Assembly (NCBI GenBank): GCA_017462755.1
Contig: JAFTQM010000090.1
Coordinates: 1-47,062, forward strand
Length of the DNA stretch: 47,062 bases
Source of the DNA: Lachnospiraceae bacterium
Lineage (GTDB): Bacteria; Bacillota; Clostridia; Lachnospirales; Lachnospiraceae
Direction of reading: 5' to 3'
Position numbers and translations under genes: made by a program. Below, in pieces: positions 1-47,062 of this stretch. Positions within the stretch are counted from its first letter, which is position 1; each line of letters begins with the position of its first letter. Below the pieces are notes generated by a model, which saw only the letters and a program-made list of their open reading frames with translations, was not told where the DNA came from and searched no databases.

Positions 1-97
1 GAGGACCCTCAGCTGCTGCAGCGGACTGTGCTGGCATAGCAGATACTACCATAGCCATAGCCGATACAAAAGCGATCTTCTTGAAGAACTTCTTCAT
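1..97 (-). CDS. N-terminus of a secreted protein (partial, cut by left edge)
   Basis: Only the first 32 codons are present. They read as a signal peptide: lysine-rich start (MKKFFKK), a hydrophobic core (IAFVSAMAMVVSAM), then an Ala-rich stretch (PAQSAAAA) with likely signal peptidase I sites. A strong AAGGAGG lies at 107-113, upstream of the ATG at 95-97. The protein is probably exported, but its function cannot be read from this stub. The signal is similar in style to that of the 601-residue secreted protein at 14431-16236, though this may only reflect common signal-peptide composition. Confidence 0.7.
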   Translation of the reverse strand, partial: MKKFFKKIAFVSAMAMVVSAMPAQSAAAAEGP

Positions 98-152
98 ATC
101 TTTCTTCCTCCTTAAAAAATATGTGGTTTGGTATTATATTGCCGGAAAACTC

Positions 153-180
153 TTGACAAATTCGAAATGATGGTTAAATT
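153..180 (+). promoter_or_regulatory. Putative promoter of the integrase gene
   Basis: TTGACA at 153-158, a 16-base spacer, then TAAATT at 175-180, reading toward the integrase. The -10 is imperfect. A second AT-rich palindrome, AGTATATACT, lies at 214-223 just before the ribosome site and could be an alternative -10 or an operator. Confidence 0.4.
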
Positions 181-242
181 ATATATTAAGCATCATTTAG
201 TAAAGATTGGGTAAGTATATACTATAGAAGGAGGTACTTTTT

Positions 243-1271
243 ATGAGTACAAAAAGATTCACAAACCTGATGCAGGGAAAAGACAATTTACTGGCAGGTA
301 ATACAATGCAGGAATATACTGTAGAGGAATGGTATCTTTGCTGGATACGCAACTTTAAGGAACCTACCGTAAAACGCGGAACACTCGATAGTTACAATTG
401 TATGTTTCGTTTCTACATCGGTCCCTTCCTCGGCAATATCAAGTTGAAGCATCTAAACAGCACAGAAATCCAAAGTTTTTACAATGAGCTTGCCAAAAAT
501 GACTATTCCAAATCCACCATTACCCTGATTCATGCATTACTTACCAATCTGCTTCGTTATGCTTACCGTATGGGATTGATGGAGAAAAACCCTATGGAAA
601 TGGTAATTCTTCCGCGCGCACGTAAAAAACAGGAGCGCCGGGTGCTTAGTCGTGAAGAACAGCAGCTGCTTCTTTCCTATATAAAAGGAACCGAAATCGA
701 AATGATTGTTACCGTTGCCTTAGCCACCGGTATGCGAATTGGAGAATTATCCGGATTGACATGGGATAATATTGATTTTAGCAAAAACGAGATTCATGTA
801 TTAGAAATCTTAAAGAAACAACGCGGCGGTGATTTTTATAAAGACACTCCCAAAACAGGCAAAAGCCGGCGTACTATTCCGCTATTACCGCAAATTTCCT
901 CCAAACTGCGAAAATATCAGCAGCTTCAGGAATATTGGCGCAAGGCCGGTCATCTGCCGCAGGAGCGGCGGGATTTGGGACATCTGGTATTCTTGCGCGA
1001 AAACGGTGCACCGTTCTCCGACCTTTTCCTCTGCCGCCAATTAAAAAAAGCTGCCGAGCGAATCGAGCAGGATGGCATTCCATTTGCGCCGATTACCCCT
1101 CACTGCCTGCGTCATACCTTCGCTACCCGCGCCTTGGAAAACGGTATTTCTGCCAAGGTGGTGCAGGAATTGTTAGGACACAGCACTATCACACTGACGT
1201 TGGATTTATATACACATGTAATGCAGGATACAAAGACCGAAGAAATTCAGAAAATTGCAGATTTATTCTAG
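243..1271 (+). CDS. Tyrosine recombinase / phage-type integrase
   Basis: A 342-residue site-specific recombinase. Residues about 25-110 match the SAM-like, core-DNA-binding N-terminal domain of phage integrases. Residues about 135-335 are the catalytic domain. The catalytic set is visible: Arg165 (ATGMR), a lysine near 204-207, His287 and Arg290 (HCLRH), His313 (LGHS) and the nucleophile Tyr323 (DLYTH), so the enzyme looks intact. The start is set by AAGGAGGT at 227-234. It stands alone: no excisionase, phage or conjugation genes and no tRNA attachment site are nearby. It may be an orphan recombinase, an element remnant, or a regulator of a DNA inversion. XerC/XerD is less likely because the length and N-terminus are closer to phage and ICE integrases. 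Confidence 0.85.
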   Translation: MSTKRFTNLMQGKDNLLAGNTMQEYTVEEWYLCWIRNFKEPTVKRGTLDSYNCMFRFYIGPFLGNIKLKHLNSTEIQSFYNELAKNDYSKSTITLIHALLTNLLRYAYRMGLMEKNPMEMVILPRARKKQERRVLSREEQQLLLSYIKGTEIEMIVTVALATGMRIGELSGLTWDNIDFSKNEIHVLEILKKQRGGDFYKDTPKTGKSRRTIPLLPQISSKLRKYQQLQEYWRKAGHLPQERRDLGHLVFLRENGAPFSDLFLCRQLKKAAERIEQDGIPFAPITPHCLRHTFATRALENGISAKVVQELLGHSTITLTLDLYTHVMQDTKTEEIQKIADLF

Positions 1272-1302
1272 GGAAGCACTGATTAATTCAGTGCTTCCCT
1301 AG
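1268..1302. repeat. Perfect palindromic repeat at the integrase stop codon
   Basis: Two 15-base arms, CTAGGGAAGCACTGA (1268-1282) and its exact complement (1288-1302), surround a TTAAT loop. The left arm contains the integrase TAG stop. There is no T-run, so it is not a classic terminator. Related copies lie at 1365-1397, 3028-3047 and 4405-4430, all at or near gene ends. Confidence 0.75.
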
Positions 1303-1364
1303 AAGCCTCTGGCAGATCGCACGAATTTGCAGAAGAAATTGCAGCTTCGCTGCGCAAATTCGGC

Positions 1365-1397
1365 GAGAAAGCACTGATTAATTCAGCGTTTCCCTAG
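1365..1397. repeat. Second, imperfect copy of the palindromic repeat
   Basis: GAAAGCACTGA, TTAAT, then TCAGCGTTTCCCTAG: the same sequence as at 1268-1302 with changes in both arms. Just before it, CGAATTTGC (1322-1330) and GCAAATTCG (1354-1362) form another inverted pair, so 1268-1397 is a compact cluster of inverted repeats. Confidence 0.6.
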
Positions 1398-1411
1398 CTG
1401 ATAACAAAAAG

Positions 1412-1503
1412 AAACACCCACATAAGCAGGAAGCTGTTCCCCAAAAGCAAACCCAAAAAATCTGGTTTGATAGAGACTGTCTCTCCCATTCATGTGGGTG
1501 TTT
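1412..1503. other. Branched inverted-repeat element between convergent genes; possible two-way terminator
   Basis: A perfect 12-bp closing stem joins 1412-1423 to 1492-1503. Inside it lie three smaller hairpins: GGAA/TTCC (1429-1440), CAAACC/GGTTTG (1448-1469) and a GAGA/TCTC pair around 1473-1483. T-runs follow the stem on the plus strand (1501-1505) and partly on the minus strand. It sits between the integrase and dapF, which converge here, so transcription termination is the simplest role. The cloverleaf-like folding is more elaborate than termination needs. It is not a tRNA: the closing stem is too long and there is no anticodon or T-arm consensus. Confidence 0.55.
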
Positions 1504-1565
1504 TTAATTTAACGAAAGAAAATCCCCCGTTTCACAACAATTCCTTTTCATTAAAAATTTTCATC

Positions 1566-2399
1566 TTACAAATAAAGCTCTCCCTCAAACACCGTTACTG
1601 CCGGTCCGGTCATAAAAACGCGGTTGTTTTCTCTGTCATAGCGAATACGCAAATCACCACCTAACATATGTACCGTTACTTCATCCTCCGTCAAACCGTT
1701 CAGAATTGCTGCCATAGTGGTTGCACAGGCACCGGTTCCGCATGCCCAGGTCTCATCCGAGCCTCTCTCCCACACACGCATATTTACCGTTCGACGGTCC
1801 AATATCTGCACAAATTCGGTGTTGACTCTCTCCGGAAATCTTTCATGACGCTCAAAGAGCGGACCTACCTCAGCCAACGGAAAATTCTTAGTATCCTCTA
1901 CAAACACAACCGTATGCGGATTTCCCATCGACACTGCAGTCATACGATATTCCTTGCCGCCTACGATAATTGGCTCGTCCACCACCTTCTCGCCCTCTGC
2001 AAGCACCGGAATCTGCTCCGGTCGGAATCTCGGCTCGCCCATATCTACCGTAACCTCGGTTACACGCTCATCTACTACCGTCAGCTGCAAATACTTAATC
2101 CCTGCCAGCGTATCCACTGCCACCTCGGTTTTCTTGGTCATTCCGTGGTCATACACATATTTTCCGACACAACGAATGGCATTGCCGCACATCTCTCCCT
2201 GCGAACCGTCCGCATTGTACATCTCCATAAAAAAGTCTGCTTTGTCGGATGGCTTAATCAGAATCAAACCATCCGAGCCGATTCCAAAATGACGCTCGCT
2301 CACCCGGATTGCCAGCTCCGGTGCATTCTCCACCTTCTCCTCAAAGCAATTCACATAAACATAATCATTTCCGCAACCCTGCATCTTTGCAAATTTCAT
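1566..2399 (-). CDS. dapF: Diaminopimelate epimerase
   Basis: Converts LL-diaminopimelate to meso-diaminopimelate in the cytoplasm, for lysine and peptidoglycan synthesis. The 277-residue length is normal for the family. Both catalytic cysteines are in their standard motifs: Cys71 in MCGNAIRC and Cys220 in ACGTGAC. The N-terminus (MKFAKMQGCGNDYVYVN) is typical, and GAGGTAGGG precedes the ATG. It is the last gene of the minus-strand run that includes glnA, starting 16 bases after the ANTAR regulator stops. It converges with the integrase gene. Confidence 0.96.
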   Translation of the reverse strand: MKFAKMQGCGNDYVYVNCFEEKVENAPELAIRVSERHFGIGSDGLILIKPSDKADFFMEMYNADGSQGEMCGNAIRCVGKYVYDHGMTKKTEVAVDTLAGIKYLQLTVVDERVTEVTVDMGEPRFRPEQIPVLAEGEKVVDEPIIVGGKEYRMTAVSMGNPHTVVFVEDTKNFPLAEVGPLFERHERFPERVNTEFVQILDRRTVNMRVWERGSDETWACGTGACATTMAAILNGLTEDEVTVHMLGGDLRIRYDRENNRVFMTGPAVTVFEGELYL

Positions 2400-2415
2400 C
2401 TTCCCTACCTCATTT

Positions 2416-2982
2416 CTATAGCATACTCAATATCATCTCTGCCATCTCTGTCAGATTCGTTCCACTGTCCATACTATTCTTTTGGATATAGCGGTGTGCC
2501 TCTTCCTCCGTCATATGATTTCGCTGCATCAATACCAGCTTTGCTTTTTCTATGACTGCCTTTTCTGCCTCACTCCGGCCTCGCGATGTGCTTCCCGTGC
2601 TTTCCTGTTTGGTGTGCTGCGAACGCCTTGCAGCAACCGAAGACCGACGCAGCATCATTTGAATGGTATCCAAAAAATCCTTTGTCCTCAGCGGCATACT
2701 GACCGCCATAATATTGTCGCCGGTAACTTCGGATATTCTTGCTGCCGAAACCAAAAGCAGCATTTCAAAGCATCTCGGCAGATAGGTATTGATTTCCCGA
2801 AACGACATATCCGACATACGATAACCACTAATCACGATTCCTCTATCCAGCTCATTGGCAATACTTACCGCCTGCGCTCCTGTTGTACAGACCGCATGTA
2901 CCTCAAACCCATTTCTCACAAGAAGTGCTTTGATTGCATTCGCATCCTCCAGCTTTGGCAACACAATTACTATGCTTAACAA
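2416..2982 (-). CDS. ANTAR-domain antitermination regulator (TTG start)
   Basis: A predicted RNA-binding antiterminator of about 188 residues. Residues 1-110 resemble a degenerate receiver domain (MLSIVIVLPKLEDANAIKAL); the usual phospho-acceptor aspartate context is not evident. A Ser/Gln/Arg-rich linker (about 111-126) leads to an ANTAR domain at about 127-185 (AEKAVIEKAKLVLM, then TEEEAHRYIQKNSM). I chose the TTG at 2980-2982 because AGGAGG (2992-2997) sits 9 bases upstream; in-frame starts further upstream would run into glnA. It lies directly downstream of glnA, and ANTAR proteins beside glutamine synthetase genes are known in clostridia, so nitrogen control is the likely job (inference). 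Its RNA targets are not evident here. Confidence 0.85.
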   Translation of the reverse strand: MLSIVIVLPKLEDANAIKALLVRNGFEVHAVCTTGAQAVSIANELDRGIVISGYRMSDMSFREINTYLPRCFEMLLLVSAARISEVTGDNIMAVSMPLRTKDFLDTIQMMLRRSSVAARRSQHTKQESTGSTSRGRSEAEKAVIEKAKLVLMQRNHMTEEEAHRYIQKNSMDSGTNLTEMAEMILSML

Positions 2983-3027
2983 ACTGGTTCCCTCCTGTTT
3001 TCGTTTCAGACCTCCAACAAAACCACA

Positions 3028-3047
3028 GAAACGCTGATTAGAAGCGG
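3028..3047. repeat. Half copy of the palindromic repeat at the glnA stop
   Basis: GAAACGCTGATTAGAAGCGG overlaps the glnA stop codon. The first ten bases equal one arm of the copy at 4405-4430; the other arm is degraded. It is the weakest member of the set. Confidence 0.4.
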
Positions 3048-4375
3048 TCCAGATATTTACGAACTTCCCATTCCGAAACGCTTGTGCAGTATTCCTTCCA
3101 CTCTGCACGTTTCGCAGAAATGTAGCTTTTTACTAATTGTTCTCCCAGCACCTCGCACATATACGAATCCTGCTCCAATGCGTCTATCGCTGCTGACAAA
3201 TGCTCCGGCAAGTTACGGATTCCGCGTTCTTTGCGTTGTGCATCGGTCATTGCATAAATATTTCCTTCCACTTTGGTCGGCGGCTCCAGCTGATTTCTAA
3301 TTCCGTCCAATCCGGCTGCCAGACAAACCGCCAGTGCCAGATACGGATTGGCAGAAGGGTCCGGGCAACGAAGCTCAATCCGGTTAATCTTTCCGTTTTT
3401 TACGCCGGTACGCACCAATGCCGTCCGGTTGGCGGATGCCGACCATGCCACATACACCGGTGCACCATAGCCCGGAACCAGACGCTTATAAGAATTTACT
3501 AACGGATTGGTAATCGCTGTAATCGCATCAATATGCTTTAGCAGACCGGCTATAAAATAACGTCCCGCCTGACTCAAGCCATCCTCTGCTTCCTCACAAT
3601 AAAAAATATTTTTTCCGGTTGCATCATACAAGGACAGATTCAGATGCATACCGGAACCGTCAACACCGCTTTTCGGCTTCGGCATAAAGGTCGCATGCAA
3701 ACCATGCCTTCTGGCAATTGTTCGCACCGCCATACGGAAAGTCATAATATTGTCTGCTGTTGCTAACCCTCCGTCATATTTGAAATCAATCTCATGCTGT
3801 GCAGGTGCATTGGCATGATAGGAAGCTTCCACCTCAAAGCCCATCTGTTCCAGCGTCATAACAATCTCTCTTCTAGCGTTCTCTCCCGCATCAACCGGTC
3901 CGACATCAAAAAAGCCTCCACGCTCGTCCGTATCGGTCGTAACGTCTCCATTCTCTTCCATATCAAACAGGAAAAATTCACATTCCGGGCCTGCCTTAAA
4001 GAGATAGCCCAGTTCCTTTGCCTGCGCTAATACTTTTTTTAACACCAACCGGGAATCACTGCCAAACGGTGTGCCGTCCGGATGATAGACATCGCAGATA
4101 AAGCGCGCCACCTTGCCCTGCTGCGGCCGCCACGGAAAAATTTCAAAGGTTGATAAATCCGGATACAAATACAAATCCGGCTCCTCCATCTGCGAAAAAC
4201 CCTCGATTGCCATACCGTTAAATACACATTGATTACTCAACACTTTTTCTAACTGGCTGGTGGTCACTGCCATATTTTTGAAATTGCCGAAAATATCCGT
4301 AAACTGAAGCCGTATAAACTCTACGTCCTCTTCCTCTACCATCCGAACAATATCCTGCTTTGTATAGTTTCTCAT
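3038..4375 (-). CDS. glnA: Glutamine synthetase, type I
   Basis: Makes glutamine from glutamate, ammonia and ATP in the cytoplasm. Its 445 residues match the shorter GSI-alpha form of Firmicutes. Visible family motifs are the N-terminal beta-grasp region (FIRLQFTDIFGNFKNMAV), the metal/glutamate site (GSGMHLNLSLYD) and the ATP and ammonium segment (NSYKRLVPGYGAPVYVAWS, then NRTALVR). No adenylylation-site tyrosine motif is evident, as expected for GSI-alpha. AAAGGAG precedes the ATG. It lies 46 bases after the PHP gene and is followed by an ANTAR regulator, suggesting co-expression and post-initiation control. No glnR is nearby. Confidence 0.96.
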   Translation of the reverse strand: MRNYTKQDIVRMVEEEDVEFIRLQFTDIFGNFKNMAVTTSQLEKVLSNQCVFNGMAIEGFSQMEEPDLYLYPDLSTFEIFPWRPQQGKVARFICDVYHPDGTPFGSDSRLVLKKVLAQAKELGYLFKAGPECEFFLFDMEENGDVTTDTDERGGFFDVGPVDAGENARREIVMTLEQMGFEVEASYHANAPAQHEIDFKYDGGLATADNIMTFRMAVRTIARRHGLHATFMPKPKSGVDGSGMHLNLSLYDATGKNIFYCEEAEDGLSQAGRYFIAGLLKHIDAITAITNPLVNSYKRLVPGYGAPVYVAWSASANRTALVRTGVKNGKINRIELRCPDPSANPYLALAVCLAAGLDGIRNQLEPPTKVEGNIYAMTDAQRKERGIRNLPEHLSAAIDALEQDSYMCEVLGEQLVKSYISAKRAEWKEYCTSVSEWEVRKYLDRF

Positions 4376-4404
4376 TTCTCGCAGCTCCTTTTATCGTTAT
4401 TTGA

Positions 4405-4430
4405 GAGAAACGCTGAATCAATCAGTGCTT
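4405..4430. repeat. Palindromic repeat overlapping the PHP gene stop
   Basis: On the minus strand AAGCACTGA, TTGAT, TCAGCGTTTCTC forms a hairpin with one bulge. It contains the TGA stop of the PHP gene and lies 30 bases upstream of glnA. It is closely related to the repeats at 1268-1302 and 1365-1397. Confidence 0.6.
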
Positions 4431-5135
4431 CTTAAGGTACTCCAGAACCTTTTCCACCGAATCATTTAATACCAGCTCCGGCGATATTCCGGTCTCCGCA
4501 ATCAGCTCAGCTGCCGCATCATGCACGCCCAATGCAAAGGTTACATGTGCATCACTTCCCATCAATACCGGCACCTGATACTTTTCGCAAAGCTTAAGCA
4601 TCCTTTGGTCATTTTCTCTGGCTCCCACCCGGAATGCATCCGGTGCCAGCGACGCATTGTTGATTTCCAATATCACGCCATACTCCTTCGCTGCTGCCAC
4701 GACTGCCTCATAATCCAGCGGAAATCTGCCGTCATCCGGATGTCCGATGATACGAACATGCGGATGCTTCATCGCATTGATTACTGCCGAGGTATTCTCC
4801 TGCAAAGTCCCCGGTGCCATGCACGGCGGATGCAGACTGGCAATACAAAAATCCAGCTTTTCCGTAATCCGCTCCGGCAAATCCACTTCTCCCGCCGGAT
4901 TGAGTATATTGAGCTCCGCTCCGAACAATACCCGGATTCCCTGCTGTTCTCTCGGAATAATATGCAGGTTGGTAAAATAAAATTCGTGGCAGGTACCGGG
5001 CATCTTCGGTGCATGCTCAGTAATTCCAAGCAGGCGGATTCCCTTTGCGACTGCTGCATTTATCATCTCCTGAATCGTATTGTAGGCATGTCCGCTCGCT
5101 ATGGTATGCGTATGCAAATCAATAATATCCTTCAT
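4422..5135 (-). CDS. PHP-domain phosphatase, YcdX type
   Basis: A 237-residue metal-dependent hydrolase of the polymerase-and-histidinol-phosphatase superfamily. The N-terminal metal motif DLHTHT (Asp6, His8, His10), the ITEHAPKMPG segment, GHPDDGRF in the middle and GSDAHV near the C-terminus supply the histidine and aspartate ligands of a trinuclear metal site as in YcdX. The substrate is unknown; histidinol phosphatase is possible but there are no his genes here. GAGGAG precedes the ATG. It starts 11 bases after the SufB/D-like gene ends, so it is probably in the same transcript as sufC and glnA. The end of the gene coincides with a palindromic repeat. Confidence 0.88.
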   Translation of the reverse strand: MKDIIDLHTHTIASGHAYNTIQEMINAAVAKGIRLLGITEHAPKMPGTCHEFYFTNLHIIPREQQGIRVLFGAELNILNPAGEVDLPERITEKLDFCIASLHPPCMAPGTLQENTSAVINAMKHPHVRIIGHPDDGRFPLDYEAVVAAAKEYGVILEINNASLAPDAFRVGARENDQRMLKLCEKYQVPVLMGSDAHVTFALGVHDAAAELIAETGISPELVLNDSVEKVLEYLKKH

Positions 5136-5146
5136 ATTTCTCCTCT

Positions 5147-6064
5147 TTATTTCAGAAAACCATTTACAATCTGCGCTTCTGCCTCTGCTTCCGTCAAACC
5201 TAAGGTCATCAGCTTGATAATCTGCTCTCCTGCAATCTTTCCGATGGCCGCCTCATGAATCAGACTGGCATCCACATGATTTGCCGTAATTTCCGGAATC
5301 GCACTGACACTGCCCTCATCCATCAAAATCGCGTCACACTCACTGTGACCCATGCATTTATTATTGCCGTTGATTTTGGATAAAAACAGCTGCTTCGACT
5401 GGTCTCTCGCCACCGAACGGGAAATCAGATTGGTTCCGCAATCCTCACCGTTCAAATCCACTTCAAAATTTGTTTCGGCATACTGCTTGCCATGCGTCAT
5501 AATCTTTTCCTTAATGACCAGTGTCGCACGGTCCTTTAGCTCTGCCTTGGTATTCCGCACCGTGGAGTCCACGCCCTTAATCTGCACCGTGTCCATCTCC
5601 ATGTAGCTGTCCTCTTCCATATAAACTACCGTCTGCGGATTCAGTACACGTTCACCATTACCGTCACCACTGCCGTAATGCTTTTCTACATATTTTACTT
5701 TTGCATTCTTTCCTATATAAAAGGTGTGAATACCATCGTGCTGTGATTTTTCCGAGCCGCCGTTATGAATACCGCAGCCCGCGATAATCGTCACATCACA
5801 ATCCTCACCGATATGAAAGTCGTTGTACACCACCTCCGTAATGCCGCTTTGGCTCAATACCACCGGAATGTGTACGCTCTCATTCTTTGTTCCCGGTTTG
5901 ATGATAATATCAATCCCCTGCTTGTCCTCTTTGGTTACGATATCAATATGGTCCGTCGTATTGCGTCCGGCTCCCTCTCCATTGATTCGAAAATTGTATG
6001 CTCCCTGCGGTACTCCATGCAGCTCGGCTACCTGCATCAGAAGCTCCTTTTGTATTGCATCCAT
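5147..6064 (-). CDS. SufB/SufD-family Fe-S cluster scaffold protein
   Basis: Partner of a SufC ATPase in iron-sulfur cluster assembly. The C-terminal two thirds match the SufBD beta-helix core, with the characteristic CMGHSECDAILMDEG and SAIPEITANHVDASLIHEAAIGKI segments. At 305 residues it is much shorter than canonical SufB (about 470) and shorter than many SufD proteins, which fits the reduced two-gene SufCB/SmsCB-like systems of some anaerobes. I chose the ATG at 6062-6064: GGAGG lies 5 bases upstream and is itself part of an earlier in-frame ATG (6074-6076), which would have no ribosome site. No SufS, SufU or full SufB is in the window. Confidence 0.88.
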   Translation of the reverse strand: MDAIQKELLMQVAELHGVPQGAYNFRINGEGAGRNTTDHIDIVTKEDKQGIDIIIKPGTKNESVHIPVVLSQSGITEVVYNDFHIGEDCDVTIIAGCGIHNGGSEKSQHDGIHTFYIGKNAKVKYVEKHYGSGDGNGERVLNPQTVVYMEEDSYMEMDTVQIKGVDSTVRNTKAELKDRATLVIKEKIMTHGKQYAETNFEVDLNGEDCGTNLISRSVARDQSKQLFLSKINGNNKCMGHSECDAILMDEGSVSAIPEITANHVDASLIHEAAIGKIAGEQIIKLMTLGLTEAEAEAQIVNGFLK

Positions 6065-6097
6065 ATTTACCTCCATTCCGAAGTGCTCATTTTCCTT

Positions 6098-6814
6098 CTA
6101 TTTTGTAAACTGACAGCCGGCGGATGTATTAAGAAGTTCCGGCAAAATCTCCGCTTTCGCACCGGTCTGCCGAATCGTACCATCGGCAATAACTACAATT
6201 TCATCCGCAATGTTCAATATTCTCTCCTGATGAGAGATGATAATAATCGAGCCCTGAATTTCCTGGTGCATCTTTTCAAATACCCGAATCAGATTCTGGA
6301 AGCTCCACAAATCAATCCCCGCCTCCGGCTCATCAAACAACGTCAGCTTCGTCTTGCGCGCCAAGACCGTCGCAATCTCAATACGCTTTAACTCACCACC
6401 GGAAAGACTTGCATTGACCTCTCTGCGGATATAGTCCTTAGCACACAGCCCCACCTCCGACAGATAGTTGCAGGCACTCGCCGTACTGATATTTTTCCCT
6501 GCCGCCAACTCAATCAAATCCTTGACCGTAATGCCTTTAAAACGCACCGGCTGCTGAAAAGCATAACTGATACCCAGCTTTGCACGCTCGGTAATGTCCA
6601 TTTCGGTAATGTCTGTTCCGTCAAATAAAATCTGACCGCTCGTCGGCTTCTCAATACCGGCAATCACCTTTGCCAGCGTTGATTTGCCGCCACCGTTCGG
6701 CCCGGTAATCGCTACAAACTTATTGTCCGGAATCACCAGACTGATATTCTTTAAAATCTCTTTGGTTCCCTTCTCTGCCTCTACATCAAAGGAAATATTC
6801 TTAAGCTCTAACAC
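6098..6814 (-). CDS. sufC: SufC-like Fe-S assembly ATPase (GTG start)
   Basis: A 238-residue ABC ATPase that powers the SufB/D-like scaffold encoded just downstream. Walker A is GPNGGGKST at 38-46, the signature is LSGGE at 137-141, and Walker B is TLFDEPE at about 158-164 followed by a switch histidine in IIISHQ. The FDEPEAGIDLWSF segment is typical of SufC and sets it apart from transporter ATPases. The GTG start (6812-6814) has GGAGG with a 7-base spacing. First gene of the six-gene minus-strand run ending with dapF. Confidence 0.93.
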   Translation of the reverse strand: MLELKNISFDVEAEKGTKEILKNISLVIPDNKFVAITGPNGGGKSTLAKVIAGIEKPTSGQILFDGTDITEMDITERAKLGISYAFQQPVRFKGITVKDLIELAAGKNISTASACNYLSEVGLCAKDYIRREVNASLSGGELKRIEIATVLARKTKLTLFDEPEAGIDLWSFQNLIRVFEKMHQEIQGSIIIISHQERILNIADEIVVIADGTIRQTGAKAEILPELLNTSAGCQFTK

Positions 6815-6867
6815 GAAACTTCCTCCATTCTATCTCAACTAAAATATAATACAAAAAACTTTTCCAT

Positions 6868-6896
6868 AGTATATCACATTCTTTCCGTATTTTCCA
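6868..6896 (-). promoter_or_regulatory. Putative promoter of the sufC-dapF run
   Basis: A minus-strand TATACT at 6868-6873 sits about 55 bases before the sufC start. The -35 (TGGAAA, 17 bases upstream) is weak. No operator-like repeat was seen. Confidence 0.4.
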
Positions 6897-6933
6897 CAAA
6901 AAAACCACGACAGATAATTTAGATTTTCTTTAT

Positions 6934-6962
6934 TTGACATTCCCAGCCTTTTCCGCTATAAT
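6934..6962 (+). promoter_or_regulatory. Consensus sigma-A promoter of the CNNM/CorC gene
   Basis: TTGACA at 6934-6939, a 17-base spacer and TATAAT at 6957-6962: an exact consensus match. It rules out the in-frame ATG at 6963, which would fall at or before the transcription start. Confidence 0.9.
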
Positions 6963-7037
6963 GTGCCTGTATTATACCATACTGCAAAGCAGTATGAGGA
7001 CTATTTTATTTTCTTATTCAAAAGGAGGATGATTTTT

Positions 7038-8324
7038 TTGGACCCCAGTGTCGCGGCGAAATTAGTCGTATTAGTTGTATTATTGTTTTTATCTGCATTC
7101 TTTTCTTCTGCAGAAACTGCGCTGACCACCGTCAGCAAGATTCGTATCCGAGCGCTCGCAGAGGAAGGAAATAAGCGTGCCAAGATGACTTCCCGATTGA
7201 TTGAACAGCCTGCCAATCTGCTCAGTGCCATTCTGATTGGTAATAATATCGTCAATCTGTCCGCTTCGTCTCTCGCTACCTCGGTAGCCTTAGACCAGTT
7301 CGGAAGCTCCGGTGCTGCGATTGCAACCGGTATCTTAACATTGCTTGTATTGATTTTCGGTGAAATCACACCAAAACGTCTTGCTACCCAGCATAACGAA
7401 AAGATGTCTTTGTTTTTTGCTCCGATTATTACCACATTGGTCAAATTACTGATGCCTCTTATTTTTATCGTTAACAAGCTTTCTGCTGTAGTTATGTTTA
7501 TTCTTCGCATTGACCCGAATGCAAAACCGGCCTCCATGACGGAGGGTGAGCTGCTTACTATGGTAGAGGTCAGCCACGAGGAGGGTGTCATCGAAAGCGA
7601 AGAACGCCAAATGATTACGAACGTAGTGGATTTCGGTGATTCTTTAGCAAAGGATGTTATGGTACCACGAGTTGATATGACGTTTGCGAACACGGAAATG
7701 AGTTATGATGAATTAATCCAGGTCTTCCGTACCGACAAATATTCTCGTCTGCCGGTGTATACCGACACCAGAGATAATATCGTCGGCATTATAAATTTAA
7801 AAGATTTGTTCTTCTATGAAGGCGAACCAAAGGATTTTCAAATTACAAACTTCCTGCGGGAAGCATATTTTACTTATGAGTTTAAGAAAACCTCTGAATT
7901 AATGACGGAAATGCGTCGGGAACATATTCCTATGGCAATCGTACTGGATGAATACGGTGCAACTGCCGGTTTGATTACGTTAGAGGATCTTGTGGAGGAA
8001 ATCGTTGGCGAGATTCGTGATGAATACGATTCTGACGAAGTCGATTCCATTCAGAACATCGGTCCAAACGAATACATTGCAGAGGGTACTGCAAAGCTTG
8101 AGGAAGTCAACGAAGCTTTGGGACTTAATTTAGAATCGGATGACTATGATTCGATTGCCGGTCATATTATCCATCTGCTCGACCACCTGCCGGTACAGGG
8201 TGAAACCATTACCGACGATTACGTTACCTTTACGGTAGACAGTGTCAATAAGAACCGCATCGATAAGGTACATCTTACTCTGCTTCCACATGAGGATGGC
8301 GAGGAAGAAGAAAACGAGGACTAA
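7038..8324 (+). CDS. CNNM/CorC-family membrane protein with CBS pair (TTG start)
   Basis: A putative metal-ion transporter or metal-homeostasis protein, often annotated hemolysin-like HlyC/CorC. About residues 1-190 are the DUF21/CNNM membrane domain with hydrophobic segments (KLVVLVVLLFLSAFFSSAET; ILTLLVLIFGEITPKRLA, the latter a family hallmark). About 200-330 are two CBS motifs (VMVPRVDM, then IPMAIVLDEYGATAGLITLEDLVEEIVGEI). About 345-420 are the CorC_HlyC domain (EYIAEGTAKLEEVNEAL). The TTG at 7038 is preferred: AAAGGAGG at 7021-7028 is 9 bases upstream, whereas the ATG at 7029 directly abuts the ribosome site. It is monocistronic, with its own promoter and terminator. Confidence 0.9.
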   Translation: MDPSVAAKLVVLVVLLFLSAFFSSAETALTTVSKIRIRALAEEGNKRAKMTSRLIEQPANLLSAILIGNNIVNLSASSLATSVALDQFGSSGAAIATGILTLLVLIFGEITPKRLATQHNEKMSLFFAPIITTLVKLLMPLIFIVNKLSAVVMFILRIDPNAKPASMTEGELLTMVEVSHEEGVIESEERQMITNVVDFGDSLAKDVMVPRVDMTFANTEMSYDELIQVFRTDKYSRLPVYTDTRDNIVGIINLKDLFFYEGEPKDFQITNFLREAYFTYEFKKTSELMTEMRREHIPMAIVLDEYGATAGLITLEDLVEEIVGEIRDEYDSDEVDSIQNIGPNEYIAEGTAKLEEVNEALGLNLESDDYDSIAGHIIHLLDHLPVQGETITDDYVTFTVDSVNKNRIDKVHLTLLPHEDGEEEENED

Positions 8325-8356
8325 GCTCAAGCATATAACAATGTTCTAAAACAATA

Positions 8357-8397
8357 GTGCCGGACAGGTCGATTACCACCTGTCCGGCACCTTTTTT
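8357..8397 (+). terminator. Rho-independent terminator of the CNNM/CorC gene
   Basis: A perfect 13-bp GC-rich stem (8357-8369 with 8378-8390), an 8-base loop, and a T-run at 8392-8397. Confidence 0.92.
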
Positions 8398-8416
8398 ATC
8401 CGTTCGTCTTATTCCA

Positions 8417-9703
8417 TTAGTGACAGCCGCAGCATCCACCACAACCGCCGCCACAGCCGCAGTCATCATGACTATGACAATTTGCCGCATTGCTCTCTGC
8501 TGCCGTACCGTCCAAAAAAGCAGCTACTGCTACATCAATGTCTCCGGAAATTCCCGGAATCACACGGATCCCCTCAGCAATCAGACCGTCCATTGCCTCC
8601 TTGCCGATGCCACCACAAATCAATACATTGACCTTATGCTCCTTCAAGAACGCAATCGCAGAAGAATGTCCGCCTCCCGGTGCAGCCACCGGAGCCTTAT
8701 TTACCAACCCCTTCGGGTCTATCTCATAAATCGTAAAGCACTCACAATGTCCAAAATGAGCATATACATTTTGGTTCTCATCCGTGGTAACCGCAATCTT
8801 TAATACTCCCTCTTCTGCTACTTCTACCAGCTTTGGAGCCTCGGCACCTTCTACCGGAAGTACTCTGGTAAGGTAATCGCCTGCCGCATCAAACCAATCA
8901 ATCTCCAGTTCTTCTACCATACCTGCGTCTGCCGCCTTTGCCACCCGGCTGTCAATCGGAAGCTTTGCCAATACCGGAAGCGCATATCTTGACGCAATCT
9001 CATCAATATGACTCTCGCCAAAGACCGAAAGCTTCTCACCACAGCTGCCACAGGTAATATAGCTGTAATTTTCAATAAAGCCAAGCACCGGAATATCCAT
9101 TGCCTCTGCCATATGCACTGCCTTCGCTACAATCATGGATACCAGCTCCTGCGGACTGGTAACAATCAGGATACCATCTAACGGCAACGACTGAAATACC
9201 GTAAGCGGCACATCACCGGTTCCCGGAGGCATATCGACAAACATATAATCTACATCGCCCCAAAGCACCTCGCTCCAGAACTGCTTTACCGTACCCGCAA
9301 TCACCGGACCACGCCAAATTACCGGCGTTTCCTCGTGATCCAACAGCAGATTGACACTCATTACCTCAATGCCGCTCTTGGTCAGACTCGGCAGGATACC
9401 TCTCTCATTTGCCGAAGCCTTCTCCTTCAGTCCAAAGCTCTTTGGAATCGAAGGTCCGGTAATATCCGCATCCAAAACTGCCGTCTTGTAGCCCTTACGA
9501 TTCATCCATGCTGCCAATGCGGAGGTCACAAAGGACTTGCCTACACCGCCCTTACCGCTCACAACACCAATGACACGCTTTATCTTGCTTTCCTTGTTCA
9601 TCGGCACCAAAAAATCTTCCTTCGAAGGTGTTCTCTCACTGCAGGTCGAGCCGCAGGAGGAACAATCGTGATCACAATTTGTTGCATTTACTTCTTCGCT
9701 CAT
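8417..9703 (-). CDS. Mrp/NBP35-type Fe-S carrier ATPase fused to a NifX-like domain
   Basis: A 428-residue, three-part protein. The N-terminus has four cysteines (10, 14, 17, 21), as in NBP35-type proteins. The central Mrp ATPase (about 40-285) has the deviant P-loop SGKGGVGKS at 49-57, DADITGPS, the VDMPPGTGD segment and a CGSC motif at 218-221 that can hold a bridging cluster in the dimer. About 299-400 is a dinitrogenase Fe-Mo cofactor/NifX-like domain (YAHFGHCECFTIYEID). The last 20 residues are Cys/Gly/His-rich. Its likely role is holding and delivering Fe-S or related metal clusters. The NifX-like domain does not imply nitrogen fixation: no nif genes are here and such domains are common in anaerobes. 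Confidence 0.9.
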   Translation of the reverse strand: MSEEVNATNCDHDCSSCGSTCSERTPSKEDFLVPMNKESKIKRVIGVVSGKGGVGKSFVTSALAAWMNRKGYKTAVLDADITGPSIPKSFGLKEKASANERGILPSLTKSGIEVMSVNLLLDHEETPVIWRGPVIAGTVKQFWSEVLWGDVDYMFVDMPPGTGDVPLTVFQSLPLDGILIVTSPQELVSMIVAKAVHMAEAMDIPVLGFIENYSYITCGSCGEKLSVFGESHIDEIASRYALPVLAKLPIDSRVAKAADAGMVEELEIDWFDAAGDYLTRVLPVEGAEAPKLVEVAEEGVLKIAVTTDENQNVYAHFGHCECFTIYEIDPKGLVNKAPVAAPGGGHSSAIAFLKEHKVNVLICGGIGKEAMDGLIAEGIRVIPGISGDIDVAVAAFLDGTAAESNAANCHSHDDCGCGGGCGGCCGCH

Positions 9704-9762
9704 AATATTCCTTTCACGCCGGTCTTATCGCACCAGCTTTTCTTTTTGTTGTATTGGTCCCA

Positions 9763-9814
9763 GCTATTGATTCTAATCCATACAGCTTTGTCTAAAAAGC
9801 CGCCAAAGAATCAA
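9763..9814 (-). other. Possible hairpin in the 5' leader of the Mrp gene
   Basis: TTGATT (9763-9768) pairs with AATCAA (9809-9814), and CTTTG (9786-9790) with CAAAG (9804-9808), giving a bulged stem within the transcribed leader. There is no T-run. A role is not evident. Confidence 0.35.
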
Positions 9815-9829
9815 GCACCATTGCTATCT

Positions 9830-9858
9830 AGTTTAGCACGAATTCACTTTGTCGTCAA
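9830..9858 (-). promoter_or_regulatory. Putative promoter of the Mrp gene
   Basis: On the minus strand TTGACG (9853-9858), a 17-base spacer and TAAACT (9830-9835). The resulting leader is about 120 bases long. Confidence 0.6.
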
Positions 9859-9944
9859 TCACAGCCAAGCTTGTCCTTTCGCATTGTTCACATGCTATTG
9901 GAGCACATACAATAAACTCCGCCTTACGATTCCTGATTCTTCCC

Positions 9945-10718
9945 TTATTTCTGCAAGAAATTCACGCCCAGAACTACAATGCCTAAAATAACCAAAATGC
10001 ATCCGGTCGCACGATTTAACGTTTTCGTGCTCGCCTTGTTTGCAAAGCGCGCTGCGATACGTGCCCAGAGCAAGGTAAACACAACACATAGCACCAGTAT
10101 CGTAATATCCGGCATACCGCCGATTGCAAAATGGCTTACAGCCCCGGTAAACGCCGTAAATGTCATAATAAACACACTGGTTCCTACCGCGCACTTTAAC
10201 TCATAGCCAAGTACACTCGTCAGTACCAGAAGCATCATCATACCGCCTCCTGCACCAATGAAGCCGCAAATACTTCCGATTAGAATACCACTAAGCATTG
10301 ACTGTGCCAAACGCTTTTTCGGAGACACTGCTTCCATTGCTTCCTTGGTTGTCATAACCGGCTTTATGATAAACTTTACTCCGAGCATCATTGTCATAAA
10401 TACCGAAAAGCTGCCCATCGTCGTATTCGGTACCAGACTTGCCAAATAGCTTCCGATCGTTGTGAACAACAGCACAAAGCCCATCATAACCAGACCATTT
10501 TTGACATCCAGATTTTTATTCCTTCCGTAGGTATATGCACTTACCGCACTTGCCAGCACATCACTCGCCAATGCAATACCCACTGCCTCATATGCCTCCA
10601 TTCCCAAAAAAGTTATCAGAATCGGACTAATCATTGCGGCTGCACTCATTCCGGCAAAGCCAGTACCAAGTCCTGCTCCCATACCGGCAAACAGGCAAAC
10701 AATTATCTTTTCTAACAT
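9945..10718 (-). CDS. TSUP-family membrane permease (TauE/SafE type)
   Basis: About 257 residues with seven to eight hydrophobic segments arranged as two repeats, each opening with a Gly-rich motif (GMGAGLGTGFAGMSAA near the start; GSICGFIGAGGGMMML in the second half). This is the hallmark of the sulfite/organosulfonate exporter family. The substrate cannot be read; sulfite, sulfoacetate or other small anions are known for relatives. I chose the ATG at 10716-10718; a TTG 24 bases earlier is possible but less well supported. It lies downstream of the ABC operon terminator, with no convincing promoter, so it may rely on read-through. Confidence 0.85.
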   Translation of the reverse strand: MLEKIIVCLFAGMGAGLGTGFAGMSAAAMISPILITFLGMEAYEAVGIALASDVLASAVSAYTYGRNKNLDVKNGLVMMGFVLLFTTIGSYLASLVPNTTMGSFSVFMTMMLGVKFIIKPVMTTKEAMEAVSPKKRLAQSMLSGILIGSICGFIGAGGGMMMLLVLTSVLGYELKCAVGTSVFIMTFTAFTGAVSHFAIGGMPDITILVLCVVFTLLWARIAARFANKASTKTLNRATGCILVILGIVVLGVNFLQK

Positions 10719-10752
10719 ATACTCTCTGCTTCCTTTCCTCAAACGCCTGAAA

Positions 10753-10780
10753 ACCCGCAGCCGAAATTCCTGCTGCGGGT
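10753..10780 (-). terminator. Terminator of the GntR/ABC operon
   Basis: A perfect 9-bp GC-rich stem (10753-10761 with 10772-10780), a 10-base loop, then TTTTC on the minus strand. The short T-run suggests incomplete termination, allowing some read-through into the TSUP gene. Confidence 0.7.
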
Positions 10781-10802
10781 ATCCTATTTTAATTTTTATT
10801 CA

Positions 10803-11546
10803 TCAGACACTTACCTTTTTCTCGAGCATCCATGCTGTTGCGATATAGGTTACCACAGTGATTACTGCATAAAGTACCAAAATCATCGCCAAATCCTTTA
10901 CCTCTGTAATCAATCCATCCACAAACAGGTTTGATACTTTACTTAATACCACATTCAATGCAATAAAAATTACAAAGCTTACCACACCTCTCGCCTTGCT
11001 GTTTGCCATAAAGGTGGTACTCAGGGTAATGGAAAACATACCAAGAATCACAAGCAGCATCCACTCAACCAATATTTCTGCCAATACAATCACAACTGTA
11101 CCGGCATCCACTTCTAATTCGAATACTGCCTGAATGAACTGCTGACACAGTTCCAAAAAGTCCTTTACATTTCCGTTTTTGGCAATGATGGCAAATACAT
11201 CTGCAGCAACAACCGCACCAAAAACCAATGCAACCAGAATAATCTGCAGGATTGCCGAAAGAATCTTAGCTCCCATAATACTATAGGTGGACTGCGGTGT
11301 CATAAACAGCATATAACTCTGCTTGGTCTTCAAATCGTTGTTGAAGGTAAAAATACACTCAAAGGACACATATAAGATTGCCACAAAGGTCAGTGCGCCA
11401 AGCAATCCCGCCGAGGTTCCCATGGCATCGCCATTGTCCGCCAACAGTCCGTAAAAGAAATATATCTCCAATAAAATCAAAATTCCTGCAATCGCAAGCT
11501 TCGAAAACAGCTGCTTCCGAAACTCATACTTCATTAGCTTTAACAT
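10803..11546 (-). CDS. ABC-2 type membrane permease
   Basis: A 247-residue protein with about six hydrophobic segments (AIAGILILLEIYFFYGLL; LLGALTFVAILYVSFECIFTF; ILQIILVALVFGAVVAADVFAI; TVVIVLAEILVEWMLLVILGMF; two more near the C-terminus), typical of ABC-2 permeases paired with YtrB-like ATPases. It starts 11 bases after the ATPase gene ends. Together with the ATPase and GntR gene it forms a three-gene operon of the kind that responds to cell-wall-active compounds in Firmicutes (family knowledge). The exported substrate is unknown. Confidence 0.85.
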   Translation of the reverse strand: MLKLMKYEFRKQLFSKLAIAGILILLEIYFFYGLLADNGDAMGTSAGLLGALTFVAILYVSFECIFTFNNDLKTKQSYMLFMTPQSTYSIMGAKILSAILQIILVALVFGAVVAADVFAIIAKNGNVKDFLELCQQFIQAVFELEVDAGTVVIVLAEILVEWMLLVILGMFSITLSTTFMANSKARGVVSFVIFIALNVVLSKVSNLFVDGLITEVKDLAMILVLYAVITVVTYIATAWMLEKKVSV

Positions 11547-11557
11547 ACGCTCTCCTC

Positions 11558-12247
11558 CTAATATGCATAGATTTCCTTATACAAATCTACAATCGACTTG
11601 CCACGCTCCTGACGGATTTCCTCTGCGTCACCCGACAATACAATATTGCCTTCCTTAACAAAAATCGCATGGTCGATTATCTTTTCCAGCTCATCCACCA
11701 AATGGCTCGACATAACTATCGTCGCATTATCCGTGGCTGCCTCCAGCACCGTATTGACGATATGCTCTCTGGCAATAATATCAATACCGTTTAACGGCTC
11801 ATCCAACAGATAAAGCTCTGCCTTACGCGCCAAGGTCGCTGCCAGCTTCAGCTTTGCCGCCAGACCGGAGGAAAGGTTCTTCGCCTTGTCCGTCATACGC
11901 AAATCCATGCGTGCAATCAACTCTTCATACTTATCCATGCGGAAATCCTCAAAGAAATCCGCGTAATATTTACCAACATCCTTTACTGTCATATAATTAT
12001 AAAAGAATGGCTCCGTAGACATATACGCAATCTTCTTTTTGGTTTCCTTGCCAATCGGCCCCCCTTTGTACTCCATCGAACCGGATGTCGGCGACACCAG
12101 ACCTGCTACCATCTTCATCCACGTCGTCTTACCGCTGCCGTTTGGTCCCAGCAGCGCATAAATCTTACCTTCCTCAATCGTCAGACTGATATCTCTGACT
12201 GCCGTCTTGCCCAGATATTTCTTTTCCAGACCTCTACATACTAACAT
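11558..12247 (-). CDS. ABC transporter ATPase, YtrB type
   Basis: About 229 residues. Walker A is GPNGSGKTT at 34-42; the signature is LSSGLA (about 125-130), an LSSG variant of LSGGQ seen in this family; Walker B is LYLLDEPLNGID; the switch histidine lies in MSSHLVDE. It energises the ABC-2 permease encoded next. The ATG at 12245-12247 is preferred because GGAGG is just upstream; an ATG 12 bases earlier overlaps that ribosome site. The mRNA just before the ribosome site can pair with a hairpin loop further upstream, so its translation may be regulated. Confidence 0.9.
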   Translation of the reverse strand: MLVCRGLEKKYLGKTAVRDISLTIEEGKIYALLGPNGSGKTTWMKMVAGLVSPTSGSMEYKGGPIGKETKKKIAYMSTEPFFYNYMTVKDVGKYYADFFEDFRMDKYEELIARMDLRMTDKAKNLSSGLAAKLKLAATLARKAELYLLDEPLNGIDIIAREHIVNTVLEAATDNATIVMSSHLVDELEKIIDHAIFVKEGNIVLSGDAEEIRQERGKSIVDLYKEIYAY

Positions 12248-12260
12248 AATATCCTCCATT

Positions 12261-12407
12261 CCGAGAACGTTTTTCGTTCGAGGGGCGCGCCGAGAATCTC
12301 AAATTCTCGGCTGCGATACTCGCTTATTTGTGACGTTCTCGGCACAAATAAGTCGTGTGAAAAATCAAAGCACCTTTGGTTCTTTGTATCAGCGTGATTT
12401 TTCACAC
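12261..12407 (-). promoter_or_regulatory. Multi-hairpin RNA leader between the GntR gene and the ABC ATPase gene
   Basis: Three perfect inverted repeats stand in a row: 13 bp (12355-12367 with 12395-12407), 10 bp (12323-12332 with 12343-12352) and 9 bp (12289-12297 with 12303-12311). A fourth short one lies at 12265-12279. The ten-base loop of the second hairpin (12333-12342) is the exact complement of 12261-12270, which lies a few bases before the ribosome site of the ATPase gene. This permits a pseudoknot or a switch between structures. There is no terminator T-run. Confidence 0.6.
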
Positions 12408-12417
12408 TGCCTCCCTC

Positions 12418-12774
12418 TTATCTTTCATATTCCTTCGCTACATGCTCCAGCAGTTCTTCCTTCGAAAAGCCAAGCTCCTTCATCTGTGCTACAAATTCCT
12501 GCAGCTGCTTCGCTGTAATCTCTTCACGAATCTGTATCAGCACTGCTCTGTCCTCGGTCACATAGGTACCCAATCCCCGCTTTGTAAATACCAGCTGCTC
12601 CGCCTCTAACTCTTTGTAAATCCGGTTCGCCGTATTCGGATTAATCTGATATCTCAATGCCAAATCTCTGGCCGAGGGCATCTTTTCGCCCGGAGGAAGC
12701 TCGCCACGAATCATCTCACGCTTTATCTGCTGTATTACCTGTACATAAATCGGTATCGTGTTATCAAATTCCAC
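12418..12774 (-). CDS. GntR-family transcriptional regulator, YtrA subfamily (GTG start)
   Basis: A 118-residue regulator. Residues about 8-75 are the winged-helix DNA-binding domain (PIYVQVIQQIKREMIRGELP, then MPSARDLALRYQINPNTANRIY). The tail of about 40 residues is a short helical dimerisation region instead of a ligand-binding domain, which defines the YtrA group. The GTG start (12772-12774) has AAAGGAG upstream. First gene of the ABC operon; a palindrome overlapping its own promoter implies autorepression. The inducer is unknown. Confidence 0.9.
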   Translation of the reverse strand: MEFDNTIPIYVQVIQQIKREMIRGELPPGEKMPSARDLALRYQINPNTANRIYKELEAEQLVFTKRGLGTYVTEDRAVLIQIREEITAKQLQEFVAQMKELGFSKEELLEHVAKEYER

Positions 12775-12790
12775 GCTCGCTCTCCTTTCT

Positions 12791-12816
12791 TAGTGAACTA
12801 GTTAGATAGTACACTA
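12791..12816. promoter_or_regulatory. Putative operator of the YtrA-type regulator
   Basis: Arms TAGTGAACTA (12791-12800) and TAGTACACTA (12807-12816) are inverted copies with one mismatch around a 6-base centre. The site covers the -10 box of the GntR gene, so binding would block transcription. YtrA-type repressors are known to use such sites. Confidence 0.75.
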
Positions 12817-12834
12817 TATTTTTCATTTTGTCAA
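12806..12834 (-). promoter_or_regulatory. Promoter of the GntR/ABC operon
   Basis: On the minus strand TTGACA (12829-12834), a 17-base spacer and TACTAT (12806-12811). The -10 lies within the inverted-repeat operator. Confidence 0.85.
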
Positions 12835-12863
12835 CAAAAATTTTAAATTCTTTTTCTTTTCAC

Positions 12864-12892
12864 TTGTTTTCTTCCCTGTTTTGTTATATAAT
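12864..12892 (+). promoter_or_regulatory. Promoter of pyrBI
   Basis: TTGTTT at 12864-12869, 17 bases, and a perfect TATAAT at 12887-12892, about 40 bases before the pyrB start. No PyrR-type leader or attenuator is evident in the short leader. Confidence 0.7.
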
Positions 12893-12934
12893 TATCAGTT
12901 GAAAAATGACTTTAAATTCTTGATGGAGGTGCTT

Positions 12935-13855
12935 ATGAAACATTTAATTAGTCCGTTGGATTTGTCTTTGGATGAGTTATCCAAACTCCTCGATCTTGCA
13001 TCAGATATGTATCAGAATCCGAAAAAATATGCTGATGTATGCCACGGCAAAAAACTCGCAACTCTGTTTTATGAACCAAGTACACGAACCCGATTGAGCT
13101 TCGAAGCTGCCATGTTGAATCTGGGCGGCAGTGTCCTTGGTTTTTCTTCTGCCGATTCCTCCTCTGCTGCCAAGGGTGAGAGCGTTGCAGATACAATTCG
13201 TGTTATTTCCAGCTATGCCGATATTTGTGCCATGCGCCATCCAAAGGAGGGTGCTCCGTACGTTGCGGCTACCCATGCGACCATCCCTGTAATTAATGCC
13301 GGCGACGGTGGCCACAATCATCCTACCCAGACCTTGACCGATTTGCTTACCATCAAGCAGCTAAAGGGCAGACTGGACAACCTGACCATTGGCTTCTGCG
13401 GCGATTTAAAGTTTGGTCGTACCGTACATTCCCTGATTGAAGCCATGGTACGCTACCCGGGCAGCCGTTTCGTGCTGATTTCTCCAAAGGAGTTAAAGGT
13501 ACCTACCTACCTGCGCGAAGAAGTGTTGGATGCGCATCAGGTTCCGTACAAGGAGGTCAATGTTTTAGAAGAGATTATGCCGGAATTGGATTGCTTATAC
13601 ATGACCCGCGTACAAAGAGAACGTTTCTTCAACGAAGAGGATTACATCCGCTTAAAAGACAGCTTCATTCTGGATGCTGCAAAGATGCAGTATGCCAACA
13701 AGGATATGCTGGTGCTGCACCCGCTGCCTAGAGTAAATGAGATTGCTACCGAAGTGGACAACGATCCTCGTGCTGTATATTTCAAGCAGGCAGAATTCGG
13801 TGTTTATGTCCGCATGGCACTGATTATGACTCTTCTCGAACTTACGGTAGCGTAA
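12935..13855 (+). CDS. pyrB: Aspartate carbamoyltransferase, catalytic subunit
   Basis: Joins carbamoyl phosphate and aspartate in the committed step of pyrimidine synthesis. The 306 residues match the family. The carbamoyl-phosphate loop STRTR is at 49-53 ([12 protein letters not shown]), the 80s-loop region is [13 protein letters not shown], and the C-terminal aspartate-binding region HPLPRVNEI is present. The ATG at 12935 has GGAGG 5 bases upstream; earlier in-frame starts lie inside the promoter. Followed by pyrI, so the enzyme is probably the allosteric PyrB-PyrI type. Confidence 0.97.
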
Positions 13856-13862
13856 CCATTTA

Positions 13863-13910
13863 TCTGACAAGCCTGTGCCGGCGCTGTGGCACGAGCCTTG
13901 CATCGTCAGA
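13863..13910 (+). other. Hairpin between pyrB and pyrI
   Basis: Nested pairs TCTGAC/GTCAGA, CAAG/CTTG and GTGCC/GGCAC form an interrupted stem over 13863-13910. No T-run follows, so it is more likely an mRNA stability or translation-spacing element than a terminator. Confidence 0.45.
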
Positions 13911-13936
13911 AAAGCAGCGCAGAAAAGAGGAAAACT

Positions 13937-14359
13937 ATGTTGAATATCGGTGGATTAACGGAAGGCGTAGTCATCGACCATATTGTAGCCGGTGGCGCCA
14001 TGAAAATATATGAATATTTGAACCTTGACAAGTTAGACTGTAGTGTTGCTATCATCAAGAATGCAAAGAGCAAGAAGATGGGCAAAAAGGATATCATCAA
14101 GATTGACGGACCGATTCGAGTGGATTTGGACATGCTGGGTGTGCTTGACCCGAACCTGACTTTGGATATTATCAAGGACGGAAAGATTATCGAAAAAAGA
14201 AATCCTCAGCTGCCGGAGTTAGTGACCGGAATCATCCGCTGCAAGAATCCGCGCTGCATTACCTCCATTGAACAGGAGCTGGTACACAAATTCCGCCTGA
14301 CCAATAAAGAGAAGGGTATGTATCGCTGCATTTACTGCGAGCAGGCATATAAGAGGTAG
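13937..14359 (+). CDS. pyrI: Aspartate carbamoyltransferase, regulatory subunit
   Basis: The allosteric partner of PyrB, binding nucleotide effectors. At 140 residues it is slightly shorter than the E. coli protein (about 153). The N-terminal nucleotide-binding half (VIDHIVAGGAMKIYEYL) and the C-terminal zinc domain are complete, with four cysteines in CKNPRC and CIYC. The ATG at 13937 has AGAGG upstream; an earlier in-frame ATG at 13886 lies inside the intergenic hairpin and lacks a ribosome site. Confidence 0.96.
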   Translation: MLNIGGLTEGVVIDHIVAGGAMKIYEYLNLDKLDCSVAIIKNAKSKKMGKKDIIKIDGPIRVDLDMLGVLDPNLTLDIIKDGKIIEKRNPQLPELVTGIIRCKNPRCITSIEQELVHKFRLTNKEKGMYRCIYCEQAYKR

Positions 14360-14375
14360 AAAAATACTTTTCAAC

Positions 14376-14414
14376 AAAAAAATGCTGAGGTCTCAATGAC
14401 CTCAGCATTTTTTT
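14376..14414. terminator. Bidirectional terminator between pyrI and the secreted-protein gene
   Basis: An 11-bp stem (14381-14391 with 14399-14409) is flanked by an A-run on the left and a T-run on the right, so it can serve both converging genes. Confidence 0.92.
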
Positions 14415-14430
14415 AATTGTTCAAATCATT

Positions 14431-16236
14431 CTACTGCGAAAGCTGTGCAATCGTCTTATTTACTTCTAACAGTGTAGACGCATCACCCTTTGTAAGTGTA
14501 ATCTTACCTTTTACAGAACCTGCTCCTTCCGTGGTTGCCTCAGAAACCGTTACTTCTACCTTTACGGTGATACCTTCCACCGACTTAATCGCATTTTCAA
14601 CGGCTGTCTTAATTGTGTCATTGGTATCGTCGTTCGATGGAGTATACACATCCGTAATCCAAGATGCAACGATTGCTTCAGCCGTTGTTATATCCGTATC
14701 GTCAGGATCTACATACGCCTTTGCATTAATCACTACAGATAAGGATGGCATCGCAGCCACCGCGGTCTTCGATTCCTTCACACCGGCAACACGAACCTCA
14801 GCAATATTCGCCTCAGTGACATCCGCAAGCTTGTAAAGCGCACCCTTCTCGCCTTCCTTAATGGTTACCCACTTTCTCTTGTCCGCATCCTTATACTCAA
14901 AGTTCGCACCCTTGGCTACAAACTTAATGCCATTCTCTTCGGTCGTCCAGGTTAACGTAATCTCATCCTTCTTTACAACCAAGGATTCTGCACCCTCTGT
15001 ATAGGTTAACGAAATCTGTGGAAGCACCTTTATAAATGCTGCCTGTGAAGCCGCTTTCGTACCATTTGCTGCGGTACGCACAACCAAAATGAAACCTTCA
15101 TTCAGAATCTTTACCTGAGCATCTGCTTCCGTAATGCCACACTCAGCAAGAATAGCGGCCGGTTCCATGTTTTCTTTCTTACCGGATACCCAATCCTTTG
15201 CCTCTAATTCGTTATCAACCAGCACATTGTACTGCAGCTTATCAGTCATGGCAATGGTACCCTTTACATAGTCTACCTTTACCTTTGGAGCCTTTGCCTG
15301 TGCGGCAATCTTAACCTTAACCTCTGCACTTGCCATTGCATCTTTCGCTGCGTCATTATTGTCTACCGGCGCAGTGCGGATAAGCAGAGTCGTACCTGCT
15401 ACCGTAGCTGCTGACATATTCCAATCTGCTAAGCTATACCACTTAGAGCCGTATAAAGTCTTATACTGATACTTATCTGCTTCAATATTCTTTGCTACAT
15501 CATCTGCGCTGACTGCGGTCTTGCCCTCCGAAACCGTAAACGCCTTTCCTACCTCTGCTGCACCGGCAACAAACTTTATTTTTAACTTGTCCGGTTGCTT
15601 CTTTACCGTAACAATGGCAGTAGGAAGCGCTTCTGTATTCGAATATGCGCGAATATAACAGTCGCCCTTTACCTTCAAGAACGAAAGGTCAATAACCGCC
15701 TTGCCCTCCGAATCTGTCGCATATGCATACGTACCGGAAATCTTCGAAGCCTGTTCGTCCTTCAAAACATCCAGGAATACATACATTGCTTTATCGGAGG
15801 AGGTAATCGTAGCCGTCATCGCCTCGTAATTTACATCCATCGTCAGAGTGGTGCTGTAACCGGTCTGCTTTAACGTCACATCATCCAAACTCCAAGTACG
15901 TCCCGTCGCCGGACTTACAGTTGTGGATACTGTAAAACCTTTTTCGGCATCCCCTGTTACCGTATAAAAAAACGTTGCAGCACTTAAATCATACTCCTTC
16001 TCAAGCGCTGCTTTAACAGCTTCCGTTATATCCGCTTTAACACTATCCGCTGTAGATGTACTTTTAATAACTACACTCTTTATAGCGCTTGTTATCATCG
16101 GTCTAATAACCGTCGCATCTCCATCCGCTAATGCCGGAAGTGCCGCCATCACTGTCGCCGTCGGTGCTGCCACGGAAACGGTCGAAAACGCTAGCATACC
16201 AATCATAGCCGCTGCTAAGAATCTTTTTAATTTCAT
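14431..16236 (-). CDS. Secreted protein of unknown function, Thr/Ala/Val/Lys-rich
   Basis: About 601 residues. A signal peptide is clear (MKLKRFLAAAMIGMLAFSTV, cleavage probably after an Ala near 25-32). I see no lipobox, LPXTG sorting signal, SLH motif or catalytic domain. The mature part looks beta-rich, with repeated lysine and threonine segments. Similar helix-then-strand modules occur near the N-terminus (SVKADITEAVKAALEKEYDL) and at the C-terminus (TIKTAVENAIKSVEGITV), suggesting an ancient duplication of a small module. AAGGAGG precedes the chosen ATG; an earlier in-frame ATG at 16287 lacks one. It could be a surface or matrix protein. It stands alone, with its own promoter. Confidence 0.75.
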   Translation of the reverse strand: MKLKRFLAAAMIGMLAFSTVSVAAPTATVMAALPALADGDATVIRPMITSAIKSVVIKSTSTADSVKADITEAVKAALEKEYDLSAATFFYTVTGDAEKGFTVSTTVSPATGRTWSLDDVTLKQTGYSTTLTMDVNYEAMTATITSSDKAMYVFLDVLKDEQASKISGTYAYATDSEGKAVIDLSFLKVKGDCYIRAYSNTEALPTAIVTVKKQPDKLKIKFVAGAAEVGKAFTVSEGKTAVSADDVAKNIEADKYQYKTLYGSKWYSLADWNMSAATVAGTTLLIRTAPVDNNDAAKDAMASAEVKVKIAAQAKAPKVKVDYVKGTIAMTDKLQYNVLVDNELEAKDWVSGKKENMEPAAILAECGITEADAQVKILNEGFILVVRTAANGTKAASQAAFIKVLPQISLTYTEGAESLVVKKDEITLTWTTEENGIKFVAKGANFEYKDADKRKWVTIKEGEKGALYKLADVTEANIAEVRVAGVKESKTAVAAMPSLSVVINAKAYVDPDDTDITTAEAIVASWITDVYTPSNDDTNDTIKTAVENAIKSVEGITVKVEVTVSEATTEGAGSVKGKITLTKGDASTLLEVNKTIAQLSQ

Positions 16237-16263
16237 AGTAATTACCTCCTTGTGCTTTATCTC

Positions 16264-16282
16264 CTTGTCACTCCCTGACAAG
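16264..16282 (-). other. Small hairpin in the leader of the secreted-protein gene
   Basis: CTTGTCA (16264-16270) and TGACAAG (16276-16282) form a perfect 7-bp stem with a 5-base loop, close to the ribosome site. A role in mRNA stability is possible. Confidence 0.4.
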
Positions 16283-16316
16283 TGCAAATTACCACTTGAT
16301 ATATTTGCTGACTTCA

Positions 16317-16330
16317 GTATGTATACATAC
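16317..16330. promoter_or_regulatory. 14-bp perfect palindrome near the promoter of the secreted-protein gene
   Basis: GTATGTATACATAC reads the same on both strands and lies just downstream of the likely -10, where a repressor could act. The protein that would bind it is unknown. Confidence 0.45.
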
Positions 16331-16332
16331 CC

Positions 16333-16360
16333 GTATAATATATCGGCATTATTTTATCAA
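16333..16360 (-). promoter_or_regulatory. Putative promoter of the secreted-protein gene
   Basis: On the minus strand TTGATA (16355-16360), a 16-base spacer and TTATAC (16333-16338). The leader is about 95 bases. Confidence 0.4.
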
Positions 16361-16409
16361 ACCTTTAGCAAGTTTATATTTTTTTCTTCAACTCTTCCTC
16401 AAATGCAAA

Positions 16410-16451
16410 CAAGCCACGGTCAGACAGCAGAAGCTGCCCGACTGTGGCTTG
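16410..16451 (-). terminator. Terminator of araA
   Basis: A long stem with a few mismatches pairs 16410-16427 with 16434-16451; its outer 8 bp (CAAGCCAC/GTGGCTTG) are perfect. The T-run that follows on the minus strand is short. It marks the end of the long arabinose run. Confidence 0.75.
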
Positions 16452-16464
16452 TTTCAACTGCGTA

Positions 16465-17955
16465 TTATTTAAACGCAATCGAGTTCCATCTTAATTCATT
16501 TTTGAAATTGCGGATGGTGGTATCCTTATCAATATATACGCACTCGATTCCCATCATTGCGCCCCAATCGCCCATCTGCTCTGCAGTCAGGTCGAGGGAG
16601 AATGCGGTGTGATGTGCGCCGCCTGCCAAAATCCAAGCCTCTGCACCGGTAATCAGGTTTGGCTCCGGCTTCCAAAGAGCGCTTGCTACCGGAAGCTTTG
16701 GCATCGGGGTATCCTGCTTTAAGGTCTCTACATCGTTGATGATGAGGCGGAAACGGTTGCCAAGGTCTACTAAGGAGCAGGCTACACCGCGTCCCGGCTT
16801 GGTGGTAAATACCAGACGAGCCGGATCCTCACGATTACCCATGCTGAGCGGATTTACCTTAATAGCTGGCTTGCAGTCAGCGATAGAAGGGCAAACCTCA
16901 AGCATATGGGACTGCAGAATTGCTTCCTTGCCCGGCTCTAAATGATAGGTATAATCCTCCATAAAGGAAGTACCGTTTGGCATACCTGCAGCCATAATCT
17001 TCATGACACGAACCATTGCTGCGGTCTTCCAGTCGCCCTCTGCACCAAAGCCGTAGCCATCTGCCATCATTCTCTGCATTGCCAGACCCGGCAGCTGATT
17101 TAAGCCTGCGAGCATCTGGAAGCTGGTAACGATTGCATGGTAGTTGTGCTCGGTTACAAACTTACGGAAACCTACCTCGATAGCTGCCTGCTCACGTACA
17201 TGCTTCTTGAATTCCTCCGGATCACGACCCTCTAAGATAATGTCGTAGGAATCATAATACTCCTGCAGCATAGCATCTACATCGCCCTTTGCAGCACCCT
17301 GTACATACTCAGCTACATCAGTAATGTTGTAAGCATCGATTTCCCAACCGAACTTTACCTCTGCCTCTACCTTATCACCCTCGGTAACGGCTACGTCTCT
17401 CATGTTGTCACCCACACGAAGTACGCGGATATGGCTGCTCTCCATTACACCGATTGCAGTTCTCATCCAGGAACCAATACGATCCTGTACCTCCGGTACG
17501 CTCCAGTGTCCTACCACAACCTTACGCTCGATGCCCATACGGCTTACCATATGACCGAACTCGCGGTCGCCGTGTGCGGACTGGTTCAGGTTCATGAAAT
17601 CCATATCAATCGAGTCATATGGGATGTCACGATTGAACTGAGTGTGCAGGTGCAACAGTGGCTTTCTATACTCCTGTAAGCCTAAAATCCACATCTTTGC
17701 AGGAGAGAAGGTGTGCATCCAGGTAATAACACCTGCACACAGCTCATCTGCATTTGCATCGTTAAAGCACTTACGGATGGATGCCGAATCAATCAATGTA
17801 GGCTTTAATACTACCTCGAATGGCAGTCTGCCGGACTTATTTAACTCCTCTACAATAATTCTGCTGTGCTCTGCTACCTGCTGTAAGGTCTCATCACCAT
17901 ACAAATCCTGAGAACCGGTAGCAAACCAAAACTGATACTTCTTTGTCACTAACAT
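16465..17955 (-). CDS. araA: L-arabinose isomerase
   Basis: Converts L-arabinose to L-ribulose in the cytoplasm, the first intracellular step of arabinose use. At 496 residues it matches the family. The metal and catalytic residues fall almost exactly at E. coli numbering: Glu306 (GFGAEGDW), Glu333 (FMEDY), His350 (LQSHML) and His449 (GGAHHT). The ATG at 17953-17955 is preceded by AAAGGAAT; a TTG 18 bases earlier is weaker. It is the last gene of the transport and GH43 run, but a large foldback and a possible promoter lie just upstream, so it may be controlled separately. Ribulokinase and ribulose-5-phosphate epimerase genes are not in the window. Confidence 0.97.
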   Translation of the reverse strand: MLVTKKYQFWFATGSQDLYGDETLQQVAEHSRIIVEELNKSGRLPFEVVLKPTLIDSASIRKCFNDANADELCAGVITWMHTFSPAKMWILGLQEYRKPLLHLHTQFNRDIPYDSIDMDFMNLNQSAHGDREFGHMVSRMGIERKVVVGHWSVPEVQDRIGSWMRTAIGVMESSHIRVLRVGDNMRDVAVTEGDKVEAEVKFGWEIDAYNITDVAEYVQGAAKGDVDAMLQEYYDSYDIILEGRDPEEFKKHVREQAAIEVGFRKFVTEHNYHAIVTSFQMLAGLNQLPGLAMQRMMADGYGFGAEGDWKTAAMVRVMKIMAAGMPNGTSFMEDYTYHLEPGKEAILQSHMLEVCPSIADCKPAIKVNPLSMGNREDPARLVFTTKPGRGVACSLVDLGNRFRLIINDVETLKQDTPMPKLPVASALWKPEPNLITGAEAWILAGGAHHTAFSLDLTAEQMGDWGAMMGIECVYIDKDTTIRNFKNELRWNSIAFK

Positions 17956-17999
17956 AATCTTATTCCTTTCCAACTTATTTCTACTAACTATATTCGTTA

Positions 18000-18005
18000 A
18001 TTATA
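18000..18005 (-). promoter_or_regulatory. Possible -10 box for araA
   Basis: A perfect TATAAT on the minus strand, 45 bases before the araA start. No good -35 is found at the usual distance; that position falls in the right flank of the foldback element. It could be an activator-dependent promoter or chance. Confidence 0.35.
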
Positions 18006-18015
18006 AAACTTCTAT

Positions 18016-18178
18016 AGGCTATATTACTTCCTGCAAGTTAACATTACCATAAGCAGGTACTCGAAGACCGCCGGTACTTAGGCACTGTATTCTAGTGCCT
18101 TATGTACCGCTGCGAGTCTGAGGTAGCGCAAGCGTGCCTGCGATGGTAATTGTTTAAGCTTGCAGGAAGTTTAAGCCT
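18016..18178 (-). other. Large foldback element (structured RNA or MITE-like) upstream of araA
   Basis: Nested complementary segments span about 160 bases: AGGCT/AGCCT (18016-18020, 18174-18178), a perfect 12-bp pair ACTTCCTGCAAG/CTTGCAGGAAGT (18026-18037, 18159-18170), ATTACCAT/ATGGTAAT (18043-18050, 18143-18150), GCAGGTAC/GTGCCTGC (18053-18060, 18134-18141, one wobble), then an inner hairpin CGGTAC/GTACCG (18072-18077, 18104-18109) capped by GGCACT/AGTGCC (18081-18086, 18094-18099). There is no terminator T-run. It lies between the GH43 gene and araA. Confidence 0.7.
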
Positions 18179-18199
18179 CTATCTTCGTTTTTTCATTAA

Positions 18200-19480
18200 C
18201 TACTCTTTTATTTTCTTTCCCCAAACACCGATACCAGCATCATTTCTTCCGGTCAGCGCAATCGTTTCGCCGCCCTCCTCGCGGTCGGTCGAACGGATTG
18301 CCCGGTAATGCTCAATTGCACCGTTTATTACGACTTCCAAATCGTTTCTTGCCTCATCATAATTCCAGCGACCGTGCAAATCGCCTATTTTACAACCTCC
18401 GTCGGCATCCAGACGCATCAGCGTCGGCTGTTCACACAACCGCTTTACATCCAACACAAAGTCGATGCGCTGATACTTTCCGGTCAGGTTTGCCATCGTC
18501 AGTCCACCCTCCGTTTCTCCGTCGTACAGACAAGGGGACACCAGCGGCCATCCCGCATCATCCCAAAGCATCTTACGGATATTCAGCGTATGCACGCGTG
18601 GGTCCTTCTCATAGCGTGCATGGCATACCATATACCAATCCTTACCGCGGCGCAGCACCGAATTGTGTCCGAGTCCCAGAAAACCGGTTCCCTCTTTGAA
18701 GGAATAGCCCGTCGTAATCTTCAGACCCACATGATTTGCCGGCTTTTCCATATCCGTCATCAGAACTCCGTTGTGATCCAGATACGGTCCGGTCAGCTTC
18801 TTGCTTCTGCCGACCCTCACATTGTACACATTCGAAAGGGAGTCATACGATACAAACAAATAATAATAGCCTGTCTTAGGATTGTATTTGATATACGGTC
18901 CCTCTATCGCCGTATCACAGCTTCTTCTCGGTCTGCAAGCCAGCGAAATACCGTAGCCCTCCTCATCTGCCAGACCGGTCGCACGGTCAAGCTTCAACAG
19001 GCGGATGCCACCCCAGAAGGAGCCATATACCATGTAGTGCTCTCCGGTTTCTTCATCACGCACCGGATTGGCATCAATCGCATTGACCGGACTCGCAAAG
19101 GTCGTCTGCACCACAATGCCGCGATGCACAAACGGTCCCTCCGGCGAGTCACTTACTGCCAGACCAATGACCGAATTCTGCGAACCAAAGCTGGATGCGG
19201 AATAATATAACCGATATTCATTTCCTTCCTTGATGATATCCGGAGCCCAGATATTTCTGGCATGCGTCAGCTCCAGCACCTCTTCCGGTATCTTTCCGTC
19301 CTTAAGCGCTGCCCCCAAAAACTCAAAGTGAATCAAATCCTTGGAGCGTCTGATATGTCCGCCGATGCAATCTCTTCCTTTCGGACCGGCATCGGTCGAA
19401 TAGGTGTAATAATAACCGCTCGCATCATCATAAAATATCGCCGGGTCATGAGAAAATAAGCCACCCTCAATCTGTTCCAT
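18200..19480 (-). CDS. GH43 family arabinanase / arabinosidase (intracellular)
   Basis: A five-bladed beta-propeller glycosidase of 426 residues with no signal peptide, so it acts inside the cell on imported oligosaccharides. The inverting catalytic set is visible: base Asp12 (SHDPAIFY), modulator Asp136 (NAIDANPV) and acid Glu193 (AIEGPYI). Further segments (HARNIWAPDI, YGSFWGGI, GHNSVL, HARYEKDPRVHTL) resemble arabinan endo-1,5-alpha-arabinosidases; the last 80 residues form an extra C-terminal beta-domain. The ATG at 19478-19480 follows GGAGGAGAAGG. Exact specificity (endo or exo, arabinan or arabinoxylan) is uncertain. It lies between the importer genes and araA. Confidence 0.88.
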   Translation of the reverse strand: MEQIEGGLFSHDPAIFYDDASGYYYTYSTDAGPKGRDCIGGHIRRSKDLIHFEFLGAALKDGKIPEEVLELTHARNIWAPDIIKEGNEYRLYYSASSFGSQNSVIGLAVSDSPEGPFVHRGIVVQTTFASPVNAIDANPVRDEETGEHYMVYGSFWGGIRLLKLDRATGLADEEGYGISLACRPRRSCDTAIEGPYIKYNPKTGYYYLFVSYDSLSNVYNVRVGRSKKLTGPYLDHNGVLMTDMEKPANHVGLKITTGYSFKEGTGFLGLGHNSVLRRGKDWYMVCHARYEKDPRVHTLNIRKMLWDDAGWPLVSPCLYDGETEGGLTMANLTGKYQRIDFVLDVKRLCEQPTLMRLDADGGCKIGDLHGRWNYDEARNDLEVVINGAIEHYRAIRSTDREEGGETIALTGRNDAGIGVWGKKIKE

Positions 19481-19509
19481 CCTTCTCCTCCATGTACACT
19501 TTAATTTGG

Positions 19510-19580
19510 CTTGGAAAAAAGTTACCTTTCCAAGATTGTAAAAGGGGGCGGAAAAAGCATCTCCGCCTTCTCCGTCCCCC
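19510..19580 (-). terminator. Two hairpins between the binding-protein gene and the GH43 gene; likely partial terminator
   Basis: On the minus strand a GC-rich hairpin (GGGGG at 19544-19548 with CCCCC at 19576-19580, plus internal pairs) is followed by TTTT, and a second perfect 8-bp stem (19510-19517 with 19527-19534) lies just after it. In an operon this would lower expression of the enzymes relative to the abundant binding protein, or protect the upstream mRNA 3' end. Confidence 0.65.
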
Positions 19581-19603
19581 ATTGTCATTTAAACTGTTAC
19601 TGC

Positions 19604-21262
19604 TTACTGAGTAATTACTTCATAGTTCAACTCGATACCGAACATTGCATATACTTCCTTAGCGGTAGCAAGTGCCTGCTGGTTGTACTCGAGTGCCTTC
19701 TGAGCCATCTCAGCTGCGTAGTCCTGTGCGTTCTTACCCTGCTCAAGTACCAGAGCCTCTACACCTACACCATCAACAGTATTGTTGTAAACACCCTCGA
19801 TGAATGCTGCGAAACCAGGAATCTGAACATCACCGAATGGAACCGGTCTGGTAACAGTTGCAAAGTATGCATCAAAGTACTTACCATACTTCTCATCTTC
19901 CTCTGCAGTTACAAGGTCAACACCATATACCGGATCATATGCGCTCTGGTAGGTTCTAGCCTGAGCGGTTGGATAGAAGCTCTGAGCGAACTCAGTCCAA
20001 ATGTCCTTATCCAAGGTAATTGGGCATGGCATAGCCTGTCTGAAAAGTGGGTTGCCATCATCGGTAGCCATGGTCTGGTAAGCATCCATCTTTGCCTGCC
20101 AGCCTTCTACACCCCAACCCATCCACTTCAGAAGCTCATATGCTTCTCTTGGATACTTTGTACCGGTAGAAATAGCACCCATATCAAGTACGCCGAAGCA
20201 GGTACCGGATCCATTTACAGGAGTAGCGTATGGTACCCATTCCATACCCTTGTCTCTGTAGTCAGGGGTATCAAATAAGTTACAATAGGTCCACCAAGCA
20301 TCTAACTGCCAAGCAAGCTTACCAGAGTATGCTGCCCACATGGTAGCATCGCCTAACCAAGCCTCATTCTCTGCAGTACCGTTAACCGGTGCACGATAGC
20401 CGGAGTTTACTAACTCTGCCCACTGATTTACACCGTCAGCCCAAAGATCCATGTTGAATCTCTTGCCGTCCCAGCCGAACTCACCGATACAATCCTTGTT
20501 GTTTGCAATCGGATAGAAGGTAACCGGTGTATAGAACTGATTGAAGCCGTAGATACTGTCAGCTGCGCTGGTACCGGACTTGATGGAATTGATTAAAGCA
20601 TCCCAGTTCCAGTTGCCTAAGGTTGGGTCCGGAGCTGCTACGTTTAACTTCTCAAATACTGCAAGGTCTGCGTACAGAGCTGCCGGGAAGTACTTGATTG
20701 GAGTAGCTAACTTCTTATCGGTTCCGAAGTAACCGATCTTGTAATCGTTAATAGAAGTTAACAGGTTCTGGTTCTCCGGGTCGTTCTCCCAGTAGTAGGT
20801 CATATCGCCGTACAGACCGTTGGAAAGACCGAAGTCACAGTTACCAAGTACCATGTAACAGTCAGGAGACTTTCCTGCGTTAATCATGTTCATCAGAGTA
20901 TCATTGAAACCACCGGTCTCAAATGCCTGAGTCTTAACCTTGATGTTTGGATACTTCTCCATGAACTTCTGTGCAACGTAGTCAACCAGTACTGCGTTAT
21001 CAAAGTGCATGTAGGTCAGAGTAATGTTCTCTGTGGTCATAGCCGGTAAACCAGCCGGTGTGTTGGTCTCGCCGCCGGTAGCCTCTCCTCCGGTTGTCTC
21101 GCCACCGGTAGTTCCGCCGGTGCTCTCGCTGCCGGTGTTGCCCGATGCTGCCGGGGTAGGGGTGGTGTTGCTGTCGCCGCTTCCGCTTCCGCCACATCCG
21201 GTCAGAAGTCCAGCGCACATGGTTGCTGCAAGTGCTAAACTTGTAAGCTTCTTAGATTTCAT
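19604..21262 (-). CDS. Sugar ABC transporter solute-binding lipoprotein
   Basis: A 552-residue family 1 binding protein for sugar uptake, anchored outside the membrane. The signal peptide ends in the lipobox LTGC, with the lipidated Cys at 23. A Gly/Ser/Thr linker with repeated TGGE units covers about residues 24-75. The binding domain follows (LTYMHFDNAVLVDYVAQKFM, PNIKVKTQAFE, and YELLKWMGWGVEGW near the C-terminal half). It is the last transporter gene after two permeases, as in many oligosaccharide importers. The substrate is probably an arabinose-containing oligosaccharide, inferred from the neighbouring GH43 and araA. Confidence 0.9.
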   Translation of the reverse strand: MKSKKLTSLALAATMCAGLLTGCGGSGSGDSNTTPTPAASGNTGSESTGGTTGGETTGGEATGGETNTPAGLPAMTTENITLTYMHFDNAVLVDYVAQKFMEKYPNIKVKTQAFETGGFNDTLMNMINAGKSPDCYMVLGNCDFGLSNGLYGDMTYYWENDPENQNLLTSINDYKIGYFGTDKKLATPIKYFPAALYADLAVFEKLNVAAPDPTLGNWNWDALINSIKSGTSAADSIYGFNQFYTPVTFYPIANNKDCIGEFGWDGKRFNMDLWADGVNQWAELVNSGYRAPVNGTAENEAWLGDATMWAAYSGKLAWQLDAWWTYCNLFDTPDYRDKGMEWVPYATPVNGSGTCFGVLDMGAISTGTKYPREAYELLKWMGWGVEGWQAKMDAYQTMATDDGNPLFRQAMPCPITLDKDIWTEFAQSFYPTAQARTYQSAYDPVYGVDLVTAEEDEKYGKYFDAYFATVTRPVPFGDVQIPGFAAFIEGVYNNTVDGVGVEALVLEQGKNAQDYAAEMAQKALEYNQQALATAKEVYAMFGIELNYEVITQ

Positions 21263-21334
21263 ACGTTATTTCCTCCTCTTTCTTTGTTACCTTTTTAAGT
21301 TGCTTTGTTGCTTATATGATAATCACATCCGTGA

Positions 21335-22372
21335 TTATTCACCGGTAATACCTGTACGGTCAACGCTCTCTACGAACTGGCGCTGCAGTACGAAATACAT
21401 AATCAGGAGCGGCAAGATACTTAACATCGTACCTGCCATCTTGATGTTCTCATTGATACTTACCATCTGACCTCCACTCTGGCTGGCTGCCGATGCATAA
21501 GAGGTTTCAAAGGTACTTAAGGATACGACCAGTGTAGATAAGGAGCTGACTGCATCCTGTGTCGTACCTACGACGTACAACTGGGTCAGATAGGACTCAT
21601 TCCAGTACCATACGATGGAGAACAAAAATACTACTAAAATCGCCGGTGCTGCCGATGGAATTGCAATTCTTGCAAAGGACTTAAAATGTCCTGCACCGTC
21701 AATCTTGGCTGCCTCAATCAATGCCTGCGGCACCTGACGGAAGAACTGCCAGAAAATCAAGATGAAAATCTGTGATTTTAAGCCCTGTCCGAGGATTGCC
21801 GGAAGTGTAAACGACTTCAGCGAACCAATCATCTGGAAATTCTCCAGCTTGAAGGTTTCCTTTACCCATGTTTCCATATCGGTATAGAATACATAGGTAG
21901 GCATCATGGTAATCTGTGGCGGCAGGATGAAGGAGAAGATTAACAGTCCCATCAGAATCTTCTTGCCCGGGAAATTATATCTTGCAAATCCATATCCTAC
22001 AATAGCACAAATTACAACATTTATCAAGGTTGGAATACCTGCTACCATAACGGAATCCTTGAAGGTTTTCCAGAAATCCATTGCTCTTGCTGCATTCTTG
22101 TAGTTGTCGGTATAAAATTCGGTCGGCAACCACTGAATCGACGAGTCAAGCAAATCACTTACCGTCATGAAGCTGCGGCTAATCATGTAAAGCAGCGGAT
22201 ACAGGTAAACAAATCCGATACTGATTAACAGGATATAAACAACCGTCTGCTTTCCTGCACCTTCCTTTTCCTTGCTGCCGAAGACAAACTTTCTCAGTCT
22301 GTCCTTCCAGGCTCCTTTATAGGAAAGGCGATTAGGCTGCTTTTTTTGCTTTTTTAGCGTTGCGTCTTTCAT
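21335..22372 (-). CDS. Sugar ABC transporter permease (MalG/LacG-like)
   Basis: About 345 residues with six transmembrane segments after a lysine-rich cytoplasmic N-terminus of about 55 residues. The conserved EAA loop reads EAAKIDGAGHFKSFARIAIP, where the ATPase docks. The family length is usually about 280, so the N-terminus is extended. The ATG at 22370-22372 is chosen because GGAGGGG precedes it at moderate distance; the gene overlaps the end of the upstream permease gene by about 40 bases, indicating tight coupling. Pairs with the preceding permease. Confidence 0.9.
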   Translation of the reverse strand: MKDATLKKQKKQPNRLSYKGAWKDRLRKFVFGSKEKEGAGKQTVVYILLISIGFVYLYPLLYMISRSFMTVSDLLDSSIQWLPTEFYTDNYKNAARAMDFWKTFKDSVMVAGIPTLINVVICAIVGYGFARYNFPGKKILMGLLIFSFILPPQITMMPTYVFYTDMETWVKETFKLENFQMIGSLKSFTLPAILGQGLKSQIFILIFWQFFRQVPQALIEAAKIDGAGHFKSFARIAIPSAAPAILVVFLFSIVWYWNESYLTQLYVVGTTQDAVSSLSTLVVSLSTFETSYASAASQSGGQMVSINENIKMAGTMLSILPLLIMYFVLQRQFVESVDRTGITGE

Positions 22373-23345
22373 TTCTTGCGCCCCTCCTTCTAAATTTCTT
22401 AGCAAGTCTCTGCTGCTTTCTCATTTCTCTGCGATGCTTTCTCGCACGTCTCTCGTAAATATCCTTGCGGCCCATTAATACCGCTGCAAATACTACGACA
22501 ATTAAGGTTACTACGATGGAATAGCACCATGCCATTGCCGATGCATATCCGTATCCACCGGACATACCGGAGGAGAACATACGCGTCTTAATCAGCGTAA
22601 TGATACCGTTGGTCTCAATGTTCGACATGAAGATAACGGTATATACTGCATTCAGCAGCATCATTGGCTTGATGGTCGGAATGGTAATCTTCCAGAAGCA
22701 CTCCCATGCAGAACCACCGTCAATCTTGGCTGCTTCGTACAGGGAAGAATCGATTTTCTGCAGTGCTGCAAGGAAAATCAGAATCTGTACACCGGAGTAC
22801 CACAGGAACATGATAATGTTGCTAAATACATTGGTTACGGCATCTGCTACTACCTTTGGCAGGAACGAACCGAATACGCCTGTAATCATCTGAACATTCA
22901 TCATCGGGATACTTGCCGCACCCTGACCGATTAACTGATTCATTACCGGACCACTTGCAATGATAACCGGCAGGAAGAAAATCAATCGGAAAAAGCCCTT
23001 TAAGCGGATGTTTCCGTTCAACATAATTGCCAGAATCAATGCAAAGGCTACGATAACCGGCACTGCCAGCAGAGTCTGCCAGAGATATCCCTGCAGCTGC
23101 ACGATAAAGTCCGGATCCTCAAGGAAAATCTTACGGAAGTTATCAATACCCTGGAAGGTCATGACACGACCAAGCACCGGGTTCATTACGATACGGTTCA
23201 GCGAGTATTTGAAGGACTGGCACAATGGATACAGCACCAAGCCAAACAAACCGATTAACCATGGCAGAATGAACACATAGCCCATCATATTTTCACGGCG
23301 CTTTAAGCGGCCAGGCTTTACCTTTTTTATCTTCTGCTTTTTCAT
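22332..23345 (-). CDS. Sugar ABC transporter permease (MalF/LacF-like)
   Basis: A 337-residue permease with six predicted membrane segments beginning MGYVFILPWLIGLFGLVLYP, and an EAA loop, EAAKIDGGSAWECFWKITIP. The N- and C-terminal tails are very rich in lysine and arginine. Its ATG overlaps the stop of the DUF5696 gene (ATGA), which suggests translational coupling. No ATPase gene is present in the whole run; a shared multitask ATPase of the MsmK type elsewhere is likely (family knowledge plus inference). Confidence 0.9.
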   Translation of the reverse strand: MKKQKIKKVKPGRLKRRENMMGYVFILPWLIGLFGLVLYPLCQSFKYSLNRIVMNPVLGRVMTFQGIDNFRKIFLEDPDFIVQLQGYLWQTLLAVPVIVAFALILAIMLNGNIRLKGFFRLIFFLPVIIASGPVMNQLIGQGAASIPMMNVQMITGVFGSFLPKVVADAVTNVFSNIIMFLWYSGVQILIFLAALQKIDSSLYEAAKIDGGSAWECFWKITIPTIKPMMLLNAVYTVIFMSNIETNGIITLIKTRMFSSGMSGGYGYASAMAWCYSIVVTLIVVVFAAVLMGRKDIYERRARKHRREMRKQQRLAKKFRRRGARNERRNAKKAKKAA

Positions 23346-25615
23346 TCTGCTTCACCTACCTTATAAGACATCACTTCGCTGCCGTTTACTGCTACTGCGA
23401 AGGATTCCTTCTCATAATCTACTGTTACTACCGCACCATTGCTATAGGTTACCTTGACTGTCTTGTCTGCAAGAATCTCATGGGCATCAATGGTTGCGCC
23501 TGCTACCAGCTGATTAAACTCCTTTAAGATATTATAATATTCTATCACAGTATCCTTGTACACACTGTATTTCGAGGAATACAGGTCGTTGGAGTTTGTA
23601 TAATACAAGTCGGTCGAATCCTCCATCGTCAGATAGAAGGAAGGATAAATACCTGTCTCTACCAGCTTCAGGAAAAACTCATTCTTGTTTGCTTCGAAGT
23701 TTACATAGTCCGAATACATCGGTACAACTCCCTTAAATACGATAGAAAGGAATGGTACGCTCTCATCCGTAAAGATGTAATCCGAATCCTTTACCGGCAT
23801 ATCTAACACTGCATTGGTGTACTTCCAGTAGGTGGAAATCGGCTCTTCTAATACCAGATTTGCATCTTCGGCTGCCTTCTCCAAAATGGAAGCATACATC
23901 TCTGCGGTGTACAGTCGGTCGTAGTTCTCACCACTGTAACGGAAGGTAAACATCGTATTTGTGATACCGGACAGTGCCAGATTGCTGATTTCATTCTTGT
24001 TTAAGCTCTTAATCAAGCTGGTCATCAGCTCGCTGGTACGGGACGGAGTCAGATAATGATAGCTTTCATAAACCTCCTTATGCGTCTCCTCCGTAAACAA
24101 TCTGGTATCAATCTTCTTGATTACATTAAAGGTCGTATTGGCTGTCTTTGGATTTGCACGCAATGCATCGGTGTAGAGATAGAACTGAATGCCTGCCTTT
24201 TCTGCCTCATCCATCAGCTTCTTCAATGCACGCTTACCGCCGATGCTGCCATCCACATCATAGGAATCTACCGGAAGACTGCATACGCCGCCATCCTGCC
24301 AGCCCTTATAGAGCGTGAACAAATCGGTTACTCCTGCTGCCTTTAACTCATCGTAAATCGTCTGAATGTCCTCTGTCGTCGTCATCGGCACTGCCTTAGT
24401 CGTAAACATCCAGTTCTCGCGGTCGGAGCCAAGGAAATCGGCTCTTAAACGGAACTCGTCTGCCTTCGCTGCCAGCTCACCGGTCTCTAACAGATACTCA
24501 CGATAGGTATTTGCCAGACCTGCATAATTTGCATCGTCATTTCTGGTAAAGAAGAAACGTACCGAAATGTCATATGGCAGACGGTCAGTCACCTTTACTA
24601 CCGAACCACCGGAGTTGGAGGTTGGCTCATTGTAAAGGGTTCTCTTTAAAAACTTGGCTGTAATCCAGTTGTAATCGGTAAATGCGCCGTTTGGATACGC
24701 CTCGATGGTCGCACCCTCTGCACCGCTTGTGATAACCGCCAGATAAGCCATTGCATCATCCGAATGTACCATACCGTAAATCGGTGCCAAAATATATTCG
24801 GACTCGTTGATGGTCTCGTACTTATTCCAGAACAGAGACAATACATAGGACTCTGTGATACCCACATCGCTACCGTATACTCTCTGGCTGTATGCAGAAC
24901 CAAATCTGCCTTCCTTGTCATTCAGATACATCAATGCACCGTTACCGTCCGGCAGAAGCATATAGCCTTCCTTCTCGCCAAGCTGGGTACGTCCGAGCAT
25001 TGGGTATACATAAATGTTACCAATTTTATTGGTTTCGGAGTTTTCGTAAATGGAAGCCTCCGGAATCGTTGCTTCAATCGAGCCGTCCTCATACAGCAGT
25101 ACGGTCAGCTCGTAACCAAGCTCGTAGGTCGCATAATCTACCTTTGCCGTAAAACCTCCGGTAATCGGAGTTACCGCAACCGTCGCAGCCGAAAGGTCTA
25201 CCTTCTTCTGCTGGGTGGTATTGCTGACCTGCATATCTACGTTAACACCGGATTTCAAAAATCCTGCCCAGGAAGCATTACTCTTGCCATCGTCCTCTGC
25301 TACGGTGGACTCCATCATCGCACCCGTTACCTTATCGCGAACGATAATCGAAAGCGTTGCATCCTGCAAATATAATTCATATCCTTCATTCTCTGCAACC
25401 AGATAATGACCGTTTAAGGTCTTCGACTTATCTGCAGCTCCTGTGCTTACCACTGCGGATGCCGACTTTTCTGCATTACGCAGGCTTAACGTCGGCTTCT
25501 GGATGCTGCCCTTCGTCTGCATACTGCTTACAATCATGGATACCGCAATAATCACTACCAGCAGAACCGGAATCAGGATAAATAATAATTTCTTATGCTT
25601 TTTCAATTTATTCAA
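23342..25615 (-). CDS. DUF5696-type membrane-anchored protein (TTG start)
   Basis: A 757-residue protein, probably outside the cell with an N-terminal membrane anchor (hydrophobic at about 9-31, no good cleavage site). Residues about 60-350 look beta-rich (DATLSIIVRDKVTGAMMEST; GYMLLPDGNGALMYLNDKEG). About 400-680 read like an alpha/beta barrel of the kind found in glycosidases (TTEDIQTIYDELKAAGVTDL, then DVDGSIGGKRALKKLMDEAE). It matches proteins annotated DUF5696, which occur beside sugar importers in Firmicutes. No function is established to my knowledge. The TTG at 25613-25615 overlaps the upstream gene by 8 bases and has GAGGTGG before it. It may process or bind oligosaccharides at the membrane. 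Confidence 0.75.
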   Translation of the reverse strand: MNKLKKHKKLLFILIPVLLVVIIAVSMIVSSMQTKGSIQKPTLSLRNAEKSASAVVSTGAADKSKTLNGHYLVAENEGYELYLQDATLSIIVRDKVTGAMMESTVAEDDGKSNASWAGFLKSGVNVDMQVSNTTQQKKVDLSAATVAVTPITGGFTAKVDYATYELGYELTVLLYEDGSIEATIPEASIYENSETNKIGNIYVYPMLGRTQLGEKEGYMLLPDGNGALMYLNDKEGRFGSAYSQRVYGSDVGITESYVLSLFWNKYETINESEYILAPIYGMVHSDDAMAYLAVITSGAEGATIEAYPNGAFTDYNWITAKFLKRTLYNEPTSNSGGSVVKVTDRLPYDISVRFFFTRNDDANYAGLANTYREYLLETGELAAKADEFRLRADFLGSDRENWMFTTKAVPMTTTEDIQTIYDELKAAGVTDLFTLYKGWQDGGVCSLPVDSYDVDGSIGGKRALKKLMDEAEKAGIQFYLYTDALRANPKTANTTFNVIKKIDTRLFTEETHKEVYESYHYLTPSRTSELMTSLIKSLNKNEISNLALSGITNTMFTFRYSGENYDRLYTAEMYASILEKAAEDANLVLEEPISTYWKYTNAVLDMPVKDSDYIFTDESVPFLSIVFKGVVPMYSDYVNFEANKNEFFLKLVETGIYPSFYLTMEDSTDLYYTNSNDLYSSKYSVYKDTVIEYYNILKEFNQLVAGATIDAHEILADKTVKVTYSNGAVVTVDYEKESFAVAVNGSEVMSYKVGEAE

Positions 25616-27641
25616 ACCGGTTCACCACCTCTCTGCAAACAGTTGTTACAAAATCGATTGCCTGAGAACACAATACATATACAATGAAAAGAATCAGCGC
25701 TGCAATTAACAGTGTAAAGAGTGTCAATATGATAACTACAACGGTTTCCTTCACGGTATAATTATTGACCTCTTTGATTGCCATGAATATCAATATCAAT
25801 ACCCATGCATAAATACAAAGCATTGCAAACTGGATAATGAAATATTCATTGTAGGTAATCATGTTGCTGATTACAATCAGGAACGGCATCAGGATAATGT
25901 ATGGGGTCAGACAGTATGCATAAGCACTTACCAACTGCTTAAAGGAACCCTCACCATCCTTAATCGTTACCACCAAGTAATTACATGCGGTCAATGCGAA
26001 GAAAATCAACAATACGGAACCGATATCCTGTACCAGATTGTATCTTCCCTCACGCACATTCTTAAACAGGAAGCCACAGTAATACTTATTGATAATCGAA
26101 ATCACAATAAATGCTACCAGTAAAATCATCGAGCAGAGGAACGATGCCTTGCCCTCTCGTCTTACACCATAGCAGCCGTCAATCGGATGCTTGATGAAGT
26201 AAGTGCTGTATCTTACCTGCTGATACAGTGTCTTGTCGGATACCTTTCTCCACGCCTTCTTAATCGGATTGAAAATACCCTTCTTTGCCTGCAGGTACTT
26301 GAGTACCTTTACAAGAATAACCAGCGCAACAATTACGAAAAATGCGGTTACGAGGTTGTTCTTTAACCAAAGGTTACGAATCTCCCAGTAGGAATCCGAA
26401 TAACCGTCAAGGTCTTTTGATAATCTTGCATACTTTAATGCATTGTCATAATCCTCAATCTGCAGGTATGCTCTACCCATTGCCTTGTTCGCATAATCGA
26501 ACAGGGTGTTCATTTCGAGTACCTTCGTCAGAGGCTCCATACTCTCCTCATAACGTCCCTTTGCATAAAGCTCCAACGCCTCATGCAGCAGGTTGGTAAA
26601 CTCGGTCGGCTCATATATGTTTACCTGCTTCTTATCGGAGTCAAGCAGGTAAATACGATCCTGCTTATCGACTGCAATCGCCTCGACCTTACTACAAAGA
26701 CCGACTCTCTGGCGACCGTCATCACGACCACCGAATACGAAGAGCAGCTCACCTTCGGAATTGTACTCATATACATAACCGTTACTGGATGCTACATAAA
26801 TATTCTTGAAGTTACCGGTGGTAACTGCTGCACACTGCTCATCATATGCATCCGGTACAATCAGATTGTTACCTGCAATGTTGAGCTTCTTTAAGCTGTA
26901 GTCACCATCGCCCTGTGTTACGGTATAAATCAAACCCTTCTCGTCAATCGCCAGATTGGTCGGCGTAGACGGAATGTTACTAAGAAGCTTTGCTCTCTGC
27001 GCATCCGACAGAATCATACGCTGTAAGATTGCCATTGCACTCAGGTTGGTAAAGTTCGTACCGAAGTAGCCGAGGAAGGTTCCGCCGTCTACCGGGCTGA
27101 TCTGTACAATACCGTTTGTGTTACCCTCACAAATCAGATACAGAGTACCGGACTCGTTGGCTACGATTTTCATCGGCTTGAAATCCAGGTCTGCACCGTA
27201 AATCGGAGAAGTAGGCTTTCCGTAGGTTTCGATTACCTCGCCGGCTTCATTAAATACATAAACCAGCTTTGCGCCCTTATCTGCTACATAAATGCGCTTG
27301 TCTGCGCTGACATACACACCGGTCGGAGCATTCAGGATGCCCTCGCCAATGTAATGAAGGAAGTTTCCTTCGCTGTCTGCTACAATAATTTTCTTCAGAC
27401 CGGAGTCTGCGATATACATCAGACCATCCTCATCCAGACACAAATCCACCGGAGTGACGAATGCCTGCTCACCGATTTTCTCAATCGTTTCGTATGGTGT
27501 ATACGCTGTCTGTGTCTCGGTTACATAACCGTAACCATCGACCGTATAAGTCTTGTAAGGCGTTGCCGCATTTGCCATAACCGGTGTCAGGGTGGCACAA
27601 ATCAGAATGGCTGCGAGCAATATTTTGCCTAGTTTTTTCAT
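25608..27641 (-). CDS. NHL-repeat, TPR and YIP1 membrane protein
   Basis: A 677-residue protein with a signal peptide (about 1-26, ending VMANA). About residues 45-345 form an NHL-type beta-propeller with repeated units such as DLCLDEDGLMYIADSGLKKI, GVYVSADKRIYVADKGAKLV and AIAVDKQDRIYLLDSDKKQV. About 350-420 are TPR-like helices (ALELYAKGRYEESMEPLTKV). A membrane segment at about 430-448 leads to a C-terminal YIP1-type domain with five or so helices. The propeller would be outside, and the rest in the membrane. Its place between two permease pairs suggests a role in organising or sensing sugar uptake, but none is known. Stop overlaps the next gene's start. Confidence 0.8.
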   Translation of the reverse strand: MKKLGKILLAAILICATLTPVMANAATPYKTYTVDGYGYVTETQTAYTPYETIEKIGEQAFVTPVDLCLDEDGLMYIADSGLKKIIVADSEGNFLHYIGEGILNAPTGVYVSADKRIYVADKGAKLVYVFNEAGEVIETYGKPTSPIYGADLDFKPMKIVANESGTLYLICEGNTNGIVQISPVDGGTFLGYFGTNFTNLSAMAILQRMILSDAQRAKLLSNIPSTPTNLAIDEKGLIYTVTQGDGDYSLKKLNIAGNNLIVPDAYDEQCAAVTTGNFKNIYVASSNGYVYEYNSEGELLFVFGGRDDGRQRVGLCSKVEAIAVDKQDRIYLLDSDKKQVNIYEPTEFTNLLHEALELYAKGRYEESMEPLTKVLEMNTLFDYANKAMGRAYLQIEDYDNALKYARLSKDLDGYSDSYWEIRNLWLKNNLVTAFFVIVALVILVKVLKYLQAKKGIFNPIKKAWRKVSDKTLYQQVRYSTYFIKHPIDGCYGVRREGKASFLCSMILLVAFIVISIINKYYCGFLFKNVREGRYNLVQDIGSVLLIFFALTACNYLVVTIKDGEGSFKQLVSAYAYCLTPYIILMPFLIVISNMITYNEYFIIQFAMLCIYAWVLILIFMAIKEVNNYTVKETVVVIILTLFTLLIAALILFIVYVLCSQAIDFVTTVCREVVNRFE

Positions 27642-27656
27642 CCTGTTTTCCTCCCT

Positions 27657-28529
27657 TTATTTGATACCGGAATTTGCCATGGTGTTCATAAAGCTCTTAC
27701 GCAGGATAATGAACATCAACAGGTTCGGTAAAAACTGAATCAATACCGCTGCTGCCTGTATACCCTGTCCGGCTACGTTGTTGTTCGCATTTGCCAGTGT
27801 GTTCAGATAGAACGGCAGCGTCTTCATCGCTTCGTCATTAATATAGAGATTCGAGGTCTCAATATTGGTCCATACGCCCTGGAAGGCAAGGATTGCAGTG
27901 GTTGCAATCGCAGGCTTAATCAGCGGAAGGATAATCTTGCGATAAATCAGGAAATCCTTTGCTCCGTCGATGTAGGCTGCTTCAATCAGTGCATCCGGCA
28001 CCTGATCGATAAACTGCTTTACGAGGAACAGACCGACCGGCATTGCCAGAAGCGGCAGGACGTGTGCCAGATAAGTATCCTTTAAGCTCAGGAAATCAAC
28101 AACCAAGTATCTTGGAATCTGCACCGCTACTGCTACGAACATCAGCGCTGCGTTGTTAACTTCCATGATGGTATACTTTCCTTTAAATCTCAGCTTGGAC
28201 AGTGCAAAGGCTGCCATAGTTGAGAATACAATCGATGCTAACACTACCAGTCCGGTTACGATGATACTGTTAAATACATAACGGCTCATTGGAATACCGG
28301 AGGACTGGGATGCCTTAAACAAATTGCTGAAGTTATTCCAGGTCGGCTTCGACACCAGAATCTTCGGAGGGAAGGCAAACAGCTCATCCATCGGTTTAAA
28401 CGCATGGCAGAAAATATAGACAATCGGAATCGCCATGAATACTGCTAATGGCAATAATACCAGCAAAATCTTAATCTGTCCGCGCTCGAATTTTTTCGGG
28501 TTAATATTACTTCCACGATAACCAGCCAT
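27657..28529 (-). CDS. Sugar ABC transporter permease (second system, MalG-like)
   Basis: A 290-residue permease with six predicted membrane segments (IKILLVLLPLAVFMAIPIVY is the first) and an EAA loop, EAAYIDGAKDFLIYRKIILP. The length is usual for the family. GGAGGAG precedes the ATG. It follows its partner permease by 15 bases. Paired with the 994-residue binding protein upstream, it forms a complete importer except for an ATPase. Confidence 0.9.
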   Translation of the reverse strand: MAGYRGSNINPKKFERGQIKILLVLLPLAVFMAIPIVYIFCHAFKPMDELFAFPPKILVSKPTWNNFSNLFKASQSSGIPMSRYVFNSIIVTGLVVLASIVFSTMAAFALSKLRFKGKYTIMEVNNAALMFVAVAVQIPRYLVVDFLSLKDTYLAHVLPLLAMPVGLFLVKQFIDQVPDALIEAAYIDGAKDFLIYRKIILPLIKPAIATTAILAFQGVWTNIETSNLYINDEAMKTLPFYLNTLANANNNVAGQGIQAAAVLIQFLPNLLMFIILRKSFMNTMANSGIK

Positions 28530-28544
28530 TTTCTCTCCTCCTTC

Positions 28545-29471
28545 CTAGTCTTTTTCCTTAAATAATTTCGAGAAAATCTTCGAAAATACCATTACAATCA
28601 GTAAGAGTACTACCGATACGGCTGCTGCATAACCCATCTCGTAACGGATGAAACCGTAATCCTCGATGTGGTTTACGATCAGCTGACCTGCATAGCCCGG
28701 TGTCGGGTTGGCACCGGAAAGCGATACACCGATGGCACCGTTCTGGAATGCACCTACGATTGCCATAACCGCACCAAAGAGCATCTGTGGCTTCATGGTC
28801 GGAATCGTAATATAAATCATTTCCTGGAAACGGTTCTTTACGCCGTCGATGGCTGCTGCCTCGTACAGCTCCTCGTCCGCATTTAAGATACCGGCAAGCA
28901 TTGCTAAGAAGCCGACACCCATACTGGACCAGAGTGCTACGATAATCATAATCGGCAACAGGTAAGTACTGCTGGTAAGCCAGATTACCGGCTCATCAAT
29001 GATACCCAGATTCATCAGCCAGCTGTTCAACAGACCCATCTGGTCACCGGAGAAGATAATCTTCCATACTACCGCCATCGCTACTGCACCGGTCATACTC
29101 GGCGAGTAGAAGATGATTGCCAAAATGGTACGCGGTACGCTGGTCAACTGTGCCAGCGCCCATGCGATAAGAAACGATAAAACATAACCGCCGATACCTA
29201 CTACAATCGCATACTTTACCGTGTTCGGAAGTACGTATTGCATGAAGATTTCGTCCTGTGTTATCAATGTAACGTAATTCAGAAAGCCCTTCCATGTCGG
29301 GAACTGAATTGTATCAAAGTTTGTAAACGACAGTCCAATCGCAATCGCAATCGGAATGATAATGAATATGGAAAACAGAATCAGATAAGGAGCGAGAAAT
29401 CCGTATGCTGACTTATTTCCATTTTCATGCTTTGCAATCTTGCTGCGCTTGCGGCCGATTGTTCTAGCCAT
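28545..29471 (-). CDS. Sugar ABC transporter permease (second system, MalF-like)
   Basis: A 308-residue permease. A lysine/arginine-rich N-terminus is followed by six membrane segments ([20 protein letters not shown] is the first). The EAA loop reads [28 protein letters not shown] precedes the ATG, which lies 17 bases after the binding-protein gene ends. Probably forms a heterodimer with the next permease. Confidence 0.9.
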
Positions 29472-29488
29472 GTCTGCTTCCTCCTTTT

Positions 29489-32473
29489 CTACTCCTCTGT
29501 AATTCCAAGAATGTCACGTACTATTTCGATGGTCGGTACTACATAATCCTTTACATTTTCACCATCTTCGATATAACCGAATTCCTCCAGCTTACGCTCT
29601 GTCTCACGGTTAATACGTTTTACCGCGCCGTCCAGCGTACTGCGGACATCCTCACCATCTACTGCTACTGCTACGAATGCATTACTCAGCTCACGCTCCA
29701 GCATGTAAGTACCAAGGATACGCGGTGCCTCCTGAATCCATTCATTCTGCTCTAAGATAACCTGCTTATCCTGACTTCTCCAAGGCAGCTTCGAGAATGC
29801 TTCCTTGTTTGCCGTATTCCAGAGATATTCGCTACCGTAGGTAATCTGTAAGGTCTCACCGAATTCCTCCTGAACCTCTGCAGAGGACCACCACTTCATA
29901 AATTCCCAAGCCTTTGCTTCTCTCTCCGGATCCGACTCGAACATTACGGTACTGTCTGCACCGGCTGCAGTATATCTTGCAATCGTGCCGTCCTCCTGCT
30001 CTACACCCGGTACCAGTGCAATCTCCCATGCACTTGCGATTTCCGGTGCCGCATTCAGAATCAGATTGTAGGTACCGAAATCAGCAATACCAATCGGCAG
30101 GTCACCATTTCTAAAGTGCTGATAGAAGTTTGGAACGTCTACCGGCATATTGTAAATCGTAAATAACTCCGTCAGTTCGGTAAATGCCTCTACTGCTTCC
30201 TCGCTGTTAATCGCCGTATCACCTGCAAAGGTATGATACAGGGAAGCTCCATGCTGGAACAAAAGCGGTGTCGTACCATGGAAGTTACGCATACCGGACA
30301 TACCTGCGGTTGGATAATAGAAGTTCAAACCTCTCATCTGCAGGTCAGTCAACATTCCTCTGACATCCTCCATCGTCTCCGGTACGGAAAGTCCTAACTT
30401 CGATAAGATATCGCTACGGTAGAACAGTACCCAGAAGTTCATGGTCTCCGGCATCGAGTAAATGCCTTCGCCAATCGTAGATGGTACAAATAATGCTTCG
30501 TTGTATCTTAATGCAATTTCATCAAAATCTTCAAATTCCGTCAAATCCTTCAATGCGCCACGAATTGCCAAGTCAAACGGTACCGCATAATTGATACCGG
30601 TTGCAATATCCGGTGCATCTCCGGATGCATTTGCCAGAACAAGCTTGTTCTGGTCAGGCATCAGCGATAAGTCAACCTGAATACCGGTTGCCGGTGTAAA
30701 GGAATCGTCAATCATCTTCTGCATAATCTCCAAATGCTGTCTGGAACGGTTTACCCAAACCTGTAAGTGCTCCGGATCCGCATTGGTCGTCGAATATGCC
30801 TGTGCCTGGAAGGAATAAGCAAAACGCTGAATGGAACTCATAACACCATTCCAGAAGCCTACCTTCTCCGGCAGCTGATTCTTCGAACCATCCTGATACA
30901 GATAAATGCCATCTAAGGAAAATCTGTTTCCGTTCAAGGAATCCAACAGGTTTGCCAGATACTGATTTACCGAGTTACTGCTGGTCGAAAGCTCTGCAAT
31001 ACGATACAATAACTCGTCTACATCCTTCGCCAGGCTGCGAAGCTGATTCGATGCGATGGTCAAGGAAGAGAATGCTGCAATCTTCTTCACATCCGGATTG
31101 AAGGTCTTTGCATACTCCATGATGGCATCCATCTCATCTGCCCAGCCAATCAGCTTATCACCGATACCCGGAATATAAGCCTCCAGATTAAAGTCACGAT
31201 ACTTATCCTTGTTGGTACCTACAACCTTCGTAATCTCCAGAGAAAGGTCATTTACCTCATTCATGATACGGTCAACCTTTTCCAGACACTCACGAATCGG
31301 GTCAATACTGATAGTCAGTGCAATCGTATGAGTACCTTCTTCTAAATACACGCTCAGATTCTGACCGTTGTCGTCCTTTAAGGTCAGCAGCTTATATTCC
31401 TTGATATAATCGAACTGATAATCCTTAAACTCAGTATTCGGAATCTGTCCGTCCACTGCAACGTTCATGAATACTGGAAAATCTGTCTTATCTCCCTGTC
31501 TGTAATTCATCGCGATATAATAGTAACCGCTCTTCGGTGCCGTAAACTCATAGGTCAGAGTCTGTCCGGCATCCTTAAAGGAAGCACTGTCAATCGTGTT
31601 CAGTTCCTTTTCCTTTACGCTGTACGGATACAAATCCACATCATACTCACAGGTAGGACGAATCGACGAATCATTTCTATAAGTAGGAGTCTCTGCCTGA
31701 ATATCTACAAAGCCATCTCCTGTGGCTGCCTCCGAGCCGGTATATTCTGCAATCGCAGGCTCAGCGCAAAGATAAATATTTCCGATTAAGAGTGCGCCCT
31801 CTGCCACCGAGATTGTCAAAGTGTTCTCGCCCGCTGCCAGCTCTACACCCAGCGGAGTCGAGTAACGGTAGCTCGCCGGATAGAGATATTTGTTTCTCCA
31901 CTCGTATGCCTTATCCGGAATCGCTACAATCTGATTGCCGTAGCGGTCATAAGAAGGCTCTGCTGCGTCTACCCAGACATTTTCAAAGCTTAAGCTTCGC
32001 AGCTCGTAAAACGGATACTCACCGTTTACCTGCAACGAGCCCTCTGCAGAAAGAATCGAATCTGCACAGGATATGTAATCCATACTGATGTAATAAACTG
32101 CCGAACTCGGAACATCAATGGTCAGTGTAGCCTCCTGTCCGATTTCTACAAGCAGTACCGAATCACTCTTTGCATAGTCATAGGTTTCGGTTGTCATCAT
32201 GGCATTACCGCCTGTAACAATATCCTTAATCGGATACTCTACATTTGCTCCCTGATACTTCGGCTGCGTATACCCTCCGCTTACAATCGTGTAGTTGTTC
32301 GAGATTCTCTCATCCGAATAGGTAATGACAGCACCGTCTCCCCCTGTAGCCGTTCCCTGACTCTCCGTACCGGATGTATCAGCTTGTACATACATCACTG
32401 GTTCGAAACAGGAAAAGGTAAATACAAGTGATAATACAAGTGCCAGTGTTTTCATCGGCTTCTTACGAATCAT
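29489..32473 (-). CDS. Large multidomain extracellular solute-binding protein
   Basis: A 994-residue protein with a signal peptide (about 1-32). It has three parts. About residues 50-390 are two beta-sandwich, carbohydrate-binding-like modules, each with a tyrosine/serine surface-module pattern ([34 protein letters not shown]). About 395-500 is a helical linker. About 560-985 is a family 1 solute-binding domain ([59 protein letters not shown]). Typical binding proteins are about 400-550 residues, so this is more than twice as long. There is no standard lipobox; anchoring may be by the uncleaved signal or by the partner permeases. First gene of the arabinose run, with its own strong promoter. 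Confidence 0.85.
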
Positions 32474-32538
32474 CTTGATGTTCCTCCTTGCTTCCTTGTC
32501 AATCTAAATTATTTTTTAAAATCCTAAACTATAAATAC

Positions 32539-32567
32539 ATTATATAGAATTATTAGCAAATAGTCAA
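32539..32567 (-). promoter_or_regulatory. Promoter of the arabinose transport run
   Basis: On the minus strand TTGACT (32562-32567), exactly 17 bases, TATAAT (32539-32544), about 66 bases before the first gene. This is a strong match and probably drives at least the importer genes. Confidence 0.85.
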
Positions 32568-32600
32568 TATCTAATTAAATGAAATTTGTGCAGATTTAAC

Positions 32601-32638
32601 AACCGGTTTTTGCTACTTTTAGTTTTTCTTGAAAAGTA
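32601..32638. promoter_or_regulatory. Candidate operator sites between the divergent regulator and transport genes
   Basis: Two dyads lie between the opposing promoters: AACCGGTT at 32601-32608, and TACTTTT (32614-32620) with AAAAGTA (32632-32638), a perfect 7-bp inverted pair with an 11-base spacer that extends to 9 bp with one mismatch. These are natural sites for the ArsR-like regulator encoded next door, but that is inference. Confidence 0.5.
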
Positions 32639-32663
32639 ACCTTAATAATTTTATTTCTATCTC

Positions 32664-32692
32664 TTGATTTCTTGTCAAACTTTGCTTATAAT
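32664..32692 (+). promoter_or_regulatory. Promoter of the ArsR-like regulator gene
   Basis: TTGATT at 32664-32669, 17 bases, TATAAT at 32687-32692, about 78 bases before the start codon. It is divergent from the transport promoter. Confidence 0.75.
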
Positions 32693-32769
32693 GATATTCA
32701 GATACATGTTTCTTTTTTTACAGACAACTTTAAGAACATATCAAACTTTTCACAGAGAAGGTATTTATC

Positions 32770-33714
32770 ATGATGCACATTACTTCATTAGATGACGGTT
32801 TGGAGCTGTTCAAAGCGCTCGGCTCCGAGATTCGTATATCTATCATCAAACAACTTCTTGCCAACAAAGGCATGAATATGAACGAACTGGCAGCCAGCCT
32901 AAACATTACCAACGGTGCGCTGACCAGTCACATCAAGCGCTTGGAGGATTGCGGTATCATTTCAATTTCCAGTGAATCGACTGGACACGGCAACGAAAAA
33001 CGCTGCTCCGTCCACCTCGATAAAATCTTAATTGAAATCGAACCGGACCTCGCATTCAAAAATATTTACGAAACCGATTTGAAGGTTGGGCAATATTGTG
33101 ACTATCAGGTATATCCTACCTGCGGTCTGGCGACCAGCGAGGCTCTGATTGGCGAAGTAGACAGTACCCGTTACTTCTCCCATCCGGATCGCATGAACGC
33201 CAACATTCTTTGGTTTACCAAGGGCTATGTGGAATATATCATTCCGAATTTTATTCCTACCTCCCAGAAGATTGACCAGATTATGATTTCCGTCGAGTTA
33301 AGCTCTGAGGCACCGGGCATCAACAATGTATGGCCATCCGACATTCACTTCTATTTAAATAATGTATGCTTAGGTTATTGGACGAGTCCCGGCGATTTCG
33401 GTGAGGAGCGCGGTCTGTTCACTCCAAACTGGTGGTTCCCGAACTGGAATCAGTACGGTATGCTCAAGCTGATTGTGATTAACAATCAGGGAACCTTTAT
33501 TGACGGCTTAAAGATTTCCGATGTTTCCTTAAAAGAAATGAAGCTTGACTACCGCAGCCCGCTGAAGTTAAAATTCGCTGTACCGGAGGACGCCACTCAC
33601 GTCGGCGGATTGACCATTTTCGGCACCGGCTTCGGTAATTACAATCAAGACATCAAGGTCAGCATCAGTTACAGTCCGATGAACTCCGAAGAAGAGAATG
33701 ATATACCAGAATAG
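32770..33714 (+). CDS. ArsR-like transcriptional regulator with a long sensor half
   Basis: A 314-residue regulator. About residues 10-80 are a winged helix of the ArsR type (LGSEIRISIIKQLLANKG, then LAASLNITNGALTSHIKRLE). The remaining 230 residues are unlike the usual ArsR protein (about 100 residues in all). They look beta-rich and Trp/Tyr/Asn-rich (NANILWFTKGYVEYIIPNFI; WPSDIHFYLNNVCLGYW; FTPNWWFPNWNQYG), like a carbohydrate-binding sandwich. It is divergent from the arabinose transport genes, so it probably senses an arabinose-derived sugar and controls them. No metal-binding cysteine motif is seen. GAAGG lies before the first of two ATGs. Confidence 0.85.
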   Translation: MMHITSLDDGLELFKALGSEIRISIIKQLLANKGMNMNELAASLNITNGALTSHIKRLEDCGIISISSESTGHGNEKRCSVHLDKILIEIEPDLAFKNIYETDLKVGQYCDYQVYPTCGLATSEALIGEVDSTRYFSHPDRMNANILWFTKGYVEYIIPNFIPTSQKIDQIMISVELSSEAPGINNVWPSDIHFYLNNVCLGYWTSPGDFGEERGLFTPNWWFPNWNQYGMLKLIVINNQGTFIDGLKISDVSLKEMKLDYRSPLKLKFAVPEDATHVGGLTIFGTGFGNYNQDIKVSISYSPMNSEEENDIPE

Positions 33715-33719
33715 ATAAG

Positions 33720-33762
33720 CAATCAAAAAGAACCGCTCCTAGCGAGCGGTTCTTTTTGATTG
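33720..33762. terminator. Bidirectional terminator between the regulator and the second GH43 gene
   Basis: A perfect 19-bp stem (33720-33738 with 33744-33762), a 5-base loop, and A- and T-runs built into the arms, serving both converging genes. Confidence 0.93.
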
Positions 33763-33771
33763 CTATTTTAA

Positions 33772-34734
33772 TTATTTGCTCTTCTCGTATACAAACGCCG
33801 GAGTTCCATCCTCGTTCCACTTCACAGTCAGCAGCATTGCATGACGGTTTGGATCATACAGCGGGTCGCCTACGATTTCTTCGTATGGTCTTGCATGGAA
33901 TACCATGATATCCTCGCTGCCATCCTCAGACTTCACAAAGCTGTTGTGTCCCGGACCATAAACCTCTTTTTCGTAATCCGTCTTCAGTACCGGCATTCTG
34001 GACTTTGTCCAGGAAAGCGGGTCTAACAAATCCGAATCCTCGGAAGCGGTCATCATACCCACACAGTAGCATGCGCCGGTTGCACTCGCCGAATAGGTCA
34101 AAAACAGCTTGCCGTCCTTCTTTAACACAGCCGGCCCTTCTGCTACCCAGAAGCCGACTCTTTCCCAGTCGTAATCCGGTGTTACCAAAAGCACCTGTAC
34201 GGTCTTTAACTTCAGCGGGCTTTCCATCTCTGCGATATACAGATTCGAAATCTGTCTGCCGACACCAACCTTCTCTGCCCATACCATGAAGTGCTTTCCT
34301 TTATTTTCAAAAACCGTAGCGTCCAGAGAAAATGCACGGAACGAAAATTCGTCTTCATCCGCACACTGCATCGGACCACACTCTTCCCATGCATCCGTCA
34401 TCGGATTCTGACCGGTACAGTGAAGTACATACGGACGAATTGCCCAAATATCCTCTGCCATACCTGCCGCAAAATAAATATACCAGCCGCCATCCAAATA
34501 GTGAATCTCCGGAGCCCAGATATGCTTGCTCATCGGACCGGACTCGTGCTTGGTCCAAACCGTAACTTCCTCTGCATCTGCCAGTCCCAGCAGAGTATCT
34601 GCATGACGCAGAATAATCTTGTCATAAGCAGGAACCGACGCCGTAAAATAATAAGTGCCATCTGCTGCCTTGTATGCATACGGGTCTGCTCTCTGCGCAA
34701 TAAACGGCTTATTATACTCAGTTTCTTTTAACAT
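33772..34734 (-). CDS. GH43 family alpha-L-arabinofuranosidase-like enzyme (intracellular)
   Basis: About 320 residues and no signal peptide. The five-bladed GH43 catalytic set is visible: Asp17 (AQRADPYAY), Asp138 (FSLDATVF) and Glu199 (WVAEGPAV). The opening FIAQRADPYAYKAADGTYYF and GPGHNSFV are typical of the exo-arabinofuranosidase branch (GH43_26-like). It is probably an exo-acting enzyme releasing arabinose from imported oligosaccharides; this is inferred from family resemblance. The ATG at 34732-34734 follows AAGGAG. It is alone on its transcript, with a symmetric dyad over its promoter. Confidence 0.88.
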   Translation of the reverse strand: MLKETEYNKPFIAQRADPYAYKAADGTYYFTASVPAYDKIILRHADTLLGLADAEEVTVWTKHESGPMSKHIWAPEIHYLDGGWYIYFAAGMAEDIWAIRPYVLHCTGQNPMTDAWEECGPMQCADEDEFSFRAFSLDATVFENKGKHFMVWAEKVGVGRQISNLYIAEMESPLKLKTVQVLLVTPDYDWERVGFWVAEGPAVLKKDGKLFLTYSASATGACYCVGMMTASEDSDLLDPLSWTKSRMPVLKTDYEKEVYGPGHNSFVKSEDGSEDIMVFHARPYEEIVGDPLYDPNRHAMLLTVKWNEDGTPAFVYEKSK

Positions 34735-34840
34735 TTTCTTTCTCCTTCCTACTTTTTCTAAAATCCTCAACATCTTTCCGTCAAAATGTCTTTTTTTCAA
34801 AAAGTCTATTTTCGCTTTCTTGTTTAATTTGCCAATAACA

Positions 34841-34876
34841 TTTAGACTTATCTATAATATATTAGATTTTTCTAAA
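34841..34876. promoter_or_regulatory. 36-bp symmetric operator candidate over the second GH43 promoter
   Basis: TTTAGA, 3 bases, ATCTA, 8 bases, TAGAT, 3 bases, TCTAAA: a perfect dyad with two-part arms. It covers the -10 and lies between the promoter elements, the position of a repressor site. Confidence 0.7.
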
Positions 34877-34884
34877 GAAATCAA
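34856..34884 (-). promoter_or_regulatory. Promoter of the second GH43 gene
   Basis: On the minus strand TTGATT (34879-34884), 17 bases, TATATT (34856-34861). It is embedded in the dyad at 34841-34876. Confidence 0.65.
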
Positions 34885-34914
34885 TAGGAAAAAGGAGTTT
34901 TTTTATTTTTCTTC

Positions 34915-35142
34915 TTATTTTTTTCTGAATATCAGCCTTGCAATACGCACCACCATCGCTACCGTCGCTGCCACCAATGCATATTTCACAATATCCGGCA
35001 CCGTCCATTCCAGCTTTAACACACGGAATGCACAAAAATGAAAAATCATCAGTACAACAAAGCTATATATATAATACAGCACATATACCAAGAGATTCCA
35101 TGCAATTTCCTTCACCATATCGAGCGGCGTTCTCTCGTTCAT
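34915..35142 (-). CDS. Small membrane protein, unknown
   Basis: A 75-residue protein with two hydrophobic segments (LLVYVLYYIYSFVVLMIFHF; YALVAATVAMVVRIARLIF), an acidic N-terminus and a basic C-terminal tail (RKK). GAGGT precedes the ATG. It starts 38 bases after the fused membrane/spermidine-synthase-like gene ends, so the two are probably co-transcribed. I do not recognise a family. It could be a small accessory subunit of that protein. Confidence 0.6.
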   Translation of the reverse strand: MNERTPLDMVKEIAWNLLVYVLYYIYSFVVLMIFHFCAFRVLKLEWTVPDIVKYALVAATVAMVVRIARLIFRKK

Positions 35143-35180
35143 TTCTTACCTCACTTCTTTCTGTACAACCTTACCCGGCA

Positions 35181-36788
35181 CTACGATACCATATCCAACA
35201 AGCCCTGAATGCCCTTCTCTTCAAAAATCTCTTTATAATAGCCGACCTCATCCTGAATCAGACTGTCGATTACCTTCATACCAAGCACCTCGACCGGCGC
35301 CTTATCATCCGTCATCAGATAATCGCCCGCCTCGTAACGGCTAAAACCGGCTGCTACACTCTGCATCATGGTTACCAGCTCTGCTTCCTCTGCCAATGCA
35401 ACATTTCGCTCCATTACCTTAAGCATATCGCTGCAATTCGAAGCAAACAGCTCCCTGTTCGTCGTTCTCGCCACATCTACCGTATATACTTCCGAAAATA
35501 CACGCGAAATCGTATCCGCCAGATACTGGTTGATATTACCCTCTTCCTCGCCGCGCATATTCATATTTACCACCATGACACCATCCTCGGTCAGATGCTC
35601 CTTTACCAGCGTAAAAAACTCCAGCGAAGACATCTGAAACGGAATCGTGATATCCTGATATGCATCCACCATAATCACATCGTATTTCTTGTCCACCGCA
35701 TTCAGATAAGCTCTGCCATCATAGGTAGTCACTTTGATATTCTCCGCTAATTCAAAATGCTCTCTTGCCAGCTCCGTAATTTTTTCATCAATCTCTACTC
35801 CTTCTATCGAGAGATTATCAAAATAACGTTCGCACTGCGTCGCATAGGTACCGGTACCCATACCGAGAATCAGAATCTCAAAATTCTCCTTTTCTTCTAC
35901 ACCTGCCATAAACGGTGCCGCCATCGCATAGTCGTAGTACATCCCGCTCAGACTATCGTCCTTTTTCAAAATCGACTGCACACCGAACAATACATTTGTC
36001 GAAAGGATGACCGAATCCTCATCCTCCTTTACCTGCAGATAATTATAAACCGATTCGCCCTCGTAGGTCAGCTCCGACTCCCAAAACGCAAAGCTGCCCG
36101 AATGTCCGAATACACAACAAAGCACGAAGCAAAGTCCGCCGGCAATCACCTGCTTTTTCCCACTGCGGGTACTGACAAAATAAATTACCGAAAGCAGCAG
36201 CAAAATACCCGCAAAAATCAGGAAGGTAATTGACGTGCCGACTGCCGGTATCGTCACAAAGGTCGGTAAAAACGTACCGATGATACTGCCAATCGTATTG
36301 GATGCACCCAGACTGCCCGCCGTCTTTCCGCTGTCCTCAAGACTCTCCGTCGAATACTTAATCAGCGACGGTGTAACCGTACCGAGCAAAAACAACGGGA
36401 ACACAAAAATCACCATACACGCTGCAAATGCCGCCCAGATTAAGAAATTCGTACTAACCGTAAAAATTAGCAGCCCCGAAATACCGATAATAATATACTT
36501 ACCAAGCACCGGAATCGCCGCAATCCAGATTGCCGCAAGGATAATACGTCCGTACAGCTTGTCCGGATTCGGATTCTTATCCGCACTCTTGCCGCCATAA
36601 ATATTTCCCAGCGCCATTGCAATCATAATCGTACCGATAATAATCGTCCATACAATCTGCGAGGAGCTAAAATACGGTGCCAGCAATCTGCTCGCGCCCA
36701 GCTCCACCGCCATTACCGACATACCTGCAAAAAACTCCGTCAGGTACAAAAAAATCTTGTTTGATAAAATCTTTTTTTCTTTTTCCAC
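35181..36788 (-). CDS. Fused multi-pass membrane / spermidine-synthase-like protein (GTG start)
   Basis: A 535-residue protein. About residues 10-235 hold seven or so membrane segments (FLYLTEFFAGMSVMAVELGA; IVWTIIIGTIMIAMALGNIY). About 265-520 are a Rossmann-fold methyltransferase-like domain related to spermidine synthase: the SAM-binding motif ILGMGTGTYA, VEIDEKI with the acidic residue of motif II, and VIMVDAYQDITIPF. True spermidine synthases have Asp in a D-[SD]-[ST]-D-P type motif near that last position; here it reads DAYQDITIP, so aminopropyl transfer is doubtful. Widely annotated as fused MFS/spermidine synthase, with unknown function. GGAAGG precedes the GTG. Confidence 0.8.
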   Translation of the reverse strand: MEKEKKILSNKIFLYLTEFFAGMSVMAVELGASRLLAPYFSSSQIVWTIIIGTIMIAMALGNIYGGKSADKNPNPDKLYGRIILAAIWIAAIPVLGKYIIIGISGLLIFTVSTNFLIWAAFAACMVIFVFPLFLLGTVTPSLIKYSTESLEDSGKTAGSLGASNTIGSIIGTFLPTFVTIPAVGTSITFLIFAGILLLLSVIYFVSTRSGKKQVIAGGLCFVLCCVFGHSGSFAFWESELTYEGESVYNYLQVKEDEDSVILSTNVLFGVQSILKKDDSLSGMYYDYAMAAPFMAGVEEKENFEILILGMGTGTYATQCERYFDNLSIEGVEIDEKITELAREHFELAENIKVTTYDGRAYLNAVDKKYDVIMVDAYQDITIPFQMSSLEFFTLVKEHLTEDGVMVVNMNMRGEEEGNINQYLADTISRVFSEVYTVDVARTTNRELFASNCSDMLKVMERNVALAEEAELVTMMQSVAAGFSRYEAGDYLMTDDKAPVEVLGMKVIDSLIQDEVGYYKEIFEEKGIQGLLDMVS

Positions 36789-36920
36789 ACTCGTTTCCTT
36801 CCTGTCGTTCTGACTACTGTCATTTTTTACATAGTATCAGTATAAAATATCACCTCTCCAAAGACAAGGGGTTTATACTTTTTTAATGTGGAAAAGGGAG
36901 CGCAAAATCTCCTAATTTCC

Positions 36921-36949
36921 TTGACACTTCCGTACAATTGTAGTATGAT
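36921..36949 (+). promoter_or_regulatory. Promoter of the GH51 gene
   Basis: TTGACA at 36921-36926, 17 bases, TATGAT at 36944-36949. The spacer contains the palindrome TACAATTGTA (36933-36942), which could be a regulator site. Confidence 0.8.
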
Positions 36950-36958
36950 GAAATCATT

Positions 36959-37007
36959 AAGAAACAGCTTTATTATTTAAGTTTTCACTTAACCAATAAG
37001 GTTTCTT
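36959..37007 (+). other. Hairpin in the GH51 leader
   Basis: Nested pairs AAGAAAC/GTTTCTT (36959-36965, 37001-37007), TTATT/AATAA (36970-36974, 36995-36999) and TTAAG/CTTAA (36977-36981, 36988-36992) form a bulged stem starting a few bases after the transcription start. No T-run follows. It may stabilise the mRNA 5' end. Confidence 0.55.
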
Positions 37008-37137
37008 TCTTTCGTATTATCTCATTTTATGACAAAGAAAAAATTAGGCATTTGCGAAACTCATAAGAGTCTTCACTAAAGCCCGACAAATGAACAAAAC
37101 ACCTAAAAAAGATTTTAAAGAAGGGAAGGTATTACTT

Positions 37138-38619
37138 ATGGCAAAGCTTTACATCAATCCGGGCAATCCGAAGAGCAAAATCAACAAAGAAATTTACGGT
37201 AATTTCTCCGAGCATCTGGGCAGATGTATTTATGAAGGAATTTTTGTTGGCGAGGATTCCCCGATTCCAAACACCAACGGTATGCGTAACGATGTCGTAG
37301 AAGCATTAAAGGAAATGAAGCTTCCGGTACTTCGCTGGCCGGGCGGCTGCTTCGCAGATGAATATCACTGGATGGACGGTATCGGTCCGAAGGAAAACAG
37401 AAAAAGAATGATTAACACCCATTGGGGTGGTGTAGTAGAGGACAACAGCTTCGGTACGCACGAATTTATGGAGCTCTGCCGTCAGCTCGGCTGTGAGACC
37501 TATATCAACGGCAACCTTGGCAGCGGCACCGTGCGCGAAATGTCCGAGTGGGTAGAATACATGACCTTCTCTGGTGTTTCTCCGATGGCTGACCTCAGAA
37601 AAGAAAATGGTCACGAGGATGCATACACCGTAGATTATTTCGGTGTAGGAAACGAATCCTGGGGCTGCGGCGGTAATATGACTCCGGAACACTACGCAAA
37701 CGAGTATCGCCGTTATCAGACCTATGTCAGAAATTACACCAACGACCACAAGATTTACAAGATTGCTTGCGGTCCGAACGCTTCCGATTACGATTGGACC
37801 GACAAGGTTATGAAGATTGCAGGCAACTATATGGATGGTCTTTCCCTTCACTATTACACCCTGCCAACCGGCAACTGGGGACACAAGGGAAGTGCAACCG
37901 ACTTTGATAGTGCCGAGTATTATAAAACCATAAAGAATACCTTCTTCATGGAAGAGCTTTTGACCCGCCACAGCGCAATCATGGATCAGTACGACCCGGC
38001 TAAGAGAGTCGGCTTAATCGTTGACGAATGGGGTACCTGGTATGATGTAGAGCCTGGCACCAATCCGGGCTTCCTGTATCAGCAGAACACCATGCGTGAC
38101 GCTATGGTAGCAGCCATCAACTTAAATCTGTTCAATAAGCACAGTGACCGTGTTCAGATGGCAAACATCGCACAGTTAGTAAATGTACTGCAGGCAGTTA
38201 TCCTGACCGAGGGCGAGAAGATGATTCTGACCCCTACCTATCATGTATTCAAGATGTACGCAGACCATCAGGATGCTACTCTGCTTGACAGTTCTCTCGC
38301 TACTGAGAAAATCGGTACCGAAGAAAACCAGATTCCAAACCTGACCGAGTCTGTTTCCGTAGCAGCTGACGGTACCATTACCATCACCATGGCAAATCTT
38401 TCTCTGGATGCTTCTTATCCAATCGAGGCTGTATTTGCAGAGGGCGCAGCTACCGCAGCTACCGGCACCATCCTGACCGGTGCCATGAAGGATCACAACA
38501 CCTTCGATGCTCCGGAGGTAGTAAAGACTGCTGACTTCACTGATATTACCGTCGCAGACGGCAAGGTAAGCTTTACCGTGCCACCATGCAGCGTAGTAAA
38601 GATTAACGTTACTATGTAA
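37138..38619 (+). CDS. abfA: GH51 alpha-L-arabinofuranosidase (intracellular)
   Basis: Removes terminal alpha-arabinofuranosyl residues from arabinan and arabinoxylan oligosaccharides. The 493 residues match cytoplasmic GH51 enzymes and there is no signal peptide. The retaining catalytic pair is clear: acid/base Glu173 ([11 protein letters not shown]) and nucleophile Glu297 (LIVDEWGTW). Other hallmarks are the opening [34 protein letters not shown] and LSLHYYT. The ATG at 37138 has GAAGGGAAGG upstream and the protein aligns from here; an earlier ATG at 37090 would add 16 residues without a good ribosome site. It is monocistronic, with a terminator just after. Confidence 0.95.
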
Positions 38620-38627
38620 TAAAACCC

Positions 38628-38688
38628 AAAAGAGACTGTTGCAAAACCTGTTCCTCGTCGAACATCATATTTTGCAGCAGTCTCTTTG
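38628..38688 (+). terminator. Long hairpin after the GH51 gene
   Basis: AAAGAGACTGTTGCAAAA (38628-38646) pairs, with one wobble, with 38670-38687. The T-run after it is short, but the A-rich arms end in TTT. It serves the GH51 gene and, in the other direction, may serve the XRE gene. Confidence 0.7.
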
Positions 38689-39060
38689 CTAATATTCATC
38701 CTTTTTCACTTTTTTCTCATATTGCACCAGCATCCCCTGTGTGGTACGCAATGCATTCTCCAAGGTCGTCATTTGTAACGGTGTACAGCTTTTTAATACC
38801 TGTCCGATTTCCTCCAGCACCAGCTCCTGTACCCCATCTTTATTGTCGATATGATCTGCCAAAAGCGCATTCGGTGTCGTTTCCAGTGCATTCGCCAAAT
38901 CCACAAGCACCTGCAGACTGAACTTCGTCTTTCCGTTTTCGATATTGCACATATGCGGCGACGATACATCAATCCGTTCTGCCAGCTTTTCCTGCGACAG
39001 CTTGAGTTCCTTCCTGCGCTTCCGGATTCGTTCTCCTAACAGCACATAATCAATTTCCAT
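38689..39060 (-). CDS. XRE-family transcriptional regulator
   Basis: A 123-residue cytoplasmic DNA-binding protein. About residues 8-66 are a Cro/C1-type helix-turn-helix (LGERIRKRRKELKLSQEKLA, then NIENGKTKFSLQVLVDLANA). The C-terminal half is helical, ending in a lysine-rich tail, probably for dimerisation. GGAGGGG precedes the ATG. Nothing in its context reveals a target; it is a lone gene between the GH51 gene and the SPFH operon. Possible relation to sporulation or phage repressors cannot be judged. Confidence 0.85.
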   Translation of the reverse strand: MEIDYVLLGERIRKRRKELKLSQEKLAERIDVSSPHMCNIENGKTKFSLQVLVDLANALETTPNALLADHIDNKDGVQELVLEEIGQVLKSCTPLQMTTLENALRTTQGMLVQYEKKVKKDEY

Positions 39061-39211
39061 GCAATCCCCTCCAATACCATAGTTTCATTGTATTGAATTA
39101 AATTGCACATTTTAATAAACTGTATGCTAATTTTTTAATATTTTTTTATTTTGAAGCTAATTTTTAGTTCAGTTATGAACTTTGCATGTGGTTTATGAGG
39201 TAAAGCAGTTA

Positions 39212-39241
39212 AAAATGCTCCGGTATTTTCCGGAGCATTTT
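39212..39241 (-). terminator. Terminator of the nfeD-SPFH operon
   Basis: A perfect 12-bp stem (39212-39223 with 39230-39241), a 6-base loop, and a T-run on the minus strand formed by the A-run at 39211-39215. Confidence 0.9.
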
Positions 39242-39275
39242 CGTTTTCTTATTTCATTGTCCGCAAGCGCAGTCC

Positions 39276-40208
39276 TTATGCGTCCTTGCCAGCAACCTCA
39301 GTCAGGCTCTTTGCCAGACCTGCCAAGCCCTGAATCTCGGACGGAATGATAATCTTGGTAGCCTTGCCATCTGCTGCCTTGCTGAATGCCTCCAGACTCT
39401 TTAACTGGATTACACTATTGTTTGGATTTGCCTCATTCAGTGCGCGGATACCATCGGCATTTGCCTGCTGTACGGCGATAATAGCCTGTGCCTGACCTTC
39501 TGCCTCACGGATGGTAGCTTCCTTCTTTGCCTCTGCACGAAGAATTGCTGCTTCCTTCTCAGCCTCTGCCTCAAGAATCGCAGATTCCTTCTTACCTTCT
39601 GCAACGAGAATTGTGGACTTCTTCTCACCCTCTGCACGAAGGATAGCCTCACGACGCTCACGCTCTGCCTTCATCTGCTTCTCCATCGCATCCTGAATCG
39701 CAGCCGGAGGGATGATGTTCTTTAACTCTACACGGTTAACCTTGATACCCCATGGGTCAGTTGCCTGATCAAGAGATACTCTCATCTTGGTATTGATGAT
39801 TTCTCTGGAGGTCAGGGTCTGGTCAAGCTCCAAATCACCGATGATGTTACGAAGAGTCGTAGCAGTCAGGTTCTCGATTGCCATAATCGGATGCTCTACA
39901 CCGTATGCATACAGCTTCGGATCGGTAATCTGGAAGAATACTACGGTATCAATTCTCATGGTAACGTTATCCTTTGTGATAACCGGTTGTGGTGCGAAAT
40001 CCACTACCTGCTCCTTTAAGAGCACCTTCTTTGCGACCTTATCAATAAACGGTGCTTTCAGATGCACACCTACACTCCAGGTTGCCTGATATCCACCCAG
40101 TCGCTCCACTACAAATGCCTGTGCCTGTGGCACGATTTTGATACAGGATGCCAGAATCAAAAGAATGACTACGACAAACGCTATTGCAACATATCCTGCT
40201 GGTTCCAT
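39276..40208 (-). CDS. SPFH/Band 7 membrane scaffold protein (stomatin/QmcA-like)
   Basis: A 310-residue protein with one N-terminal membrane segment (VAIAFVVVILLILASCI), an SPFH domain at about 25-180 (VPQAQAFVVERLGGYQATWS; VKRVELKNIIPP-like NRVELKNIIPP), then a long charged helix with repeated Glu/Ala/Lys units (about 180-250, such as AEGKKESAILEAEAEKEAAI), which is expected to oligomerise. It probably forms large membrane rings that organise membrane domains. GGAGG precedes the ATG. It follows an NfeD gene by 20 bases, the standard pairing of this family. Confidence 0.92.
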   Translation of the reverse strand: MEPAGYVAIAFVVVILLILASCIKIVPQAQAFVVERLGGYQATWSVGVHLKAPFIDKVAKKVLLKEQVVDFAPQPVITKDNVTMRIDTVVFFQITDPKLYAYGVEHPIMAIENLTATTLRNIIGDLELDQTLTSREIINTKMRVSLDQATDPWGIKVNRVELKNIIPPAAIQDAMEKQMKAERERREAILRAEGEKKSTILVAEGKKESAILEAEAEKEAAILRAEAKKEATIREAEGQAQAIIAVQQANADGIRALNEANPNNSVIQLKSLEAFSKAADGKATKIIIPSEIQGLAGLAKSLTEVAGKDA

Positions 40209-40228
40209 AAAATCCTCCTTTTTTTACG

Positions 40229-40681
40229 CTATGCGTTATCATTTTTCGGTGCAGCTACAGGCTCTACAAGCAGCTTTACACCATTTACTTTTCGTACTGT
40301 AACCTTTTCTCCAACCGGAATCACATCCTCATCCTTGCAGGAACGTGCCGTCCATGTCAGACCATTCAAGATAACGGCTCCGGTTTCTTGGAAATTGTTG
40401 ATCTCCTCGGTTACTCGTACCTCTTCACCTACTACACTCTCTATATTCGTCTTTGCACGCTTGTTATTATAATAGCGCACTGCCACCGGTCTGGTAAATA
40501 TCAACAATACAAAGGATACCGCCAAAAATACGATTACCTGTGTCAGCCAGCCACCCTCAAATAACGCCACAACAAATGCCGCCAGAGAACCACCCGCAAA
40601 CCAAATCGTAAACAGTCCCATCGTTGCCGCTTCCACACCAATCAGCACCACGAACAATATAAGCCATTTGATAGATTGCAT
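40229..40681 (-). CDS. NfeD-family membrane protein
   Basis: A 150-residue protein with two or three hydrophobic segments (about 5-30 and 45-70: KWLILFVVLIGVEAATMGLF; QVIVFLAVSFVLLIF) and a C-terminal OB-fold domain (GEEVRVTEEINNFQETGAVI, then TWTARS and GEKVTVRKVNG). This is the short NfeD1b form that partners stomatin-like proteins. GGGGGAG precedes the ATG. First gene of the operon, with an inverted repeat over its promoter. Confidence 0.92.
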   Translation of the reverse strand: MQSIKWLILFVVLIGVEAATMGLFTIWFAGGSLAAFVVALFEGGWLTQVIVFLAVSFVLLIFTRPVAVRYYNNKRAKTNIESVVGEEVRVTEEINNFQETGAVILNGLTWTARSCKDEDVIPVGEKVTVRKVNGVKLLVEPVAAPKNDNA

Positions 40682-40703
40682 AGTATCTCCCCCTTTCCTG
40701 AAA

Positions 40704-40745
40704 GTTCGATTACAGTTTCACCTGTTATTCTTATTGTAATCGAAC
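40704..40745. promoter_or_regulatory. Inverted-repeat operator candidate at the nfeD promoter
   Basis: Perfect 11-bp arms GTTCGATTACA (40704-40714) and TGTAATCGAAC (40735-40745), 20 bases apart. The right arm covers the -10 and the left lies in the early leader, as expected for a two-site regulator. Confidence 0.7.
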
Positions 40746-40761
40746 CATTTCTTCTTTTCAA
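40733..40761 (-). promoter_or_regulatory. Promoter of the nfeD-SPFH operon
   Basis: On the minus strand TTGAAA (40756-40761), 17 bases, TACAAT (40733-40738). Confidence 0.75.
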
Positions 40762-40816
40762 GGGGTTTATCGGATTCTAAGAAAACTTTAATTTATCACT
40801 TTCACTCAATGTAGTG

Positions 40817-43800
40817 CTATTTTTCTGCCGGCACACCAAGATTACATACCGGTGCTTTCCCGGTCGTCTCCACCAAAAGCTTCTGCAGCACCAGCCCGTC
40901 ATCCTTCATGTAAAAACGAAGCGTATGTCTGCCCGCCTGCAGCATTCCGTGCTGCGTCCTCGCTTTATGCACATTGTCCAGTACGCCCTGCTCCCATACC
41001 CAGCCTTCTCCGACCGGCGTTCCGATTGGGAAAGTATCTGCAATCCGAATCTCTCCATCATCCACCTGCACACCGTATTGCATTCCGGTCATTGCAGACA
41101 GCTGATTGGTCGGAGCAGTATATGCGGTAATCGTAACCTCCGACGGCTCTATCATGTAGAAAGAGTATTCCAAATACGGTGCATCGATGCCCGGAGTCCG
41201 GGACTCACGCAAAGAAATCCACTGTTCTGCCTTCTTGCCTGCCGCCATTTGGATATCTGTATTCTCCGTTGCCGAATTTTCTGCAATGCGATATGCCTTC
41301 ATTGCACCATATTCTCTGCCGTAGCCCTCAATTTTGCGGTACTCTGCACCAGCCATAGCTACGGATTGCTCGTAAGCATCCGCGCGCAATGCCAGATATC
41401 CCTTAATGTCACCCGCCTGCGCCGACAAGTACTCTGCTCTTACCGCTTCGTCCAGCTTCGTTACCGGAAGCACCAGTTCGACCCGGCGCTCTCCTGCCGT
41501 CAATACCAGCTTTTTCTTTGTGCCATCCAGCAGTTCCAAATCCCCACGCACCAGCAGAAGCGCTGCTTCCTCCACTGTGATTTTCGTGCCGCTTGTCAAA
41601 GGCTCGCCGCCCTCCATGCTGCGCACCAAATGCTCCGGCGTCAGCGCCAGCTTTTCCACCAGCAGCCCCTCGTCAAATAAAACCTCACATTCATATGCGC
41701 ACTCTCCGGTATTAAACAATGCGATACGTCTTGCTGCACAGCTCACATTGTTCAGCGCCTCCAGTTCTGCTACACCATTTCGCAATACCGTACCGCCCTC
41801 CGGTACTACCAGCAGTCCACCGTCCTTCTCTGTCGTATCTTCCTTACATTCCGGCATCTCATTCACTTCTGCCGACTGCCAGTTCGTCTGACCGATATGC
41901 GCCTGATCCATCATACCATTCCACTTGCCGTCAGCAATCTCGTGATTGTATTTCTCCGTTTCTGCCGCATCTGCGCGAAACGCTTCCTCTGCTGCCAGCT
42001 TTGCTTTTTTCCACAGGCTGCTGCCAAGCTCTGCATAACAATGATTTTTCGCAGTATTGATAAGCAAACGGTACATAATACAGGATGCTTTGACCGGATG
42101 CAACACCAGCTGGTAATAGCAATCTGCCTTTTCCGGTGCCAGATACTTTGCCGCCAGCTCTGCCTTTGCAAGCACCGTCTCATATGCTGCAAGCATACGG
42201 TCTGCCTCACTGAAATTCATCAATGAAAACGTATCCTGTCGCAGACTCTCCGGCTTACGGATGCCGTTTAACCAAGTATAACCATCCAGCGCCTCTGCAA
42301 TCAGCGCAAGCCAGCCTTCCTTATTCATAGCTGACACCGCTTTTTCGCCAATTACGCCTGTATCATCCCGCTTTTCCGGCGATATACCGTTGCCCTCTGC
42401 TGCCTTAGCACAGAAGAAATCTCCAAACTCTCTCTCTACAAACTTTGCCAAATACTCCTGTACCCGGTTCTCCTTGCCCCAGGTATCAAAATCATATGCC
42501 AAATCAAGGAAATAAGTAAGCGGCAGCTCCATTGGCTTCAAATCCCCCACATTGACAATCCAAATCTGACGCACTCCGTACTCATAAGCCATGCTCATCT
42601 GTTCCCATGTCTTAGCTAACGGCATATTGTTAATCCACTTATACGAGAACGGCCCACCCACATAGTCAAAATGATAATACATACCGAAGCCGCCCTTATG
42701 ACTGCGCATCTCTTTCGTTGGCAATCTGCGGACATTACCAAAGTTATCATCACAGAGCATCAGCGTAATATCCTCCGGCACCTTCATGCCCGCATAATAA
42801 AACGCCTCTACCTCCTTGTACAGGCACCACACCTGCGGCACCTCGGACGGGTCCGGATTGATATGCTCTGCGATAATCTTCCTCTGGTCTGCCACAATCT
42901 GCTCCAGCAGTTCAATACACTGCTCCGTTGTCGCATTCTCAATCATCGGCTCGTCGCCGTCACCACGCATACCAACCGTAATAATCTTCTCATAATCCTT
43001 ATTTTCGCGAATCCGGTCCTCCCAAAAACGATACAGACCATCCTTATTTTTCGCATAATTCCAGTTCGCGTGTCCTCCATAAGTATCACCAAGCACTGTC
43101 CATTCCTGCTGCGCACGCATCATCGGCTCGTGATGTGAGGTTCCCATGACCACACCATACTCATCTGCCAATGCCGGACACTCCGGGTCGTCGATATTAA
43201 AGCTCTTGCCCCACATCGCCGGCCAGAGATAATTTCCCTTCAGACGCAGCAACAGCTCAAACACACGCACGTAGGCACCCTGATTCACGCCACCATATTG
43301 ATTGGTACACCAGTTTAAAAAGCACGGATTCTCATCATTGATAAAGAAACCACGATACCGCACCGACGGCTCCTTCGAATCCATTGCTTCTATCCGCAAT
43401 TCCGGCTTCTCCTGCTTTTTCGGCACACTGTCTGCCCACCATACCCACGGCGATACACCGAGAAGCTCCGATACCTTATATACACCGTAAATCGCACCAC
43501 GCTTGTCACTGCCTGCTACCACCAGCGCCTTGCCAAAGCCGTAGCCCGGCTGGTCGATAACCTCCATGTGATAACATTCCCACTTGCCCTCAATACCAGA
43601 CAAATCCAGTCTGCCTTCCTGTTCCAGTTCCGCTATCCACGGATGCGCTATCGTACCTGCAATAATTATTGTATCTGCATCTTCACCTTCATCTCCTGCG
43701 ACAAACTCCTCCAGCTTACCGTCCGCATCCAGAATCGCATCCTCTGTAACCGGATAAACCCCGGCTTCCTTTCCGGTTACCATACAGATATCCTCTGCCA

Positions 43801-43906
43801 GACTATCTGCGGCATGCCGAATGCCCAAAAAATCTCCATCTCCTACTGCAATTGCTGCACGTCCGCTGCCGCCAATGATACGAAAGCTTTTCGCTGTATT
43901 TTCCAT
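40817..43906 (-). CDS. GH115 xylan alpha-1,2-glucuronidase (intracellular)
   Basis: A 1029-residue enzyme that removes (4-O-methyl-)glucuronic acid from xylan or its oligosaccharides. Family segments run through the N-terminal half: RGAIYGVYKVSELLGVSPWV, then PSVRYRGFFINDENPCFLNW, LRLKGNYLWPAMWGKSFN, MGTSHHEPMMRAQQEW and ITVGMRGDGDEPM. The C-terminal half includes beta-sandwich regions (TITAYTAPTN-like VTITAYTAPTNQL; GMQYGVQVDDGEIRIADTFP) normal for GH115. There is no signal peptide, so it works on imported material. GGAGAGG precedes the ATG at 43904-43906. Its presence with arabinofuranosidases suggests glucuronoarabinoxylan use. Confidence 0.93.
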   Translation of the reverse strand: MENTAKSFRIIGGSGRAAIAVGDGDFLGIRHAADSLAEDICMVTGKEAGVYPVTEDAILDADGKLEEFVAGDEGEDADTIIIAGTIAHPWIAELEQEGRLDLSGIEGKWECYHMEVIDQPGYGFGKALVVAGSDKRGAIYGVYKVSELLGVSPWVWWADSVPKKQEKPELRIEAMDSKEPSVRYRGFFINDENPCFLNWCTNQYGGVNQGAYVRVFELLLRLKGNYLWPAMWGKSFNIDDPECPALADEYGVVMGTSHHEPMMRAQQEWTVLGDTYGGHANWNYAKNKDGLYRFWEDRIRENKDYEKIITVGMRGDGDEPMIENATTEQCIELLEQIVADQRKIIAEHINPDPSEVPQVWCLYKEVEAFYYAGMKVPEDITLMLCDDNFGNVRRLPTKEMRSHKGGFGMYYHFDYVGGPFSYKWINNMPLAKTWEQMSMAYEYGVRQIWIVNVGDLKPMELPLTYFLDLAYDFDTWGKENRVQEYLAKFVEREFGDFFCAKAAEGNGISPEKRDDTGVIGEKAVSAMNKEGWLALIAEALDGYTWLNGIRKPESLRQDTFSLMNFSEADRMLAAYETVLAKAELAAKYLAPEKADCYYQLVLHPVKASCIMYRLLINTAKNHCYAELGSSLWKKAKLAAEEAFRADAAETEKYNHEIADGKWNGMMDQAHIGQTNWQSAEVNEMPECKEDTTEKDGGLLVVPEGGTVLRNGVAELEALNNVSCAARRIALFNTGECAYECEVLFDEGLLVEKLALTPEHLVRSMEGGEPLTSGTKITVEEAALLLVRGDLELLDGTKKKLVLTAGERRVELVLPVTKLDEAVRAEYLSAQAGDIKGYLALRADAYEQSVAMAGAEYRKIEGYGREYGAMKAYRIAENSATENTDIQMAAGKKAEQWISLRESRTPGIDAPYLEYSFYMIEPSEVTITAYTAPTNQLSAMTGMQYGVQVDDGEIRIADTFPIGTPVGEGWVWEQGVLDNVHKARTQHGMLQAGRHTLRFYMKDDGLVLQKLLVETTGKAPVCNLGVPAEK

Positions 43907-43938
43907 AACCAACCTCTCCTTCCCACTTCTCTGTCTAC

Positions 43939-43944
43939 ATTATA
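43939..43944 (-). promoter_or_regulatory. Possible -10 box of the GH115 gene
   Basis: A perfect minus-strand TATAAT about 33 bases before the start codon. The -35 position falls in the T-run of the upstream terminator and has no good match, so an activator may be needed. Confidence 0.4.
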
Positions 43945-43955
43945 GAAAAATGCCG

Positions 43956-43985
43956 CAAAAAAAGAAAGCCGCAGCACGGCTTTCT
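43956..43985 (-). terminator. Terminator of the aldolase-like gene
   Basis: A 9-bp stem (43963-43971 with 43977-43985), a 5-base loop, and a seven-base T-run on the minus strand (43956-43962). Confidence 0.9.
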
Positions 43986-44056
43986 CTTCTCAAATATTGC
44001 GGTTTTCAGTTTTTAATCAATACCACCCTTATGCCTTACAGTACATCATCAATTAA

Positions 44057-45019
44057 TTACTGATAGAACATTGCATAATCACTGCGCTGCTGATTGATAA
44101 AATTGATTGCAGAGGATGGATGTGCATTCAACACACCGGTCAGCAAATAGGGAATATCATAGCCCCATACTGCACCCTCCTCCTTCAAGCGGTTCATATG
44201 TTTCTCTACAAAGCTCATAATGGCAAGCTTATTGTACTTTGGATTACGCAGGAAGCTGAGCAGCAGCTCCATATAGCAGTTTCCGGCACCGCGCCCCATA
44301 CCGCTCACGGTAGCATCTAAGAAGCTTGTACCTCTCGAAAGTGCTTCAATGGTGTTCGCAAATGCCAGCTGCTGATTGTTGTGCGCATGAATACCAATCT
44401 TCTTGTTGTACTTTGCAGCCACATTCAAGTACTTGTCTGCCAAACGCTCAATCTGCTCCGGATAGAACGCACCAAAGCTATCTACCAAGTAGATAACATC
44501 CACGCCACACTGACCGAGCAGCTCCAGACCACCGTCCAGATCCTCGTCATTTACCTTGGACACTGCCATGATATTAACTGTTGTCTCATAGCCCTTTGCC
44601 TTTGCATCCTCAATCATCTCAATCGCTGCAGGAATCGTGTTGATATAGGTAGCCACACGCACCATATCAATCACACTGTCCTTGCGGTTTAAGATATCCT
44701 TCTTGAAATCGGTTCTGCCGACATCTGCCATTACAGCAAGCTTCAAATCAGTCTTATTATCTCCGACAATCGCGCGCAAGTCCTTCTCGTCACAGAACTT
44801 CCACTTACCAAAACTCTTCGGGTCAAAAATCTCCTTCGATGCCTTATAACCAAACTCCATATAATCAACGCCAGCCTTGATATTGGCAAGATATAAATCC
44901 TTTACAAACTCATCCGTAAATGCAAAATTATTTACCAAACCGCCATCTCTTAATGTACAATCCATTACCTTGATATCCGGGCGGAAGGATACCAACGAAC
45001 CCTTTCTGTCGCGAGCCAT
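44057..45019 (-). CDS. DRE-TIM aldolase/metallolyase-family protein
   Basis: A 320-residue protein of the HMG-CoA lyase / 4-hydroxy-2-oxovalerate aldolase superfamily. The metal-site opening reads VMDCTLRDGGLVNNFAFTDE with Asp and the catalytic Arg-Asp pair (TLRDGG), and a second metal motif IGIHAHNNQQLA provides two histidines; DSFGAFYPEQI and GMGRGAGNCYMELLL are also typical. The substrate is unknown. Related proteins occur next to sugar or surface-polysaccharide genes, but the neighbours here do not fix the pathway. GGAG precedes the ATG. Monocistronic, with promoter and terminator. Confidence 0.88.
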   Translation of the reverse strand: MARDRKGSLVSFRPDIKVMDCTLRDGGLVNNFAFTDEFVKDLYLANIKAGVDYMEFGYKASKEIFDPKSFGKWKFCDEKDLRAIVGDNKTDLKLAVMADVGRTDFKKDILNRKDSVIDMVRVATYINTIPAAIEMIEDAKAKGYETTVNIMAVSKVNDEDLDGGLELLGQCGVDVIYLVDSFGAFYPEQIERLADKYLNVAAKYNKKIGIHAHNNQQLAFANTIEALSRGTSFLDATVSGMGRGAGNCYMELLLSFLRNPKYNKLAIMSFVEKHMNRLKEEGAVWGYDIPYLLTGVLNAHPSSAINFINQQRSDYAMFYQ

Positions 45020-45092
45020 AGTCTCAATCTCCTATCTAACTTTCTTATTTATCCATTCAACGCTTTAAACCGCTAAATCATTGACAGATATA

Positions 45093-45121
45093 AGGATACT
45101 GGATTTCATCCGATTTGTCAA
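45093..45121 (-). promoter_or_regulatory. Promoter of the aldolase-like gene
   Basis: On the minus strand TTGACA (45116-45121), 17 bases, TATCCT (45093-45098). Confidence 0.75.
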
Positions 45122-45197
45122 GTAGGATTTTAGCCAAATAGCAATATTTTCTCCATCAACGCCCCCGCCAAGCAGTCATCCATCCATTCACATACAC

Positions 45198-46475
45198 TCA
45201 TGCATACTCTCTTGCAAGCTGCTCCAACCGCTTATCCAGTACATCGATATGCTCATCAAACCATACCAGCATTCCCTTGGCAAGCTTTGCCTGCTCCAGA
45301 TAGATTTTCCGGTTCCTTGCAAGCGATTGATAATACTGTCCATAAAAATCACACACCGCAAGAAAATAATAAAACAATCTCCCGGCATTCTGAATATCAT
45401 ACGCATTTAAGCCGCCCTCTGTCAAATAGATGCGCAGATAACGCTCAAAACAATCCACATCCAGTCTGCCCTCTTTGCATTCCGGCGCCATAAAGATATA
45501 CGAGCGCACAACCTCCCATATCAGCGGATGTCTGCAGGCAGTAGTCCAGTCGATGATACCCTTGATTTCATTGTTCTCACACAAGAGCTGCGAAATCATA
45601 TAATCTCCATGCGTATTGCCGCAGGTCAGTTTCGACACCTCAAATTCATATCTCGGAAAACGTTCCAAAACCGCCAAAATCGTGCGAATGTCCCGTACAT
45701 TCTCCTCATCCCCGTTTTGTAGGGCAATTTGCAGCGTATTTTTAAAACTCTCTGCCATCATTTCCGGTCTGCGATACTGAAAAAATCTCGCGCCGATGCC
45801 TTCCGGCAATTCGTCAAACGTCTGCAGCACCATATGTATTTTCGCCAGCAGCTTTGCAGCCTTCTCGAACAAAAACTCCGGTGCCTCATTGTACTCATAG
45901 GTTACACCCGCGATGAATTTCTGCACATGGAATCTTCGTCCGTTTTCATCCACAGAAATCACCTGTCCCTGCAAATTTTTCACAAACTCGCTCGCCGGAA
46001 TTCCATGCTCACGCAGATATGCACAAAGCCTTGGCTCCAGCTCCGGATGATTCATTTCGTTATCACTCGCATACTTTACTACATATTTCTGATTTCCGGC
46101 TGTCACAAAATATGTGAGCGAACCGGCACCCTTCTCCGATATCTCGGTCTGCTCGATTTCCAGCCCATAGAGCCGGTAAATTCGAAATCTCAATTCTTCA
46201 AATTCCAGCTGCTTCATCAGCTCCAGTCGCGAACGATCAAGCTTATAAAATAATTCTGCAAGATTCAGCGGCTCTCCGATTAACAGCTCATTGACTGTAA
46301 TCCCAAGAATACCGCAAAGCGGCTCCATATACACCACCTCCGGCATACCATTGCCGCATTCCCATTTGGACACGGTTTTCTCCGAAATCCCCAGCCGCTC
46401 TGCCAGCTCCCTTTGCGTAAAATTTTTCTCTTTTCGCAAATCCGCAATAAATTTACCGATTTTTTTCTGATTCAT
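45198..46475 (-). CDS. XRE helix-turn-helix fused to an aminoglycoside-phosphotransferase-like kinase
   Basis: A 425-residue fusion. About residues 5-65 are a Cro/C1-type helix-turn-helix (IGKFIADLRKEKNFTQRELA, then ISEKTVSKWECGNGMPEVVY). About 110-400 are a phosphotransferase (APH) kinase fold: a lysine in YVVKYA (Lys134) for ATP, the catalytic loop THGDYMISQLL (His289, Asp291), and IIDW (Asp309) for metal. The Asn usual four to five residues after the catalytic Asp is replaced by Gln296, a variant. The kinase substrate is unknown; it may be a small molecule that also tunes DNA binding. GGAGAG lies just before the chosen ATG; another in-frame ATG is 12 bases earlier. Confidence 0.85.
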   Translation of the reverse strand: MNQKKIGKFIADLRKEKNFTQRELAERLGISEKTVSKWECGNGMPEVVYMEPLCGILGITVNELLIGEPLNLAELFYKLDRSRLELMKQLEFEELRFRIYRLYGLEIEQTEISEKGAGSLTYFVTAGNQKYVVKYASDNEMNHPELEPRLCAYLREHGIPASEFVKNLQGQVISVDENGRRFHVQKFIAGVTYEYNEAPEFLFEKAAKLLAKIHMVLQTFDELPEGIGARFFQYRRPEMMAESFKNTLQIALQNGDEENVRDIRTILAVLERFPRYEFEVSKLTCGNTHGDYMISQLLCENNEIKGIIDWTTACRHPLIWEVVRSYIFMAPECKEGRLDVDCFERYLRIYLTEGGLNAYDIQNAGRLFYYFLAVCDFYGQYYQSLARNRKIYLEQAKLAKGMLVWFDEHIDVLDKRLEQLAREYA

Positions 46476-46665
46476 ATCTCTCTCCATTTCTTGTGTGTTT
46501 TTTCATCGGTATTATAACTGCGTTTGTGGCTTGAGAAAACCCACGCTCCGTAGAGTTGAAGGGATGTGCTGCACAACTTTTTACGATGCTCTTACATCAA
46601 AAAACATTACTGTACTACTTATATTAGAACCAATTTGAATAGAGATGCAACTGGAAAATTGGGAG
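46476..46665. other. Short intergenic region
   Basis: About 190 AT-rich bases between the XRE-kinase fusion gene and the partial carbamoyltransferase gene. I see no clear promoter or terminator hairpin. Confidence 0.4.
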
Positions 46666-47062
46666 TTATCGAGTTAAACAATAAATCATAATTGCTTGTT
46701 GAACATTAAGCAGATGCTTTTTAAACTCATATCCAACAAAATAATCAGAATCAATTACATCCGCAGAAACTTCTTCTCCACGATAAAACGGCGGGCAAGG
46801 ATTTAATATAGCTCCCGCATTTGCCATTTGCATAGCTTCTAAGGTAACCATACACTCCTTGAAATTATCAAGAATAGCAGACGGTAACGAATCGGTACAT
46901 ATAATATCTTTTACTATAATCGCTTCGTAGATATTACTATGCGATACTAAACCCTCAATTTCATAACCATTTCCACAACACTGCTCCAGTTGAAAGCCCA
47001 TAACAGTTGATGCTTCTTTCCACGCCAAGCCAATGTTACCATTTTTGCCACAAAACAAAAAC
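46666..47062 (-). CDS. Aspartate/ornithine carbamoyltransferase-family protein, C-terminal part (partial, cut by right edge)
   Basis: About 132 codons up to the window edge, with no credible start inside. It reads as the ornithine-binding half of a carbamoyltransferase: a Gly-rich strand (FCGKNGNIGLAW), then SHSNIYEAIIVKDIICTDSL, and NPCPPFYRGEEVSADVID, which corresponds to the conserved HCLPAHRGEEV segment of ornithine carbamoyltransferases; here the key HCLP reads PCPP. Ends YEFKKHLLNVQQAIM, matching the family's final helix. The carbamoyl-phosphate site lies off-window. It is visibly more AT-rich than its neighbours, which may mean transfer or decay. It is not a second pyrB, whose protein ends differently. 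Confidence 0.75.
   Translation of the reverse strand, partial: FLFCGKNGNIGLAWKEASTVMGFQLEQCCGNGYEIEGLVSHSNIYEAIIVKDIICTDSLPSAILDNFKECMVTLEAMQMANAGAILNPCPPFYRGEEVSADVIDSDYFVGYEFKKHLLNVQQAIMIYCLTR

Follow-up and report, generated by a model that had tools for sequence, protein, structure and literature searches.

Structure of the Foldback Between araA and a GH43 Gene

The DNA upstream of araA in this Lachnospiraceae genome folds back on itself over most of the intergenic space, raising the question of whether it is a structured RNA serving araA, a processing site between two messages, or a mobile element. Within the window, here meaning the whole stretch of 47,062 nucleotides analysed, araA lies on the negative strand (16465-17973), and the gene on the far side, taken for a transporter in the original prediction, is instead a GH43 glycoside hydrolase (18200-19588, negative strand, PF04616), with the foldback separating the two co-directional genes. 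The foldback itself is real: for 18005-18190 the positive strand has a folding energy of -84.4 kcal/mol, its shuffled versions averaging -48.1 kcal/mol (z -9.72), with none of 200 shuffles folding as well, and the negative strand of the region reaches a z of -7.02. The better-folding strand, which carries the GNRA hairpin described below, is therefore antisense to araA. Pairing extends past the 18016-18178 first proposed to approximately 205 bp (17996-18200, positive strand), with GTTAAT at 17996-18001 pairing with ATTAAC at 18195-18200 in the fold of 17985-18207, and these limits correspond to the size of the T1-ended copies described below. The right end at 18200 abuts the stop codon of the GH43 gene.

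Rather than the single nested hairpin envisaged originally, the fold is a three-way junction at which the long arms meet a main stem-loop and a GNRA mini-hairpin of 2 bp. By sequence and fold, the left arm (17996-18052) includes a degenerate terminal repeat, GTTAATTATAAAAC, which judged by eye is probably a degraded T1 end, and the right arm (18139-18200) ends in GTTTTTTCATTAAC. Both perfect stems reported earlier are present, the 12-bp arm stem (18026-18037 with 18159-18170) in the sequence and the fold, and the 8-bp stem (18043-18050 with 18143-18150) in the sequence and the inverted-repeat list. The conserved three-way-junction core (18046-18146) matches the R1 covariance model, built from 72 aligned copies, at 106.7 bits, a score to be read in light of the window copy being itself one row of that model and not an independent copy. 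Alignments of the copies place within the core, all on the positive strand, a hypervariable stem and lower main stem (5′ side 18065-18071, partner 18112-18119), a 2-nt CT bulge (18110-18111), a near-invariant CGGTAC stem (18072-18077, partner GTACCG at 18104-18109), and an apical stem-loop (18081-18099) whose strongly covarying stem GGCACT/AGTGCC closes the loop GTATTCT. The mini-hairpin, GC[GCAA]GC at 18126-18133, was delimited by its hairpin pattern across copies.

As predicted, a search of 17900-18350 found no site resembling an intrinsic terminator, and the foldback belongs to no known riboswitch class, there being no match to Rfam 15 at gathering score in the window; Rfam searches of five and of nine other loci gave only matches that fall far short of the gathering score, in several cases to miRNA-precursor models. 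No convincing target-site duplication was seen by eye at the window copy. A half element assigned by eye to the same family, consisting of the left arm only (AGGCATTTGCGAAACTC...AACAAAACA), lies at 37046-37102 on the positive strand, approximately 35 bp upstream of a frame with an ATG at 37138, and a second left-arm remnant, also upstream of an ATG, is found elsewhere in the genome (G000:C53:12254).

Copies and Host Range

The window's own genome (G000) carries the element in 32 places by DNA search and has 33 R1 matches, including one partial and one weak, a number of further copies that fits a MITE. Among five relatives of the same genus (G001 to G005), R1 has no matches in the first four and finds five divergent copies in G005. 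Across the family, 163 of 397 sampled Lachnospiraceae genomes have R1 matches (E <= 0.001) in a scan with strict filters that scored at most 10 candidates per genome; many of the carriers had at least 10 candidates and are multi-copy, and one single-contig genome (G419) has 16 copies. A sample of the phylum gave R1 matches in five of 398 genomes: the window's own, three other Lachnospiraceae and, from another family, a genome with six weak, divergent copies. A second model, built from divergent and typical copies, matched nine of the 398, namely the same five, with at least nine copies each among the matches listed, and four with a single weak, near-threshold match. The divergent multi-copy form outside the family (L154, L159 and L241 to L244, genome G781) may reflect horizontal spread or an older origin.

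An exact pattern of the apical part was found in 68 stretches of genome contigs, titled mostly as Lachnospiraceae or its genera, the remaining titles being 'bacterium', Clostridiales, one Clostridiaceae and four Muribaculum sp. The last (L065, L070, L076 and L078) bear a Bacteroidota name by record title alone, and may be either mislabelled bins or true hosts. Records of the cultivated isolates GAM79 and G11 are among those matched. The search for a plasmid origin gave no plasmid match, and the exact pattern had no matches in viral contigs. One query matched a single phage record and another matched four, all unannotated 'Bacteriophage sp.' from human faeces; these were not counted as evidence because the record inspected is marked UNVERIFIED, and a phage or plasmid origin was rejected.

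Element Ends and Target-Site Duplications

Four types of end, T1 to T4, were distinguished, and one of them is present at both ends in 56 of 158 copies; the other 102 show none of the four at both ends. T1-ended copies span 192-242 bp, 46 of 49 falling at 204-210 bp, while T2-ended copies measure 273-274 bp and the T4 copies of the window's genome 268-272 bp. Young copies elsewhere show terminal inverted repeats accompanied by target-site duplications. In a blind comparison of flanks, a direct-repeat score of 11 or more was reached by 10 of 91 copies versus two of 182 controls, six of the ten high scorers having their repeats at equal distances from the core and the other four not. T1 ends (AGRYAATTGCGAAAC) are accompanied by 10-14-bp duplications, with a score of at least 9 in 11 of 47 copies and in none of the shuffled flank pairs over 20 rounds. 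T2 ends (GGTTCGGGTGTCAAAAGCCC) have 8-9-bp direct repeats in all five copies fetched from genome G195, and none was found at the T2-ended L071. T4 ends (CTTGAGTTTCC) have 8-9-bp repeats in all four copies fetched from G005 and, in the window's genome, a 7-bp repeat in one of five; an 8-bp duplication was found in one of three T3-ended copies.

Several derived forms were observed. Mini-palindromes that lack the core and consist almost wholly of a pair of T1 ends set back to back occur at L107 (G000:C75:29379-29418), L182, L183 and L184, and paired cores a few hundred bases apart occur in several genomes (L176, L177, L106, L199 and L065), inverted in all cases except L065, where they are direct. 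In G195, one-ended truncated copies (L190 and L192 to L196) retain one terminal repeat and stop inside an arm or the core. Retrotransposition was considered as their origin; however, the flanks of L190, L192, L194 and L195 show no direct repeat by eye, making later deletion the likelier explanation.

No autonomous partner, that is, a transposase with matching ends, was found in G000, G195 or G123, which are draft assemblies searched exclusive of genes adjoining single end sites. The end-like sites in these three genomes are mini-palindromes, truncated copies, core-bearing copies, single sites and chance matches in genes. An ISL3 transposase was not supported as the mobiliser, as the only ISL3-type locus of G000 is without any of the four end motifs, and none of this type was found in G195 or G123.

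Insertion Sites and Gene Context

Two relatives of the same genus, G004 and G001, have a confirmed GH43 gene followed by araA in the same order, with a spacer lacking the element, and neither has an R1 match anywhere in its genome; among the other three relatives, the upstream sequence of G003 is too short for comparison, the araA of G002 is only 51% identical, and G005 has no araA match. Copies elsewhere are overwhelmingly intergenic, 101 of 104 lying outside called open frames and three within one. Flanking genes were classified for the 85 of these 104 copies that have a called gene on either side and no gene running across them, giving 30 ++, 25 --, 20 divergent and 10 convergent sites. The commonest Pfam family among neighbouring genes accounts for three of 58 and four of 100, and no gene-family preference was found beside copies in the 25 commonest of 86 and of 173 Pfam families. 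The copies are short, non-coding, numerous and dispersed.

The MITE-like assignment rests on these dispersed copies, the inverted-repeat ends, the duplications at young copies and the empty orthologous sites in two relatives, and bears out the suggestion in the original prediction of a mobile element with long inverted repeats. We consider it likely, with good confidence, that the foldback is one old copy of a non-autonomous, MITE-like family of Lachnospiraceae, in which inverted-repeat arms close a conserved three-way-junction core, the ends presumably being moved in trans and exchangeable and the core presumably being kept for its fold. A transposase of insertion sequences, acting in trans, would recognize the ends and move the element. 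The insertion beside araA is most likely incidental to the two genes it separates; read-through from the GH43 gene would place a long hairpin in the araA leader.

Conservation and Covariation of the Core

Two alignments support the core fold. In the first (A2), 89.9% of cells pair and double changes occur at 21 of 28 pairs, with a covariation score of 0.376 versus 0.151 when shuffled; in the second (A7), which is model-fitted and was extended by 30 matches from other genomes (26 absent from A2), the corresponding values are 96.4%, 26 of 28, and 0.493 versus 0.175. None of 500 shuffles reached the observed score in either alignment. All 92 mini-hairpins fitting a loose search pattern have a GNRA loop, a count in which the pattern fixes the first G and from which 12 of 104 copies are set aside as not fitting, some because the hairpin is mutated, truncated or replaced. 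Divergent subfamilies retain the branched layout, the CUUAG-type internal loop (CUUAG/CUUAU) and mostly the 2-nt bulge. The invariance of some core bases is partly due to selection of the copies, since the apical search pattern fixes those bases, and in L148, which was found by the model, the near-invariant stem is altered on both sides.

Some copies depart from the common layout. L042 and L086 have a much longer hairpin-like insert in place of the GNRA mini-hairpin, and L180 and L181 of G123 have an extra block in the internal loop of the core (139 bp in L181) that reads as several hairpins; this expanded form seems to have moved as well, since the two copies lie in different flanks.

The arms vary widely in sequence while the core fold is conserved. 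Each left arm is on average closer to its own right arm (68% identical) than to the right arms of other copies (55%), and for 15 of 28 copies the best partner is the right arm of the same copy. The only orthologous pair with both flanks alike, L055 and L080 (92% and 89% identical), still folds well in both members, at -75.8 and -80.2 kcal/mol. This co-evolution of the arms could also come from palindrome correction during replication.

Proposed Exchange of Ends Around Related Cores

Related cores are enclosed by all four end types, T1 to T4, even though their end sequences are distinct and T1 is accompanied by duplications of another length than the rest; conversely, T4 ends carry two core subfamilies, one in the window's genome and one in G005. 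With related cores in four end types and two subfamilies in one end type, the core looks like an exchangeable module. Three copies in the window's genome have T1-like ends inside T4 ends, suggesting nesting as a route of exchange. The ends would be exchangeable, insertion of one element into another being a possible way, and related cores would thereby have come to lie in at least four end types; we infer that the ends were exchanged rather than diverged beyond recognition. Extending the MITE-like reading, the core may, although we put this forward tentatively and with the balance somewhat against it, be a selfish structural module, an RNA or folded single-stranded DNA binding a host factor, that has been recruited by several unrelated MITE lineages across the family and spreads by end swapping and not through one transposase. 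Such a module would parallel, in bacteria, the RNA-derived heads of SINEs.

RNA or Single-Stranded DNA

The core would be kept because the element or its host needs it in folded, single-stranded form, most likely as RNA, with DNA the less likely form, putatively through the binding of a factor. One strand of the core gives the better fold in 95 of 102 copies, and in 68 of 98 when 75-nt arms are included. At two junction pairs, wobbles on one strand fill 34 and 19 of 68 cells, versus 0 and 1 for A-C. G-U makes up 3.9% of standard core pairs, 1.1% without the two junction pairs and 6.9% with the RNAalifold structure, compared with 12.4% in a control TPP riboswitch from the same family (28 sequences, 11 pairs); such scarcity is less in keeping with an ordinary RNA. 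In the arms, G-U is not in excess on the strand of the core, with 233 versus 258 in other genomes (p 0.28) and a slight reversal in the window's genome (73 versus 107, p 0.014). The GNRA loop, the unpaired conserved bases, the strand asymmetry and the one-strand junction wobbles favour RNA, whereas the scarce G-U, the symmetric arms and the near-even gene orientation favour DNA. Wobble pairs were tried as a discriminator and set aside, as the G-U excess in the core (71 versus 24 A-C) rests on two pairs and an 'intermediate wobble' measure, at 1 of 79 for TPP and 47 of 856 for the element (13 of 792 without the two pairs), does not separate them.

An alternative is that the pairing is selected in DNA, the fold being a single-stranded substrate for recombination or transposition that is recognized by its shape. 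Precedents exist in integron attC sites and in palindromes derived from IS200/IS605 elements, in which structure is conserved and stem sequence is variable. The rarity of wobble pairs outside two positions and the lack of a wobble excess in the arms agree with a DNA substrate, and GNRA-like loops can be stable in DNA too. However, neither IS200/IS605 elements nor attC sites are known to make a target-site duplication, whereas 8-14-bp duplications were found here, which sets the foldback apart from both. The junction wobbles on one strand and the even representation of co-directional genes (30 versus 25, a rough proxy of replication direction) also argue against this explanation, which we regard as unlikely.

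Template Switching, mRNA Processing and araA Regulation

Covariation could arise without function if intrastrand template switching maintains the pairing of quasi-palindromes while the core hitch-hikes. The copy-specific arms and the few wobble pairs would agree with such a process, but the conserved unpaired GNRA loop, CT bulge and CUUAG/CUUAU loop across subfamilies are unaccounted for by it, as are the one-strand junction wobbles, and templated correction should erase bulges and mismatches; we consider this explanation improbable.

We give similarly little credence to an mRNA element domesticated by the host, in which double-stranded RNA would serve processing or stability and uncouple the neighbouring genes, akin to Correia/NEMIS or ERIC. 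The long near-perfect stems, the intergenic position and the separation of two co-directional genes in the window all suit such a role, and RNase III cuts mRNAs bearing Correia elements according to PMC10969869. Against it, 20 of the 85 classified sites are divergent, where downstream read-through is not expected, and the site is not conserved in the two relatives examined. Cleavage between the two messages, also among the original suggestions, may occur as a by-product of a long hairpin being transcribed.

The great stability of the fold, its covariation, its conserved loops and its place immediately before araA would speak for a cis-acting riboswitch or attenuator in the araA leader. This reading can hardly be upheld, given that the syntenic GH43-araA spacers of G004 and G001 are without the element, that copies adjoin unrelated genes in mixed orientation with no consistent gene class or conservation upstream of orthologues, that the GNRA strand is antisense to araA, and that no terminator-like site is present.

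Comparison with Known Repeats

Conserved RNA folds are found in other dispersed mobile repeats, namely the bcr1-type repeats of Bacillus cereus and the pneumococcal BOX. The foldback resembles them in these respects by general description alone, and we know of no sequence relation to either. As a MITE-like family, it shares with Correia/NEMIS, ERIC and QMITE the form of a short, non-coding intergenic repeat with terminal inverted repeats, target duplications and tens of copies, and prokaryotic MITEs have been described as giving stable hairpin transcripts, with cleavage of Correia mRNAs by RNase III (both from PMC10969869). The family shows the MITE features tested here, with the partner search in G000, G195 and G123 negative as given above; unlike those MITEs, it has a conserved, covarying three-way-junction core with a GNRA hairpin, common to elements that differ in their ends (four types) and in the length of their duplications.

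Among published categories, the closest is that of the 'mobile/repeat sequence candidates' (MRSCs) of PMC11109978. One of these, MRSC-65-2, is similarly a covarying structured motif with dozens of copies and inconsistent gene orientation, its RNA or DNA form being undecided. However, MRSC-65-2, which comes from diverse phyla, forms one long stem bearing a UYCCGG repeat, whereas the foldback is branched, has turned up almost solely in Lachnospiraceae, and shows no TYCCGG by eye on the positive strand of the element; the distinction is drawn from the description of MRSC-65-2, one of 250 MRSCs (PMC11109978). A literature search, including parts of PMC2267715 and PMC8040213 and with supplements outside its scope, found no description of the element, and the matches listed for a search with the sequence letters of the core looked unrelated by title.

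Implications

As an insertion near araA the element is ordinary; it is unusual in having a core common to elements with different ends. A strongly covarying fold that is outside Rfam and present in 163 of 397 sampled Lachnospiraceae genomes, many of them multi-copy, makes up a widespread component of gut genomes that bears no label, and its copies are easily misread as riboswitches of the genes they adjoin. Should unrelated MITEs indeed exchange the core, a functional nucleic-acid module can be common to several non-autonomous elements, and the retention of an elaborate fold in mobile repeats would become directly testable.
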